Source: an uncultured Hyphomicrobiaceae bacterium (GTDB lineage: Bacteria; Pseudomonadota; Alphaproteobacteria; Rhizobiales; CAMYJA01). From it: a stretch of 64,000 nt of DNA. The position numbers and the translations under genes are program-made. Each line of letters begins with the position of its first letter. The first letter of the stretch is position 1. Positions 1 to 64,000 of this stretch are shown piece by piece. Where the stretch lies: positions 1 through 64,000 of the forward strand of contig CAMYJA010000009.1 in NCBI GenBank assembly GCA_947258705.1, read 5' to 3'. The notes under the pieces were generated by a model. That model saw only the letters and a program-made list of their open reading frames with translations, was not told the DNA's origin and did not search any database.

Positions 1-12
1 GCGGGTGTCCTC

Positions 13-699
13 ATGTTGACGCAGAAACAGAAAAATCTCCTTTTGTTCATCAATGAAAGGCTGAAAAGCGAAGGCGTGCCGCCTTCCTTCGATGAAATGA
101 AGGATGCGCTCGATCTCAAGTCTAAATCCGGCATCCACCGTCTGATCACGGCGCTTGAGGAGCGCGGGTTCATCCGGCGCCTGCCGCACAGGGCGCGCGC
201 ATTGGAAGTGCTGAAACTGCCTGAATCGGAGATTGAGGACGGCGGGACACAGGCTGCGTCCAAAGGCGGCTTTCAGCCGAATGTCATTGAAGGCGGTCTG
301 AGCGCGGCACCGACAGCGATGGTCAGCGTGCCCGTCATGGGACGGATCGCGGCCGGTGTTCCCATCGAGGCCATTCAGCAGCATCAAAGCGATGTCGAGG
401 TGCCGCCGGGCATGATTGCGGGCGGCGAACATTTCGCTCTTGAGGTTCAGGGCGACTCCATGGTCGATGCGGGCATCATGGACGGCGATGTGGTTCTCAT
501 CCGCCGCTGCGACACGGCGGAAGACGGGGATATCGTCGTGGCGCTGGTGGACCGGGAGGAAGCGACGCTGAAACGCCTCAAGCGCAAAGGCAACACTGTC
601 GAACTCGAGGCCGCGAACGAGGCCTATGAAACCCGCGTCCTCGGCCCCGACCAGGTCGATATTCAGGGCAAGCTGGTAAGCCTTGTCCGGAAATATTGA
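13..699 (+). CDS. lexA: SOS repressor LexA
   Basis: LexA represses SOS genes and cleaves itself when RecA filaments form on single-stranded DNA. The 228-residue product has an N-terminal winged helix (about residues 1-65; the stretch around [17 protein letters not shown] is typical of alphaproteobacterial LexA). It has an Ala114-Gly115 cleavage site (RIAAGVP), catalytic Ser149 in GDSMVDAG and Lys187 in ATLKRLK, so the S24 peptidase dyad is complete. The ATG start matches the usual N-terminus of the family. The promoter and any autoregulatory SOS box lie outside the window. It converges with comEC. A perfect palindrome (GAACGCGCGTTC) overlaps the stop codon. Confidence 0.98.
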
Positions 700-1110
700 A
701 CGCGCGTTCACTACGCGCATGAAGAGCGGCGCCACGACTTATGGTTGGCACGCCGTTTTAAAGCCTCGGGGATTGACCCGACCGCAGCGGCCTGATTGAC
801 GTTGTTATCAATCGTTCTTCACGTGTTTTCCGTCTTGCAACCGATCGCGAGCCAAGAATCTCCATACCGTATTGCCCATGAAGATGGGCATCCAAGCGCG
901 TTTGCGAGCCTGTTATTTTTCTTGAAATGTGCTCATGCCGATGATCGCTTGGATTCCCGCCTTCGCGGGAAAATCGATGCTATTCGTTGTTGAACCATGA
1001 CCTGACCCTGTTTCCCCTTCCCGCGTTCGTGGCGGGAAATCAATGGACTCTCCTGCGCCATTGGCCGATGGCGTGAAGCGTAAAATCTTTCCTTGTGATG
1101 TCCCGATCGA
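700..1110. other. lexA-comEC intergenic region with paired hairpins
   Basis: This gap lies between convergent genes and holds no credible coding region; a 65-codon forward frame inside it has no family features. What is visible is two copies of the same inverted repeat, listed separately. A near-match to the alphaproteobacterial SOS box (GTTC-N7-GTTT, around 810-824) is not placed upstream of any gene and is probably chance. Confidence 0.7.
954..1038. repeat. Two REP-like hairpins, TTCCCGC ... GCGGGAA
   Basis: The arms TTCCCGC and GCGGGAA occur at 954-971 with a 4-nt loop (CTTC), and again at 1018-1038 with a 7-nt loop. Each can form a 7-bp stem. They sit between the ends of lexA and comEC. 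Such GC-rich dispersed hairpins are common between convergent genes and may act as bidirectional transcription barriers. There is no U-run, so they are not classic intrinsic terminators. Confidence 0.6.
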
Positions 1111-3357
1111 TCAAGGCGCCGGATGACGGGTCCAGGGGCGCCGTCCGCGATGGGCCTCGACCGTTTCAATGCGAAATTTATCACCATCCATATAGACGGC
1201 ATGTACGCCGTCGCGCCGGGTCATATCCGGGTCGATGAGAAGCCTGGGGCTTTCGCAGACCCGTTTGACGGGAAATCGGACGATGACGATATCGGCCATT
1301 GCGCAATCGTCGTTCAGGCCCGAGGGATGGCGGGTCAGGGCAAGCGTCAAACCCTTGATGCGCGTCACGCAGCCCCGCCTATCGCAGCGAAAATTCAGGC
1401 CCTTGCCGGCCTCTTTTGGCGCTCTCGCATCGCCATCATTTTCCAGCCAGCGGGCAAAGACATAACTTCTGGCGGTGCCGCGCGTTGCGCTTAACCTCAT
1501 GAAACCTGGCTTTTGCGCGTCGTTTCTTACGGCCACTGTGCGGGCATTGTCCCCCACCAGAATATCGGGGCGCGGTCCCGTTTGCGCCAAGGCAAGACCG
1601 GCCGCGATGCCGGTCAATCCCAGATAGCGCCAGCGCTGACGCCAGACCATCAGCCAGATCGCTCCCAATACAACGCAGAGAAGTGACGATATCGGAATCT
1701 GCGGTACGTAGAGCACGGCGCCGGGCAGGCTCGCGATGCGCGCCGCGATGGCCGCGATGATTTCGATGCTCCAGCTCATGAGCGTCAGGGGCAGCGCTTC
1801 CAGACCGAAAGGCATGGCCATCAGGCTCATTAACGCCATGGGCATGGTAACGAGGGTAAAGACCGGCATGGCCAGCATGTTGGCAAGCAGGCTGTAACCC
1901 GCTTCCTTGTTGAAGTGAAACGCCGCAAAAGGCGCGATCGCGGCGCCGGCGATGATTGTCGTCAAGGCTATGCCGATGAGAAATTTGACCGACCTGCCCA
2001 TTCGGCCGTACCGCCAGCCCCGATCATGCGTCCGGCTCTGCCGCTCATTCCAGGTCTCGTAAAAGGCGATAAGGGCGGTGACGGCGGCAAAGGACATCTG
2101 AAAACTTATATTGAGCAGGCTTTCCGGCCAGAGGATGAGTATGAAAAGCGCGGCGATGGCGACATTGCGGAGCGAAAGCGCAGGGCGGTCGAGAAGGACG
2201 GAAAGATATAACAGCATGACCATGAAGAACGCCCGCTGGGTTGCGGGCGACGCCCCTGACAGGGCGAGATAGAAAGCAGCGCCCAGCATGGCGACTATTG
2301 CGCTCCATTTCTTGATCGGCCGGGTCAGGGCCAGGGTCGGCGACAGGGCCAACCCCGCCCGCACCAGCCAGAACACCGCGCCCGACATGATCGCCATGTG
2401 CAGGCCGGAAATGGCGAGGATGTGGGCCAGACCGGAATGTCTGAGGTCGGTTTTCACGTTTTCCGGTATGGCGCCCCGCGCACCGGTCAGAAGTGCGGTT
2501 GTGATCGCAGCGGTCGTGCCGTTGAGGTGCGCGCCAATGCGGTGGGCCACATCTGCGCGTAATTTCTCAACCGCAACGATCAGATCGAGGCCCACTCCAC
2601 GCGTGCGTTCTGTAGGCATGATCTTTGGCGGTTGTCTCGTGTAGCCGACAGCGCCGAGCCCCTGATACCAAGCGCGGCGGGCAAAATCATATCCGCCCGG
2701 CTCCGACGGTCCGGGAGGCGGCCGCAATATTGCAGACACGCTTAAATAATCGCCTACCGAGATGCGATTGCGTTCGCTTTTGACATAGAGGCGGATGCGT
2801 TTAGGCAGGTGGTCATTTTCAAGTTTCTCCACCCGGACCGGACGCATGGTGATGCGGTGACCGACAGTCGGCCGGTCTGCCCTATTTTCCCGTAATGCCG
2901 GTTCCGCCCCGCTTGACGATTTCTTGCGGCGCGCGGCTTTTCCCGACGAAGCGCGTTCTTCGATGCGCTCGACCCAGCCCTCAATCTCGACAGGCCCGGT
3001 GGTTGCCATGATTTTCGGCGCCCGGACCCATTCGGTGCGGATTTTTGCCGATACAAAACCAGTGCCCGCGGCGACAAGCGCACTGAGAACAAGGACCGAC
3101 GCCAGGGTGCGCGGAGCGAAAAATATCATGCCGGTCAGGAAGACGATCAGGGTAGCGAGACTGTAAAGGCCGGGTTCGAACGGCAGGGTGAAATATATGC
3201 CGATGCCCAGCCCGATAAAAACCGGCAGCCAGTAGAACAGGCGCCCCTGCTCAAGATCAAGGAGGCGCAGAATTGCCTTTGGGCTGGAAATGCCGGGCCA
3301 AACCCTCTCGGCGCCTTGGCGGGCGCGCCATTTTACTCCTCGTTCGAGGGTGGCCAT
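1111..3357 (-). CDS. comEC: ComEC/Rec2-family competence membrane protein
   Basis: ComEC forms the inner-membrane channel for single-stranded DNA uptake in transformable bacteria. The 748-residue protein starts with hydrophobic segments and a soluble N-terminal domain (DUF4131-like, about 100-250). The competence core follows (about 270-560), with the characteristic segment [20 protein letters not shown] and several membrane helices. The C-terminal 150 residues show no HxHxDH metal motif, so the metallo-beta-lactamase-like nuclease domain of Bacillus ComEC seems absent. It is divergent from gltX with a 136-bp spacer. Whether this organism is transformable cannot be judged from this gene alone. 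Confidence 0.9.
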
Positions 3358-3493
3358 GTATCCCCCCCTACCCTTCTGCCGGGCAGCGCTTTGCTCATGC
3401 CTCTCGCGCTTCGCACTTACAAGACGTGATGTCCTATGTTACATCAAACGCGAATTCGGAACCCGATTTTTTCAAACCACAGGATTTTGCTCC

Positions 3494-4921
3494 ATGACCT
3501 CAAAGGTTGTGACTCGATTTGCGCCGTCTCCAACAGGATTTCTTCATATTGGCGGTGCGCGCACTGCGCTATTCAACTGGCTCTATGCCCGCTCCAAGGG
3601 CGGGGCATTCCATTTGCGCATTGAAGACACGGACCGGGAACGGTCCACCGACGATGCCATCGAGGCCATATTGGACGGGCTCAAATGGCTCGGTCTCGAT
3701 TGGGACGGCGAGACGGTCTATCAGCATACGCGACTGGAGCGGCATGTGGAGGTGGCGAACAAGCTGCTTGCGGAGGGGAATGCCTATCGCTGTTACGCAA
3801 GCGCCGAAGAGCTCAACGAAATGCGCCAGGCCGCCCGGGATGAAGGGCGGCCACCGATTTACGACGGCCGCTGGCGGGACCGGGATGCGTCCGAAGCCCC
3901 TGAGGGCGTGCCGCCGGTGATCCGCTTTCGGTCGCCGGTCGAAGGCTCTACGATCATCGACGACAAGGTGCAGGGTCAGGTCGTGTTTCAAAATGAAAAT
4001 CTCGACGATCTGATCATTCTCAGAAGCGATGGATCGCCGACCTATATGCTTTCCGTGGTCGTGGACGATCATGACATGGGGGTCACTCATGCCATTCGTG
4101 GCGACGACCATCTCACCAATGCCGCACGTCAGGTCCAGATTTACGACGCGCTTGGATGGGACGCGCCTCACTTCGCCCATGTGCCGCTTATTCACGGGGC
4201 CGATGGGGCGAAGCTTTCGAAACGTCACGGCGCCCTCGGCGTTGAAGCCTACCGGTCCATGGGCTATTTGCCCGATGCCTTGAAAAACTATCTGGTGCGC
4301 CTCGGCTGGAGTCATGGCGACGAAGAGATCTTTTCGACCGAGGAGATGATCTCCCGCTTCAACATCGAGGCGATCGGCCGTTCGGCCGCACGTTTCGACT
4401 TCGCCAAGCTTGAGAATTTGAACGGCTATTACATTCGCAATGCCGGCCCTGGGGCCTTGGTCGAAGAGATTTCAAAATTGCTGCCGCATCTTGAGCCGGA
4501 ACAACGTTTCCCGCGCGAATTGGATGAAAATGACTGGCGGCGGCTGGAGCTTGCCATGACGGGGTTGCAGGAACGGGCGAAAACGCTCGTCGATCTCATC
4601 GCCAGCGCCCATTACCTGTTCGTCGCAAGACCGCTGGTTCTCGATGACAAGGCGGAGAAGATACTCAATGACGATGCCCGCGCCCTGCTCGGCAGGATCG
4701 CCGCGAAACTCGCCGAACTCGCGGACTGGACGACGGACGAGATCGAAGCAGCAGTTCGGGAACTGGCCGAAGAGGAGGGATTGAAACTCGGTAAAGTTGC
4801 ACAGCCTCTTCGAGCGGCCCTGACCGGAACCAATGTCAGTCCGGGTATTTTCGACGTTCTGGCGGTGCTTGACCGGGACGAGGCGCTCGGGCGCCTCGAG
4901 GACCAGGCGCTCGACGGGTGA
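3494..4921 (+). CDS. gltX: Glutamate-tRNA ligase
   Basis: Charges tRNA-Glu with glutamate in the cytoplasm. This is a class I synthetase of 475 residues with the HIGH-type motif HIGG at 18-21 and KLSKRH at 240-245, followed by a helical anticodon-binding domain. The open frame extends upstream to 3290, but [21 protein letters not shown] is the standard N-terminus of the family and AGGATTTT precedes this ATG, so the start is placed at 3494. It is divergent from comEC. Many alphaproteobacteria carry two GltX-type enzymes, one specialised for tRNA-Gln; whether this is the only copy cannot be seen here. Confidence 0.97.
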
Positions 4922-5037
4922 CGGCCGATATGGGCCTCTAAAGGCTTTGATGCATTGCGACATATTTCATCTGAAGCCAGCATCGCCCGGCATGAATAGC
5001 GGGGTTTTTACCCGCCAGCAGCGGTAGGCCACTGGAG

Positions 5038-5068
5038 TTGCACCTTGCCGCAGCGCAAAAAATATACT
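5038..5068 (+). promoter_or_regulatory. Candidate gltA promoter
   Basis: TTGCAC at 5038-5043 and TATACT at 5063-5068 are separated by 19 bp, slightly longer than ideal, about 95 bp upstream of the gltA start. The -10 element is good and the spacing is weak. Confidence 0.3.
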
Positions 5069-5161
5069 ACCCCTATGGCAATGAAACGCTAGATAACAAG
5101 CTCGGTTTTTCTGGGCCGTCCCGGAAATTTATTTCATGTCGCCGAGACAATGGAGTAGTGC

Positions 5162-6499
5162 ATGCCTCTCGATGTCGTACCGCCTAAACTACCGCCCGCG
5201 AAGAAAGAGAAGATTGGTGCCGCACGTATCGAAATCAACGGTCAATCCCATGAATTGCCTGTTCTGAGGGGCTCGCGCGGTCCGGATGTCATTGACGTCA
5301 GCCGTCTCTACAGACAAACGGGATATTTCACATATGATCCCGGTTTTACATCAACCGCGAGTTGCGACTCCCAGCTCACTTTCATAGACGGGAAAGAAGG
5401 CGTCCTCAACTATCGCGGATATCCAATCGATCAACTGGCCGAGAAGGGCGATTTTCTAGAGACATGCCACCTGCTTCTCTATGGCGACCTGCCTAATGAA
5501 GAACAATCCAGCGCATTCCACCGGGTGATCACCTATCACTCGATGCTGCATGAGCAGATGAACAGGTTTTATTCCGGTTTCCGGCGCGATGCGCATCCGA
5601 TGTCCATAATGGTCGGCATGGTCGGCGCCCTCTCGGCTTTTTATCACGATTCAACCGATATTCACGATCCGAAGCAAAGGCAAGTCGCGACATACCGCAT
5701 GATCGCAAAAATGCCGACCATCGCGGCCATGGCCCGCAAATATTCGATCGGACAGCCCTTTATCTATCCGAGAAACGATCTCGATTACGCATCCAATTTT
5801 CTGCATATGTGCTTTGCCGTTCCGTGCGAGGAATACAAGGTCGATCCGGTGCTTGCGCGTGCAATGGACCGCATTTTTATTCTGCATGCGGATCATGAAC
5901 AAAATGCCTCGACATCGACCGTGCGGCTGGCGGGCTCATCGGGAGCCAATCCATTTGCCTGTATCGCCGCGGGCATCGCATGCCTTTGGGGGCCGTCGCA
6001 TGGCGGCGCCAACGAGGCTGCGCTCAAGATGCTGGCGGAGATCGGCACTGTCGACCGAATTCCCGAATATATTGCCCGGGCCAAGGACAAGAACGATCCG
6101 TTCCGGCTGATGGGTTTCGGTCACCGGGTTTACAAAAATTACGATCCGCGCGCGACCGTCATGCGCAATACGGCTCATGAGGTTCTTGAGACGAAGGGCG
6201 TGAAAAAGGATCCCCTCCTGAAGGTGGCTTTGGCACTCGAGAAAATAGCGCTTGAAGACGAGTATTTTGTCGAGAAAAAACTGTATCCGAATATCGACTT
6301 CTACTCCGGCATTACGCTCAAGGCGATGGGCTTCCCCAATGACATGTTCACCGTACTTTTTGCGGTGGCGCGCACAGTGGGATGGATTGCGCAATGGAAG
6401 GAAATGATTGTCGATCCGAACCACAGGATCGGACGGCCGCGGCAGCTTTATACCGGGCCGTTGCAACGCGATTATGTGGAGATGGCCGACCGCAAGTAA
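5162..6499 (+). CDS. gltA: Citrate synthase
   Basis: Condenses acetyl-CoA with oxaloacetate to citrate, the entry step of the TCA cycle. The 445-residue protein has the size and N-terminal extension of the hexameric, NADH-sensitive Gram-negative type. The catalytic residues are visible: His280 (GPSHGGANE), His321 ([15 protein letters not shown]) and Asp379 (NIDFYSG). The start ATG follows GGAG with a spacing of about 6 bases. It lies 240 bp after gltX, with a promoter-like element between, so it is probably transcribed separately. Confidence 0.98.
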
Positions 6500-6808
6500 T
6501 CCGGACCGGCCTGGCGGACCTATTTTCTTTGTAAAGATATTTGTCAAAACCGCCTTGTCCCCCGGACGAAGCTGGTCCCTGGGACGGGCTTGAGCCCATG
6601 GGCCGGGGATGAGTAAATATCCCTACGACAAATCCTCCCTACACGGTGCATTTCGTCTCTGCGCGGCTGCAATGCTTTGGAATGATTCACTTTTTAGCAA
6701 TGCATGTTCGTAGCTTATTAACCACACTTGGAAAGATTCGGTTCATTATGTCTTGGTATTTGTGGTTCCAGTCGCTAATCTTGGACTGTAACACTGGAGT
6801 ATGACACC
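6500..6808. other. gltA to L,D-transpeptidase gap with compound inverted repeat
   Basis: No coding region is seen. At 6560-6608 an outer pair, CCCCGG and CCGGGG, encloses two inner palindromes (GTCCC/GGGAC at 575-585 and GGGCT/AGCCC at 586-597 of that kilobase), giving a cruciform-like structure just after gltA. It lacks a U-run. It may be a dispersed intergenic element or a transcription barrier. Confidence 0.5.
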
Positions 6809-8665
6809 TTGATATCGAAATTTGTACAGAGTAACCGCAGCGGTTTGGCGCTGCGTTTGATAAAGGGCTTGGCCATTGTCTTGACAATGATGTTGCTGAC
6901 TGCGCTTCGCCCCCAGACGGTCCAGGCACAATATGCAAGCCCGTATTATTATTATCAGAACGGCTACAAGGTTAAGACATACAGAAAGAAACGCACGCGT
7001 TACCGCAAAGCCCGCCGCTACAGAGCCAAGCGGCGTTACAAGAGGAAAACACGCGCCAGGAAACCACACATTGCCGCCAAGCCCTGGCCGAGCAGTCAGC
7101 AGGTCAAGGGGCCGGTTCAGATCATCGTCTCTCTTCCCGATCAGAGAATGTCGCTCTACAAGGGCGGGCAGAAGATTGCCAGCACGCGCGTATCGACCGG
7201 GAAATCGGGGCACAGGACACCAGCCGGCATTTTCAGCATTATCCAGAAAAACCGCCGTCACTTCTCCAATCTCTATAATAACGCTCCCATGCCCTACATG
7301 CAGCGTATTACGTGGTCCGGCGTTGCCCTGCATGCCGGCGTCGTGCCGAATTACCCGGCATCGCATGGATGCATAAGACTGCCGAGAGGATTTGCCGGAA
7401 AATTATTCGGTTACACCAATATGGGCGCACATGTTGTGGTCGCCGACAGCATGCTTCAGCCAAAGGATGTGGCACACGCTACCCTGTTCCAGCCCATTCC
7501 GGCAGCGGATCAGGTGGGGCCGCGCATTTCTCTCGATAAACGCGCATCCCTCGGCACGGGAACCAGCGGGCAAAGCACTCCGGCGATGATCTCGAATGCC
7601 GCGAGGCGCAATGTGCAGCTCACCAGCTCAACCCCTTCAACCGTAGAGGGATCGGCCATTGTCTCCTCCGCCCAGGCGGCGACAGATGTGGTATTGAAGA
7701 AGCTTGCCAGTCTCGATGACGCCGTGGCGGTGCAACCGGCAGCGACGACACAAAACCAGTTGCGACGCGTACTTGTTGAAAAAATGCGTGAACGCCAATG
7801 GCCGAAAGACGTGCAGAAATTTTTGAAACGCCTTGGACGGTATAAAGGAAGAATCGACGGTGATGTGAGGGGCGGGACTATCAGGGCGATCAAGAACTTC
7901 CAATACGGACTTGGCAAGCGGGCGACCGGCAGGATCGACACTGATCTGATCATCGCTCTTCACCGCATATCCGGAGAAGTGATCGACCTCAGTACCGATA
8001 ATGTTAAATTGCCACGATCGGACAAGCCATTGCGTATTTTAATCACACGCAAGAAATCGCTCGAGAAGGCGACAACCGCACAAACCCTGCTCAACGAGCT
8101 TGGTTATGATACCGGCGGTATTGACGGCAATCTGGGTAGAATGTCGCGCCAGGCGATCAGTGATTTTCAGTTTGAAAGGCGGATGCCGGTAACGGGCGCG
8201 CTTTCAGACCGGTTGCTCGACGAACTTTACAAGGCGAGCGGCAAGCGCAAGCCCGGCGAATGGCATCTTTATGTACGGCAGGAATTCAACGATTTGTTCG
8301 ATGTGCCTGTCGAGGTGCGCGATGGGGCCATGCCTTTGGGTACGCATCTGTTCACGGCCATGCATTTTGACAAGGATTCCACCAAAACACGCTGGACATC
8401 GCTGACGATGCGGGCGCGGGCCGGAAAGCCGCAGAAACGCTGCAAATGGAGCCGCAAAAGACGCCGCAATATCTGCAGGACAATTCCGGCACCGCTGGTT
8501 TCCTCCATATCGGCAACCAAGGCGCTGGACCGTATTGAAATTTCGAGCGATGTCAGGGAAGTCGTCTCCGAACTTCTGACACCAGGTTCTTCGATGGTCG
8601 TTACGGATAGAGGGATCAGCAATGAAACGGGCAAAGGAACCGATTTTATCGTCCTTACCCGTTGA
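6809..8665 (+). CDS. L,D-transpeptidase (YkuD) with peptidoglycan-binding repeats
   Basis: A periplasmic enzyme predicted to make 3-3 peptidoglycan crosslinks or to attach proteins to the wall. The 618 residues show a signal peptide ending near residue 35 and a very basic, Tyr-rich segment (about 40-95). The YkuD domain (about 105-240) has the His of ALHAG and catalytic Cys188 in ASHGCIRLP. Two PG_binding_1 modules follow (about 315-390 and 420-490), then a C-terminal domain of about 130 residues common in rhizobial homologues. The start is TTG, 9 bases after GGAG. An ATG at 6801 opens a 3-codon frame whose TGA overlaps the TTG. The gene ends at a strong bidirectional terminator. Confidence 0.93.
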   Translation: MISKFVQSNRSGLALRLIKGLAIVLTMMLLTALRPQTVQAQYASPYYYYQNGYKVKTYRKKRTRYRKARRYRAKRRYKRKTRARKPHIAAKPWPSSQQVKGPVQIIVSLPDQRMSLYKGGQKIASTRVSTGKSGHRTPAGIFSIIQKNRRHFSNLYNNAPMPYMQRITWSGVALHAGVVPNYPASHGCIRLPRGFAGKLFGYTNMGAHVVVADSMLQPKDVAHATLFQPIPAADQVGPRISLDKRASLGTGTSGQSTPAMISNAARRNVQLTSSTPSTVEGSAIVSSAQAATDVVLKKLASLDDAVAVQPAATTQNQLRRVLVEKMRERQWPKDVQKFLKRLGRYKGRIDGDVRGGTIRAIKNFQYGLGKRATGRIDTDLIIALHRISGEVIDLSTDNVKLPRSDKPLRILITRKKSLEKATTAQTLLNELGYDTGGIDGNLGRMSRQAISDFQFERRMPVTGALSDRLLDELYKASGKRKPGEWHLYVRQEFNDLFDVPVEVRDGAMPLGTHLFTAMHFDKDSTKTRWTSLTMRARAGKPQKRCKWSRKRRRNICRTIPAPLVSSISATKALDRIEISSDVREVVSELLTPGSSMVVTDRGISNETGKGTDFIVLTR

Positions 8666-8688
8666 GCCTGCAAACGGAATTTGATCTT

Positions 8689-8718
8689 AAAAATGGCGGG
8701 GCCGACCCCGCCATTTTT
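8689..8718. terminator. Bidirectional intrinsic terminator
   Basis: AAAAATGGCGGGG (8689-8701), loop CCGA, CCCCGCCATTTTT (8706-8718): a perfect 13-bp inverted repeat with A- and T-tracts on both flanks, between the convergent L,D-transpeptidase gene and lpxB. It overlaps the lpxB stop codon and should serve both strands. Confidence 0.93.
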
Positions 8719-9895
8719 ATTGCCCGCCGATATATTCGAGAACAATTTCGGCGGCGCGCCTGCTTGGCGTGCCGTGATCGAGCACAAGTTTTTTCTGCAC
8801 CTCCCGCAGGGCGGCAAGCTGATCTTGTCTGACGGCGTCGTCGGTCAGGAGATCGAAAAGGCTGCTGCTCAGGTTTTCCGCAGTACATTCATCCTGCATG
8901 AATTCGGGCACCGCATTTCTGCCGATGACAAGATTCGGCAACACGAATGAAGGCACTTTGACAAGCCAGGCCAGTCGTGCGGCCAATGGATCGACGCGGT
9001 AGGCTACGACCATCGGCGTTCCTGCCGCGGCAAGTTCGAGCGTGACCGTGCCGGACGCCGCGAGGGCCGCTTCGCTCAGGCGGAATGCGGCAAATTTGTC
9101 CTCTTCGTCCATGAGGATATGAACCTTCATCGGCCAATCCCCTGTTGCCGCCTCGATGAGATGCCGGACATGGGATAATGTCGGAATAAGGATATTCACG
9201 GGCCCATGTCGTTTTGACAGGCGCTGCAAGGCAGCGCCGAAAATATCGATCAGCCTGCTAATCTCGCTCGGACGGCTTCCCGGCAATATTGCCAGCGTTG
9301 GCTGGGTCATATCGAGGTTCAGCCGCGACCGGAGCGGCGCTGTGTCGATTGCGCCGATGGATTCGATCTTTTCGGCAAGGGGATGGCCGACATAGCTGCA
9401 TTTCGGGCCGCCAAGTCCGGCGTGAACCTCGGGTTCAAACGGCAGGAGCGCCAGCACATGGTCGATATAACGCGCCATTTTCCTGGCCCGGCCCGACCGC
9501 CATGCCCATACGCTTGGTGAGACGTAATTCAGGATCGGCACGCCTGGCAGGCGCTTTTTCAGGCGTTTTGCAATCGGATGCGTGAATTCAGGACTGTCGA
9601 TAATGACAATGACATCGGGATTTGCGGCCACGCAGGCGTCGACCGTCTGATAGACGCGCCTGACGAGTTGCGGCAGGCGTTTTAAAATAGCGACCGGTCC
9701 CATAACGGCGATCTCGTCGAGGGGAAAGAGCGAATTCAGACCTTCTCTTTCCATCAATGCGCCACCTACGCCCGAGAAGCGGAGCGGTGCGGCATGCAAT
9801 TGGCGTAATGAGGCCATGAGACCGCCCCCCAGATTGTCGCCGGAATGTTCTCCGGCAATCAGGACGATATGCGTTTCCAGGCCGGTTTCGCTCAT
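8717..9895 (-). CDS. lpxB: Lipid-A-disaccharide synthase
   Basis: A GT19 glycosyltransferase that joins UDP-2,3-diacylglucosamine to lipid X to form the lipid A disaccharide at the inner membrane. The 392-residue product begins MSETGLETHIVLIAGEHSGD, the usual family N-terminus, so the start is set at 9895 and not at an in-frame codon 135 bp upstream inside lpxI. Other family features include PSVWAWRSGRARKMA and LPGSRPSEISRL. It is the last gene of the lpxD-fabZ-lpxA-lpxI-lpxB run, 28 bp after lpxI. Confidence 0.97.
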   Translation of the reverse strand: MSETGLETHIVLIAGEHSGDNLGGGLMASLRQLHAAPLRFSGVGGALMEREGLNSLFPLDEIAVMGPVAILKRLPQLVRRVYQTVDACVAANPDVIVIIDSPEFTHPIAKRLKKRLPGVPILNYVSPSVWAWRSGRARKMARYIDHVLALLPFEPEVHAGLGGPKCSYVGHPLAEKIESIGAIDTAPLRSRLNLDMTQPTLAILPGSRPSEISRLIDIFGAALQRLSKRHGPVNILIPTLSHVRHLIEAATGDWPMKVHILMDEEDKFAAFRLSEAALAASGTVTLELAAAGTPMVVAYRVDPLAARLAWLVKVPSFVLPNLVIGRNAVPEFMQDECTAENLSSSLFDLLTDDAVRQDQLAALREVQKKLVLDHGTPSRRAAEIVLEYIGGQ

Positions 9896-9923
9896 GGTTT
9901 GCTCCCAGATCTGGACCTGTGCC

Positions 9924-10775
9924 TCATTGATCGGATGTATCGATACCAACAAGAAAGAGTCCTGCCTCATCGGCATCCCGGATCGTTTTCTCGCGCTCGG
10001 CCAAAAGAACGTGCCCCGCCGACAAGGCAATGCCGCTCAAACCTGCCTCGACGGCCCCGGCGATTGTTTTCGGGCCGATCACGGGCATGTCCACACGGAG
10101 TTCCTGTCCGGGTTTCGGCTTTTTCATGAGTATGCCGGCCCGGGTGTTTTTCTTGGCTCGTCCCCATTGCCGGAGCGCAGCGGCGCGGGCCAGCATTTCA
10201 TCGGTACCTTCGGCAGCTTCGATGGCTATGACATGTTCACGCGTGACAACGGCCGCCTGCCCGGCGTCATAGGGGCCAAGGGCGTCAAGAAGCCCCGATG
10301 CCAGCCTGATGTCCTTCAGATCCGCATCGTCGGGTGCATGACGGCCCAGCCGGCCGCGTTCGGCGACAAGGTCCGGCGCCACTTCATGGGCGCCGCTGAT
10401 GGTAAGGCCTTTGCCTTCAAAAAAACGGATGACATTTTTAAGAACCGTATCATCTCCGCCGATTGTCAGGCCGAGGATTGTGGGCAGATGTTTGACCGCA
10501 CCAAAATCGAAGCGGATTTCCGAGAGATCGGGCCGGCTGACGCTGCCGATAATGACCAGGTTCGAACATTTTTGATCTTCAAGGGTGGCAAGCAACCTGC
10601 CGATTTCCCCCCACCGGGCCCAGCAGTGGGGATATCGTTCTATGGACGGGTCAGCCTCGCCCTTGATGCCGATGATATAAATGTCATTGCCGCTGTTCAT
10701 TGCGCTTTGCGCGACGGCCGCGGGCAATGAACCACCGCCTGCGATAATACCAATGCGTGTTTCGGGGGAGACCAT
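9924..10775 (-). CDS. lpxI: UDP-2,3-diacylglucosamine pyrophosphatase LpxI
   Basis: Hydrolyses UDP-2,3-diacylglucosamine to lipid X and UMP, the step done by LpxH in enterics. The 283-residue protein is DUF1009/LpxI family: N-terminal RIGIIAGGGSLPAAVA, central GDDTVLKNVIRFFEGKGL, and C-terminal MKKPKPGQELRVDMPVIGPKT with the conserved Asp-Pro-type active region. The start is the ATG at 10775; the preceding in-frame TTG is less likely. It lies directly between lpxA and lpxB, as in most alphaproteobacteria, which supports the function. Confidence 0.95.
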   Translation of the reverse strand: MVSPETRIGIIAGGGSLPAAVAQSAMNSGNDIYIIGIKGEADPSIERYPHCWARWGEIGRLLATLEDQKCSNLVIIGSVSRPDLSEIRFDFGAVKHLPTILGLTIGGDDTVLKNVIRFFEGKGLTISGAHEVAPDLVAERGRLGRHAPDDADLKDIRLASGLLDALGPYDAGQAAVVTREHVIAIEAAEGTDEMLARAAALRQWGRAKKNTRAGILMKKPKPGQELRVDMPVIGPKTIAGAVEAGLSGIALSAGHVLLAEREKTIRDADEAGLFLVGIDTSDQ

Positions 10776-10854
10776 CAATCGAATTCCGGATACAAATCCA
10801 TTGTTATTTCTACCGGCATCGCCATTTTAACCGGCTTCGCGCCGCCTGCCCCGG

Positions 10855-11643
10855 CTAATTGTTTGGAACGCAAAGTGACCGGCCCGATTCTGAACGGATG
10901 AAATCAATGATCTGGGCGACACCGGCGTCCGTGCCAAACATCTTGTCGACATCGTCAAGACGCTCGGCAAGCGTTCCCTCGGTTGCAAACAACATGCGAT
11001 AGGCCTTGCGAAGACTGTGAATTTGTTCCCGGTCGAAGCCCTGGCGCTTTAAGCCGATAATGTTCAGCCCGCTGAGAGCCGCGCGATTACCGATCGCCAT
11101 GCCGTAGGGGATGACGTCATTTTCGATGCCTGTCATACCGCCTATGAACGCATGGGCGCCGATGCGCACGAATTGATGGACAGCGGACAAGCCGCCGAGA
11201 ATGGCAAAATCCTGAATGGAGCAATGACCGGCGAGCGTCGCGTTGTTGGCCAGGATCACATTGTCGCCCACGGTGCAGTCATGAGCGACATGCGAGCCGG
11301 CCATGAAAAGACCATTGGATCCGACCCGTGTCACCATGCCGCCACCCTCCGTGCCCGGATTCATGGTTACATGTTCGCGGATACGGTTGGCCGCGCCGAT
11401 TTCCAGACGGCTGTTCTCCCCTTCGAACTTCTTGTCCTGCGGGATATGTCCGATGGAGGCAAAGGGGTAGATTTCAGTTTCATCGCCGATTGTCGTGTGG
11501 CCTTCAACGACCACATGGGAATGAAGCCTGACATTTGCGCCGAGTTTGACATTGGCGCCTATGACGCAGAACGGGCCTATTCTGGCTCCGTCCCCTATTT
11601 CCGCTTTCGGATCGACGATTGAGGTGTCATGGATTTCTGGCAT
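10855..11643 (-). CDS. lpxA: Acyl-ACP--UDP-N-acetylglucosamine O-acyltransferase
   Basis: First committed step of lipid A synthesis: transfer of a 3-hydroxyacyl chain to the 3-OH of UDP-GlcNAc. The 262-residue protein is a left-handed beta-helix of hexapeptide repeats (starting near IGDGARIGPFCVIG). It contains the catalytic histidine in GSHVAHDCTVGD and a C-terminal helical domain around NIIGLKRQGFDREQIHSLRKAYR. Length and start are standard. Its start lies one base from the fabZ stop, indicating tight coupling. Confidence 0.98.
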   Translation of the reverse strand: MPEIHDTSIVDPKAEIGDGARIGPFCVIGANVKLGANVRLHSHVVVEGHTTIGDETEIYPFASIGHIPQDKKFEGENSRLEIGAANRIREHVTMNPGTEGGGMVTRVGSNGLFMAGSHVAHDCTVGDNVILANNATLAGHCSIQDFAILGGLSAVHQFVRIGAHAFIGGMTGIENDVIPYGMAIGNRAALSGLNIIGLKRQGFDREQIHSLRKAYRMLFATEGTLAERLDDVDKMFGTDAGVAQIIDFIRSESGRSLCVPNN

Positions 11644-11644
11644 G

Positions 11645-12118
11645 TTATTCTTCTACCTTGGAAACCATTGCGCCGATTTCAGCCTCTGCCGCAAGTTTGC
11701 CCTCGACCTTCGCTTCGCACCTGAAGCGCCAGACCGTTCCGCGGCTGCGCACTTTCTCGACATGATAGTGAAGCGTATCGCCCGGAAGAACGGGACGACG
11801 AAACTTGGCCTTGTCGATCGACATGAAGAAAACGCGGATGGGGTCATTTTCCGCATTGTTTGCATGAACGGCCAGCGCCCCGGCAGTCTGTGCCATGCCT
11901 TCGATGATAAGCACACCGGGCATGACCGGAAAATCCGGGAAATGGCCCTGGAAATACGGCTCGTTGATCGTCACATTCTTGATGCCTACCGCCGAAATGT
12001 CCTGGTTCATATCGCGTATGCGGTCGACCAGAAGAAATGGATAGCGATGCGGCAGCAATTTCATGATTTTGGCGATGTCGGCCGAGGGCAGCTCAGTCGT
12101 GTTGTCCTCAATGTTCAT
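11645..12118 (-). CDS. fabZ: 3-hydroxyacyl-ACP dehydratase FabZ
   Basis: Dehydrates 3-hydroxyacyl-ACP in fatty acid elongation, competing with LpxA and LpxD for the same substrates. The 157-residue hot-dog protein has the catalytic His in [14 protein letters not shown] and the catalytic Glu in [14 protein letters not shown]. It is placed between lpxD and lpxA as in other Gram-negatives. A 135-bp gap with a short tandem repeat separates it from lpxD. Confidence 0.98.
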
Positions 12119-12166
12119 TTCATTCAGCTCCCTGAAGGCTTCGTCGTAAGGTGCTCATCGGGTTGA

Positions 12167-12190
12167 TTGGTCTTAATTGGTCTTAATTGG
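12167..12190. repeat. 10-bp tandem repeat TTGGTCTTAA, 2.4 copies
   Basis: Two full copies (12167-12176, 12177-12186) and a partial third (TTGG) lie in the lpxD-fabZ gap. The two TTAA elements are 6 bp apart, not the 7 needed for a CtrA box, so this is called only as a tandem repeat. Confidence 0.75.
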
Positions 12191-12253
12191 CGCAGACCGG
12201 ATTGTTCCGTTTCCCGTTATAACGCTTTCATCACGCCTTGCATGCATTCGTGG

Positions 12254-13297
12254 TCAATCTTTCTTCGGTTTTTTGCGCGTCAAACGCCTGATGGCCGCAA
12301 GTTCGCGCGCCCATTCCGTAAACGGACGGGCGGGCGTTCCGCCCCAGCGGCCGCCTGGGGGTATGTCATCCTTTGACAAGGACCCGCCCGCAAGCATGGC
12401 TCCGGCTCCCATTTTGAGATGGCCGGCCAGCCCGGAGGCCGCGCCCATGACGGCAAAATCACCCATTTCCGTGCTGCCCGCAATACCGCATTTCGCGACA
12501 ATGACGCAATGACGGCCGATTACGACATTATGGCCGATCTGGACCTGGTTATCGATTTTGGTTCCCTCGCCAATGATCGTGTCCTTGAGCGCACCCCGGT
12601 CAATGGTTGTATTGGCACCTATCTCGACGTCGTCCTGAATGATGACGCGGCCGATCTGCGGGACCTTCAAATGGCCGGTAGGTCCCATGGCAAAGCCAAA
12701 TCCATCCTGGCCGGCACAGACGCCTGAATGAACGACCACACTGTTACCGAGCAGGGAATGGGTGATTACGGCGCCGGGGCCGATATAACAATTGCGCCCG
12801 ACGCTGACACGATAGCCGATAATGGCACCGGCCGCGATGGTTGTGCCGCTTCCAATCTGGGCTTCGCGTCCGACGACGGCACCGGGCTCGATGACCACAT
12901 TATCTTCAAGTCCGGCCGTGGGGTGGACGTTTCCAGCGAAGTCGTCAGCCGCGTAATCGGCGCCCTTGCTCCTGAGCGCGTCAGGATAAAAAGCGGCAAG
13001 CGCCTTGGCGAAGGACTGGTAAGGCATCTTGGCCGTCAATGGGATGGTGGTTTGCGGCAGGCGCTCTGCATGTTTCGGTGCGATGAAACAGGCTGCGGCG
13101 CGGGTGTTTTCGAGCTCGCCCAGATATTTCGGATTGTCGAGAAAAGTTATGTCTCCGGCGCCGGCGAGATCGAGCGGGCAAACGTCGGAAATTTCAAGCG
13201 CAGCCTTATCGGGATTGCCGACCTCGGCATCCGCCAGCCCGGCAATGTCCGACAGTGTGAAGGGGCCTGCCTTTTCGAAGAAGCCTGGGTGTTCCAT
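12254..13297 (-). CDS. lpxD: UDP-3-O-(3-hydroxyacyl)glucosamine N-acyltransferase
   Basis: Adds the second 3-hydroxyacyl chain (N-linked) in lipid A synthesis. The 347-residue protein has an N-terminal uridine-binding domain (about 1-110), then hexapeptide repeats of a left-handed beta-helix. The histidine region IDNQVQIGHNVVIGRHC carries the expected catalytic His. The C-terminus is short and basic. It lies downstream of bamA with a 147-bp gap; no skp/ompH gene is present between them, unlike in enterics. Confidence 0.97.
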   Translation of the reverse strand: MEHPGFFEKAGPFTLSDIAGLADAEVGNPDKAALEISDVCPLDLAGAGDITFLDNPKYLGELENTRAAACFIAPKHAERLPQTTIPLTAKMPYQSFAKALAAFYPDALRSKGADYAADDFAGNVHPTAGLEDNVVIEPGAVVGREAQIGSGTTIAAGAIIGYRVSVGRNCYIGPGAVITHSLLGNSVVVHSGVCAGQDGFGFAMGPTGHLKVPQIGRVIIQDDVEIGANTTIDRGALKDTIIGEGTKIDNQVQIGHNVVIGRHCVIVAKCGIAGSTEMGDFAVMGAASGLAGHLKMGAGAMLAGGSLSKDDIPPGGRWGGTPARPFTEWARELAAIRRLTRKKPKKD

Positions 13298-13444
13298 TGT
13301 GTCAGCCAGCTCAACCTAGGATCATTTATAATCTGCGGGCCATCGTCCCTTGGCTGCTAAGCGAGCCGCCGGACCGGTTCGTCTGCCCAATGCCGTTTCC
13401 GGCATCGGCGCAACGCCCATATCCATGAATTGGATGGTGTTATA

Positions 13445-15775
13445 TCAGAATTTTGTCGATGCGCCGAAGCGGAATTGTTGCTGCTCGTCATAATCTTCCG
13501 AGGTGAGCACAAAGGCGTAATCCGCGCGCAGAGGGCCAACGGGCGAGCGCCACAACAAACTGACGCCAACGGCTGAGCGAAGCGTTGAATCGTCGGCGAC
13601 AATGACACCGGGCGTCGAGCTTGCAGAATCGCTCACGTCATGGAGAGAGCCAGCATCCGCGAAGAGAGCGCCGCTGATCCCGAGTTCCTCTGGAACCCAG
13701 GGGAGAGGGAAGCGCACTTCCGCTGTTGCCGAATAGAAAATTGTACCGCCCAAAACGTCATTCGAGGCGAGATCCCTCGGTCCATAGCCGGCTCGGTCGA
13801 ATCCTCTGATCGTTTCGCCACCTTTATAGAAGGAGTCGATCAGGCGCACATCGTCACCGTTCCATCCCGTGATGTGCCCGCCGATAGCGCGTCCGACCAG
13901 AATAATCTGATCGAAGATAGGGTAATAAGCCCTGAGTTCGGCGGAGCTGCGTATATAGTTCACATCGCCGCCAATGCCCGCCAGATCCTGCGTGAATGAT
14001 CCGTATAGACCGCGGGACGGGTTCTTGCGGTCATTGCGGGTATCGTAAATCAGCGAGTAACCCAGCGACGAAATGTGGTTGATGCCTTCCTGCTGCTGTA
14101 CAGCGGCCGAGGCAAGTGTATCCACTTCATAAATCTCATCCCGGGTAAAGGTGTAGCGCGTCGACATCCAGAAATTTTCAGCCAGCGGGAAGCCAAGCCT
14201 CAGGCCAGCGCCTGTTTTCCGGCTCTTGTAGGAAGCTTCGTCCGAGAAATCGACCTCCTTGTGGAAGACGTCGATGCCGGCGGACAGATTGCGATCGAGG
14301 AATCTCGGTTCCGTGAAGCTCAGATCGATCTGCGCCCGTTCCAGGCTACCCGACAGTTTCAAACGCAGAAACTGCCCGCGCCCCATGAGGTTGCGTTCGG
14401 TAATCGAAATGTCGCCCACGACCCCCTCGCTCGAGGAATAGCCGCCGCCAAAGGAGAGTTCGCCTGTCGACTGTTCCTCGACGACGAAGTTCAGAACAAC
14501 CCGGTCGGACGCGCTGCCGCGTTCGTTCGAAACGTCGACCTTCTTGAAGAAACCCAAAGCGTTCAGACGCCGCCGGGCGCGATTGACCAGAAGTCTGTTA
14601 TAGGCGTCGCCTTCTGCAAGTCTGATTTCACGGCGAATGACATAATCGCGGGTGCGCGAATTACCGATGACATTGATACGTTCGATATAAACGCGGGGAC
14701 CTTCTTCTATGAGATAGGTGATATTCAGCGTGCGCGAAATGGGATCGCGGTCGACGCGCGGACGCACACGGGCAAAGGCATAGCCCTGCTCCGCCACGGT
14801 CAGGGTCAGTTTTTCGACGGTCTTCTCGATCAGCGACGCATTGTAGATCGAGCCGCTATGGGTCAATACTCCGGCTTCGAGGCCGGCCGTGTCGACAGCC
14901 GCAAGGGCGCTTTCGATATGAACATCGCCAAATGTGTAGAGTTCGCCCTCTTCAATGGTGAAGGTGATGTAGAAGCCCTGGCCATCCCGGTCCAGATCCG
15001 CCATGGCCGAGAGAACGCGCGCATCAGCATAACCGCTCTTGAGATAATATTGGCGCAGCAGTTCACGATCGAGATTGAGCCGGTCGGGATCGTAAATGTC
15101 ATTCGATTTGAGAAAGCTCAGCCAGCCATTTTCACCGGTGGTGATGACGTCCTGGAGGTCAGCGTCCGAATAGGCCTTGTTGCCTATGAAGTTGATGCTT
15201 TTGACCTTGGTGACCGGCCCCTCGGAAATTTCAAAAACGAGATTGACCCGATTTTGCGGCAAACGGATTATTTTGGGCTCGACGTAAGCGGCAAACAGAC
15301 CCTGACGGCTATAAACGCCCAGAATGCGCTGAACATCGGCCTGAACCCGGGCGCGGGTGTAAATGGACCGTGTCTTGAGCTGCACCTCGGATTTGAGCGT
15401 TGCGTCATCGACTTTGTCGTTGCCCTCAAAAGCCACGCGATTGATGATGGGGCTCTCGACAACCTTGATGACGACCGTGGTCGAGACCAGGTCGATGCTG
15501 ACATCCCTGAAGAGCCCAGTGGCAAACAGCGCTTTCAGGGATTGATCGACCTTGAACGTATCGTAGCGATCGCCAACGTTGAACTGGAGGTAGGAACGGA
15601 CGGTTTCCGGCTCAACCCGCTTGTTACCGACAACATCGATAGCGCGGATGGTGGTACCTTGCGCAGCCGCGCTTACCGCGAGCTGCACATTCAGCACCAA
15701 CAGGGCCGGAGCAAACGAGAGCATGAGGGTGAATACCAACAACCCCTTGCTCATCATCATCCTCATCGCAGGCAT
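13445..15775 (-). CDS. bamA: Outer membrane protein assembly factor BamA
   Basis: Core of the BAM complex that folds beta-barrel proteins into the outer membrane. The 776-residue product has a signal peptide (hydrophobic LLVFTLMLSFAPALLVLNV), five POTRA domains (about 40-430; for example TTIRAIDVVGNKRVEPETVRS and RVYIERINVIGNSRTRDYVI) and an Omp85 barrel. The barrel has the conserved loop segment around VRLIDSFYKGGETIRGFDR and ends in Phe (FRFGASTKF). The frame opens at 15964, but a start at 15775 (or the ATG 9 bases further in) places the signal peptide at the N-terminus. A 6-bp hairpin lies in the leader. Confidence 0.96.
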   Translation of the reverse strand: MPAMRMMMSKGLLVFTLMLSFAPALLVLNVQLAVSAAAQGTTIRAIDVVGNKRVEPETVRSYLQFNVGDRYDTFKVDQSLKALFATGLFRDVSIDLVSTTVVIKVVESPIINRVAFEGNDKVDDATLKSEVQLKTRSIYTRARVQADVQRILGVYSRQGLFAAYVEPKIIRLPQNRVNLVFEISEGPVTKVKSINFIGNKAYSDADLQDVITTGENGWLSFLKSNDIYDPDRLNLDRELLRQYYLKSGYADARVLSAMADLDRDGQGFYITFTIEEGELYTFGDVHIESALAAVDTAGLEAGVLTHSGSIYNASLIEKTVEKLTLTVAEQGYAFARVRPRVDRDPISRTLNITYLIEEGPRVYIERINVIGNSRTRDYVIRREIRLAEGDAYNRLLVNRARRRLNALGFFKKVDVSNERGSASDRVVLNFVVEEQSTGELSFGGGYSSSEGVVGDISITERNLMGRGQFLRLKLSGSLERAQIDLSFTEPRFLDRNLSAGIDVFHKEVDFSDEASYKSRKTGAGLRLGFPLAENFWMSTRYTFTRDEIYEVDTLASAAVQQQEGINHISSLGYSLIYDTRNDRKNPSRGLYGSFTQDLAGIGGDVNYIRSSAELRAYYPIFDQIILVGRAIGGHITGWNGDDVRLIDSFYKGGETIRGFDRAGYGPRDLASNDVLGGTIFYSATAEVRFPLPWVPEELGISGALFADAGSLHDVSDSASSTPGVIVADDSTLRSAVGVSLLWRSPVGPLRADYAFVLTSEDYDEQQQFRFGASTKF

Positions 15776-15798
15776 TTCTTTTTTCTTGCCCCTCGTTG

Positions 15799-15815
15799 TT
15801 CGCCTGTCCCCCAGG
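15799..15815 (-). promoter_or_regulatory. Hairpin in the bamA leader
   Basis: CGCCTG, loop GGGGA, CAGGCG sits about 25-40 bases upstream of the proposed bamA start and is flanked on both sides by AACAACG. It may influence translation or mRNA stability; this is only a structural observation. Confidence 0.4.
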
Positions 15816-16007
15816 CGTTGTTTTTTTTCAGCACTCAAGAGGCCACTCGTTTGCGGCCAATTTTTGACTGGTGAAGTCTGTTTTACAGATTCATTGCGGT
15901 ACTGAAAAGAAGTCTTTTTGCGCACAGAGTGCAGCGTCAAATAAGCGTGTTTAAAATCACACACTTTTGCCTGTTTTCAAGGGTTTTCGGGCAGATTTCA
16001 GGAAAAT

Positions 16008-16042
16008 CAAATAAAAAATCGAATTCTCTGAAATCTAGAGAA
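16008..16042 (-). terminator. Possible terminator after rseP
   Basis: On the reverse strand TTCTCT, a 7-nt loop and AGAGAA span the rseP stop codon, followed 5 bases later by a run of six T then ATTT. The stem is short and AT-rich. If active, it separates bamA and the lpx genes from the upstream operon. Confidence 0.45.
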
Positions 16043-17180
16043 ATTTAAAGTGAACCAGATCGTTCCAGGTGGCGAAAATCATCAGCATCAGCACCAGGGC
16101 GAGACCGATTCGAAATCCTATCTCCTGAACGGCCGGACTGAGGGGCCGGCCGAGGACCGCCTCGAATGCGTAGAACAGCAAATGTCCGCCATCCAGCAGA
16201 GGTATCGGGAACAGATTGAGAAGGCCGATACTGACGGACAGGATGGCCGCCAGGTTGATCAGCGCGAGAAAGCCGACGCTCGCCATTTGCCCGGAAACCT
16301 CGGCAATGCGGAGGGGGCCGCCGAGCTGGTCGGCCTCTTCGCGGCCCAAAACAACATCGCCGAGATAGCCCATGGTGCGGTCGATAATGAAATAGGTTTC
16401 CTTGGCTCCGAGCCAAATTGCATGTACCGGATTTGCCCGCTCGAAGGTCCAGTCGCCCTCCTTGGTGGTCCGCTTGATGCCCAACAGTCCCAGACGCATC
16501 TTATTGCCAAAACGGTCAGTGATTTCCTTGCGGTCGGGGATGGCTATGAGCGTATGGAGTTCGTCGCCGCGTTCGACCGTGATCTCAAGCTTTTGGTCGG
16601 CACTGCCGCTGACGATCCGCTGCATGTCGCTGAAGCTTTTGATTTTGGCGCCGTCGATGGCCACCACCAGATCGCCGGACTTGAAGCCGGCGGTGGCGGC
16701 CGCGCTACCGGGGCTTACCTCATCGACGCGCGGGGCGGTCACCCGCTGGCCGACCGTTGAAAAGACGGCCGCAAATATAACAATCGCGAGGATGAAATTG
16801 GCGATAGGACCAGCGGCTACAACGGCCGCGCGCTGGCCTAGCGATTTGCCATGGAAGCTGCCCTCGCGCTCCTCTTCGCCCATCTGCCCGATGGCGTCTT
16901 TCGACGGTACGCTGGCGGCGTTCTCGTCGTCCAGAAATTTGACATAACCGCCCAATGGCAGGGCCGCCAAACGCCAACGGGTGCCGTGCTTATCGTTAAA
17001 GCCCAGTAATTCGGGACCAAATCCAATCGAAAAAGCCGTGACGGTAACGCCACACCAGCGGGCCACGAGAAAATGGCCAAGTTCATGAAAAAACACAACA
17101 ACTGTCAGGACAAACAGAAATGGCAGGACATAGGTTATGAGCCCGGATCCGAAACCGGAAAATTGTGTCAACAAGTCCAT
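16035..17180 (-). CDS. rseP: RIP metalloprotease RseP
   Basis: A site-2 intramembrane zinc protease that cleaves anti-sigma factors and remnant signal peptides. The 381-residue protein has HELGH at 32-36 in the first membrane helix, a PDZ domain (about 125-210, with PGSAAATAGFKSGDLVVAIDG) and the second metal motif in NLFPIPLLDGGHLL. Only one PDZ domain is evident, compared with two in E. coli RseP. Its position between dxr and bamA is the classic arrangement. Confidence 0.97.
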   Translation of the reverse strand: MDLLTQFSGFGSGLITYVLPFLFVLTVVVFFHELGHFLVARWCGVTVTAFSIGFGPELLGFNDKHGTRWRLAALPLGGYVKFLDDENAASVPSKDAIGQMGEEEREGSFHGKSLGQRAAVVAAGPIANFILAIVIFAAVFSTVGQRVTAPRVDEVSPGSAAATAGFKSGDLVVAIDGAKIKSFSDMQRIVSGSADQKLEITVERGDELHTLIAIPDRKEITDRFGNKMRLGLLGIKRTTKEGDWTFERANPVHAIWLGAKETYFIIDRTMGYLGDVVLGREEADQLGGPLRIAEVSGQMASVGFLALINLAAILSVSIGLLNLFPIPLLDGGHLLFYAFEAVLGRPLSPAVQEIGFRIGLALVLMLMIFATWNDLVHFKFL

Positions 17181-17339
17181 TTAAATAGCGCTCCTCGGTG
17201 TTCCGGCATATTCACGGTTCTGGGGAAAATTCCAGGCCATATGAGCCAGCTCTTGTGGTTTGGTCAAGTCCGATCGAGATTGATCCGATTGTGGCCCGGT
17301 GGTCTAAAATCTGTAAATTTCGGCCCCGGCAATACTGGA

Positions 17340-18563
17340 TCAGAGCAATGAATGTGCCAATTCGCGTCCGGACCGATCAAGTTCTAACACCTCATCTAGT
17401 GTTTTAAAACTGTTTGGCAAGCCCAGTCGCTGCGCTTTGTTCAGTGTTTTTTCGACGATTTCAGCTATCCCGGTGAAACGCAAACGTCCATTGAGAAAGC
17501 TTTCCACGGCTACTTCATTTGCTGCATTCAGGATGGTGCATGCCGGATCGCCGGCCTGCATGGCTTCGCGGGCGAGACGCAAAGCCGGAAAGCGCGCCTC
17601 GTCGGGGGATTCGAATTCCAGTCTGCCAAGCGCTGCCAGATCAAGGCGTTCGGTCGGCGTCTTCATTCGCCTTGGCCAGGACAGGCTGTAGGCGATCGGC
17701 GTTCTCATATCCGGCGCGCTCATCTGCGCCAATACGGACCCATCATCATATTCGACCAGGCAATGAACGATGGATTGCGGATGCACGACAATGCCGAACT
17801 GATCTTTTCGCAGCGGAAAGAGATGATAGGCCTCGATGACCTCAAGGCCCTTGTTCATCAATGTGGCGCTATCGATTGTGATCTTCGCTCCCATCGACCA
17901 GTTGGGATGCTTGAGTGCGTCCGTGGCCGTCGCGGATGCGAGCTTGTCGGCCGGCCAGGTTCGAAACGGCCCGCCCGACGCGGTCAGGGTGACGCGCTCC
18001 ACGGACTCAATGTTCAGATTTTCGATGGCCTGAAAGGCGGCGGAATGTTCCGAATCGACGGGGATGAGGTCCGTGCCCGACCGCGCCACTTCGTGCATGA
18101 ACACATCGCCGGCCGACACAAGACATTCCTTGTTGGCGAGTGCGACACGCGTTCCCTGGCTCAGCGCGGCAAATGTCGGTTTTAATCCGGCCGCGCCGAT
18201 AATGGCGGCCATGACGCAATCGACCGGCATGGTGGCGGCCTCGACGAGAGCGTCGGGTCCGGCAGCGGGCGTTATGCCGGAGCCGCTCAGCCGGTCTTTC
18301 AGCTCCGCATATAACGCGCTGTCGCCTATGACCGCATGACTGGCGCCGTATTTCAGGGCCATCTCCGCCAGCTCGCGGACATTGCTGTTGGCGGTGAGCG
18401 TCTCTACCCTGAAGCGCTGCGGATTGCGCTCGATCAGATCCAGGGTGTTTTTTCCGATCGACCCGGTAGCACCGAGGATCGTGACCGTTTTGCCGGCGTC
18501 CGCATCCGACGCGGGCCTCGCATCATCGCTGGTCCAGTCCGGTTTTATGTGGTTTTGCCCCAT
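17340..18563 (-). CDS. dxr: 1-deoxy-D-xylulose 5-phosphate reductoisomerase
   Basis: Converts DXP to MEP with NADPH, the committed step of the non-mevalonate isoprenoid pathway. It feeds UppS two genes upstream in the operon. The NADPH motif TVTILGATGSIGKNTLDLI is near residue 25. The active-site region includes IPVDSEHSAAFQAI and the flexible-loop sequence LTASGGPFRTWP. The frame extends 116 codons upstream into cdsA. I chose the ATG at 18563 (407 aa) because GAGGA lies 10 bases before it. The ATG at 18593, just after the cdsA stop (TAAGCATG), is an alternative. Confidence 0.97.
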   Translation of the reverse strand: MGQNHIKPDWTSDDARPASDADAGKTVTILGATGSIGKNTLDLIERNPQRFRVETLTANSNVRELAEMALKYGASHAVIGDSALYAELKDRLSGSGITPAAGPDALVEAATMPVDCVMAAIIGAAGLKPTFAALSQGTRVALANKECLVSAGDVFMHEVARSGTDLIPVDSEHSAAFQAIENLNIESVERVTLTASGGPFRTWPADKLASATATDALKHPNWSMGAKITIDSATLMNKGLEVIEAYHLFPLRKDQFGIVVHPQSIVHCLVEYDDGSVLAQMSAPDMRTPIAYSLSWPRRMKTPTERLDLAALGRLEFESPDEARFPALRLAREAMQAGDPACTILNAANEVAVESFLNGRLRFTGIAEIVEKTLNKAQRLGLPNSFKTLDEVLELDRSGRELAHSLL

Positions 18564-18595
18564 GTTCGGGAGATCCTCGGATTTGAATTTCATGC

Positions 18596-19468
18596 TTATT
18601 GCCAGATGAGTATGGCATGACCGGGATGCGCCGGTGTAATCAGAAACGCCAGGAGTGCGGCAAGAAGGGCGGCCACGATCAGACCGTCGACGCGGTCGAG
18701 AATTCCGCCATGTCCGGGGATGATGCGGCTTGAATCCTTGATCTTGAATTTGCGCTTGAGCGCCGATTCCGTCAGGTCGCCGACCTGGGACCCGAAGGCC
18801 AGAAGAAGTGCGACAATCGGCAGTATTATGAGCGACGTGTTTTGAATATAGGCGGCAAAAAGCGCGGCGACGGCCATGCTGCCGGCCAGCCCTCCGATCA
18901 TCCCCGACCATGTTTTATTGGGCGAAATAGCCGGCGAGAGCTTCGGACCGCCGATTGTCCTGCCGACGACAAATGCGGCGATATCGGCCGTCCAGACAAC
19001 CAGGAAGATAAAAAGTATCGTTTGCAGGCCGTATTTTGGATCCATGCGCAGCCAGACCAGGGCGATTGCCGGCAGGCCCGTGTAGAAAGGCCCGGCGAAC
19101 GATAATGGCCTGTGGTGAATACCCGGCAGGATCGCAATCAGTACCGCACCCAGACAGAGCGCGTAAAAAGCCTCTGCATACTGGGCATCCATCATCAACA
19201 ATATGGCTATCAGTACCGCCGCGATGTGTATGGTCAGGGCGAGGCGTGAATATCCCCCCTTGTCGTAGCTGCCGATCAGCATGCGCCATTCCCAGCACAT
19301 GATGGCGGCGCCGATGCCGACGAGTATGATAAATGAGAGCGGACTCCAGACGGTCAGGGCGATGGCAGCTCCACCCAGCACGATGGCAGACAGGACGCGC
19401 TTTAACAGCTCGTTTTTTTTTGCCTGACCGTGCGCACCATCACGCTCAGCTGATGTTTCCTGATCCAT
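18596..19468 (-). CDS. cdsA: Phosphatidate cytidylyltransferase
   Basis: Makes CDP-diacylglycerol from phosphatidate and CTP for phospholipid synthesis at the inner membrane. The 290-residue polytopic protein has a charged N-terminus of about 20 residues, seven to eight membrane helices, and the signature near the C-terminus (KIKDSSRIIPGHGGILDRVDGL), which carries the conserved Asp residues. Its start is 4 bp from the uppS stop, and its stop adjoins dxr, so the three genes are surely cotranscribed. Confidence 0.97.
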   Translation of the reverse strand: MDQETSAERDGAHGQAKKNELLKRVLSAIVLGGAAIALTVWSPLSFIILVGIGAAIMCWEWRMLIGSYDKGGYSRLALTIHIAAVLIAILLMMDAQYAEAFYALCLGAVLIAILPGIHHRPLSFAGPFYTGLPAIALVWLRMDPKYGLQTILFIFLVVWTADIAAFVVGRTIGGPKLSPAISPNKTWSGMIGGLAGSMAVAALFAAYIQNTSLIILPIVALLLAFGSQVGDLTESALKRKFKIKDSSRIIPGHGGILDRVDGLIVAALLAALLAFLITPAHPGHAILIWQ

Positions 19469-19472
19469 GAAA

Positions 19473-20210
19473 CTATGCCGAAGACTTCAGGTTAAGTCCG
19501 CCAAAACGCCGTTCCCGATTGTGGAAATCGTCGATCGCATTCTGAAGATCCTCCTTCGAAAACTCGGGCCAGAAAATGTCCAGGAAAGTGAACTCCGCAT
19601 AGGCCAGTTGCCAGAGGAGAAAATTCGACAGGCGTTTTTCGCCACCGGTCCGGATCAGGAGATCGGGATCGGGAATACCTTGCGTATCAAGACGGGCGCC
19701 GAACAAGTCTTGATCGATCATGGCCGGATCGAGATTGTTGTCGCGAACGTCGATGGCCAGTTTTTTCGCGGCGCTGGCGATTTCAGTGCGGGCGCCATAA
19801 TTGAAAGCGACAACAAGGTTCAAAGCCTGATTGTTCCGGGTTACCTGTTCGGCCTCTTCGATCAGGCTTTTGATATCGGGATCGATGCCAGTCCGTTCTC
19901 CGATAATCCGGATGCGCACGCCGTTGTCGTGCAAATCCGCTAAATCCTGGCGAATAAATTTCTTCAACAGCCCGAGAAGATCGCTGACCTCCGACTTGGG
20001 ACGCGACCAGTTTTCGGACGAAAAACTATAGAGGGTGAGATAGGAAATATCGAGCTCGATCGCGGCTCGGACGGTTCTACGGACCGTTTCGACACCCTGC
20101 CTGTGGCCTTCGGCGCGTGGCAGTCCCCGTTGCCGTGCCCATCTGCCATTGCCGTCCATGATGATGGCAATGTGCGCGGGGGAGGGTGGAATTTTTCTTT
20201 CGGTGGAAAT
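19473..20210 (-). CDS. uppS: Isoprenyl transferase UppS (probable ATT start)
   Basis: Condenses IPP with farnesyl-PP to undecaprenyl-PP, the lipid carrier for cell-wall synthesis. [20 protein letters not shown], the C-terminal [15 protein letters not shown] and [10 protein letters not shown]-like ending ([10 protein letters not shown]) identify the family. The only canonical start (ATG at 20159) is the Met of MDGNGRWA. It would remove the first beta-strand, which the DNA does encode in frame just upstream (PAHIAII). An in-frame stop at 20223-20225 limits the extension. The best candidate is ATT at 20208-20210, 7 bases after GAAAGGT, giving 245 residues beginning (M)[17 protein letters not shown] sequencing error in the run of six C at 20212-20217 is the alternative. 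Confidence 0.9.
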
Positions 20211-20323
20211 CGGGGGGACCTTTCAGCTCAAATTTCAGGCTTTCGTAAAGCCGCGCCCAAATCATATTCTGGTTCTATACCGGTTCTCTTGCGGCCGTGC
20301 TTCTGCCGTCATGCAAGCCATAC

Positions 20324-20887
20324 TCACACCTGCATGATTTCCGTCTCCTTGTCGGCCAAGGCAGTATCGATTTCGCTGATTACCTTGTCTGTCAGCGTTT
20401 GCACATTGGCGGATTCATGGTGATGTTCATCTTTACCGATATCGCCATCCTTTTCCATGATTTTCAGCTTTTCCATGCCGTCGCGGCGCACGTTCCGGAC
20501 CGCGACCTTGGCCTGTTCGGAATATTTATGGGCGACTTTGACAAGCTCCTGACGGCGCTCCTCATTGAGCTCGGGGATGGGCAGGCGCAGCACCTGCCCC
20601 TCAACGACCGGATTGAGACCAAGATCCGACTCGCGGATGGCCTTCTCGACGGCGGACGCCATGTCCTTGTCCCATACCTGGACGCTAATCATGCGCGGTT
20701 CCGGCACGGAAACCGTTGCGACCTGATTGAGCGGCATGGTTGAACCATATGCCTGCACACTGATCGGATCGAGGAGAGCGGCGCTGGCGCGACCTGTTCT
20801 CAGACCCGCAAATTCGCTCTTCAGAACGTTCAGTGCGCCGTGCATCCTTCTATCAAGATCGTCCAGATCATAGTCGCCTGATGACAT
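20324..20887 (-). CDS. frr: Ribosome recycling factor
   Basis: Releases ribosomes from mRNA after termination together with EF-G. The 187-residue protein has the family's three-helix bundle sequence, including [20 protein letters not shown] and the C-terminal [26 protein letters not shown]. Two nearby ATGs are possible; that at 20887 is preferred because GGGAG lies 6 bases before it, while the ATG at 20893 has the same sequence too close. It follows pyrH by 67 bp, the usual tsf-pyrH-frr order. Confidence 0.98.
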
Positions 20888-20954
20888 GGCCATCTCCCAA
20901 TTGTCTCGAACTTCGCGGAACCTTTGCGGCCGGCATCACGTCCGGCCGTGAGGA

Positions 20955-21692
20955 TTAAGGGTTAGCATCATTCCGAATAGTCGTACAAGGTGCAGTGCCC
21001 TGCAATACGGCGGACAGCCCGCCCTCGCCCAGCATGGAATAGACGATGACCGGCAGACCGTTGTCGCGCGCGAGCGCAATGGCCGCGCCATCCATGACCT
21101 TGAGGTTGCGGGTCAGCACTTCGTCATAGGACAGTTCGTCAAAGCGGGTGGCGTCAGGCGTCGTTTTCGGATCGGCGGAATAGACGCCGTCCACCTGAGT
21201 GGCCTTGGCGATGGCGTCGCAATGCATTTCCGCGGCGCGCAGGGTGGCAGCCGTGTCGGTGGTGAAAAAAGGATTGCCGGTTCCGGCGGCAAAGATGACC
21301 ACCCGGCCCTTTTGCAAATGGCGCAAAGCCCGCGGCCTTATATAGGGCTCGCAAACGGTGGGCATGGGAATGGCGGACAGAACCCGGGCCGGCGTGCCCA
21401 GTTGCTCCAGAGCATTCTGGACTGCCAGGGCATTCATGATTGTTGCCAGCATGCCCATATAATCGGCATTGGCGCGGTCCATGCCCTGTGCGGCGCCGGA
21501 CAAGCCACGAAAAATATTTCCGCCGCCGACGACCAGACAGATTTCCAGACCGTTGTCGATGTTGGTTTTGATGTCCCGGGCGATTTCGGTGACAGTCGAC
21601 ATGTCAATGCCGTATTCCCGCTCGCCCATGAGCGCTTCGCCCGATAATTTGACGAGCAGCCGCTTGCAATTCGATAACTCAGCCCTGGCCAT
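20955..21692 (-). CDS. pyrH: Uridylate kinase
   Basis: Phosphorylates UMP to UDP, supplying pyrimidine nucleotides and indirectly UDP-sugars for wall and lipid A synthesis. The 245-residue amino-acid-kinase-fold protein shows [14 protein letters not shown] at the N-terminus, GGGNIFRG, and the [12 protein letters not shown] segment. The start at 21692 is chosen over an in-frame upstream codon because the preceding GGGAGGG and the N-terminus [20 protein letters not shown] fit the family. Confidence 0.98.
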
Positions 21693-21777
21693 GTTCAAAC
21701 GCCCTCCCCCACTTGCCTTGCGCCGCCATTGACACCGCACGGGCGGAAGGCCGGCAAGGCATGGGCCATTTCAAATG

Positions 21778-21801
21778 CTCTCCCTTGCAAGGTCGGGAGA
21801 G
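21778..21801 (-). promoter_or_regulatory. Hairpin between tsf and pyrH
   Basis: CTCTCCC, a 10-nt loop and GGGAGAG form a 7-bp stem shortly after the tsf stop. No U-run follows, so it may mark an mRNA processing or partial termination point inside the operon and is not a full terminator. Confidence 0.4.
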
Positions 21802-21815
21802 GCTGCCCCGGCAAT

Positions 21816-22745
21816 CTACTGACCCGATGCGGCAGCGGCAACCTCGGCGGCGAAGTCTTCCTCTCTTTTTTCAATGCCCTCACCAAGACCAAACCGTACG
21901 AAGGCGGAAATCTCGATGGGCGCGCCGACATCTTTTTCGGCGGCTTTCACGGCATCGGCGACGGTGTTTTCGCCATCGATTACAAAGGTCTGGGAGAGAA
22001 GAGCGACCTCCTCGAAATATTTGCGCATTCTGCCATCGACCATTTTCTCGATAATATTGTCGGGCCGGCCGGATTCGCGCGCCTGCTCGATGAGAACGGC
22101 GCGTTCGCGTTCGACGATGTCCGCAGGCACATCATCCTGCGTCAGAGCGACCGGATTGGTGGCCGCGACATGCATGGCGATCTGTTTGCCGATTTCGTCC
22201 AGCCTGGCAGCGTCGCCCGAGGATTTCAGGGCGATGAGCACGCCGATCTTGCCCAGACCGGGCGCGGCCTGATTGTGAATATAGGAGGAGACCACGCCTT
22301 CATCGACCGTCAGGCCCTGGGCGCGGCGCAATGTCATGTTCTCGCCGATCGTGCCGATCATTTCCGTGACATAATCCTCGACCGTTTTCTCGGACCCGGG
22401 ATAAGTCATGGCTTTGAGCGCTTCTTCGTCACCGTCTGACTCAAGCGCCAGGGTGGCGATGGCGAGCACCATTTCCTGAAACTGGTCGTTGCGTGCGACG
22501 AAATCCGTTTCGGAATTTATCTCGACGACGGCACCGCCCGTGCCACTGGCCGCAACACCAATCAGGCCTTCGGCCGCCACGCGCCCTGCTTTCTTGGCGG
22601 CACTGGCAAGGCCCTTGGTCCGCAGCCAGTCAATTGCCGCGTCCATGTCGCCATCGTTTTCGGTTAATGCGGTCTTGCAATCCATCATGCCGGCGCCGCT
22701 TTTTACGCGGAGCTCCTTGACCATTGCAGCGGTAATCGTCGCCAT
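21816..22745 (-). CDS. tsf: Elongation factor Ts
   Basis: Guanine-nucleotide exchange factor for EF-Tu. The 309-residue protein opens with [20 protein letters not shown] and shows the [10 protein letters not shown] motif that contacts EF-Tu, with two further dimerisation-like halves (for example [16 protein letters not shown]). Length and start are typical. It is cotranscribed with rpsB, 77 bp upstream. Confidence 0.98.
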
Positions 22746-22822
22746 GGCTATTTCCTATCTCTTTTGCAATTTGCGCGTGTAGACATCGCTTAGTGTTGTA
22801 TGTGCCGGCTCGAATGGCGGCC

Positions 22823-23974
22823 TCAAGCCGCGGTTTCGGCCATCAGTTTTTTTGCCTGATCGATCCAGCCGTCGCGGTCAATGCGGCCCTTGAAATTCAG
22901 AGCCCCGTCAATGGCGGATATTTCAGACGGGCTCAGTGCAACGATCTGGCGGAAATGATAGATACCCAGTTTATTGAGCTTTTCCTCCAGAACCGGCCCC
23001 ACGCCCGAGATTTTTTTGAGATCGTCCGCCTCGCCCTCCGGCGCATCAAGCCCCTTATAGGCAATTGCCGGCGCGTCTTCGGATTTTGTCTCGGCCGTAT
23101 CTTCGGATTTTGTCTCGGCCGTATCTTCGGTCTTTTCTGCTGTCTTTCCCGCGGCCCCGTTGGGCTTGGCCCCGGACCCGGCTTCTTCGGTCCCGGCCTC
23201 TTTCGCCGCAGCCATTCCGGGCTCGGCGGGCAGGTTGGTTTTCGGCGGTTCAACCGCAGCGCCCACATCCATGCCCGACTCGGCGGATGCCCGCTCGATA
23301 CCGTCGATTGCCGCCCGTGAAATCAGGTCGCAAAACAAGGTTATCGCCCTTCCGGCATCGTCATTACCGGGTATCGGATGCGTGATGTTATCCGGGTTAC
23401 TGTTCGAATCGATAACCGCAATGATCGGTATGCCGAGCTTTTGCGCTTCCGCTATGGCGATCGATTCCTTGTTGGTGTCGAGTACAAAAACAAGATCCGG
23501 GACACCGCCCATGTCCTTGATGCCACCCAATGTGATTTCCAGCTTGTCGCGCTCGCGGGTCAGATGAAGGATTTCCTTCTTGGTCAAACCCTGGATATCG
23601 CCGCTCAGGGTTTCTTCGAGCTGGCGCAGACGGCGGATTGACTGGGAAATGGTTTTCCAGTTGGTCATCGTGCCACCGAGCCAGCGGTGATTGATAAAGT
23701 ATTGAGCGCAGTTTTTCGCGCTTTCCGCAATGACCTCGGAGGCCTGCCGTTTGGTGCCGACGAAAAGAACGCGGCCGCCGCCGGCAACGACATCGCTTAC
23801 CGCGACCAGCGCCTGATGAAGCAAAGGCACGGTCTGGGCCAGATCGATAATGTGAATATTATTGCGTGAGCCAAATATGTATTGGCCCATTTTCGGATTC
23901 CAACGATGTGTCTGATGTCCGAAATGCACGCCAGCTTCCAAAAGCTGACGCATGCTGAATTGTGGCAGCGCCAT
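22823..23974 (-). CDS. rpsB: 30S ribosomal protein S2 with helix-hairpin-helix extension
   Basis: S2 binds the 30S subunit late in assembly and is needed for S1 binding. Residues 1-230 are a standard S2 ([20 protein letters not shown] ... [14 protein letters not shown] ... [17 protein letters not shown]). An acidic, Ala/Glu/Thr-rich linker follows (231-316, with an exact 8-residue repeat DTAETKSE). A C-terminal domain at 317-380, [20 protein letters not shown] ending [16 protein letters not shown], matches the helix-hairpin-helix-like tail found on some rhizobial proteins such as L21 and NuoE. Usual S2 length is about 240-260. The start at 23974 has AGGAG 13 bases upstream; the 14 extra codons in frame upstream look non-coding. 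Confidence 0.96.
23077..23124. repeat. 24-bp tandem repeat, two exact copies, inside rpsB
   Basis: Copies at 23077-23100 and 23101-23124 are identical and a third begins (CTTCGG). Each encodes 8 residues of the linker between the S2 core and its C-terminal domain, so the copy number can vary without changing frame. Confidence 0.95.
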
Positions 23975-24119
23975 AGTAAAATCTATCTCCTTTTCCGGTT
24001 TCACCTCCGCGAACACATGAGATGCCAGACGCCTTATGCGGCTTCAAGCATCCACCGGAGCGGCCCATGGGAGAATTTGCTCCTCATCTGCCAGTAAGTT
24101 CGCGTGTGGAATGGAACGC

Positions 24120-24148
24120 CTTATAGGCGCATGAGGAGGTAAAGACAA
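24120..24148 (-). promoter_or_regulatory. Promoter of the rpsB operon
   Basis: On the reverse strand TTGTCT (24148-24143) and TATAAG (24125-24120) are separated by 17 bp. Transcription would begin near 24113, leaving a leader of about 140 nt before the rpsB start, which is long enough for the S2-type autoregulation known in other bacteria. Confidence 0.6.
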
Positions 24149-24184
24149 GCCTAAAGAGCCGGAACAACCGAAGAAATCAGCGGC

Positions 24185-27100
24185 TCAATCGTCGCGCATT
24201 TCTACAACACCGCTGACCTGCCTTATGATGGATCGCGTGGATGGCGAGAGATCGTATTTTTCTGGCAGCTTCAATTCGATCTCACGGGCGCAATCGGGCA
24301 GATGGATGCGCAATTTCAGATTTGCGTCCCCTTTTTTGGAAATGGCACTTGCCAGCTCCCGCCAATCGGTGCCGCCGCTGACGGTAATGGTCATGTCCTT
24401 CTGGAGATTGCGGGCGGCTTTATCGAGATGCTCGATGGACAGGGCGCGCAGCTTGGTGCTCTCGCCATCGCGTTCGGCCTCGACCGTGATCAGCACCGGG
24501 CTGCCGTCATTGAGCATGTCGCGGCTATGATCGAGCACATCGGAGAAGAGAAGCGCTTCGAACTGGCCCGTGGGATCGGAGAAACTGACGAAGGCGTAAC
24601 GGTTGCCGCGGGCTGAGTTGCGTTCCTTAACGCTCGTGGCGGTGCCGGCAAGAAGCGCCTTGGTGGCAGAGGAATTCTGGTTCAACTCGGTCCAGGTGGT
24701 GACACCCAAATCTTCAAGCACCTGCTCATATTCATCGATCGGGTGCCCCGACAGAAAGAAACCGACCGCATCGAATTCCCTGCTCAGGCGGGTGGCGGGG
24801 AGCCATTCCCTTGTCTCCCGAAGATTGAGAGGCAGTGCGGCATCATCGCTTTCGCCGGCGAAGAGATCGTTCTGGCCGGCCTCGCGATCAACGGCCATGC
24901 GTTGGGCGTGGGCGATCATGGTCTCAACATTTTCCAGGACTTCCGCGCGATTTGGATGAATCGCGTCGAATGCACCCGCAGCCGCCAGGGTTTCCAGGGC
25001 GCGTTTGTTGATGAGGCGCGGATTAATGCGGCCGGCGAAATCAGCGAGACTTTCAAACGGTCCGTTTTCGTCGCGCTCCTCGCAGAGATGCTCAACCGCC
25101 GCGCGTCCGACATTCTTGAGGGCCGTCAAAGCGTAGCGGATGGCGTTGTCCCGGGCGGTGAAATCGGCGCGCGAATGATTGACGCATGGCGGCAGTATTT
25201 CGATTTTGAGCCGCCGGGCCTCGCCGGCGAAGGTCGCAAGTTTTTCCGCATTGGCCATGTCGAGCGTCATCGAGGCGGCCAGGAATTCAACCGGATAATT
25301 GGCCTTGAGATAGGCCGTTTGATAGGCGACGAAAGCGTAACAGGCCGAATGCGCCTTGTTGAAGCCGTAGCCCGCGAATTTGGCAACCAGGTCGAAAATG
25401 AAATGAGCCTGGAGTTTTCCGACGCCGTTTTTCATGGCGCCCTCGACAAAGCGTTCCCGCTGGGCGTCCATTTCCTTTTTGATTTTCTTGCCCATGGCCT
25501 TGCGCAGGATGTCGGCTTCACCGAGTGAGTAGCCGGCGAGAACCTGGGCAATTTTCAGCACCTGTTCCTGATAGATGATCACGCCATAGGTATCGTTGAG
25601 TACCGGCGTCACGGTCTCGTGTAAAAATTCCGGCGGCTCGGAACCGTGCTTGGCGGCGAGGTATTTGGGTATGTTCTCCATCGGTCCCGGCCGATAGAGG
25701 GCGACGATCGCGATCAGGTCCTCGATATTCTCGGGCTGCGCCTTGCGCATCAAGTCCTGCATGCCGGCGCTTTCATACTGAAACACCCCGACGGTCTCGC
25801 GTTTTTTCAGCATTTCAAAAGTCGGCGGATCATCGAGGGGAAAAGTCACCGGGTCGAGCTCAATCCCCCGCGCCGCCAATATGTCGCACGCTTTCTTGAT
25901 CACGGTCAGGGTTTTCAGACCGAGAAAATCGAATTTGACAAGACCCGCGGGTTCAACCCATTTCATATTGAACTGGGTTGCCGGCAATGGCGAGCGCGGA
26001 TCCTGATAAAGGGGGACGAGTTCGGTCAGGGGCCGATCGCCGATGACCACCCCGGCAGCGTGGGTGGAGGCGTGGCGGTAGAGCCCCTCGAGTTTTTTGC
26101 CGATATCGAGCATGCGCTTGACGAGAGGATCGTCACGGGCGGCCTCGCGGAAGGCATGTTCGCCATTGACGGCCTCCTCCAATGTCACCGGATCGGCAGG
26201 ATTATTGGGCACAAGCTTGCACAGCCGGTCGACCTGTCCATAAGGCATTTGCAGCACCCGGCCGACATCGCGGAGAACGGCGCGGGCCTGCAACTTTCCG
26301 AAGGTGATGATCTGGGCAACGCGATCCCTGCCGTATTTTTCCTGAACATAATTGATAACCTCGTCGCGCCGGTCCTGGCAGAAGTCGATATCGAAATCCG
26401 GCATGGACAGACGTTCGGGATTGAGAAAACGCTCAAAAATAAGGTCGAACCGCAAGGGATCGAGATCCGTGATCGTCAACGCCCACGCCACCACCGAACC
26501 GGCGCCAGAGCCACGGCCGGGGCCGACGGGAATGCCGTTATCCTTCGCCCATTTGATGAAATCGGCAACGATCAGAAAATAGCCCGGGAACTTCATTCCG
26601 GAAATGACGCCGAGTTCGTAATCGAGGCGCTCCCAATACTCCTTTTCTTCATGACCCCGGGCGACGTCGAGAAGCTTCAGCCTTTCTTTCAGGCCGGCTT
26701 TCGCCTGAGCGCGCAATTCCTTTTCCTCCGCCTCCAGGATCGCCTTCGCAGTTTTGAAGTTTTTACCGGTCAGGAATTGCGGCAGAATAGGATCGTGGGT
26801 GGACGGGCAATAGGCGCAGCGTTTGGCGATTTCGACGGTGTTCGCGATCGCCTCCGGCAAATCCCGGAAGAGATCGCACATGTCGGCCTGGCGCTTAAAA
26901 TAGTGATCGGGGGTCAGGCGGCGGCGGTCATCCTCCGACACATATGTGCCTTCGGCGATGCAGATCAGCGCATCATGGGCCTCGAATTCTCCGGGGCCTT
27001 TGAAAAAGCACTGATTGGTGGCCACGATCGGTATATTGAGATCATAAGCGAATTTGAGCAGGCGCCGCTCATTGGCGCTTGCCCGGGCGCCGCCATAGCG

Positions 27101-27670
27101 CTGCAATTCGAGATAGAGACGGTCGCCGAAAATCTGCATGAGCTGATCGAGAACGGTGCGCGCCAGGTCAAGTTGACCGTTGTAAACGGCCCTGTCGACG
27201 GGGCCTTCCGGTCCACCAGTGAGCGCGATCAGGCCTTGGGCGTGGGCCTTGAGAACTTCGAGGGGCACATGGGGCGGGGCCGCATCGCCGCAATCGAGAA
27301 AAGCATGGCTCGAGAGCTTCATCAGATTGGCGTAACCCGTGCGGTCCTTGGCATATAGCACAAGAAATCCGAGCTGGTCTTTGGCGATATGGCCAGGCTC
27401 GGCGCCGCCTGCCGGTTTGTCATCTCCGGGCGCGTCCATGGCAACGGCCAGGGTGCATCCGATAATGGGCTGGATTCCGGCCTTTCTCATGCTTTCGGAA
27501 TATTCAAGCGCGCCAAAGAGATTGTTGCGATCGGTAATGGCCAGCGCCGGCATGTTGTCGCTTTGGGCAAGCTCGACCATTTCGGGAATCTTGATGGCGC
27601 CTTCGAGAAGCGAATAGGCGGAATGAGCGCGCAGATGGATGAAGTCCACCCCTTGTTGCCGTCTGCCCAT
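24185..27670 (-). CDS. dnaE: DNA polymerase III subunit alpha
   Basis: The replicative polymerase subunit. The 1161-residue protein begins with a PHP domain (FIHLRAHSAYSLLEGAIKIP). The C-family polymerase core follows, including GRGSGAGSVVAWALTITDLDP and the catalytic acidic motif PDFDIDFCQDRRDEVI. Downstream come the KAHSACYAFVAYQTAYLKAN segment, a helix-hairpin-helix and an OB-fold (around LLAGTATSVKERNSARGNRY). The start at 27670 is chosen for the GGGAG 8 bases upstream and for the N-terminus; the frame extends another 42 codons without family similarity. It is last in the lolC-lolD-dnaE run. Confidence 0.98.
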   Translation of the reverse strand: MGRRQQGVDFIHLRAHSAYSLLEGAIKIPEMVELAQSDNMPALAITDRNNLFGALEYSESMRKAGIQPIIGCTLAVAMDAPGDDKPAGGAEPGHIAKDQLGFLVLYAKDRTGYANLMKLSSHAFLDCGDAAPPHVPLEVLKAHAQGLIALTGGPEGPVDRAVYNGQLDLARTVLDQLMQIFGDRLYLELQRYGGARASANERRLLKFAYDLNIPIVATNQCFFKGPGEFEAHDALICIAEGTYVSEDDRRRLTPDHYFKRQADMCDLFRDLPEAIANTVEIAKRCAYCPSTHDPILPQFLTGKNFKTAKAILEAEEKELRAQAKAGLKERLKLLDVARGHEEKEYWERLDYELGVISGMKFPGYFLIVADFIKWAKDNGIPVGPGRGSGAGSVVAWALTITDLDPLRFDLIFERFLNPERLSMPDFDIDFCQDRRDEVINYVQEKYGRDRVAQIITFGKLQARAVLRDVGRVLQMPYGQVDRLCKLVPNNPADPVTLEEAVNGEHAFREAARDDPLVKRMLDIGKKLEGLYRHASTHAAGVVIGDRPLTELVPLYQDPRSPLPATQFNMKWVEPAGLVKFDFLGLKTLTVIKKACDILAARGIELDPVTFPLDDPPTFEMLKKRETVGVFQYESAGMQDLMRKAQPENIEDLIAIVALYRPGPMENIPKYLAAKHGSEPPEFLHETVTPVLNDTYGVIIYQEQVLKIAQVLAGYSLGEADILRKAMGKKIKKEMDAQRERFVEGAMKNGVGKLQAHFIFDLVAKFAGYGFNKAHSACYAFVAYQTAYLKANYPVEFLAASMTLDMANAEKLATFAGEARRLKIEILPPCVNHSRADFTARDNAIRYALTALKNVGRAAVEHLCEERDENGPFESLADFAGRINPRLINKRALETLAAAGAFDAIHPNRAEVLENVETMIAHAQRMAVDREAGQNDLFAGESDDAALPLNLRETREWLPATRLSREFDAVGFFLSGHPIDEYEQVLEDLGVTTWTELNQNSSATKALLAGTATSVKERNSARGNRYAFVSFSDPTGQFEALLFSDVLDHSRDMLNDGSPVLITVEAERDGESTKLRALSIEHLDKAARNLQKDMTITVSGGTDWRELASAISKKGDANLKLRIHLPDCAREIELKLPEKYDLSPSTRSIIRQVSGVVEMRDD

Positions 27671-27849
27671 TGCCTTGCTCCCGATAATGTCCGGTCGAGG
27701 ACCATTCCGCTTTCCGGACGGGTGCGGCCACTGGCGCCGCGCCGCGGTCATTTTGATTGATTCAGGCGCAATTGGAAACCCGGTTTCCACAGCCAAGATG
27801 GCCGTCCGGGACTTTCAGGCTTTTCAGCCTTTTCGGCTTTTTCGGCCCG

Positions 27850-28617
27850 TCAGGCGGGGATCTGAATTTCATGGAGCTGGCCGTCTTCCAAACGGAGGAC
27901 GCGATCCATATCGCGGGCCAGCTGCATATTGTGCGTGGCGATCAGGGCGGAAACGCCCGAATTGCGGATGAGATCCATAAGCTGGACGAAAACGCGGTCT
28001 GACGTGCCGGGATCGAGGTTTCCGGTGGGTTCATCGGCCAGAATTATTTTCGGATTGTTGGCCAGGGCACGGGCGATGGCGGTTCGCTGTTGCTCGCCGC
28101 CAGACAGTTCGGATGGCCGGTGCCGGACCCGGTCCGCCAGTCCCAGACCTGTGAGAAGTTCATGGGCGCGTTCCTCGGCAGAATTCTTGTCGCGCCCGAG
28201 TATGAGTTGCGGGATGACGACGTTTTCCAGCGCCGAAAACTCCGGCAGAAGTTGATGAAACTGATAGATGAAACCGATTTCCGAACGCCGCATGCGGGTT
28301 CGTTCCCGGTCGGGAAGGTCGGCGCAATTGCGATTGTCGACAAAGACCATGCCGCTGTCCGGATTCTCCAGCAGGCCCGCTATGTGAAGCAGGGTCGACT
28401 TGCCGGCACCGGACGGGCCGACAAGGGCAACGGCCTCTCCAGGCATCAGATCGGTGCTGGCGCCGTTCAGGACATGAATGGCGCGCGGTCCCTGATGATA
28501 GGTCCGCCTGATATCGGCAAGTCTCAAATTCGGTATGGCTGTCGTCTGATCCAATGTGATGGCTTTCGAATGGTCTCTCATATGCGTGGGTTTATCTGAC
28601 GATGCGCGACCGGTCAC
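27850..28617 (-). CDS. lolD: Lipoprotein-releasing ABC transporter ATPase LolD
   Basis: ATPase of the LolCDE complex, which extracts outer-membrane lipoproteins from the inner membrane and passes them to LolA. The 255-residue protein has Walker A GPSGAGKSTLLHIAGLL, a Q-loop, the signature LSGGEQQRTAIARAL, Walker B IILADEPTGNLD and the switch His in ATHNM. The start is a GTG at 28617 preceded by GGGAAG; an ATG 36 bp downstream is an alternative. It lies 23 bp after the permease gene. Confidence 0.97.
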   Translation of the reverse strand: MTGRASSDKPTHMRDHSKAITLDQTTAIPNLRLADIRRTYHQGPRAIHVLNGASTDLMPGEAVALVGPSGAGKSTLLHIAGLLENPDSGMVFVDNRNCADLPDRERTRMRRSEIGFIYQFHQLLPEFSALENVVIPQLILGRDKNSAEERAHELLTGLGLADRVRHRPSELSGGEQQRTAIARALANNPKIILADEPTGNLDPGTSDRVFVQLMDLIRNSGVSALIATHNMQLARDMDRVLRLEDGQLHEIQIPA

Positions 28618-28640
28618 GCCGCTTCCCGGTTGATTGCGCG

Positions 28641-29897
28641 CTATTCATAACGGAGTGCATCCACCGGATCCATTTTTGAAGCCCGCCATGAGGGATAAAG
28701 CGTTGCAAGAACCGACAGTCCCAGCGCCATGGAAACGACCGTCGCGGTTTCGCCGGCATCCATTTCAGCGGGCATGGTGCGGAGATAATAGACTTCGGCG
28801 GAAAACAGCTCCGTTCCCGTAAGAAGGGCGATGAATTCGCGGATATGGTCGATATTGATGCAGACGAGAACCCCCAGTACGAAGCCCGCGATGGTTCCGA
28901 CAACGCCGATGCTCGCACCGGTGATGAGAAACACGCGCATGACCGCGCCCTGGCTGGCGCCCATGGTGCGCAAGATGGCGATGTCGCGGCCCTTGTCTTT
29001 CACCAGCATCATAAGGCCTGAAATGATATTCAGCGCGGCGACCAGCACGATGAGACTCAGGATCAGGAACATGACATTGCGCTCGACTTCGAGAACGGTG
29101 AAGAAGCTTTCATTGCGCTGACGCCAGTCGCTGACGAAGATCGACTTGCCGCCTGCGTTTCGGATTTCTTCGGCATAATCGCCCACCTTTTCAGGATCAT
29201 CGACCATGACCTCGAGAACATTGGCGCTGCCGCGCTTGTTGAAATAGCGTTGCGCCTCGTCAAAGGGCATGAACACGATTGTCCGGTCATATTCCGACAT
29301 GCCGATTTCAAATATCGCCGCGATCCGGTAGCGCTTGATATTCGGCGTAGTGCCCATGATCGTGGTCTTGCCGCGCGGATTGATCATGGTCAGGGTGTCG
29401 CCGAGCTTGACGCCGAGCGCGTTGGCCATGCGCGTGCCTATGGCGATGGCCGATCCGAGATCGAAGCGTTCAAACGTGCCGGCGCGGACATTGCCGGAAA
29501 CGAGTTTCAGCTTTTTTATGTCGCTTCCGCGCAGACCGCGCACAAGGCCGCCCATGGACGATCCAGGGCCCGACACCATGACCTGTCCCTCGATCAGCGG
29601 CATGGCATTTTCGACACCGCGCACCTTGTTGATGCGCTCTGCCAATTCGTCGTAATCGGTGAAATTGCCACCAACCTTGTGGACGACCATATGACCGTTC
29701 AGTCCGAGAATTTTATCGAAAAGCTCGGCGCGGAAGCCGTTCATCACGGCCATGACGATGATAAGGGTGGCGACGCCGAGCATGATGCCGAGAAACGAAA
29801 ACCCGGCGATGACGGATATGAATCCTTCGCGCCGGCGCGCTCTCAGATAGCGTCCGGCCAACATCCACTCAAAGGCTGAAAAAGGCGCGGTGTCCAT
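28641..29897 (-). CDS. lolC: Lipoprotein-releasing ABC transporter permease (LolC/E family)
   Basis: Membrane subunit of the lipoprotein-releasing complex. The 418-residue protein has a first membrane helix after RRREGFISVIAGFSFLGIMLG, a large periplasmic MacB-like domain (about 50-270), and three C-terminal helices in the FtsX/LolE core (for example MFLILSLIVLVAALNIISGL). Only one permease gene is present next to lolD, as in most alphaproteobacteria, which probably use a homodimer instead of separate LolC and LolE. Confidence 0.95.
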   Translation of the reverse strand: MDTAPFSAFEWMLAGRYLRARRREGFISVIAGFSFLGIMLGVATLIIVMAVMNGFRAELFDKILGLNGHMVVHKVGGNFTDYDELAERINKVRGVENAMPLIEGQVMVSGPGSSMGGLVRGLRGSDIKKLKLVSGNVRAGTFERFDLGSAIAIGTRMANALGVKLGDTLTMINPRGKTTIMGTTPNIKRYRIAAIFEIGMSEYDRTIVFMPFDEAQRYFNKRGSANVLEVMVDDPEKVGDYAEEIRNAGGKSIFVSDWRQRNESFFTVLEVERNVMFLILSLIVLVAALNIISGLMMLVKDKGRDIAILRTMGASQGAVMRVFLITGASIGVVGTIAGFVLGVLVCINIDHIREFIALLTGTELFSAEVYYLRTMPAEMDAGETATVVSMALGLSVLATLYPSWRASKMDPVDALRYE

Positions 29898-29954
29898 TTG
29901 TTAATTCTGCTTCCCTGCTGAGGCTGGCTGGTGCCCTGTCCGGGCGTCGTCGTG

Positions 29955-31301
29955 TCACTGAACGGTCAGGCCATCCCGTATTTTTTCATTTAAATAGGTT
30001 TTGGCTGCCGCAATATCCATTGTCTGCTGTTCTCCGCCTGCGCGCGTTCTTATCTCTACATTCCCGTCCTGCAAGCCGCGTGGACCGACGACGACCTGAT
30101 AAGGTAACCCAATGAGGTCCATGGCCGCAAATTTGGCGCCGGCGCGGTTGTCACTGTCGTCATAGAGAACTTCAATGCCGCTTGACGTCAAGTCCGCATA
30201 AAGTGCTTCACAGGCCGTATCGGTCACGCTGTCCCCGGATTTCAGATTGACCAGCCCAACATGAAAAGGCGCCACGCTCAGCGGCCAGATTATTCCATTT
30301 TCGTCATGAGACGCTTCAATAATGGCGCCGAGGAGACGCGAGACGCCTATTCCATAGGATCCCATTTCAAGTGTGATCAATTTGCCGTCAGGGCCCTGAA
30401 CCCGGCAATTCATGGCCTCAGAGTATTTCTGTCCAAAGTTGAAAATATGGCCAACTTCGATGCCGCGGGCGGAGATGCGCTTCGTTTCGGGCACTTCTTT
30501 TTCAAAACGCGCGGCATCGTGCATTTCCTCGGTCGCCGCGTATTTTGCGGTCCAGGCATTGAAGACCTGTTCGAGATCGCCGTCAAAGTCGGTTTCGATG
30601 TCCGGGGTGTCCATTTCAAGAAGGTCCGCATGACAGAAGACCTCGCTTTCACCGGTATCGGCCAGGATGATGAATTCATGACTGAGCTTGCCGCCAATGG
30701 GTCCGGTATCGGCGGCCATTGGGATCGAGCGCAGGCCCATGCGGGCGAATGTGCGGAGATAGGCGGTGAACATGCGGTAATAGGCGCGGCGCGCATCTTC
30801 AACGGAAAGGTCGAAGGAATAAGCGTCCTTCATGAGAAATTCCCGCCCGCGCATGACACCGAAACGCGGCCGGACTTCATCTCTGAATTTCCATTGGATG
30901 TGATAAAGATTGCGCGGCAAATCGCGGTAGGAACTTACGCCGTCACGGAATATCTGGGTGATCAGTTCTTCATTGGTTGGGCCATAGAGCATATCGCGGC
31001 CGTGACGATCGGTGATGCGCAGCATTTCCTTGCCGTAATCATCGTACCTGCCACTCTCGATCCAGAGGTCGGCGGACTGGATTGTCGGCATGAGCATTTC
31101 AATGGCGCCCGCCCGGTCCTGCTCCTCGCGCACGATCTCGCTGATCTTGCGCAATACACGGTGGCCCGCGGGCAGCCATGAATAGATGCCGGAGCTCGAC
31201 TGCCTGACGAGCCCGGCGCGCAACATCAACTGATGCGAGATAATCTCAGCCTCTTTCGGCATGTCCCGCATAATCGGCATGAAATATTGTGAGAGGCGCA
31301 T
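29955..31301 (-). CDS. proS: Proline-tRNA ligase, short type
   Basis: Charges tRNA-Pro. The 448-residue class II synthetase starts [20 protein letters not shown]. It has motif 2 around [24 protein letters not shown], motif 3 with [17 protein letters not shown], and a C-terminal anticodon-binding domain. It is much shorter than E. coli ProRS (about 570) because the editing insertion between motifs 2 and 3 is missing, the normal alphaproteobacterial form. A trans-acting YbaK-type editing protein may compensate but is not in the window. The frame extends 35 codons upstream without similarity. Confidence 0.97.
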
Positions 31302-31487
31302 GTGTTTTCTGTTTGTCCGATATTGGCGTTCAAACCCGGTCGGCGGGCGTTCGAAAGAAACGCTCGAGAGCAGGCCGTGAATAACTTGTTCGCTGACACC
31401 ATGCAATGCAAGCTTTGGTGGAGGTCAAGCTATATCCCCAAAACCACTGAAATTGTTGAAAAAATATTTGCCGGTGAAAATTAATGC

Positions 31488-31516
31488 TTGCCCCGGGAAC
31501 GCCATCCTTTTATGTG
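31488..31516 (+). promoter_or_regulatory. Candidate promoter of the forward-strand small RNA
   Basis: TTGCCC (31488-31493) and TATGTG (31511-31516) are 17 bp apart; an overlapping TATAAG at 31517-31522 is a better -10 but with longer spacing. It lies just before the structured region that ends in an intrinsic terminator. Confidence 0.35.
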
Positions 31517-31522
31517 TATAAG

Positions 31523-31769
31523 CAGAGTGTCGCACTCTAATAAAATTTGTAAATGGAGCGTCCATGAAAGTACTTGTGCCTGGGGTATCACCCCACCAAG
31601 CAATGGCTCAGGTTTAGGGAGGACAGCAAAGGTGCGATTATTCTGCCGCTCTTCGGGGCGGTGGGCATGACGGCGGGAAAAACGATAATAATTGGGTATT
31701 GCGTAAACTTCCGTCAAGCTGAATAGATCGACTTTCTCTGGCAAGGCCTTGTGCCTTGCTTTTTCTTTT
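31523..31769 (+). ncRNA. Candidate structured small RNA between proS and the DUF1467 gene
   Basis: This forward-strand interval lies in a 478-bp gap in an otherwise all-reverse operon. It has a promoter-like element, a series of potential hairpins and an intrinsic terminator. The hairpins are AGAGTG-TCG-CACTCT at 31524, TGGA-GCG-TCCA at 31553, GGGG-TATCA-CCCC at 31572, and an outer CGATTATT/AATAATTG pairing enclosing a GC-rich stem (31635-31694). No credible protein frame is seen on either strand. The segment TCAGGTTTAGGGAGGACAGC resembles the SRP RNA domain IV signature but differs from its GGAA loop, so I do not call it 4.5S RNA. Family unknown. Confidence 0.42.
31741..31769 (+). terminator. 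Forward-strand intrinsic terminator
   Basis: GCAAGGC, loop CTTGT, GCCTTGC, then TTTTTCTTTT. The T-run is present only for forward transcription, although both neighbouring protein genes run on the reverse strand. This implies a forward transcript ending here. Confidence 0.8.
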
Positions 31770-31779
31770 GTGGAGCGCG

Positions 31780-32049
31780 TTATTGCGCCTGCGGGGGGAA
31801 AGCCGGGATTGTCCGGATGTCGATAATCTGGCTTGCGACCATGGCGTAAAAAATACCGAATACGATAGCGGCGATGATGGTCGTGAGCAGGAACTTCCAT
31901 TTGAGTTGCGGCGTTGCCGGCGCGCTTTCCGGCGTGCCGGGGACGACATCGCCCTCCTCGCCCTGGGTGGAAACCCCAAGCGGAAGCACGGTGAACAGAA
32001 CCAGCCACCAGATGACAAAATATACTGCGAGTGAGAGCGTCAGGCCCAT
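31780..32049 (-). CDS. DUF1467 family membrane protein
   Basis: A small inner-membrane protein of unknown function. The 89-residue product has two predicted membrane helices (about 4-24, LSLAVYFVIWWLVLFTVLPL, and about 57-77, FLLTTIIAAIVFGIFYAMVA) joined by an acidic Pro-rich loop. This matches the DUF1467 family, which in alphaproteobacteria sits beside mce and proS as here. The start at 32049 is the first residue of the family-like sequence. The gene follows mce by 31 bp and is presumably cotranscribed with it. Confidence 0.88.
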   Translation of the reverse strand: MGLTLSLAVYFVIWWLVLFTVLPLGVSTQGEEGDVVPGTPESAPATPQLKWKFLLTTIIAAIVFGIFYAMVASQIIDIRTIPAFPPQAQ

Positions 32050-32080
32050 GGTTTGGTATGTCTCCCGTCGGTTCGATTCA

Positions 32081-32485
32081 TCAGGCCTGTTCCAGCTCGA
32101 CAAGCGTGCCGCAAAAATCCTTGGGGTGAAGGAACAGTACCGGCTTGCCGTGGGCGCCGGTTTTCGGCTCTCCGTCTCCGAGCACGCGCGCGCCGCCGGC
32201 CTTGAGCCTGTCACGGGCCGCGATGATGTCATCGACCTCGTAACAGACATGGTGGATGCCGCCGGCGCTGTTGCGTTCGAGAAAAGCGCTGATCGGCGAA
32301 TTTTCGCCTAATGGCTCCAGGAGTTCGATTTTCGTATTCGGCAGGTTGATGAAAACCGTCGTAACGCCGTGATCGGGCTGAGGCACTTCATCGGTGACCT
32401 CCGCGCCGAGAATATCGCGGTAGACGGCCGTGGCCGCCTTGATGTCGTGTACGGCGATGGCAACGTGATTGAGACGTCCGATCAT
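32081..32485 (-). CDS. mce: Methylmalonyl-CoA epimerase
   Basis: Interconverts (2R)- and (2S)-methylmalonyl-CoA in propionyl-CoA degradation. The 134-residue vicinal-oxygen-chelate protein has the metal-binding residues in LNHVAIAVHDI (His), GGIHHVCYEVDDI (His) and the C-terminal GTLVELEQ (Glu). PKTGAHGKPVLFLHPKDFCG is diagnostic of the family. The mutase and propionyl-CoA carboxylase genes are not in the window. It lies between rnj and the DUF1467 gene in the operon. Confidence 0.96.
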   Translation of the reverse strand: MIGRLNHVAIAVHDIKAATAVYRDILGAEVTDEVPQPDHGVTTVFINLPNTKIELLEPLGENSPISAFLERNSAGGIHHVCYEVDDIIAARDRLKAGGARVLGDGEPKTGAHGKPVLFLHPKDFCGTLVELEQA

Positions 32486-32520
32486 GCGGCTGTACCTTCG
32501 AGTTTACACACTATCATAGA

Positions 32521-34224
32521 TCAGTCTGATATCACTTCCACCAGGACCTTGCATATGGGCTTTTTGCCCCAGGCGCGAAACACCGTGCCACGGGCGGCGC
32601 GTCTCGCGGCCTCGCGAACGGTATCGATGTTTTTCCGCCGCTTTTTAGGAATGCTCAAAACGGCGCCCTCGAGACTGTCGAGGATTTCATCGCGCAGGGG
32701 AACCCCCATGGCGTCAAGTTCCGGCACGCCGTCGAGGATGATCGACGGCTCCGTGTAGAATTCGCCGTGTTCGGTCATGAGCAAAGAGACCACGATGATG
32801 CCGACATAGCTCAGTTTGCGGCGCTCCGTGATGGCCGAGGCATCGGCGCCCAGGAAAAGATGGCCATCGCGGTAAATGCGGCCAGACGGCGCTTCATCGA
32901 TGATTTGCGGCTGGCCCGGCGCCAGCTTGACAATCGAGCCGTTGCGGGCAGAAACGCTTGCCTTGATGCCTTGTTTGGCGGCAAAACGCCGATGTTCCTC
33001 GAGATGACGGGCTTCGCCATGCATGGGAATGATGGCTTCGGGTTTGCACCAGCCATAGAGCTTTTTCAGTTCGCTGCGGCGCGGATGGCCCGTGACATGA
33101 ACAAGCGCTTCCTGGTCGGTGATGATATTGACGCCCAGATCCGCCAGGGCATTCTGAATATATCCGACCGACTTTTCATTGCCCGGTATCGTCCGGGACG
33201 AAAAAATGACGGTGTCGCCGCGCGCCAGATGAATGGACCGGTGCTCGTCATTGGCGATGCGGGCGAGCGCTGCCCGGTATTCGCCCTGACTGCCGGTGCA
33301 GAGGAGCAGGACCTCCTCGCGCGGGAGATAGCCATAATCATCCGGTCCGTAATACTTGAATTTCGCGGGCAGGTGTCCGGTCTCGATGGCGACATCGATC
33401 ACCCGGTTGAGGGCGCGCCCGGCCACCAGCAATCGCCGTCCGGTGGCTTTCGCGGCCAGTCCGATCGACTTGATGCGTGCGACGTTGGAAGCGAATGTCG
33501 TGACCGCGACGCGGCCCTTTGCCTTACCGATGAGTTCGGTCAGCGAGCGGCCTATTTCACCTTCTGTCGGCGAGCTGCCGCCCCTAAGCGCATTGGTTGA
33601 ATCGCAGACCATCGCGTCAATGCCCTCTTCACCGATTTCCCGGAGGCGTTTTTCATCGGTGAGACTGCCGACCACCGGTTCGGAATCGAGTTTCCAGTCA
33701 CCGGTGTGCAGGGCGGTGCCGGCGCTTGTGCGTATGACGAGGGCGTTTGGCTCGGGAATGGAGTGGGTCATGGTGACCAGTTCGACATTGAACGGGCCGA
33801 CATCAAATCGCGATCCTTGCTTGATGATTTTGAGGGGCAGATCGATGTCGTATCCCCATTCGGCGATCTTGGCCTTGAGAAGCCCCGCCGTGAAAGCGGT
33901 GGCATAGACCGGTACGCCCAGGCGGGGCCAAAGGTCCAGGAGGGCGCCGAAATGATCTTCATGGGCATGGCTCAGAATGATGGCGGACAGGTTTTTCCGT
34001 TCTTCCTCGATGAAGCGGATATCGGGCATGATCACATCGACCCCCGGTTCCCGCTCGCCGGGAAAGGTGATGCCGAGATCAACCATCAGCCATTGCCGTC
34101 TGCCGCCCGAATCCAACCCATAGAGATAGAGGTTCATTCCGATTTCGCCGACACCGCCGAGAGGAAGAAACAGCAGCTCGCCGGCATTTTCAGAATTCGG
34201 TTTTTTATTTCCGGTCTTTGCCAT
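32521..34224 (-). CDS. rnj: Ribonuclease J
   Basis: A metallo-beta-lactamase/beta-CASP nuclease with 5'-3' exo- and endoribonuclease activity in RNA maturation and decay. The 567-residue protein has the zinc motif SHAHEDHFGAL, HTGDWKLD, the beta-CASP motifs (for example VHVTGHPRRSELKKLYGW) and PMHGEARHLEEH, followed by a C-terminal domain. Its start is 9 bp after birA, so it is cotranscribed with the end of the complex I operon, as in many rhizobia. Confidence 0.96.
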   Translation of the reverse strand: MAKTGNKKPNSENAGELLFLPLGGVGEIGMNLYLYGLDSGGRRQWLMVDLGITFPGEREPGVDVIMPDIRFIEEERKNLSAIILSHAHEDHFGALLDLWPRLGVPVYATAFTAGLLKAKIAEWGYDIDLPLKIIKQGSRFDVGPFNVELVTMTHSIPEPNALVIRTSAGTALHTGDWKLDSEPVVGSLTDEKRLREIGEEGIDAMVCDSTNALRGGSSPTEGEIGRSLTELIGKAKGRVAVTTFASNVARIKSIGLAAKATGRRLLVAGRALNRVIDVAIETGHLPAKFKYYGPDDYGYLPREEVLLLCTGSQGEYRAALARIANDEHRSIHLARGDTVIFSSRTIPGNEKSVGYIQNALADLGVNIITDQEALVHVTGHPRRSELKKLYGWCKPEAIIPMHGEARHLEEHRRFAAKQGIKASVSARNGSIVKLAPGQPQIIDEAPSGRIYRDGHLFLGADASAITERRKLSYVGIIVVSLLMTEHGEFYTEPSIILDGVPELDAMGVPLRDEILDSLEGAVLSIPKKRRKNIDTVREAARRAARGTVFRAWGKKPICKVLVEVISD

Positions 34225-34233
34225 GCACCATGC

Positions 34234-35049
34234 CTATTTGCCGTTTTGCATATTGTCAGGGTCGCCTTCGAGGGCTTCCACATCACCAAAACTGATCGTC
34301 CGGACTTCGCCAAAGGTCTCGACGCGCAATTCGCCTCTTGGCGAGAGACCGGCAATTTTTCCGCTGATGACTTCATCATGTCCCGTGTGAACCGAAATTT
34401 CGGTCCCGGGTTTCATCGCCCGCTTTTGCCACTCCTCAAGGACCGTCGCAATATCGCGCCCCTCGTTCCAGATACCCAGCCAGCGGTCCAGGTGACCGGC
34501 GAGCGGCTGCAACAGTTCTTGCGGCTGGATCTCGAGGCGGCAATCGCTGAGCGCAATGGCCGGGCGATCGGGCAGATCGGGGCTCGTGGTGAGGTTGAGA
34601 CCGATGCCGATCACGAATGCGGTTTCGGGTTGCATGTGCTCTTGCAGCCTCCTTCCCGGTGTACACTCGGTCAGGATACCGGCAAGTTTTTTTCCATCCA
34701 GCAATAGGTCGTTCGGCCATTTCAGCATCAGGTTGGAGGGTTTTCTGTTCAGCCAGAACAAGTCGTTGACGGCATCGAAGAGCGCGATACCGGCGACGAA
34801 GGAAATTTGCGCGGCGTCGGCGATGTCGCACCCGGTTGTATCGAGAAAGCTGGCAAAAAAGTTTCCGTCTTCGGAGATCCATGTCCGTCCCCTGCGCCCA
34901 CGGCCGCCGGTCTGGCGATTGGCGAGAATCCAGAGCGGCCCCTTGTCTCCGGCCACAACCCGCCTCAATGCCTCCTGATTGGTCGAGTCAATCTCGTCGA
35001 ATTCAAGAAGCTGCATTTGACCGGGCAAGACGCTTTTCTGACTTTCCAT
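34234..35049 (-). CDS. birA: Biotin--[acetyl-CoA-carboxylase] ligase
   Basis: Attaches biotin to the carboxyl carrier protein AccB. The 271-residue protein has the catalytic domain (ANRQTGGRGRRGRTWISEDG, LKWPNDLLLDGKKLAGIL) and the C-terminal SH3-like domain. It lacks the N-terminal helix-turn-helix of E. coli BirA, so it should be a pure ligase and not a repressor. It is 12 bp downstream of nuoN and 9 bp before rnj. No clear Shine-Dalgarno is seen, and an ATG 33 bp downstream is possible. Confidence 0.95.
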   Translation of the reverse strand: MESQKSVLPGQMQLLEFDEIDSTNQEALRRVVAGDKGPLWILANRQTGGRGRRGRTWISEDGNFFASFLDTTGCDIADAAQISFVAGIALFDAVNDLFWLNRKPSNLMLKWPNDLLLDGKKLAGILTECTPGRRLQEHMQPETAFVIGIGLNLTTSPDLPDRPAIALSDCRLEIQPQELLQPLAGHLDRWLGIWNEGRDIATVLEEWQKRAMKPGTEISVHTGHDEVISGKIAGLSPRGELRVETFGEVRTISFGDVEALEGDPDNMQNGK

Positions 35050-35061
35050 GCCGAATTTCTA

Positions 35062-36507
35062 TCAGAAGAAGGATTTGGCGGCGGCGTTTGCCGCTTCGAC
35101 CAGCGGCAACGGATAGGCGACATAGGCGAGAACGAATATGCCGGACAGCGCCAGAACCAGCTTGAGCGGACGGGCCATGGGTTCAAACGGCTCGGCGGCC
35201 TCGTCGAAAAACATGATCTTGACGATGCGCAAGTAATAATAGGCGCCGACCACGCTGGCCAACACGCCAATGATGGCGAGGGTATAGAGCCTGGCCTCGA
35301 TGGCCGCGAGAAAAACGTAGAATTTTGCAAAAAAACCGGCGAGCGGCGGTATGCCTGCCAGCGAGAACAACAGCATGGCGAGCAGGAATGCCAGCGTCAG
35401 GTCGTTTTGCGCGAGGCCCCTGAGTTCATTTATATCCTCGACCATGCCATCGGAGCGGCGCATTGCGAGAATGCAGGCGAAGGCGCCAAGCGTCATGACC
35501 ACATAGATGGCGAGATAGATCAGCACCGCCCTGGTTCCGTTTTGACTGGCGGCGGCCAGGCCGACGAGGGCGTATCCCATATGTCCGATGGAGCTGTAGG
35601 CCATCAGGCGTTTGATATTGGTCTGGCCGATGGCGGCAAAGGCTCCCAGCAGCATTGAAGCGATGGCGAGAAAGACGACGATCTGCTGCCATTGATTGGC
35701 GATGGCGGGAAATGCGTCGAGCGCCACCCGCATGAGCATGGCGAAGGCCGCGACTTTGGGGGCGCCTGCGAAAAAGGCCGTGATCGGCGTCGGGGCGCCC
35801 TGATAGACGTCGGGCGTCCACATGTGAAATGGCACGGCGGATACTTTGAAGGCAATGCCCGCCAGCAGGAAAACCAGTCCGAACACAAGCCCGATATTGT
35901 CGCCTCCGGTTTGTACGGCGGCAGCGATTTTCGTAAAGGTGATGGCACCGGTGAAACCGTAAACAAGCGAGGCGCCATAGAGGAGCATGCCCGACGACAG
36001 GGCGCCCAGAACGAAATATTTCAGACCCGCTTCCGATGAGCGCACCGAATCCCTGCGAAATGCAGCAACGACATATAATGCGAGGCTCTGCATTTCGAGT
36101 CCAAGGTAGAGCGCGATCAAGCCGCCGGCCGAAATCATGATCATCATGCCGAGAACCGCAAACAGGATAAGGACCGGAAATTCATATTGATCCATTTTCA
36201 TCTTGCGCAAATAGTCGGAGGCCATGAGAATTGAGAAAGCCGAGGCGGCCAGCACCAGAAGCTTCATGAAGCGGGCAAAGTCGTCATTGACGAAACTGCC
36301 TTTGAAGAGAATCTGGTCGCCAGCGGGTTGTGCGACGATCGCCCAGCCCGCGGCCGCGAGCACGCCGATGGTCAGCCACTCAACCGTTTTGGCGGCGTTG
36401 TCGTCGCGGAAGACGCCATAGGTGAGGAGCGCCAGCGCGCCGAGCGCCAGAATTATTTCGGGCAGCGCCGGCGCGTAGGTCGTTAGAGCTGCAAATGCGT
36501 CATCCAT
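35062..36507 (-). CDS. nuoN: NADH-quinone oxidoreductase subunit N
   Basis: An antiporter-like proton-pumping subunit of complex I. The 481-residue, roughly 14-helix protein has the conserved lysines in the proton_antipo_M core (for example [20 protein letters not shown] and [20 protein letters not shown]). The start at 36507 follows AAGGA with 9 bases; an extra 39 codons in frame upstream are low-complexity and not conserved. It is the last nuo gene. Confidence 0.98.
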
Positions 36508-36536
36508 TACTTGCGATCCTTGGGTCCCTTGAGTGC

Positions 36537-38093
36537 CTAATGCGTTAATGCCAACTGGCTCTGCCCGGCTGCCGACAGGGCGAGCTGATAATTGCTGATC
36601 AATTGCTTGACGGACACGGCGCATACGTCAAGCAGTGGAGCGGGATAGATGCCGAAGAATATGGTCAGTATGACGAGCGGTGCCATGATGGCGATTTCGC
36701 GCATGTTCATGTCGCGTATGGATTTGAGCGAGGCCTTTTCCATTACGCCGAATATGACGGCTCGGTACAGCCAAAGGGCATAGACCGCGGACAGGATAAC
36801 GCCGGTCGTGGCAAAGAAGGCCACCCAGGTGTTGACGCGGAACGCGCCCAAAAGGGTGAGAAATTCTCCAACGAAGCCGCTGGTGCCCGGAAGACCGACA
36901 TTGGCCATGGTGAAAACCATCAGGCAGAAGGCGTAGATCGGCATACGGTCGACAAGACCGCCATAGGCGGAGATCTCACGGGTATGCATGCGGTCATAGA
37001 TGACGCCGACACAGAGGAACAGCGCGGCCGAGACGATGCCGTGGCTCAGCATCTGGAATATGCCGCCCTGGACACCCTGCACTGTGAGGGTGAAGACGCC
37101 CATGGTTACGAAACCCATATGGGCGACGGATGAATAGGCGATCAGCTTTTTCATGTCCTGCTGGGCGTAGGCGACCAGCGAGGTGTAAATAATGGCGATA
37201 ATGCTCAATGCGAACACGAAGCCCGCATAGAGTTCCGAGGCTACGGGAAACATCGGGATGGAGAAGCGCAGAAATCCGTAACCGCCCATTTTCAGAAGGA
37301 TGGCCGCGAGAATAACGGAACCGGCGGTGGGCGCTTCCACATGGGCGTCGGGCAGCCAGGTATGCACCGGCCACATGGGCATTTTTACCGCAAATGACGC
37401 GAAGAAAGCGAACCACAGCAGGGTCTGGACGCCGCCTTGAATTTCCCAGTTGAGGAAGGGTATTGGCCCTGAGGGAAACTTGTAAGTCAACAGTGTCGGA
37501 ATATCGGTGGTGCCCGCCTGGGAATACATGGCCATCATGGCGAGCAACATCAGGACGGAACCGAGGAGCGTGTACATGAAGAATTTGAAGCTCGCATAGA
37601 CGCGGCGCTTGCCGCCCCAGACGCCGATGATGAGGAACATGGGGATCAGGCCGCCCTCGAAAAAGAGATAGAAGAGAACGAGGTCGAGGGCGCAGAACAC
37701 ACCGATCATCAATGTTTCGAGGACCAGGAAGGCGATCATATATTCCTTGACGCGGGTTTTGATGGCGTCCCAGCTCGCCAGGACACAGATCGGCATCAGG
37801 AATGTCGTGAGGATGACAAAGAGCATGGATATGCCGTCCACACCCATTTTGTAACGAATGTTGCCGCCCAGCCATTCATGTTCCTCGACAAACTGGAACT
37901 CGGCGCTCTTGGGATTGAAGCCCCACCAGATGAGCAGGGAGACGAGGAACGTCACGATTGTCACCCAGAGCGCCGTCCAGCGGGCGTTTCCCTGCGCGGC
38001 CTCGTCATCGTCATGAACCATGAGCACAATGAGCAGCGCTCCGATGAGCGGCAGAAATGTAACCGCTGATAGAATTGGCCAATCGTATGTCAT
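36537..38093 (-). CDS. nuoM: NADH-quinone oxidoreductase subunit M
   Basis: The central antiporter-like proton channel of complex I. The 518-residue polytopic protein has the essential Glu region in [20 protein letters not shown] and the channel segment [20 protein letters not shown] with its lysine, then [18 protein letters not shown]. Its start overlaps the nuoL stop by 4 bp (ATGA), implying translational coupling. Confidence 0.98.
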
Positions 38094-40042
38094 TTCAGTA
38101 TCCCGCCCGAAAACATGAAGTATGAGATGATGATGGCCAGGCCGATGAGCATGGCGAAGGCATAGTGATAGACGTAGCCGGTCTGCAGGCGGACTACCTT
38201 ATTGGTGACGTCGATAACGCGGGCCGCAACACCGTCCGGGCCGAGCCCGTCGATGATGGCGCCGTCGCCGACTTTCCAGAGAAACCGGCCGAGCCATTTG
38301 GTCGGCCGCACGAACAGATAGTCGTAAATCTCATCGAAATACCATTTGTTCAGGAAGAGGAGATAAACCGGCTTGAAAATACGGGCGGTCAGGGCCGGCA
38401 ATGACGGCACCCAGATATAATAGAGCGTGGCCAGAAACAATCCGGCGAGCATGGCGATGAAAGGGGCGAAATACACGAATTCGGGCACGTGATGCATGGC
38501 TTCGAGAATGTTGTTGTCGGCGCCCGTAAAGAGGGATGTCCGCCAGAAACTGTCATAAGATTCACCGATGAACAGGGATTTGAAGGCGAAGCCGGCGAAG
38601 ATGGATCCGATGGCGAGCACGATCAGCGGCAGCATCATGACCTTCGGGCTTTCATGCACGTGCTTGAGGACTTCGGGTTCGGCGCGGGAACGGCCGTGGA
38701 AGGTCATGTACATCAGCCGCCAGGAGTAAAAGGACGTCATGAAGGCCGCGGCGACGAGAAGCCAGAAGGCATATTGGCCGATGCCGGTATGGGCGGCATA
38801 GGTAGCCTCGATAATGGCGTCCTTTGAATGAAAACCCGCAAAGCCGATCATATGAGGAATGCCGACGCCGGTCAGCGCCAGGGTGCCGATCAGCATCATC
38901 GCCCAGGTCCAGCGGATTTTCGGCGCCAGCCCGCCCATTTTTCGGATGTCCTGCTCATCGCTCATGGCATGAATGACGGAGCCGGAACCGAGGAACAGCA
39001 ATGCCTTGAAAAAGGCATGGGTGAAGAGGTGAAATATACCTACCGAATAAGCACCGACGCCAAGGGCCGCGAACATGTAGCCCAGTTGCGAACAGGTCGA
39101 ATAGGCGATGACGCGCTTGATGTCGTTTTGCACGAGCCCGATCGTGGCGGCAAAAAAGGCCGTGCTTGCACCGATCAGGGTGACAAACCAGAGCGCCTCC
39201 TGCGATTGCTCGAACAGGGGCGAAAGGCGCGCGACCATGAAGACGCCGGCGGTGACCATCGTCGCGGCATGGATTAGCGCCGATACGGGTGTCGGGCCTT
39301 CCATGGCATCGGGCAGCCAGGTATGGAGAAAAAGCTGCGCCGATTTGCCCATGGCGCCCATAAAGAGCAACAGGCAGAGGCAAGTCAGCTCATCGACCTG
39401 CCAGTTGAGAAAAGTGATGCTGCGGTTTGCGTGTTCGGGTGCGGCTGCGAAAATGGCATCGAAGTCGAGGGTTCCGAAGGCGAAAAAGACCCCGAATATG
39501 CCCAGGGCAAAACCGAAATCGCCGACCCGGTTAACGACAAAGGCCTTAACGGCGGCGGCATTGGCGGTTGGTTTGTGATACCAGAATCCGATCAGGAGAT
39601 AAGACGCAAGGCCGACGCCCTCCCAACCAAAGAACATCTGCAACAGATTGTCCGAGGTGACAAGCATCAGCATTGCGAAGGTGAAGAGCGACAGATAAGC
39701 GAAAAAGCGCGGCCGGTGCGGATCGTGATGCATATAGCCGATGGAATAGATATGAACGAGGCTCGAGACCGTATTGACCACCACCAGCATGACGGCGGTC
39801 AGGGTATCGACGCGGATTGTCCATGAGACATCGAGTTCACCCGAGGTCAGCCAGTTAAACAGAACGATTTTGGCGTCCTGGCCGGAAATGCCGACCTGGT
39901 AAAAAGCGACCCACGACAGCACGGCGGCGATGACAAGAAATGTGCAGGTGACGATTTCGGCGCCGCGCGCACCGATTATTCGGCCCAGAAAGCCTGCGAC
40001 AAGAGCGCCCAAAAGCGGAAGAAATACGATGGCCGTGTACAT
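38090..40042 (-). CDS. nuoL: NADH-quinone oxidoreductase subunit L
   Basis: The distal proton channel of complex I with the long lateral helix. The 650-residue protein has [39 protein letters not shown], and [18 protein letters not shown], and C-terminal helices past residue 500 that form the lateral arm. Length is typical. It lies between nuoK (11 bp upstream) and nuoM (overlapping). Confidence 0.98.
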
Positions 40043-40053
40043 GTCCCCGTCCC

Positions 40054-40362
40054 TCAGCCTTTCATTATGTTGATGTCATCGACGGCAATCGAGCCGCGAT
40101 TTCGGAAATAGGCCACCAGGATCGCAAGACCGATCGCGGCCTCGCCGGCCGCCACGGTCAGCACCAGAAGCGCGAAAATCTGCCCCATCAAATCGCCCAG
40201 AAATGCCGAAAAGGCGACGAGATTGATATTTACGGCGAGCAACATCAGCTCGATCGACATGAGAATGACGATGACGTTTTTCCGGTTCAGGAAAATTCCG
40301 AATACACCCAATGTAAACAGGATGGCTGCAACGGTCAGATAGTGTTCAAGGCCTATTTCCAT
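40054..40362 (-). CDS. nuoK: NADH-quinone oxidoreductase subunit K
   Basis: A three-helix membrane subunit of complex I at the junction with the proton channels. The 102-residue product starts [20 protein letters not shown] and contains the conserved Glu in [20 protein letters not shown] and in [13 protein letters not shown], both needed for proton translocation. It lies 36 bp after nuoJ and 11 bp before nuoL. Confidence 0.98.
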
Positions 40363-40398
40363 TGGCGCAACGCTCTCGGTGAGTTGAACTTTTTCATA

Positions 40399-41049
40399 TC
40401 AGGGACCCGGCTCCTTCGCGCTCTGCGGAAAGACGGCCTTGCCGCTTTCAACCTCTATGACTTCGATCGAGCCATCGCGCGTCCTGGCAACCTGTCTGGC
40501 AACATCCTGGCGCTTGACGCCGGCTTTTTGATGCAGGGTCAGTACAATGGCGCCGACCATCGCTATGAGCAGAATGAGGCCCGCCATTTCAAAGTAAAAA
40601 ATATAGTCGGTGTAGAGAATGTTGCCGATGCTTTCGGTGTTGGTGAGCGTGCTGCCCGGCGCGGGACCGGGAGCGGATGGAATGCTGGCGACTTTCACGC
40701 CGCCGCCGACCCAGGCTCCCAAAACGAGGATCAGTTCGACAAGCAGGATTATGCCGATGAGCGCCCCAAGGGGCAGATATTGCGCAAAGCCCCCTTTGAG
40801 TTCGGCGAAATCTACATCGAGCATCATGACGACGAACAGAAACAGGACGGCAACGGCACCGACATAGACGATGACCAGAACCATGGCGATGAATTCGGCC
40901 CCCAGGAGGAGAAAGAGCCCTGCCGAATTGAAAAAGGCGAGAATGAGAAAGAGCACCGCATGGACAGGATTTCGCGTCGAGATCACCATGAAGGCGGACG
41001 CGACGGTGAGGCCTGCAAACAGGTAAAAGAAGGCTGCAACCAGGTTCAT
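40399..41049 (-). CDS. nuoJ: NADH-quinone oxidoreductase subunit J
   Basis: A five-helix membrane subunit of complex I carrying the pi-bulge helix (LIYVGA-type segment: AMVLVIVYVGAVAVLFLFVV). The product is 216 residues. The C-terminal 35 residues form a charged cytoplasmic tail (KRQDVARQVARTRDGSIEVI), as seen in related alphaproteobacteria. It follows nuoI by 53 bp. Confidence 0.98.
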   Translation of the reverse strand: MNLVAAFFYLFAGLTVASAFMVISTRNPVHAVLFLILAFFNSAGLFLLLGAEFIAMVLVIVYVGAVAVLFLFVVMMLDVDFAELKGGFAQYLPLGALIGIILLVELILVLGAWVGGGVKVASIPSAPGPAPGSTLTNTESIGNILYTDYIFYFEMAGLILLIAMVGAIVLTLHQKAGVKRQDVARQVARTRDGSIEVIEVESGKAVFPQSAKEPGP

Positions 41050-41102
41050 CCGATACTCCTTCCAGCCATATCTCTCATCAATTCGATCATCTTTCCGGAC
41101 CT

Positions 41103-41594
41103 CTAGCGGTAGGGTGCGTCATGTTCGATGTTGCGCGCGATTTCTCTTTCCCAGCGGTCGCCGTTCGAGAGCAGCCTGTCCTTGTCGTAGTAAAGCTCCT
41201 CGCGGGTTTCGGTGGAGAATTCAAAATTCGGTCCCTCGACGATGGCGTCCACCGGACAGGCCTCCTGGCAGAACCCGCAATAGATGCATTTCACCATGTC
41301 TATGTCATAGCGCGTGGTGCGGCGCGTCCCGTCATTGCGGCGCGGTCCGGCCTCGATGGTGATGGCCTGGGCCGGGCAGATTGCCTCGCAGAGCTTGCAG
41401 GCGATGCAGCGTTCCTCGCCATTGGGGTATCGCCGCAAGGCATGCTCGCCACGGAAACGAGGGCTCAGGGGCCCCTTTTCGAACGGGTAGTTGAGCGTCT
41501 TTTTGGGCGCGAAGAAATATTTCAACGCAAGCCAGGTGGCGGAAGCGAACTCGGCCAGGAAGAGAGATTTGACGGATTGTGCGATGCGAGCCAT
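41103..41594 (-). CDS. nuoI: NADH-quinone oxidoreductase subunit I
   Basis: The ferredoxin-like subunit carrying clusters N6a and N6b between NuoG and NuoB. The 163-residue protein has two complete [4Fe-4S] motifs: [12 protein letters not shown] and [12 protein letters not shown]. The ATG at 41594 is preferred to an in-frame GTG 18 bp upstream because AAGGA lies 9 bases before it. It lies 20 bp after nuoH. Confidence 0.98.
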
Positions 41595-41614
41595 TTGATC
41601 AGTTCCTTGCACGG

Positions 41615-42637
41615 TTACGGGGCCAGATTGCCGAAATGAAGCACGGAGGCCACCGCGACGACCATAAAGAGCGATATCGGCAGGAAGACCTTCCAGCCCA
41701 GGCGCATGAGCTGGTCATAGCGATAACGCGGCACGATGGCTTTCACCATGGAAAAGGCAAAAAACACAAATATGAATTTCAGCGCAAACCAGACAATTCC
41801 AGGCACCCAGTTCAGCGGGGCAATGTCCCAGGGCGGCAGCCAGCCACCGAGAAAGAGGATGGTGGTGAGCGCGCACATCAGGCAGATGGCGACATATTCG
41901 CCGAGCATGAACAACATATAGGGGGATGAGCCATATTCGACCATGAAACCGGCGACCAGTTCGGATTCGGCCTCGGGAAGGTCAAAGGGAGGCCTGTTCG
42001 TTTCGGCCAGTGCCGAGATGAAGAAAATGACAAAGACCGGGAAGAGCGGCAGCCAGTACCAGTTCAGGAAGCCATAAGGGCCCGACTGGGCGTTGACGAT
42101 ATCGGTGAGATTGAGCGAGCCCACGCACAACAGGACGCTGACGATCACAAAGCCGATGGACACTTCATAGGAGACCATCTGGGCCGCCGATCTCAAGGCG
42201 CCGAGAAAAGCGTATTTCGAGTTTGACGCCCAGCCGCCCATGATGATGCCGTAAACCTCGAGGGAGGAGATGGCCAATATGTATAATATGCCGACATTGA
42301 TGTCGGCCACGACCCAGCCGGCGTTGACGGGGATAACGGCCCAGGCGGAAAGGGCGAGCACGGTACTCACCAGCGGGGCGAGGAGATAGACCGAACGGTC
42401 CGAGCCCGACGGTATGACCACCTCCTTGAACAGGAATTTAAGCATGTCGGCGAAGGATTGCAGCAGGCCGAACGCCCCCACGGCATTGGGGCCGCGACGC
42501 ATCTGCACGGCAGCCCAGATCTTGCGATCGAGATAAATGATATAGGCGACAATGATCAATAGCGGCAACAGGACCGCCAGGCTTTGGGCCAAAATGACCG
42601 TTCCCGGCCAGCCGTAATTTGTCCAGAGTTCAGCCAT
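41615..42637 (-). CDS. nuoH: NADH-quinone oxidoreductase subunit H
   Basis: The membrane subunit that forms most of the quinone-binding cavity. The 340-residue protein has the typical [20 protein letters not shown] loop, [20 protein letters not shown] and [20 protein letters not shown], with about eight membrane helices. It overlaps the nuoG end by 8 bp. Confidence 0.98.
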
Positions 42638-44720
42638 CGGTTCCCGTCAGCTCCTCTGATTGTGCGGATTTCAATGCGCTTAATTCGGCCATGACCGAGG
42701 ATGCGCGGGCGATGGGATTGGTCAGGTAAAAGTCTTCTATTGCGGATGCGAAGGGCTCCGTGCCCATTGAGCCTCCGGCAGTGGCGAGTTTTGCTAGACC
42801 GTCGCCTGATAATTCCGGCAGCGCGTCGAGCCGTGCCAAATGGGGATGGGCTTCATAAAGCGCCTTGCGCAATTCACCAAGGCTGTCATAGGGCAGCGTC
42901 TCACCCAGCTTATCCGACAGTGCCCGGATGATTGTCCAGTCCTCGCGGGCATCGCCGGGCGGGAACGCGGCCTTTTTGGTCATTTGAACGCGGCCCTCGG
43001 TATTGACATAAGTTCCCTCTTTTTCCGTATAGGCGGCGCCCGGTAAAACCACATCGGCGTGATGCGCACCGCGGTCGCCATGACTGCCCTGATAGATGAT
43101 GAAGGCGTCCTCGGTTCCCTGGAGATCGATTTCATCGGCGCCAAGAAGATAAAGGAGCCTGATATCACCATCTCGCGCCCCATCGAGTATGGCTGCGGTA
43201 TCTCGGCCACCTTCCCGGGGCACAATTCCGAGATCGAGACCGGCCACGCGCGCAGCCGCCGTATGCAGCACGTTGAAGCCATTCCAGTCGTCACGCAACC
43301 CACCGCGTTTTTCTATAAATTTTGCCGCCGCAGCCAAAGCCGCCGACCCATCGTCACGCGCAAGCGCACCCTGTCCGATAATCACCATCGGGTGGGTGGC
43401 CGTGCCTGAATATGTGTCGTCATCCAGCAAAGCCTGCAGGCTGTCCGGCCCGGCACCGACATAGCTGTAATCATAGGTTAGATCCATCTTTTCACCGATG
43501 ACGCCGACTTCCAGACCGTCACGCAACCAGCGCCTGCGAATACGGGCATTCAGTACAGGTGCCTCAAGACGCGGATTGCAGCCGATGAGCATCAGCGCAT
43601 CAGCCTTGTCAACGCCTTCGATGGACGAATTGAAGAGATATGTCTCGCGGCCCAGGGCCGGATTCAATTGCGCGCCGTCCTGACGACAATCCATATGAGG
43701 AATTTCCAGCCGCGTGAAAAGATCCCTGAGCGCGAACATTTCCTCCGCTGATTGCAAGTCGCCGACCAGCGCCGCCATTTGATCGGGCCGGACGGATTTT
43801 ATCCTGTCGGCAATAGCGCCGAAGGCTTCGTCCCAGCCGGCAGGCTCCAGACGGCCATCCCGACGCAGATAGGGCTGGTCCAGGCGCTGGCTGCGCAAGC
43901 CGTCCCAGATGAACCGCGATTTGTCTGAAATCCATTCTTCGTTCACTTCGTCATTATTGCGTGGCATGATGCGCATGACCTCGCGGCCGCGACAATCGAC
44001 GCGGATATTTGCGCCCAATGCGTCCATGACGTCGATGCTCTCGGTTTTGCGAAGCTCCCAGGGCCGGGCCTGAAACGCATAGGGCTTCGACGTCAGAGCG
44101 CCAACCGGGCAAAGGTCGATGACATTGCCTGACAGTTCGGACGTCAGGCCGGCTTCGAGATAGGTGGTGATTTCCATGTCCTCGCCGCGGCCGGTCGCGC
44201 CGAGTTCCTCGACGCCGGCAACTTCGGTCATGAAACGGACGCAGCGCGTGCAATGAATGCAGCGGGTCATGATGGTTTTGATAAGAGGGCCGATATATTT
44301 GTTTTCGACGGCGCGCTTGTTTTCCTCATAACGGTTGGTGTCGATACCGTAGGCCATGGCCTGGTCCTGCAGGTCGCACTCGCCGCCCTGATCGCAGATC
44401 GGGCAATCGAGCGGGTGATTGATGAGGAGAAATTCCATCACGCCTTCCCGCGCGTGCCTGACCGTTTCCGAATTGGTGCGGATTTCCGGCAATTCGCCAT
44501 TGGGCCCCGGCCTGAGATCGTTCACGCTCATGGCGCAGGACGCCATCGGCTTGGGCATGCCGACCACTTCCACCAGACACATGCGGCAATTGCCCGCGAT
44601 GGACAGGCGCTCATGATAGCAAAACCGCGGGATTTCCCGGCCGGCGATCTCGCAGGCCTGGATCAGCGTGATGCCGTCCTCGAATTCGAACTGTTCGCCG
44701 TCAATGATCAGTAAAGGCAT
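42630..44720 (-). CDS. nuoG: NADH-quinone oxidoreductase subunit G
   Basis: The large iron-sulfur subunit of the peripheral arm. The 696-residue protein has a [2Fe-2S] ferredoxin domain ([20 protein letters not shown]), the His-ligated cluster region ([18 protein letters not shown]), a [4Fe-4S] site ([16 protein letters not shown] ... [10 protein letters not shown]) and a degenerate molybdopterin-oxidoreductase-like domain. It follows nuoF by 18 bp. Length is typical for mitochondrial-type complex I. Confidence 0.98.
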
Positions 44721-44738
44721 GGTTGTTCCTCCCGCCCC

Positions 44739-46085
44739 CTATTCCGCCGCAACCGGCGAGGCCGGTGGCGATGCCGGCGGTTGCTCGGCGGGTTCGGTCA
44801 CCGCCCCGTCCGGATCGGGATTGCCTGCATATTCGTCGATCCGCGCTTCGATAACATGTCGGAAATGCCGGATCAGCCCCTGTACCGGCCAGGCAGCCGC
44901 GTCTCCAAGGGCGCAGATCGTGTGGCCCTCGACCTGTTTGGTGACTTCGAACAGCATGTCTATTTCACGTTTTTGCGCGCGGCCCTCGGCCATGCGCGTG
45001 AGCACGCGCCACATCCAGCCCGTGCCCTCGCGGCAGGGCGTGCACTGGCCGCAGCTTTCATGCTTGTAGAAATAGGAAAGGCGCGCGATGGCGCGGATGA
45101 TGTCGGTGGATTTATCCATGACGATGACGGCTGCGGTACCGAGACCGGATTTGTGTTTGACGAGGGTATCGAAATCCATCGGCAGATCGCCGCATTCCAT
45201 GGCGGGGATGCACGGAACGGAGGAGCCGCCGGGAATGACCGCCAGAAGGTTGTCCCATCCGCCGCGAACGCCGCCGCAGTGTTTTTCCAGGAGCGTACGG
45301 AGCGGAATGCCCATTTCCTCCTCGACATTGCAGGGCCGCTCGACATGACCCGAAATACAGAACAGCTTGGTGCCTGAGTTGTTCGGCCGGCCGATGGATG
45401 AAAACCAGGTGGCGCCGCGGCGCATAATATCGGGCACGACGGCGATGGATTCGACGTTGTTAACGGTCGTTGGGGCGCCGTAAAGGCCGCAATTGGCCGG
45501 GAAAGGCGGTTTTAATCGCGGCTGGCCTTTCTTGCCCTCGAGGCTTTCGAGCAGGGCCGTTTCCTCACCGCAGATATAAGCTCCGGCGCCGTGATGAAGA
45601 TAGACGTCGAAATCGTGCCCATGAATATTGTTTTTGCCGATCAGTCCGGCTTCATAGGCCTCGTCGACGGCGGCCTGGAGCCGCTCGCGTTCATGAATGA
45701 ATTCGCCGCGCAGATAAATATAGGCCGTATTGGCCCCCATGGCGAAGCCGGCCAGAAGACAGCCCTCGATCAGGAGATGGGGATCATGGCGCATGATTTC
45801 GCGATCCTTGCAGGTGCCGGGTTCGGATTCGTCGGCATTGACGACGAGATAATGCGGACGGCCGTCGGATTCGCGCGGCATGAAAGACCATTTCAGACCG
45901 GTCGGGAATCCGGCACCGCCACGGCCCCTGAGGCCCGAATTCTTTACTTCCTCGATAATTCCGTCGCGCCCCATTTCGAGAAATTTCTTGGTGCCGTCCC
46001 AAGCGCCGCGCCGGCGCGCGCCCTCGAGCCCCCAGTCATGAAGGCCGTAGAGGTTTTTGAATATGCGGTCCTTGTCTTTGAGCAT
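44739..46085 (-). CDS. nuoF: NADH-quinone oxidoreductase subunit F
   Basis: Holds FMN, the NADH site and cluster N3. The 448-residue protein shows the Gly-rich FMN/NADH motif [39 protein letters not shown], and the [4Fe-4S] ligands in [16 protein letters not shown] Pro/Ala-rich tail of about 20 residues ends the protein. Its ATG overlaps the nuoE stop by one base (TGATG). Confidence 0.98.
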
Positions 46086-46759
46086 CAGGTCTCTCCCTCG
46101 TCATGATCAGACCCTTGGTCCGTGGCGGCCTTCTTTGCGGGCTCTCCATCATAGAGCGCGGGATCGGTCAGGCTGGTCGGCTCACCGAGAGGGGCTGAAA
46201 ACTGACGGCCGTTCTGAGGTCCGGGCGCCGGCTTTTCACCACGGGCGAACGCGTCCAGAACCGCCTCGAAGCTTGCCTCGTCGAGGTCCTCATAAACGTC
46301 CTTGCCGACCTGCACCATGGGAGCGTTGGTACAGGCACCGAGACATTCGACCTCTTCCCAGGAAAAATCGCCATCGCCGGAAAGGGTGTGCGGTGTTGCC
46401 GCAATATTTTTTTTGCAGATTTTGACGAGGTCTTCCGAACCGCGCAACATGCAGGGGGTCGTGCCGCAAACCTGAATATGCGCCTTGCGGCCAATGGGCG
46501 AAAGCTGGAACATCGTATAGAAGGTCGCGATCTCGAGAACCCGGATATAGGCCATGTCCAGCATGTCGGCGACCTTGCGTATGGCCGGTTCGGTAATCCA
46601 GCCGCCGATCTGTTCCTGGGCCCGCCAGAGAAGCGGAATGACGGCGGATTGCTGCTTGTCGTCGGGATAACGCGCGATCAAGGTTTTCGACCAGGCGATA
46701 TTCTCATCGTCGAATTCGAAGCTTTCGGGCTGATTGGGATCCAGTCGGCGAACGCTCAT
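46085..46759 (-). CDS. nuoE: NADH-quinone oxidoreductase subunit E
   Basis: A thioredoxin-fold [2Fe-2S] subunit (N1a) of the NADH module. Residues 1-160 are the core, with the cluster Cys in [10 protein letters not shown] and [14 protein letters not shown]. The last 50-60 residues are a low-complexity, acidic extension without the helix-hairpin-helix domain that many rhizobial NuoE proteins carry; here such a domain is instead on S2. It overlaps the nuoD end by 4 bp. Confidence 0.97.
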
Positions 46760-47940
46760 CGGTCAACCTCCCCGAAGACTATATCGAGACTGCCAAGAAT
46801 GGCGGAGACGTCTGCGAGCATATGTCCCCTGTTCATGAAATCCATGGCCTGCAGATGGGCGAAACCGGGAGCGCGTATCTTGCAGCGATAGGGCTTGTTG
46901 CTGCCGTCGGATACGAGATAGACGCCGAATTCGCCCTTGGGCGCTTCGACCGCGGCGTAGATTTCGCCCTCGGGCACATGATATCCCTCGGTATAAAGTT
47001 TGAAATGATGGATGAGCGCTTCCATGGAGCGCTTCATCTCGCCGCGCTTCGGCGGCACGACTTTCTGGTTTTCGGCATTGTGCGGGCCTGTCTCCTCGAA
47101 CAGGCGTTCGCAACATTGCTTCATGATGAAGGCGCTCTGGCGCATTTCCTCCATGCGGATCAGATAGCGATCATAACAATCGCCATGCTTGCCAACCGGG
47201 ATATCGAACTCAAGTTCGTCATAGCATTCATAGGGTTGCGATTTACGCAAGTCCCAGGCAGCGCCCGATCCGCGCACCATGACGCCCGAAAAGCCCCAGG
47301 CAAAGGCCTCATCGAGGCTGACCACACCGATATCGGCATTGCGCTGCTTGAAAATCCGGTTATCCGTCAACAGCGTCTCGATGTCGTCGCAAACCTTGAG
47401 AAAGGGATCGCACCAGGCATAGATATCCTCGACAAGTTCGCGGGGCAGATCCTGATGGACGCCACCGACGCGGAAGTAAGCGGCGTGCATGCGCGAGCCG
47501 GAGGCCCGTTCATAGAAAACCATGAGCTTTTCACGCTCCTCAAATCCCCACAGCGGCGGCGTCAGTGCGCCGACGTCCATGGCCTGGGTGGTGACGTTGA
47601 GGATGTGGGACAGAATGCGTCCGATTTCTGAATAGAGCACGCGGATGAGCTGCGCGCGTTTTGGAATTTCGAGCTTCAAGAGCCGCTCGGCGGCGAGACA
47701 GAAGGCGTGCTCCTGATTCATCGGGGCGACATAGTCCAGACGGTCAAAATAGGGAATGGCCTGGAGATAGGTTTTCTGTTCGATCAGTTTTTCAGTACCG
47801 CGGTGCAGGAGACCGATATGCGGATCAACGCGCTCGACAATTTCGCCGTCGAGCTCGAGCACCAGGCGCAGCACCCCATGCGCGGCCGGGTGTTGCGGTC
47901 CGAAATTGATATTAAAATTTCTTATCTCGGTTTCAGCCAT
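46756..47940 (-). CDS. nuoD: NADH-quinone oxidoreductase subunit D
   Basis: The 49-kDa-type subunit lining the quinone site, related to hydrogenase large subunits. The 394-residue protein has [20 protein letters not shown] at the N-terminus and [16 protein letters not shown]. The C-terminus [12 protein letters not shown] matches the family. It is separate from nuoC, not fused, and follows it by 15 bp. Confidence 0.98.
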
Positions 47941-47955
47941 AGCTATGGGCGTCCG

Positions 47956-48639
47956 TTATTCCTTGCTGTCGTCCGTGGTTTTTTTTGATTTTTCGACGTC
48001 CGGTTTTTTAGCTTTTTTCTCTTTTTTCTTGTCTTTTTTCTTTGCCGCTTTTTCATCGCCGGGCAGAAGGTACTCGGCCCCTTCCCACGGGCTCATGAAG
48101 TCGAAGCTCCTGAATTCCTGCGTGAGCTTGACGGGTTCGTAGACCACGCGTTTCTGCTCGTCGTCATAACGCACCTCGACATAACCCGATACAGGGAAAT
48201 CCTTACGCAGCGGATTCCCCTTGAAGCCGTAATCGGTCAGGATGCGGCGCAAATCCGGATGACCGGAAAACCGTATTCCGTAAAGGTCGAAAGCCTCGCG
48301 CTCAAACCAGTTCGCGGCCGGGAACAAATCGACCACGGAGGGTACGGGCTCCGTTTCGTCGGTCCGGGTTTTGACGCGAATTCGGAAATTGTTGCGCGGG
48401 CTAAGGAGGTGATAAACGACATCGAAACGCAGATCGCGACCGGGGTAGTCGACCCCGCAAATATCGATGAGACATTCGAAGCGGCACTGGGCGTCGTCGC
48501 GGAGATATTTGAGGACCGCACCGACCCGCTCGCGCGACACGGTCATGGTCAGCTCCCCGAACTCAACACGCCAATCGACCACAGCCTGCTCGAGGCGCGC
48601 GGCGATGCTTTCTCCAATAACGTTTAGTGTGTCGTCCAT
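47956..48639 (-). CDS. nuoC: NADH-quinone oxidoreductase subunit C with lysine-rich tail
   Basis: The 30-kDa-type subunit of the connecting module. Residues 1-190 are the conserved core ([55 protein letters not shown]). The last 37 residues are an unusual Lys/Glu/Asp-rich tail (for example [16 protein letters not shown]), probably disordered. The start at 48639 is the first residue of the conserved region; the frame extends 45 codons upstream without similarity. It lies 50 bp after nuoB. Confidence 0.97.
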
Positions 48640-48689
48640 GTTGACCTGCGGCTCGACCGCTCTCCCAGGGTTCTTCCGCCCGTTTGTTC

Positions 48690-49274
48690 TTATCGTACGA
48701 TTGTACCCGTTCTCCGGATTTTTTTCTGAAGCAGCATTACGCCGTATACAAGAGCCTCCGCGGTCGGCGGACATCCGGGGACATAAATATCAACCGGCAA
48801 GACCCGGTCGCAGCCCCTGACAACGGAATAAGAGTAATGATAATAGCCACCGCCATTAGCGCAGCTTCCCATGGAAATCACATAGCGTGGTTCCGGCATC
48901 TGGTCATAAACCTTGCGTATGGCGGGCGCCATCTTGTTGGTCAGCGTTCCGGCAACAATAATGACGTCCGATTGCCGTGGACTGGCCCGCGGCGCAAAAC
49001 CGAAGCGCTCAAGATCGTAACGCGGCATGGAGGCCTGCATCATCTCGATCGCACAGCAGGCAAGCCCGAACGTCATCCACATCAAGGAGCCCGTGCGGGC
49101 CCAGTTAATGAGGTCGTCCGTGCTCGTTGTTATGAAGCCCTTGTCGGCCAGCTCGCTGGACATGGAAGTGAAATAGCTGTCGCGGGCAGGATCGCTCGCC
49201 TCTCCACCCGCGCGCTCTCCGGGCTGCTCCCAGACGATGTTCGACATCGGCGCTCCAAGATATTTCAATCCCAT
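48690..49274 (-). CDS. nuoB: NADH-quinone oxidoreductase subunit B
   Basis: Carries the terminal cluster N2 that reduces quinone. The 194-residue protein has the tandem Cys pair in [10 protein letters not shown], then [19 protein letters not shown] and [13 protein letters not shown], completing the four ligands. The start at 49274 overlaps the nuoA stop by 10 bp and has a strong AAGGAG 8 bases upstream. Confidence 0.98.
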
Positions 49275-49630
49275 TCGAGTGCTCCTTTGCGCCAGGCGTA
49301 AATCAGCCCGATGGTCAATTCGCCCAGGAATATCATCATCGACCAAAAGCCGACATCGCCAATTTCGCGAAAGGACAGCGCCCAGGGAAAGAGATAGATG
49401 GCCTCAAGGTCGAATATGATGAACAGGATCGCGACCAGATAAAACCGCACATCGAATTTCATGCGTGCGTCATCGAAGGCATTGAAGCCGCATTCATAAG
49501 TCGACACTTTTTCCGGGTCGGGATTGCGGACGGCAATGATGAAGGGTGCAATCAAGAGCGCCAGACCGATTGCCAGCGCGACACCGATGAAGATCGCGAT
49601 CGGGAGATAACTGCTCAAGAGTTCGTTCAC
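49265..49630 (-). CDS. nuoA: NADH-quinone oxidoreductase subunit A
   Basis: A three-helix membrane subunit and the first gene of the complex I operon. The 121-residue product has the conserved loop [20 protein letters not shown] with its Cys and [15 protein letters not shown]. The start is a GTG ([13 protein letters not shown]) preceded by AGAGGA; the upstream in-frame codons do not resemble the family. Confidence 0.97.
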
Positions 49631-50066
49631 GGTTCCTCTTTCCAGGCGCCTTGCAAACACATCTTGCAAAGCGCCAAAACTCGTTCAAATGCATCCAACG
49701 GTGCGATTACTTGCAGGAACATGGCACCGCGTGTCGGCCAGGCGTGGCTGGGACAAGCGCGAAATTCCCGAATTGAAAGCTCGCAACAGGCTTATATAGC
49801 AACGTTTGCCCGGGCACACCTGATTTTTTGCCGCAGTGGAATATTTTAGGACCTTCCCTCATGCAGGTCCATACCAGGACCGGGCCGGGTCATTTAACGG
49901 GGCGCGATAATTTCACGGGGCGGCCATCTCACGTGGTGGCCATTTAACTGGCCGGGCCATGATTGCGCCGTCTCAGTTGCTTTGGTTTTCGAGCCATGGG
50001 CGAGCGCTCAGCCGCGAACATGGCCTGAGCCTTGCGCGAGCGATATAGCATAAGATTTCGAGAAGG
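49631..50066. other. nuoA upstream region with inverted repeats
   Basis: No gene is seen. The nuo promoter should lie here; TATATAAG on the reverse strand near 49797 could be a -10, but no good -35 is visible. From 49858 to 49965 there are three short palindromes: GGACC/GGTCC, GGCCA/TGGTGGCC and GGCCA/TGGCC. They form a hairpin-rich cluster between the nuo promoter region and tRNA-Asp. Confidence 0.5.
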
Positions 50067-50143
50067 TGGCGGGAGTGACGGGACTCGAACCCGCGGCCTC
50101 TGGCGTGACAGGCCAGCGCTCTAACCAACTGAGCTACACCCCC
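50067..50143 (-). tRNA. tRNA-Asp (GTC)
   Basis: A 77-nt cloverleaf with acceptor GGGGGTG/CACTCCC (one G-U), D-arm TAGCTCAGTTGGTTAGA, anticodon loop CTGTCAC (anticodon GTC) closed by CTGGC/GCCAG, the T-loop GGTTCGAGTCC region, discriminator G and encoded CCA. Confidence 0.97.
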
Positions 50144-50357
50144 TTATCATCGAGACTTGCCTGTCGTTTGCAAGTATCCGCCCTTTAGGTGAGCATGACC
50201 GCAAACGATCGGGCTCTGCCACAAGCGGAACGAATAACAAGTGGAACCGATCCGACCAGTCCAGTGCGGGAACCGGTTTTATCGGCAGGGCTCCGGTGTA
50301 CGGCAGCCCTTATCCCAAGTCAAGCGAATGAATTCTTCGCATCGAAAACTCGAAATA

Positions 50358-50433
50358 TGGTGGGCGGTGACGGGCTCGAACCGCCGACCCCCTCGGTGTA
50401 AACGAGGTGCTCTTCCAGCTGAGCTAACCGCCC
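50358..50433 (-). tRNA. tRNA-Val (TAC)
   Basis: A 76-nt cloverleaf with acceptor GGGCGGT/ACCGCCC, anticodon loop TTTACAC (anticodon TAC) closed by CCTCG/CGAGG, T-loop GGTTCGAGCCC, discriminator A and encoded CCA. Protein frames across it on the opposite strand are annotation artefacts. Confidence 0.97.
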
Positions 50434-50470
50434 GATAGCTTCCGAAAACCAGTGTTCGAAAGTCAGGGAT

Positions 50471-50505
50471 CAAGGGCGCGATCCTTTTGATGAATCGCGC
50501 CCTTG
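50471..50505 (-). terminator. 12-bp hairpin after the HU gene
   Basis: CAAGGGCGCGAT and ATCGCGCCCTTG form a perfect 12-bp stem with an 11-nt loop, about 90 bp after the HU gene and before tRNA-Val. No U-run follows. It could terminate HU transcription with help or protect the 3' end. Confidence 0.5.
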
Positions 50506-50596
50506 AGATCGAATTCGCAGCTTATAGCATATTCACCGATATTTGGAATATGTTCAGAGCCGTTCAGCCACTGAACCGGTATCGGTAAAATGCGGC

Positions 50597-50869
50597 CTAG
50601 TTCAATGCTTCCTTGAAGGCCTTTGCCGGCGTGAATTTCGGCGCATCCGAAGCCTTGACCTGGATCGTCGCACCGGTCTGCGGATTGCGCGCGGTGCGGG
50701 CCTTGCGGTGGGTTACCTTGAAGGTACCGAAACCGGGAAGACGAACTTCGTCGCCTTTCTTGAGCGACTTAACGATACTGTCGGTCACTGATTCCAGCGC
50801 GGCTCCAGCAGCCTCCTTGGAAATTCCGGCATCGTCAGAAATAATCGTAATCAAATCTTTCTTATTCAT
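50597..50869 (-). CDS. hupB: DNA-binding protein HU
   Basis: A nucleoid-associated dimeric DNA-bending protein. The 90-residue product has the full HU fold: N-terminal MNKKDLITIISDDAGISKEA, the DEVRLPGFGTFKVTHRKART strand, and the arm with ARNPQTGATIQVKASDAPKF. AAGGGGAGAATGAA precedes the ATG. It lies downstream of lon, as in many alphaproteobacteria, but a strong hairpin separates the two, so it likely has its own promoter in the 278-bp gap. Confidence 0.98.
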   Translation of the reverse strand: MNKKDLITIISDDAGISKEAAGAALESVTDSIVKSLKKGDEVRLPGFGTFKVTHRKARTARNPQTGATIQVKASDAPKFTPAKAFKEALN

Positions 50870-51050
50870 TTCATTCTCCCCTTCTGCGGGTTGGTTAAAA
50901 ATTCCAAAAATCTCTTCGCATGGCCGCTGTCGTCATTTCATCATGACGGGCATCACGGCCCGCGTTTGACAAATCGGCATGTGGCATAGAATCTGCGGAC
51001 CATGTTTCCGGTTCGAATTTTTCGGTAGTGCTCACCTGAAATGCGGTGAT

Positions 51051-51090
51051 TCAATAAAACAGGTCTTCCGCAGACTTGCGAAAGACCTGT
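51051..51090 (-). terminator. Intrinsic terminator after lon
   Basis: On the reverse strand ACAGGTCTTTCGCA, a 4-nt loop and TGCGGAAGACCTGT pair over 14 positions with one G-T, followed by TTTTATT. It ends lon transcription before the HU gene. Confidence 0.85.
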
Positions 51091-51147
51091 CATAAAGCGT
51101 GTTTTGCTAGGTTTCTAGCTCTTTTTTTGCTTTTTTCCGCTGTTTTT

Positions 51148-53574
51148 TTAGTGTGCCGTCATTTCAGGCTTGCTGTCTTCTTCGCTATTTCGGGAAGCTG
51201 TGGCGGTGTCAGCGCCCTCTTCCCACTCGATTGGTTCGGGCTTGTGCGTGAGCGCAATCTCAAGCACGTCGTCCAATATCGAGACCGGTCTGATTTCCAG
51301 CTCATTCTTGATTTCATCAGGTATTTCAGCAAGATCCTTCACATTTTCCTCAGGAATAATCACTGTCTTGATGCCACCACGCATGGCTGCGAGGAGCTTT
51401 TCCTTGAGCCCGCCGATCGGTAAAACTCGTCCGCGCAGAGTTATTTCACCCGTCATGGCAACATCGCGATGAATCGCAATTCCTGTCATGACGGATATGA
51501 TGGCCGTGGCCATGGCAACACCCGCGGATGGGCCGTCTTTAGGGGTTGCGCCCTCGGGAACATGGACATGAATGTCGTTTTTTTCGAACAATGGCGGTTT
51601 AATTCCAAAATCGACGGCGCGCGACCGGACATAGGCATTGGCCGCCTGGATCGATTCCTTCATGACATCGCGCAAATTACCGGTGACGGTCATGCGCCCC
51701 TTGCCGGGCATCATCACGCCTTCGATCGTCAGCAATTCACCGCCCGTTTCCGTCCAGGCAAGGCCTGTGACGATACCGATCTGATCCTCGAGCTCGGCTT
51801 CGCCATATCTGTATTTGTAGACACCGAGAAACTCCTCGAGGTTTTCAAGCGTTATGGCGACGGAGCTCGCATCGGTCATCAATATCTCCTTGACCGCCTT
51901 GCGCGCCAGCTTGGCAATTTCACGCTCAAGGTTTCTCACGCCGGCTTCACGCGTATAGCGGCGGATAATCTCAAGCAATGCGTCGTCCGTAAGCGACCAT
52001 TCCTTTTCATCCAGGCCGTTGGCCTCGATCTGGGCCGGAATGAGATGGCGCTTGGCAATCTCGACCTTCTCGTTTTCGGTGTAGCCGGACAGCCTGATCA
52101 CTTCCATTCGGTCCATCAGGGCCGGTGGAATGTTCAGGGTGTTTGCCGTCGTGACAAACATGACCTTTGAGAGGTCATAGTCGACTTCGAGATAATGGTC
52201 GTTGAACGTATTATTCTGTTCGGGATCCAGGACCTCGAGCAGGGCCGATGACGGATCGCCCCTGAAATCGGCGCCCATCTTGTCGATCTCGTCGAGGAGA
52301 AAGAGCGGATTCGATTTTTTTGCCTTGCGCATGGACTGGACGACCTTGCCCGGCATGGAGCCGATATAGGTCCGTCTGTGCCCGCGAATTTCGGCTTCGT
52401 CGCGCACGCCGCCCAAGGACATGCGGATGAATTCGCGGCCAGTGGATTGCGCGATGGACTTGCCAAGCGAGGTTTTACCGACGCCGGGCGGTCCGACGAG
52501 GCACAGGATTGGCCCCTTCAACTTCTCGGTTCTGGTCTGAACCGCGAGATACTCGATGATCCGTTCCTTGACTTTTTCAAGACCGTAATGCTGCTCGTCG
52601 AGCACATCCTGGGCCTTGCCAAGATCCTTGTTGATCTCGCCTTCCTCATCCCAGGGGATGGAAAGCAACCAGTCGAGATAATTTCTGACCACGGTCGCTT
52701 CGGCCGACATGGGGCTCATCTGCTTGAGCTTTTTCAGCTCGGCGATCGCCTTGTCGCGGGCTTCCTTGGTGAGATTGATCTCTTCGATTTTTTCCTCGAA
52801 ATCCGCAATATCATCGCGTTCGTCGGAATCGCCGAGTTCCTTCTGGATCGCCTTCATCTGCTCATTGAGATAATATTCCCGCTGCGTCTTCTCCATCTGG
52901 CGCTTGACGCGTGAGCGGATTTTCTTCTCCACCTGAAGAACGGAGATTTCACTTTCCATCAAAGCGTATACCCGCTCGAGGCGATCGGCCACGGAGGTCA
53001 CCTCGAGGATTTCCTGCTTGTCGGCAATCTTGATGGCAAGATGCGAGGCGATGGTATCGGCGAGTTTCGAATAATCGGTTATCTGGGTAACGCTGCCCAA
53101 AACCTCAGGCGATATCTTTTTGTTCAGCTTAACGTAATTCTCGAACTGGCCGATGGTCGAACGGGACAATGCCTCGATTTCGACATCGGTTCCGATATCT
53201 TCCTGGACGGGCTCGACTTCAGCCTCGAAATATTCGCTGTTCTCGGTGTATTTGGTGATTCTCACCCGCGAGCTGCCTTCCACGAGAACCTTGACGGTGC
53301 CGTCGGGGAGTTTCAGCAGTTGCAACACCGACGCCAGAGTGCCGACGTCGTAAATTTCATCCTGGGCCGGGTCATCGTCACCGGCGTTTTTCTGTGCGGC
53401 CAGCAAGATCTGCCGTTCCGACGCCATGACCTCTTCAAGCGCATTGATCGATTTTTCACGCCCGACAAAGAGGGGCACGATCATATAGGGAAAAACCACA
53501 ATGTCCCGCAGCGGCAAAACGGGATATTTTCCGTCTTCGGTCTTGTCCGTCACTTTTTCTATTTCATTTGCCAT
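51148..53574 (-). CDS. lon: ATP-dependent protease Lon
   Basis: A hexameric AAA+ serine protease that degrades misfolded and regulatory proteins. In Caulobacter-type cells its substrates include DnaA, SciP and CcrM. The 808-residue protein has the N-terminal LON domain (about 15-210), the ATPase with Walker [14 protein letters not shown] and Walker [12 protein letters not shown], and the protease domain with catalytic Ser in [12 protein letters not shown] and Lys in [17 protein letters not shown] short Ala/Ser/Glu tail ends the protein. The start at 53574 has GGGAAAAG upstream. Confidence 0.98.
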
Positions 53575-54134
53575 CTGACTTTTCCCATTTTTTCAGGGCA
53601 CCAAACTCCGGATCTTGTTCCGAAAAGTCGCACCCCGACCATTTCATTATTATTCTATCGTTGTTTTGTTCTTGTTTTCAGATTGTTACGTTCTTCATTC
53701 CCGTCCGAGAAATAGCATCCATCCCCTTGACACCAGCCCCTTGATACCAGCTGTTTTACGGCCTTTCGGGACGCTCCCGAGCGGCCTTTGCCCGTCACGG
53801 TCCCATCGCGGTCAATCAACAGTTTAGCCGCAAGATCACTATTGAGGAACATAACATGCAAATAAGGCTAAGACCCGCGCGTTCAAGACCAACTCACAGA
53901 ATATCTCTGCCACAAACCCGCGTCCCGGACTGACTCCGGCGCTACAATCGGTTGCGCACGCTACGAATAAAACATGACGTATTCAGTGCCTTAGCCGCGC
54001 CCTGACGCTCTCTGCCATGCTCCGTTCGGATCATGACAGCGGATATTTACGCCGGCGAACTATTGCACACTTTCGTTGGAAACGCCGAAACAGAAGCTCT
54101 TGGACCGGGCCAAGCCTGGGTAAAGCCCGGGCAT
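53575..54134. other. lon-clpX intergenic region
   Basis: 560 bp without a credible gene; a 68-codon reverse frame near its left end has no recognisable features. It must hold the lon promoter; I could not find a convincing heat-shock (RpoH) element. It contains a 14-bp tandem repeat (53723-53750). A GCCTGGG/CCCGGGC hairpin near 54113-54131 lies just after clpX. Confidence 0.6.
53723..53750. repeat. 14-bp imperfect tandem repeat upstream of lon
   Basis: CCCCTTGACACCAG is followed directly by CCCCTTGATACCAG (one mismatch). It lies about 150 bp upstream of the lon start. Confidence 0.7.
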
Positions 54135-55385
54135 TCAGGCACTTGATTCGATTTCCTCGGCACGGTCGGAATAAATACGCAGGGGCCGGGCCGAGCCATC
54201 CACCACATCGTGACTGATCACAACTTCCTCGACACCTTTCAATCCGGGCAGATCGAACATGGTCTCAAGAAGTATCGTTTCCATGATCGAGCGCAGACCA
54301 CGGGCGCCGGTCTTGCGCTTGATCGCCTTGCGGGCAATCGCGCGCAGTGAATCCTCGGCAAATGTCAGCTCGACATCTTCCATTTCAAAGAGGCGCTGAT
54401 ACTGCTTGACCAAAGCATTTTTGGGCTCCGTCAATATCTGCACAAGCGCGTCTTCGTCGAGGTCCTGAAGGGTGGCGAGCACCGGAACACGTCCGATGAA
54501 CTCGGGTATGAGGCCGTAGCGTAAAAGATCTTCGGGCTCGATATTCTTCAGAATTTCACCTGTGCCGCGGTCGTCTTCGGACTCGACCGTCGCGCCAAAG
54601 CCGATCGACGTCGACCGGCCGCGGTCGGCAATCATTTTTTCAAGGCCTGAAAATGCACCGCCGCAAATGAACAGGATATTGGTCGTGTCGACCTGGAGAA
54701 ATTCCTGCTGAGGGTGCTTGCGCCCGCCCTGCGGCGGTACGGATGCAACGGTCCCTTCCATGATTTTGAGAAGCGCCTGCTGGACGCCCTCGCCCGATAC
54801 GTCGCGCGTGATCGAGGGGTTGTCCGCCTTGCGGCTGATCTTGTCGACCTCGTCGATGTAAACGATGCCACGCTGGGCGCGTTCCACATTGTAGTCAGCC
54901 GCCTGGAGCAGCTTCAGGATGATGTTCTCGACGTCTTCGCCGACATAACCGGCTTCCGTAAGTGTCGTGGCATCGGCCATTGTGAAGGGAACGTCGAGTA
55001 TGCGCGCCAGTGTCTGCGCAAGCAACGTCTTGCCGCAACCGGTCGGGCCGATCAGAAGGATGTTCGATTTCGCCAGTTCCACGTCATTGTTTTTGGAGGA
55101 ATGGTTCAGGCGCTTGTAATGGTTGTGGACGGCAACCGAAAGAACGCGCTTGGCGTGATCCTGATCGATCACATAGTCGTTCAAAACCTCATAGATTTCG
55201 CTCGGCGTGGGAACGCCATCGTTCGATTTGACGAGCGTGTTTTTGTTTTCTTCCCGGATAATATCCATGCAGAGTTCGACGCATTCGTCGCAGATGAATA
55301 CAGTGGGTCCGGCGATCAGTTTGCGGACTTCGTGCTGGCTTTTCCCGCAAAAGGAGCAATAGAGGGTGTTTTTCTCTTGAGGCAT
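54135..55385 (-). CDS. clpX: ATP-dependent Clp protease ATP-binding subunit ClpX
   Basis: An AAA+ unfoldase that feeds substrates to ClpP. The 416-residue protein has the N-terminal C4 zinc finger ([14 protein letters not shown] ... CDECVELC), Walker [16 protein letters not shown], Walker [14 protein letters not shown], the pore loop GYVG, and the IGF loop region for ClpP docking (near [12 protein letters not shown]). The ATG at 55385 has AAGG upstream. It follows clpP on the same strand after a 368-bp gap, so the two genes may be separately promoted. Confidence 0.98.
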
Positions 55386-55753
55386 TCAACCTTCTCATTC
55401 GTTGTTTCTAGTCGTTGTCGTAAGACTGCACCCAACCTCAATCATATAATCACTGGTTCACCAATCGCACAGTGCCCTTGCAAAAATAATCCGACAAAAC
55501 GAATCTCTATCAGACATGCTAATGGATGATTGATCAAGAAATCATTAAGTTTTCAGCCTCAGCCGGGGTTGGAACGCGACAGATTTACAACAGTTTTTCC
55601 GGCCATGCATCAGAAGACTCAAATTATGGTAACAGTAAGGGCTTGATCGACCGGCGCGCCTGCGCCCTGTTGATGCATCCTTGCCGATCGATGCATCCTT
55701 TTCGATTCAGCCTCAGGCTGCAGACCTTGCCGATGCCGGCATCTTCTTTGTTG
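55386..55753. other. clpP-clpX intergenic region
   Basis: 368 bp with no credible gene. It should hold a clpX promoter. An imperfect 18-bp tandem repeat is listed separately. TATGAT on the reverse strand near 55448 is a possible -10 without a clear -35. Confidence 0.55.
55672..55707. repeat. 18-bp imperfect tandem repeat between clpP and clpX
   Basis: GATGCATCCTTGCCGATC is followed directly by GATGCATCCTTTTCGATT (three mismatches). Each copy includes the palindrome ATGCAT. Confidence 0.7.
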
Positions 55754-56410
55754 CTATTTATCAGCCTTGTCCTCGTCTCCCTCGTCTCCCAGCTTCAATT
55801 CATCGCGGCTGGTCAGTACTTCGTCGATAATGCCGAACTCTTTCGCTCCTTCGGCCGTCATGAAATTATCGCGGTCGAGGGCGTCGGCGATGGCATCGAC
55901 ACTCTGGCCGGTATGGGTTGCATAGACATGGTTCAGCCGCTCGCGCAGGGACAGGATTTCCTGGGCGTGCCGCTCGATGTCGCTCGCCTGCCCCTGAAAA
56001 CCGCCGGAGGGTTGATGCACCATGATGCGGGCGTTGGGGAGCGCATAGCGCATACCCGTTGCGCCAGCCGAAAGAAGCAGCGAGCCCATGGATGCCGCCT
56101 GCCCGATACAGAGTGTTGCGACCGGAGGGCGGATAAACTGCATTGTATCGTAGACGGCCATGCCCGAGGAGACGATGCCGCCCGGTGAATTGATATACAT
56201 GGAAATTTCTTTTTTCGGATTTTCCGCTTCCAGAAAGAGCAGTTGGGCGGTGATCAGCGAAGACATGTGATCCTCAACCGGGCCGGTAACAAATATGATG
56301 CGCTCCTTGAGAAGGCGCGAATAAATATCATAGGCGCGTTCGCCGCGATTGGTTTGCTCGACCACCATGGGTACGAGTGTATTCATGGTCGTCTCGATCG
56401 GGTCTCGCAT
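55754..56410 (-). CDS. clpP: ATP-dependent Clp protease proteolytic subunit ClpP
   Basis: The serine peptidase barrel that partners ClpX and ClpA. The 218-residue protein has the full triad: Ser107 (GQAASMGS), His132 (MVHQPSGG) and Asp181 (ALDRDNF). The N-terminus [20 protein letters not shown] is the usual alphaproteobacterial form and AAAAGGA precedes it. The tail is acidic. It is 67 bp after tig, in the classic tig-clpP-clpX-lon order. Confidence 0.98.
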
Positions 56411-56477
56411 TCTGTTTCATCCTTTTGCAGATCGTGCATTGTTGATTGTCGGGGGTCGGTCGAAAAACCGGCTCCGA

Positions 56478-57827
56478 TTATTCGTCATCCTCGTCGGATT
56501 TCATCAGCTCTTCGGGCGAGGTTTCAACCTCGGCCACCTCGGCCAGTTCGAGAATATAGTTCACGACCTTGTCCTCGAATATCGGCGCCCTGAGCTCGGC
56601 CAGCGCGTCCGGGTTTTTGCGGTAGAAATCATAAAGATGCTGCTCCTGACCGGGGAAGCGGCGTGCCTGCTCGGCAAGGGCGCGTTGCAATTCCTCCTCG
56701 CTCACTGAAATCTCGGCATTTTCGCCGATATGGGACAGGACAATGCCCAGGCGAACCCGGCGTTCGGCGATTTCACGATATTCCTTACGCGCCTCATCTT
56801 CGGTCTTGCCCTCGTCTTCGAAACTTTTGCCCGCCTTCTCCAGGCTGTCGTTCACCTGCTGCCAGATGCCGTCGAATTCACGCTCGACAAGCGAGGGCGG
56901 TAATTCCAGCTTGTGCCCCTCGTTCAGAGCGTCGAGCAAAGTCTTCTTGATTTTGGCATCCGAGAACTGCTGATATTGATCCTTAATCTGACTTTTTATG
57001 GCGTCTTTGAGCTTTGCGAGATCCTCGATACCGAGTTTCTTGGCGAATTCATCGTCTATGTCCGGCAGCACGGGTTCGGATACCGCGGAGACCTTAACAT
57101 CGAAAACCGCGTCTTTTCCGGCAAGATGCTCGGCGTTGTAATCTTTGGGAAAGGTGACCTCGACCTTGCGCTCATCACCTGATTTTACGCCGACAAGCGC
57201 TTCCTCGAAGCCTGGAATGAAGGAATTGCTGCCGAGCACGAGAGGAGTGTCGTCGACCTTGCCGCCCTCGAACTCCTCGCCATCGATCGATCCCGTGAAA
57301 CTGATCTTGACCTGGTCGTCGATTGCGGCCTCGCGTCCTTCGCGTTCTTCATATGTTGCGCTGCCCTGCACAAGCTCGTCCAGACGCTTTGCAACTTCCG
57401 CGTCGTCGACGGCCGCGACCTGGCGCTCCAGCGTGATCGACTTGAAATCCATGGGCTCGACAGTGGGCAGGATTTCGAACGACATGGTGTAGGAAAGGTC
57501 CGCCTTTCCCGCCATGATCTTCTCGATCTCCTTTTCGTCCTCGGTCAATTTGATGTCCGGCTGAAACGCCGGCCGCTCGTCGCGCTCGATAAGAGCATCG
57601 CGACTGGAATTGCTGACCGTTTCCTGAATGATGTCCGCCATCATCGACTTGCCGTATATTTTTTTGATATGGGCAGGCGGGACCTTGCCGGGACGGAAGC
57701 CCTTGATCTGGACCTTGTCCTTGACCTCGTTGAGCTTTTCGTTGAGCTTGCTGTCAAGCTCCGCCGCCTCGACGACAATCTGAAGCTCTCGCTTGAGACC
57801 TTCGGATGATGTTTCTGTAACCTGCAT
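56478..57827 (-). CDS. tig: Trigger factor
   Basis: A ribosome-bound chaperone with peptidyl-prolyl isomerase activity that meets nascent chains. The 449-residue protein has the ribosome-binding signature (IKGFRPGKVPPAHIKKIYG, near residue 40), a FKBP-type domain (about 155-240, with SFTGSIDGEEFEGGKVDDTP) and the helical C-terminal arms. The tail is acidic. The start at 57827 gives the standard N-terminus MQVTETSSEGLKRELQ; in-frame codons further upstream run into tRNA-Leu. Confidence 0.98.
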   Translation of the reverse strand: MQVTETSSEGLKRELQIVVEAAELDSKLNEKLNEVKDKVQIKGFRPGKVPPAHIKKIYGKSMMADIIQETVSNSSRDALIERDERPAFQPDIKLTEDEKEIEKIMAGKADLSYTMSFEILPTVEPMDFKSITLERQVAAVDDAEVAKRLDELVQGSATYEEREGREAAIDDQVKISFTGSIDGEEFEGGKVDDTPLVLGSNSFIPGFEEALVGVKSGDERKVEVTFPKDYNAEHLAGKDAVFDVKVSAVSEPVLPDIDDEFAKKLGIEDLAKLKDAIKSQIKDQYQQFSDAKIKKTLLDALNEGHKLELPPSLVEREFDGIWQQVNDSLEKAGKSFEDEGKTEDEARKEYREIAERRVRLGIVLSHIGENAEISVSEEELQRALAEQARRFPGQEQHLYDFYRKNPDALAELRAPIFEDKVVNYILELAEVAEVETSPEELMKSDEDDE

Positions 57828-57878
57828 GTTCGTTCTGATCCGATCTATTTCCCAGGGTGGGTTGTTCGAAGGAGTGAC

Positions 57879-57963
<85 letters not shown>

Positions 57964-58169
57964 CGCATAGCCCGTGCTTCAATCTGCCGGCGGAATCTCC
58001 GCAACATCAGATCGCAATGACGACCGGATTTTACAGGATGTGAGCCGCAGACATCGTAAAGCCCGGGGATGCTGCCGCACTCCCGCGCTTATTCCTGTGT
58101 CTCTATTACGTGGGAGTGGGATCGAATTGCAAGACAAGATTTCCCGAAACCCTGTTGATGAAGCATTAG

Positions 58170-59047
58170 CTAGAGTTCCCAGCGCCAAAGCGCCGGAACC
58201 CAGCGGTAGGCCGAGCCGTTGCGGGCAATATGACCGACACCGGGAAATGGCAGATGGTAGCCGATCACCGTCATGCGACGTCGCCTGTTACCAGCAATTG
58301 ATTGTCGTTCGATGTCACCATAACGGACAGATGGCCGGGCGTATGGCCGTAGGACTGTACGGCGCTGATACCGGGCACGATCTCGTCGCCAGGCTTGATC
58401 CGCTTGGTTCTGCCGCCGACGGGCAACAGATTTCTTTTTGCGCCCGATGCAAAACTGGCAAAGGCTTCGGGAAGTTTCGAGGCGGTGTCATCCGCCGTCC
58501 AAAATGCCCATTCGGTCTCATTCATGAAATATTCGGCATTCGGGAAGCGCGGTGCTTCCTCGAAGTCGTCGATGATGCCCCAGACATGGTCCGGGTGCCC
58601 ATGGGTCAGGAATATCTTGTCGACCTGGTCGGGCGTATAGCCTGCGGCGGCGAGGTTATCGACCAGCTTGCCGGCGCTCGACTGAAAATTCTGGCCGGCC
58701 CCCGTATCGATCAGGACCAGATGCTTGCCGGTATTGATGAGCGTCAGATTGACATGCGACAAATGCGTCTGGGCATCGAGATAATTTGACGTGAGGAAGG
58801 CCTTCAGCTTGGCTTCGGGGACATTCCCGGCCATGAAGCTCGTCGGCAGAGAGAGATTGCCGTCGCTGATTACGGTGATTTCGAAATCGCCATGGCCGAA
58901 CCTGAAAAAACCAGGTGCCTGCTTGAGCGCCTTGTCAGCCTTCGCGACCGCGTATTCGGGCCATATTTGCGCCCCCGCCGCCATAAGCGCTGCGGCTCCG
59001 CCCGCCTTGAGCATATCCCGGCGGCTGAATGGTGAAAGTTTTCGCAT
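58170..59047 (-). pseudogene. Tat-exported metallo-beta-lactamase-fold hydrolase, broken
   Basis: The 5' part encodes 258 residues: a twin-arginine signal (FSRRDMLKAGGAAALMAAG), then an MBL-fold domain with THGHPDH and YGHTPGHLSV, ending at TGA right after LLVTGDVA. The conserved C-terminal segment (MTVIGYHLPFPGVGHIARNG then SAYRWVPALWRW, stop at 58170) continues immediately but in another frame, joined at GCATGACG. Relatives have roughly 30-40 further residues between these two parts, so an internal deletion with frameshift is inferred. The truncated product lacks the last metal-ligand His, so activity is unlikely. A sequencing error alone would not explain the missing segment. Confidence 0.8.
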
Positions 59048-59247
59048 TTTATCCCTGACACTAGTTTACATTTTTAAGACCGGTTGCTTTATCGCGACCG
59101 GTAAGACAGACAATGTTTGTGTCCATATTTTCCGATCACCTCCGGCTTTTTCCCAGACTACCACTTTCAAAATCGATGCATCAAGGCCTGGCGGCAATAA
59201 TCTGGCCTGTTCCATATGGCTGGATGAAACAAGGAACCTTACCCATG

Positions 59248-59288
59248 AAAAAACCGGGCTCCCCGACAAGAGGAACCCGGTTGTTTTT
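59248..59288. terminator. Intrinsic terminator after the outer membrane protein gene
   Basis: AACCGGG and CCCGGTT pair, with TCC/GGA inside after one mismatch. A run of six T follows on the reverse strand and GTTTTT on the forward strand. It lies 37 bp after the outer membrane protein gene and could serve both strands. Confidence 0.85.
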
Positions 59289-59324
59289 ATTCCTTCGTTG
59301 ATTGCGGCCTGCGCCGCGGTCAAC

Positions 59325-60110
59325 TTAATGGAAGAGTGAATCGATCTTGTAACGAACACCGAGCATAAGCTCATGCGCTACGAGGTTGTCGAGTTCCAGC
59401 GGCGGATTGACGAAGCCTGTGTTGTCCAGGCCTTTTGACTTGGTGTCGCCCATGTCGATATAGCGGTAGCCGACATCGATGCTGATGTTCGGTGTAACCT
59501 GTTTTTCAACACCGGCCATGAGGGACCATGCGAGTTCATAATTGTCAGCGCCGAACTGCGGATTGTTGCCGAACGGCGAGTTTACGAACATTACGTTTTC
59601 CACTTTATGATGCGCGAAACCGATGCCGGCGCCAACGTAAGGCGTGAAGGAGCCATATGATGCGAAATCATAGTAGAGGTTGAGCATCGCGGTGCGGGAC
59701 CGCACGGATGTGTAGACGGGATCGACAGGATCCGGGAACCATTTGAATTCGTTCTCATGGCGATATGTGAGCGCAAGCTCGCCGCGCAGACGATGTCCGA
59801 GATCGCAACCGGCGCCGAACTGGGTAAGCACGGCATCGCTGTACTCGCGGTTGTCGAATGTCGCACCAATTGCATTTGTGTAACCCACATCCGGATCCAT
59901 TGCCCATGAGTAACCGAGGTCAGCACGCAGATAACAGCGGTGCGACGGCGGCATGCCTGCGTCCTTCATGGAAACATAGCCCGGATCTTTCATTGAATAT
60001 GCGGGAGCGGGCTCGTAATCCACGATGCCGCCTGCGTTTGCTGTAATGGAGAAGCTGGATGTCGCCACGAGTGCTGCCGCAACAATACCTACTTTAACTG
60101 TGTTGGTCAT
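59325..60110 (-). CDS. Outer membrane beta-barrel protein (Omp25/Omp31-like)
   Basis: A predicted small outer-membrane barrel. The 261-residue protein has a signal peptide cleaved after SITANA (residue 26), a short Tyr/Pro-rich stretch (VDYEPAPAYSMKDPGYVSMK), then alternating hydrophobic strands typical of the OMP_b-brl family, for example YVGAGIGFAHHKVENV and ISIDVGYRYIDMGD. It ends YKIDSLFH; the usual terminal Phe is followed by His. The start at 60110 is chosen because the signal peptide begins there and AAAGGG precedes it. A full CtrA-type site lies about 90 bp upstream, suggesting cell-cycle control. Exact function unknown. Confidence 0.88.
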   Translation of the reverse strand: MTNTVKVGIVAAALVATSSFSITANAGGIVDYEPAPAYSMKDPGYVSMKDAGMPPSHRCYLRADLGYSWAMDPDVGYTNAIGATFDNREYSDAVLTQFGAGCDLGHRLRGELALTYRHENEFKWFPDPVDPVYTSVRSRTAMLNLYYDFASYGSFTPYVGAGIGFAHHKVENVMFVNSPFGNNPQFGADNYELAWSLMAGVEKQVTPNISIDVGYRYIDMGDTKSKGLDNTGFVNPPLELDNLVAHELMLGVRYKIDSLFH

Positions 60111-60197
60111 TTCTACTACCCTTTGATAATTCAGGCCCTCGTGGAGAGACACCTGTTTGCGATACTAAGTTTAGATAAATAGATTTGCGCAGGTCGT

Positions 60198-60214
60198 GGT
60201 TAATGCCGGGTTAA
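60198..60214 (-). promoter_or_regulatory. CtrA-type binding site
   Basis: On the reverse strand TTAACCCGGCATTAACC contains TTAA-N7-TTAA with the extra C residues of the Caulobacter CtrA consensus. It is 90-105 bp upstream of the outer membrane protein start, a normal position for a CtrA-activated promoter. Confidence 0.6.
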
Positions 60215-60372
60215 ATGCGGGCGGTTTTTGTTTCTTTTTGATACATTTTTTTCTGAAACGGCCATTTTCAGCGGGTCCGGCGCTCTCAAATGCGTAATTA
60301 ATCTCCCTATCGGCAGATCCGAGCGCGGCAAACAAATATCGAAAACGAGTGCTATTTTGTGCCACAGTCCGG

Positions 60373-60401
60373 TTGCAGTACGACCGGGACGGGGCTAACT
60401 T
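60373..60401 (+). promoter_or_regulatory. Candidate cysK promoter
   Basis: TTGCAG (60373-60378), a 17-bp spacer and TAACTT (60396-60401). It would give a leader of about 64 nt before the TTG start of cysK, and would exclude the longer in-frame start at 60349. Confidence 0.4.
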
Positions 60402-60471
60402 GGCGGGAGATGCGCAGCCCGACCACGGCCCGCGCAAAATTACGGCAATCAAATTATTCGGGAGGCGGCGC

Positions 60472-61527
60472 TTGCACTTTGACCAGGACATAACAAAATC
60501 AATCGGTCAAACCCCGCTTGTCAAATTGCGGCGCGTCTCGGAAGAAACAGGCTGTACCGTACTTGGAAAAGCCGAGTTTCTAAATCCCGGCCAGTCCGTC
60601 AAGGATCGCGCCGCGCTTTATATTATTCGCGACGCCATAGACCGCGGCGCCCTCAAGCCGGGCGGAACGATCGTCGAGGGCACGGCGGGCAATACCGGCA
60701 TCGGGCTCACGATGATCGCAAAATCCATGGGCTTCAAGTCGGTGATCGTGATCCCCGAAACACAATCGATCGAGAAAAAGAATACGCTGAGGACCATGGG
60801 CGCCGATCTGATCGAGGTGCCGGCGGTCCCTTACAAGAATCCGAACAATTACGTGAAATATTCGGCGCGCCTGGCCGAAACGCTCGCGCAGAACTCGGCC
60901 AATGGCGCCATATGGGCAAATCAGTTCGACAATACCGCCAATCGCAGGGCGCATGTCGAGACGACCGGTCCCGAGATCTGGGAGCAGACGGAAGGCAAAA
61001 TCGACGGTTTTGTCTGCGCGGTGGGCACCGGCGGAACGCTGGCCGGCGTTTCCGAAGCGCTCAAATCCCGCAAGCCGGACATCGTGACCGCGCTGTCGGA
61101 CCCTCATGGCTCGGCGCTGCATCATTATTACGCCCATGGAACGCTCAAAGCGGAGGGCAATTCGATCACGGAAGGTATCGGCCAGGGGCGAATTACCGCC
61201 AACCTTGAAGACGCCGATATCGACAAATCGTTCAGCATCCCGGACGAGGATGCGCTTGGAGAAGTTTTCGACCTGATCGAAAATGAAGGAATGTGCCTGG
61301 GCGGATCGAGCGGCATCAACATTGCCGGCGCGCGCAAACTGGCGTCGGAGATGGGGCCGGGTCATACAATTGTGACATTGCTTTGCGATTACGGTTTCCG
61401 CTATGAAAGCAAGATCTTCAACCCGACATTTTTACGGGAAAAGGGGCTGCCGGTTCCTGGCTGGCTAGACCGGACGGGATCGGATATTCCGGATGCCTTT
61501 GTCGAAGTGGCAGATGAAGTGAGCTGA
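60472..61527 (+). CDS. cysK: Cysteine synthase A
   Basis: A PLP enzyme making L-cysteine from O-acetylserine and sulfide. The 351-residue protein has the PLP lysine (Lys44 in NPGQSVKDRAA), EGTAGNTGIGLTMIA, the phosphate-binding loop GTGGTLAGVSEAL and GGSSGINIAGA. The start is inferred as TTG at 60472 because GGAGG lies 6 bases upstream and the next residues (HFDQDITKSIGQTPLVKL) match the family. It has about 30 more C-terminal residues than E. coli CysK. It is 77 bp before sseA, forming a sulfur metabolism pair. Confidence 0.93.
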   Translation: MHFDQDITKSIGQTPLVKLRRVSEETGCTVLGKAEFLNPGQSVKDRAALYIIRDAIDRGALKPGGTIVEGTAGNTGIGLTMIAKSMGFKSVIVIPETQSIEKKNTLRTMGADLIEVPAVPYKNPNNYVKYSARLAETLAQNSANGAIWANQFDNTANRRAHVETTGPEIWEQTEGKIDGFVCAVGTGGTLAGVSEALKSRKPDIVTALSDPHGSALHHYYAHGTLKAEGNSITEGIGQGRITANLEDADIDKSFSIPDEDALGEVFDLIENEGMCLGGSSGINIAGARKLASEMGPGHTIVTLLCDYGFRYESKIFNPTFLREKGLPVPGWLDRTGSDIPDAFVEVADEVS

Positions 61528-61604
61528 GCGCGGCTCAAAACGCGTGACTGAATTTCTAACATCCCCTGTCGCAAAAGGGATTGATTGCATAAGGAGGCAA
61601 ATGC

Positions 61605-62507
61605 ATGTCGGCAGAAAATAAAAACTGGCTGGTCGAGACGGACTGGCTCGAGGCGCATCTGAACGCACCCGATATCGTCGTGCTCGATGCGACATGGCGG
61701 TTGCCGTCTGCTGAGGTAAAGGCACGGACGGCTTATGAGAGCGAACATATTCCCGGCGCCATCTATTTCGACATAGACGAGGTCGCGGATACCTCGTCGG
61801 ATTTGCCGCACATGCTTCCGAGCTCGGTTAAGTTCTCCTCGATGATGCGCAAGATGGGCATCGGCGACGGCATGCGCATTATCGTTTACGACCGCGTAGG
61901 TATATTCAGCGCTGCGCGGGTATGGTGGATGTTCCGGGTCATGGGCGTCAGGGATGTGGCGGTCTTGAACGGCGGGTTGAAAAAATGGATCGCGGAAGGC
62001 CGGGAGGTCTCATCCATGCCGCCGGCGCCGCGGACGCAACGGCACTTTACCGCACGAATGGATGCACGGCTGGTTCGCGACAAGTCGGACATGGCCGGCG
62101 CCGTGCAGCAGTGCGAACCGCAGATTGTCGATGCGCGGTCACAAAAACGATATTTGGGGCTCGACGAGGAACCGCGCGAGGGCGTTCGGGCAGGTCACAT
62201 TCCAGGATCGTCGAATTTGCATTATGAACTGCTCGTCAATGAGGACGGCACGCTCAAGGATCCCGAGAGCCTGCGGCAGATTTTCACCGCCAACGGGATT
62301 GACCTGGCCCAACCGGTGATCACCACATGCGGATCCGGCATCACGGCGGCGATTCTTTCGCTCGGTCTTTCGCAGATCGGACATGAAAACTGGTCGGTTT
62401 ATGACGGATCCTGGACGGAATGGGGTGCTGATCACAGTTTGCCGCTCGAGAAATCGGAACCCGACTCGGAGGCCGGATCAGGGCCCCGGGCGGAGAGCGC
62501 GGCCTAG
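61605..62507 (+). CDS. sseA: 3-mercaptopyruvate sulfurtransferase
   Basis: Transfers sulfur from 3-mercaptopyruvate to thiol acceptors or cyanide. The 300-residue protein consists of two rhodanese domains (about 5-140 and 160-285). Catalytic Cys242 lies in TTCGSGITA, which fits the CGSGV/ITA motif of mercaptopyruvate enzymes and not that of thiosulfate sulfurtransferases. The strong AAGGAGG is 8 bases before the ATG. A charged, low-complexity tail follows the second domain. Confidence 0.96.
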   Translation: MSAENKNWLVETDWLEAHLNAPDIVVLDATWRLPSAEVKARTAYESEHIPGAIYFDIDEVADTSSDLPHMLPSSVKFSSMMRKMGIGDGMRIIVYDRVGIFSAARVWWMFRVMGVRDVAVLNGGLKKWIAEGREVSSMPPAPRTQRHFTARMDARLVRDKSDMAGAVQQCEPQIVDARSQKRYLGLDEEPREGVRAGHIPGSSNLHYELLVNEDGTLKDPESLRQIFTANGIDLAQPVITTCGSGITAAILSLGLSQIGHENWSVYDGSWTEWGADHSLPLEKSEPDSEAGSGPRAESAA

Positions 62508-62554
62508 GCCTCATTGAGAAGACGGCCGGGGGGGCGACGGTAGGGGGGCGAGTG

Positions 62555-62962
62555 CTAGTCCTCTTCGGTGCCACTCAGGTTTTCGAGAATGGCGCAATCC
62601 GGGCCGTCATCGCTGGCGCAGGCCGCAGTCAAAGCCTCAAGCTCGGCCCTGGCTGCCTTGAACTCCTCTATTTTCCGATCGATTTCCACGATCTTCAAAT
62701 TGGCCAGCTCATGCACATCGCGGCTGGCCCGGTCGGGATTGAGGAATAGTTGTATCAGCTTGCAGCATTCCTTGACGCCGAAGCCAAGGTCGCGGGCGCG
62801 GCGGACAAAGCGCTGCAAGGCGACATCCCGTTCGGAATAGTCGCGGTAGCCGCTTTTGCTTCGCATAGCCTTGGGCAGCAAACCGACCTCTTCATAATAA
62901 CGTATGGTTTTTGTGGACAGGCCGCTATGGCGTGCAGCGGTTGAGATATTCATTTTATCCAT
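62555..62962 (-). CDS. cueR: Copper-responsive MerR-family regulator (CueR/HmrR)
   Basis: A Cu(I)-sensing activator that untwists promoters of copper efflux genes. The 135-residue protein has the MerR helix-turn-helix (MNISTAARHSGLSTKTIRYY), a long dimerisation helix, and the metal loop with Cys115 and Cys123 (ACASDDGPDCAILENL), the 8-residue Cys spacing of CueR. No copper ATPase or oxidase gene lies next to it, and no dyad CueR box was found in its own upstream region, so its targets are probably elsewhere. Confidence 0.9.
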   Translation of the reverse strand: MDKMNISTAARHSGLSTKTIRYYEEVGLLPKAMRSKSGYRDYSERDVALQRFVRRARDLGFGVKECCKLIQLFLNPDRASRDVHELANLKIVEIDRKIEEFKAARAELEALTAACASDDGPDCAILENLSGTEED

Positions 62963-63154
62963 CCCTTTCGGGGGGCGGCCCGGCGGGGGGCCGAGGCTTT
63001 CAGTCTTTGTTCAGGCAGGCTTTAAGCGAGCCCTGCGCTTTCCGCGCAACCTTGAATCTGGTCCGCCCGCGCAACAAAATCAAGCCCTTGACGAGGGCGC
63101 GGCTTTGAGCGACACGGAAAGCATGGTATCGCGCGCTGGAAGGATTTTGACCAT

Positions 63155-64000
63155 ATGGCCCGAGGCTCCAAAAACAACGACAACGATCCCAGGCACGCGC
63201 CTGACAGCGTGCTCGTTCACAGCGGCCGGAACCCGCAGGACCATCATGGCTTCGTCAACACGCCCGTTTACCGGGGATCGACCGTACTTATCGACAGCGC
63301 ACGCGAACTCGAGGCCGGCGATAGCCGGTATACCTATGGCCGTATCGCAACGCCGAGTTCGGACGCGCTGGCGGATGCGGTTGCAGAACTTGAGGGCGGC
63401 GCAAAAGGATTTGTCACCCCGTCGGGGCTTTCGGCGATAACGTCCTCAATGCTTTCCCTCGCGGCCGGGGGCGATCATGTTCTGATTACGGACAGCATTT
63501 ACAAGCCCACCCGGCATTTCGCGGACAGCCTGCTTTCGAAGCTCGGTGTCGAGGTCGAATATTATGACCCTCTTTTGGGGGACGGCATCGAGCGGCTGAT
63601 GCGCGACAATACACGGATCGTTTTTACCGAGTCCCCCGGCTCTCAGACCTTCGAAATGCAGGACATACCGGCCATTTCAGAAGTCGCTCACCGGTTTGGC
63701 GCCTATGTGCTGATGGATAACAGCTGGGCGACCCCGCTTTATTTCAACCCGTTTCAGCACGGCGTCGACATCTCCATACAGGCCGCGACCAAATATATTG
63801 TCGGTCATGCGGATGCCATGCTCGGGACGATCACCTGTAATGAACGGTCGCGCGACCACATCGAGAAGGGACTCTATGCGCTTGGCGTCTGCGGCGGCTC
63901 GGAGGAGATCTATCTGGGTCTCAGGGGATTGCGGACGCTTGGCGTGCGCACGCGGCAACACTGGTCCTCCGGGCTCGAGATCGCGAACTGGCTTCTTGAG
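63155..64000 (+). CDS. metC: Cystathionine beta-lyase (partial, runs off the window)
   Basis: Cleaves cystathionine to homocysteine in methionine synthesis; PLP-dependent Cys/Met metabolism family. The 282 residues visible begin MARGSKNNDNDPRHAPDSVL and include the substrate-site YTYGRIATPSSDALADAVAE, FVTPSGLSAITSSML, the Asp of VLMDNSWATPLYF and the PLP Lys in QAATKYIVGHADAMLG. The last motif fits MetC-type lyases. AAGGA precedes the ATG by 10 bases. There is no stop before the window end; about 110 residues are probably missing. Cystathionine gamma-lyase is a less likely alternative. Confidence 0.92.
   Translation, partial: MARGSKNNDNDPRHAPDSVLVHSGRNPQDHHGFVNTPVYRGSTVLIDSARELEAGDSRYTYGRIATPSSDALADAVAELEGGAKGFVTPSGLSAITSSMLSLAAGGDHVLITDSIYKPTRHFADSLLSKLGVEVEYYDPLLGDGIERLMRDNTRIVFTESPGSQTFEMQDIPAISEVAHRFGAYVLMDNSWATPLYFNPFQHGVDISIQAATKYIVGHADAMLGTITCNERSRDHIEKGLYALGVCGGSEEIYLGLRGLRTLGVRTRQHWSSGLEIANWLLE

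Follow-up and report, generated by a model that had tools for sequence, protein, structure and literature searches.

The window (the whole stretch of DNA analyzed here, 64,000 nucleotides from an uncultured Hyphomicrobiaceae bacterium) contains a gap at 31302-31779 between proS and a DUF1467 gene, and a candidate ar9-like RNA lies on the forward strand inside this gap (Table 1). The initial annotation had singled out a perfect 7-bp stem that exists for forward transcription only, while both flanking genes are reverse, and these parts of it stand: GCAAGGC (31741-31747) pairs with GCCTTGC (31753-31759) and is followed by TTTTTCTTTT (31760-31769), a terminator scan reports the forward strand alone, and both neighbors are encoded on the reverse strand. 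Its reading of the stretch as a forward-strand noncoding RNA is supported by the presence of the same element next to proS in most of the relatives examined; a lack of conservation in the gap of relatives, which had been named as evidence against an RNA, was looked for, and the element was found to be conserved beside proS.

Table 1. Features of the proS-DUF1467 gap, its flanking genes and the MmgR genes of the same genome
Feature	Position	Strand	Basis or remark
proS (prolyl-tRNA synthetase)	29955..31301	-	448 aa, starts at 31301; divergent neighbor; PF00587 on N-terminal part
DUF1467 gene	31780..32049	-	PF07330, E 3.4e-30; stop at 31780; convergent neighbor
ar9-like small RNA (candidate)	31590..31769	+	Stretch matched by the broader covariance model R1
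Closing helix P1, 5' side, GCAAT (putative)	31600..31604	+	Read from sequence and family alignment
Family core ATGGCTCAGGTTTAGGGAGGA, predicted MmgR pairing site	31603..31623	+	Overlaps the 'SRP-like' stretch of the initial annotation
Internal hairpin CCGCTC-TTCG-GGGCGG	31646..31661	+	In minimum-energy fold
Closing helix P1, 3' side, ATTGC (putative)	31698..31702	+	Partner of 31600-31604
Intrinsic terminator, stem plus U-tract	31740..31769	+	Sequence and terminator scan; helix 4 of the family structure
Two tandem MmgR genes (RF00519)	Locus L130 (contig C4, own genome), 1648-1724 and 1907-2006		67.1 and 63.8 bits, cut-off 41

The generic signals around the gap are close to what chance provides. 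Across 30000-33500 we counted 3 terminator-like sites where 3.5 are expected from shuffled sequence and 2 promoter-like sites where 2.1 are expected, so that neither a generic terminator signal nor the promoter-like boxes described by the initial annotation rise above chance level; the sole forward-strand promoter-like site (31662-31689) falls within the RNA itself. The folding energy is mildly low (z -1.59, with 12 of 200 shuffles equally good). Because these scans and the fold are near chance, it is conservation, and not the terminator or the fold alone, that shows the RNA to be real. The likeness of one part to domain IV of the SRP RNA was mistaken: no Rfam match to SRP RNA was found at cut-off in the window, nor at E values up to 10 in 31300-31850, and the stretch concerned is the core of the ar9 family. 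The same scans over the same two ranges returned no match to 6S RNA or tmRNA, and across the window Rfam at its cut-offs finds tRNAs only.

At a lax threshold, the best-scoring Rfam match in the gap is ar9 (RF02343), on the forward strand at 24.3 bits, which is below the cut-off of 45. In a search of 150 genomes from the order to which the window's genome belongs, itself included, the ar9 model matched 73 genomes at E <= 1, 20 of which pass the cut-off, and the window locus was its only match in its own genome. We fetched 30 loci from the 73 genomes with matches; every one lies beside proS in antiparallel orientation, 18 with a recognizable DUF1467 gene in the fetched stretch, and 10 of these 30 likewise score under the Rfam cut-off. 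The small number of genomes that pass, together with the loci beside proS that do not, indicates that the Rfam model is narrow; it misses most orthologs and could be rebuilt from a broader alignment. Our own covariance model, R1, was made from 51 aligned relatives with the window excluded (64 candidate sequences, less 13 near-duplicates or doubtful ones). Over the complete genome (2.77 Mb), the best R1 match is the window RNA, at 34.2 bits and an E value of 1.9e-5 (4.3e-7 within the window alone), and the runner-up scores 20.0 bits (E 0.072). R1 finds matches in at most 136 of the 150 genomes at E <= 0.05, a count that is an upper bound because it includes some places where R1 matches mmgR in antisense (G019, G064 and G093 are examples). 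Apart from the own genome, 3 of 60 relatives showed direct DNA similarity to the 361-base gap, in short matches only; one of these lies beside proS (L002), and the other two had no proS match.

Membership of the window RNA at the ar9 locus is nearly certain; judged from its sequence, it is a diverged ar9-like small RNA (sRNA), orthologous by place and not a match to RF02343. We take the Rfam family ar9 to be SmrC9 of Sinorhizobium meliloti, going by the length of 149, the position at proS and the nomenclature. SmrC9, Sra32 and SmelC289 have been equated (PMC2573895, PMC7143759), a length of 149 nt has been given (PMC2780559), and sra32 is placed in the literature between Y01933 and proS. The window RNA resembles this family in its place beside proS on the opposite strand, in its conserved core, closing helix, internal hairpin and terminator (the stem, at 31741-31759, is of the GCAAGGC/GCCTTGC type usual in the family), and in its similar length. 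It differs in detail, with the core GTTTAGGGAGGA where the family has GTCTTGGGAGGA, a P1 of GCAAU/AUUGC where the family has CGCG/CGCG, and an internal hairpin unlike that of the family.

The core block GTCTTGGGAGGA is invariant or nearly so in 29 aligned ar9 loci (29 of the 30 fetched loci entered the alignment), which were chosen by the Rfam model and not by motif. A scan upstream of proS at 80 named loci from other genomes found many with this block at two changes or fewer, an invariance that is partly selection because these loci were chosen with at most two mismatches. The window core, at 31612-31623, agrees with GTYTNGGGAGGA, which served as the criterion for the family core. In the predicted fold of the window RNA the core is partly paired (31605-31613 and 31621-31624) and P1 is absent from the minimum-energy structure; by eye, the GTAAACT that follows the 3' side of P1 resembles the GACGCGNAACT of the family. 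The true 5' end is probably some 20-40 nt upstream of 31590, before a GGGG-UAUCA-CCCC hairpin; this end is inferred, as are a promoter and helix P1. Counted for the family structure on alignment A2, 89.1% of cells are paired and 15 of 22 pairs have changed on both sides (for the terminator helix, 97.3% of cells and 7 of 8 pairs), compared with 36.7-51.5% paired for slid versions of the structure. RNAalifold on alignment A1 found little covariation; the structure was therefore drawn up manually around the conserved elements, and the A2 counts lean towards it; as alignment and structure are not independent, these counts support the fold and do not prove it.

The proposed partner of this RNA is MmgR (alphaR8; RF00519 'suhB'), which is not a relative of ar9 and differs from it in structure and locus. 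The two tandem MmgR copies in the window's own genome have an inositol-monophosphatase-family gene on one side and an N-formylglutamate amidohydrolase gene on the other. At one mismatch or fewer, the core motif YTYARGTYTNGGGAGGA occurs in three places in 2.77 Mb: in the window (no mismatches) and at two places 259 bases apart on another contig (one mismatch each), each of them antisense to one MmgR copy. MmgR has a conserved single-stranded linker, GUUUCCUCCCUAAACUUGGG, of which the ar9 core is the reverse complement; within 31603-31623 all 21 positions form standard pairs with the genome's own MmgR, the highest value among 68 distinct pairs. The 20-nt core duplex has an energy of -37.1 kcal/mol with either copy, compared with -16.0 +/- 2.8 (best -26.6) for 2,538 background tiles taken from both strands of the window. 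For full-length duplexes, the energies (-80.1 and -83.4; lowest background value -88.7) do not discriminate, because they sum many weak helices, and a match to GGGAGGA alone is cheap, because that part resembles an ordinary ribosome-binding site. Two other candidate partners were rejected, AbcR (ar15) and ar14 being below cut-off or absent in the own genome; the weak ar15 match there is MmgR.

We evaluated this complementarity across genomes by comparing same-genome pairs with shuffled partners. Of 127 genomes examined, 111 have the core beside proS (the other 16 comprise 7 without a core at two mismatches or fewer and 9 without proS in the fetched stretch) and 96 of these entered with an MmgR core (15 lacked one in the data used), leaving 95 after G174 was dropped; the mmgR copy used was the best-scoring among the matches listed. 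Changes on both sides of the duplex that keep the pairing number 46, compared with 23.5 +/- 5.0 for shuffled partners (0 of 2,000 shuffles as high; 95 genomes, 68 distinct pairs), and they are spread over 11 positions compared with 7.5 (30 of 2,000; 68 distinct pairs). At position 3, for example, C-G has become U-A in the own genome as well as in Microvirga (two genomes, an identical third having been merged); at position -2, A-U has become G-C in G080 and G115 and U-A in G177 and G179; and at position -1, A-U has become G-C in G176. Three further measures, each on 69 distinct pairs, agree: ungapped Watson-Crick matches from -9 to +5 average 9.159 in the same genome and 8.640 when shuffled (1 of 5,000 as high), matches from -5 to +4 including G-U average 7.971 and 7.694 (0 of 5,000), and mean duplex energy is -39.95 and -37.52 (0 of 5,000). 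When each of the 26 families is represented by a single genome, the pairing excess is weaker, with a median p of 0.007 for Watson-Crick pairs, 0.047 with G-U, and 0.016 for -5 to +4 with G-U. Sliding the register by -1 also gives an excess, perhaps because of one-base bulges, and slides of -3, -2, +1, +2 and +3 give none; the weaker one-per-family values and the slid-register excess indicate that shared descent explains part of the pairing signal. Core position 5 is mismatched in most relatives (U or C against the U of MmgR). MmgR was found in 139 of the 150 genomes and in 29 of 32 named genomes, and two genomes (G045 and G103) have a good ar9 match and no MmgR match. The co-occurrence of ar9 and MmgR (counts 130, 9; 6, 5) has p 0.0011, or p 0.088 without the reduced-genome family f4, and is suggestive only.

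Taken with published work on related RNAs, these results lead us to propose, with a probability of roughly 70%, that the region encodes a diverged ar9-like sRNA that acts as a sponge of MmgR, a role predicted computationally. The RNA, of about 180-210 nt, would be transcribed away from proS and end at the terminator; its core would pair with both MmgR copies at their single-stranded anti-Shine-Dalgarno linker, probably on Hfq, and so mask the seed with which MmgR binds mRNA, and the repression of transport and carbon-storage genes would thereby be relieved. The analysis itself establishes homology, locus, terminator, complementarity and co-variation; that the RNA is transcribed in this organism, that it binds Hfq and pairs with MmgR in the cell, and that ar9 inactivates MmgR and not the reverse, we infer. 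A precedent is CrfA of Caulobacter crescentus, an Hfq-dependent sponge of the alphaR8 sRNAs SisA-D that was published in 2025. CrfA recognizes the alphaR8 10-mer UUUCCUCCCU by base pairing through a G/A-rich loop, the effect is rescued by compensatory mutations, and the repression of SisA targets is lifted during carbon starvation (PMC12559287). SmrC9 of S. meliloti was recovered with Hfq by co-immunoprecipitation and was assayed in log phase, its phase of highest abundance (PMC2848018); MmgR is Hfq-dependent, accumulates at the entry into stationary phase, limits polyhydroxybutyrate (PHB) and in 2020 had no direct mRNA target on record (PMC7143759). A log-phase peak of SmrC9 and a stationary-phase rise of MmgR might fit an antagonist pair.

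CrfA and ar9 are alike as small RNAs with a G/A-rich element complementary to the same alphaR8 10-mer; CrfA is induced by carbon starvation and is an experimentally proven sponge, whereas that role is a prediction for ar9. To look for homology, R1 was run on three Caulobacter genomes and gave no convincing match: two had none, and the third had one at E 0.009 without the core. A search of two Caulobacter genomes for a CrfA-like element by AGGGAGGAAA returned 12 places, 5 of them antisense mmgR and none ar9-like. The words 'Rhizobiales', 'ar9' and 'proS' are absent from the text of the CrfA paper (PMC12559287). In the open-access papers searched, we found neither ar9 named as an MmgR sponge nor a function assigned to ar9 or SmrC9; the RNA itself is a diverged member of a known family, and its functional link to MmgR is new as far as those papers show.

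Among other explanations, it is possible, and in our judgment unlikely, that ar9 is a conventional trans-acting sRNA with a G-rich core that pairs with CU-rich stretches of mRNA, the match to MmgR being a by-product of the likeness between ribosome-binding and anti-ribosome-binding sequences. The Shine-Dalgarno-like character of GGGAGGA fits such a role, as do the targets fliM and smc01800 predicted for sra32 via its nucleotides 60-95 (PMC2245857); however, the complementarity extends past the Shine-Dalgarno-like part (through AAGUCU or AAGUUU and beyond), it co-varies with the MmgR of the same genome, and the core motif is almost unique in the genome. We give still less credence to a relationship in which the two RNAs pair and ar9 is the one that is regulated or co-degraded, or in which it stabilizes MmgR. 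The pairing evidence is silent on direction, and SisA overexpression also lowers full-length CrfA in Caulobacter; against this, CrfA, the one tested case that we found, nets relief of alphaR8 repression (PMC12559287), and the paired region includes the MmgR linker on which targets depend. That no RNA is made, and that the forward terminator and hairpins arose by chance or are a relic, is very improbable: the near-chance scans and folding energy would allow it, but the stretch is the whole-genome best match to an independent family model, in the usual place and with conserved core and terminator. Least credible is a small peptide gene that uses GGGAGGA as its ribosome-binding site (GTG at 31632, 12 codons; the spacing is plausible in the own genome), because start codons placed 3-11 nt past the core are depleted: 14 of 106 distinct relatives have one, where control positions give 28.1. 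The absence of coding potential asserted by the initial annotation is upheld on these terms, in that small open reading frames are present (60 aa at 31488-31670), yet starts after GGAGGA are rarer in the family than in controls.

Extending the sponge proposal from this RNA to the whole ar9 family, detected in 2007, as a dedicated, co-evolving sponge of MmgR/alphaR8 in Hyphomicrobiales, located beside proS across dozens of families, is somewhat less secure, and we still favor it. If it is true, alphaR8 sRNAs would be widely controlled by anti-sRNAs, CrfA included; an old family repeatedly detected in rhizobia would have its first likely job and be linked to the regulation of uptake systems and of PHB, a storage polymer; and MmgR would gain an RNA partner in rhizobia, a question testable at once in S. 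meliloti.

Several observations were made at other loci. In Rhodovarius lipocyclicus (L089), an mmgR gene (2151-2225, 54.5 bits) lies immediately upstream of proS in the same orientation, occupying the place where Hyphomicrobiales carry ar9 on the opposite strand (1 of 20 loci scanned); the ar9 core that had been tentatively assigned there is this mmgR gene read backwards and was excluded from the pairing tests. ar9 might have descended from antisense transcription of an mmgR copy. In three Caulobacter genomes (L365, L366 and L367), the mmgR linker continues with UUUCCUCCCUAAUGAACU in place of ...CUAGACUUGG, so that these genomes, in which no ar9 was found, lack the part of the linker that matches the ar9 extension; Rhodovarius, likewise without a detected ar9, retains that part. 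Two genomes, a Rhodobiaceae metagenome-assembled genome (L044) and a PS1-clade genome (L049), have very short ar9-like forms in which the core is closely followed by a terminator; these are perhaps minimal sponges, and no clear match to MmgR was found in either genome. Elsewhere in the window, at 8621-8741, A- and T-runs flank a strong hairpin rich in GC, AAAAATGGCGGGG...CCCCGCCATTTTT; it is likely a two-way terminator, and it gives weak matches to the ar9 model on both strands (21.6 and 16.2 bits).
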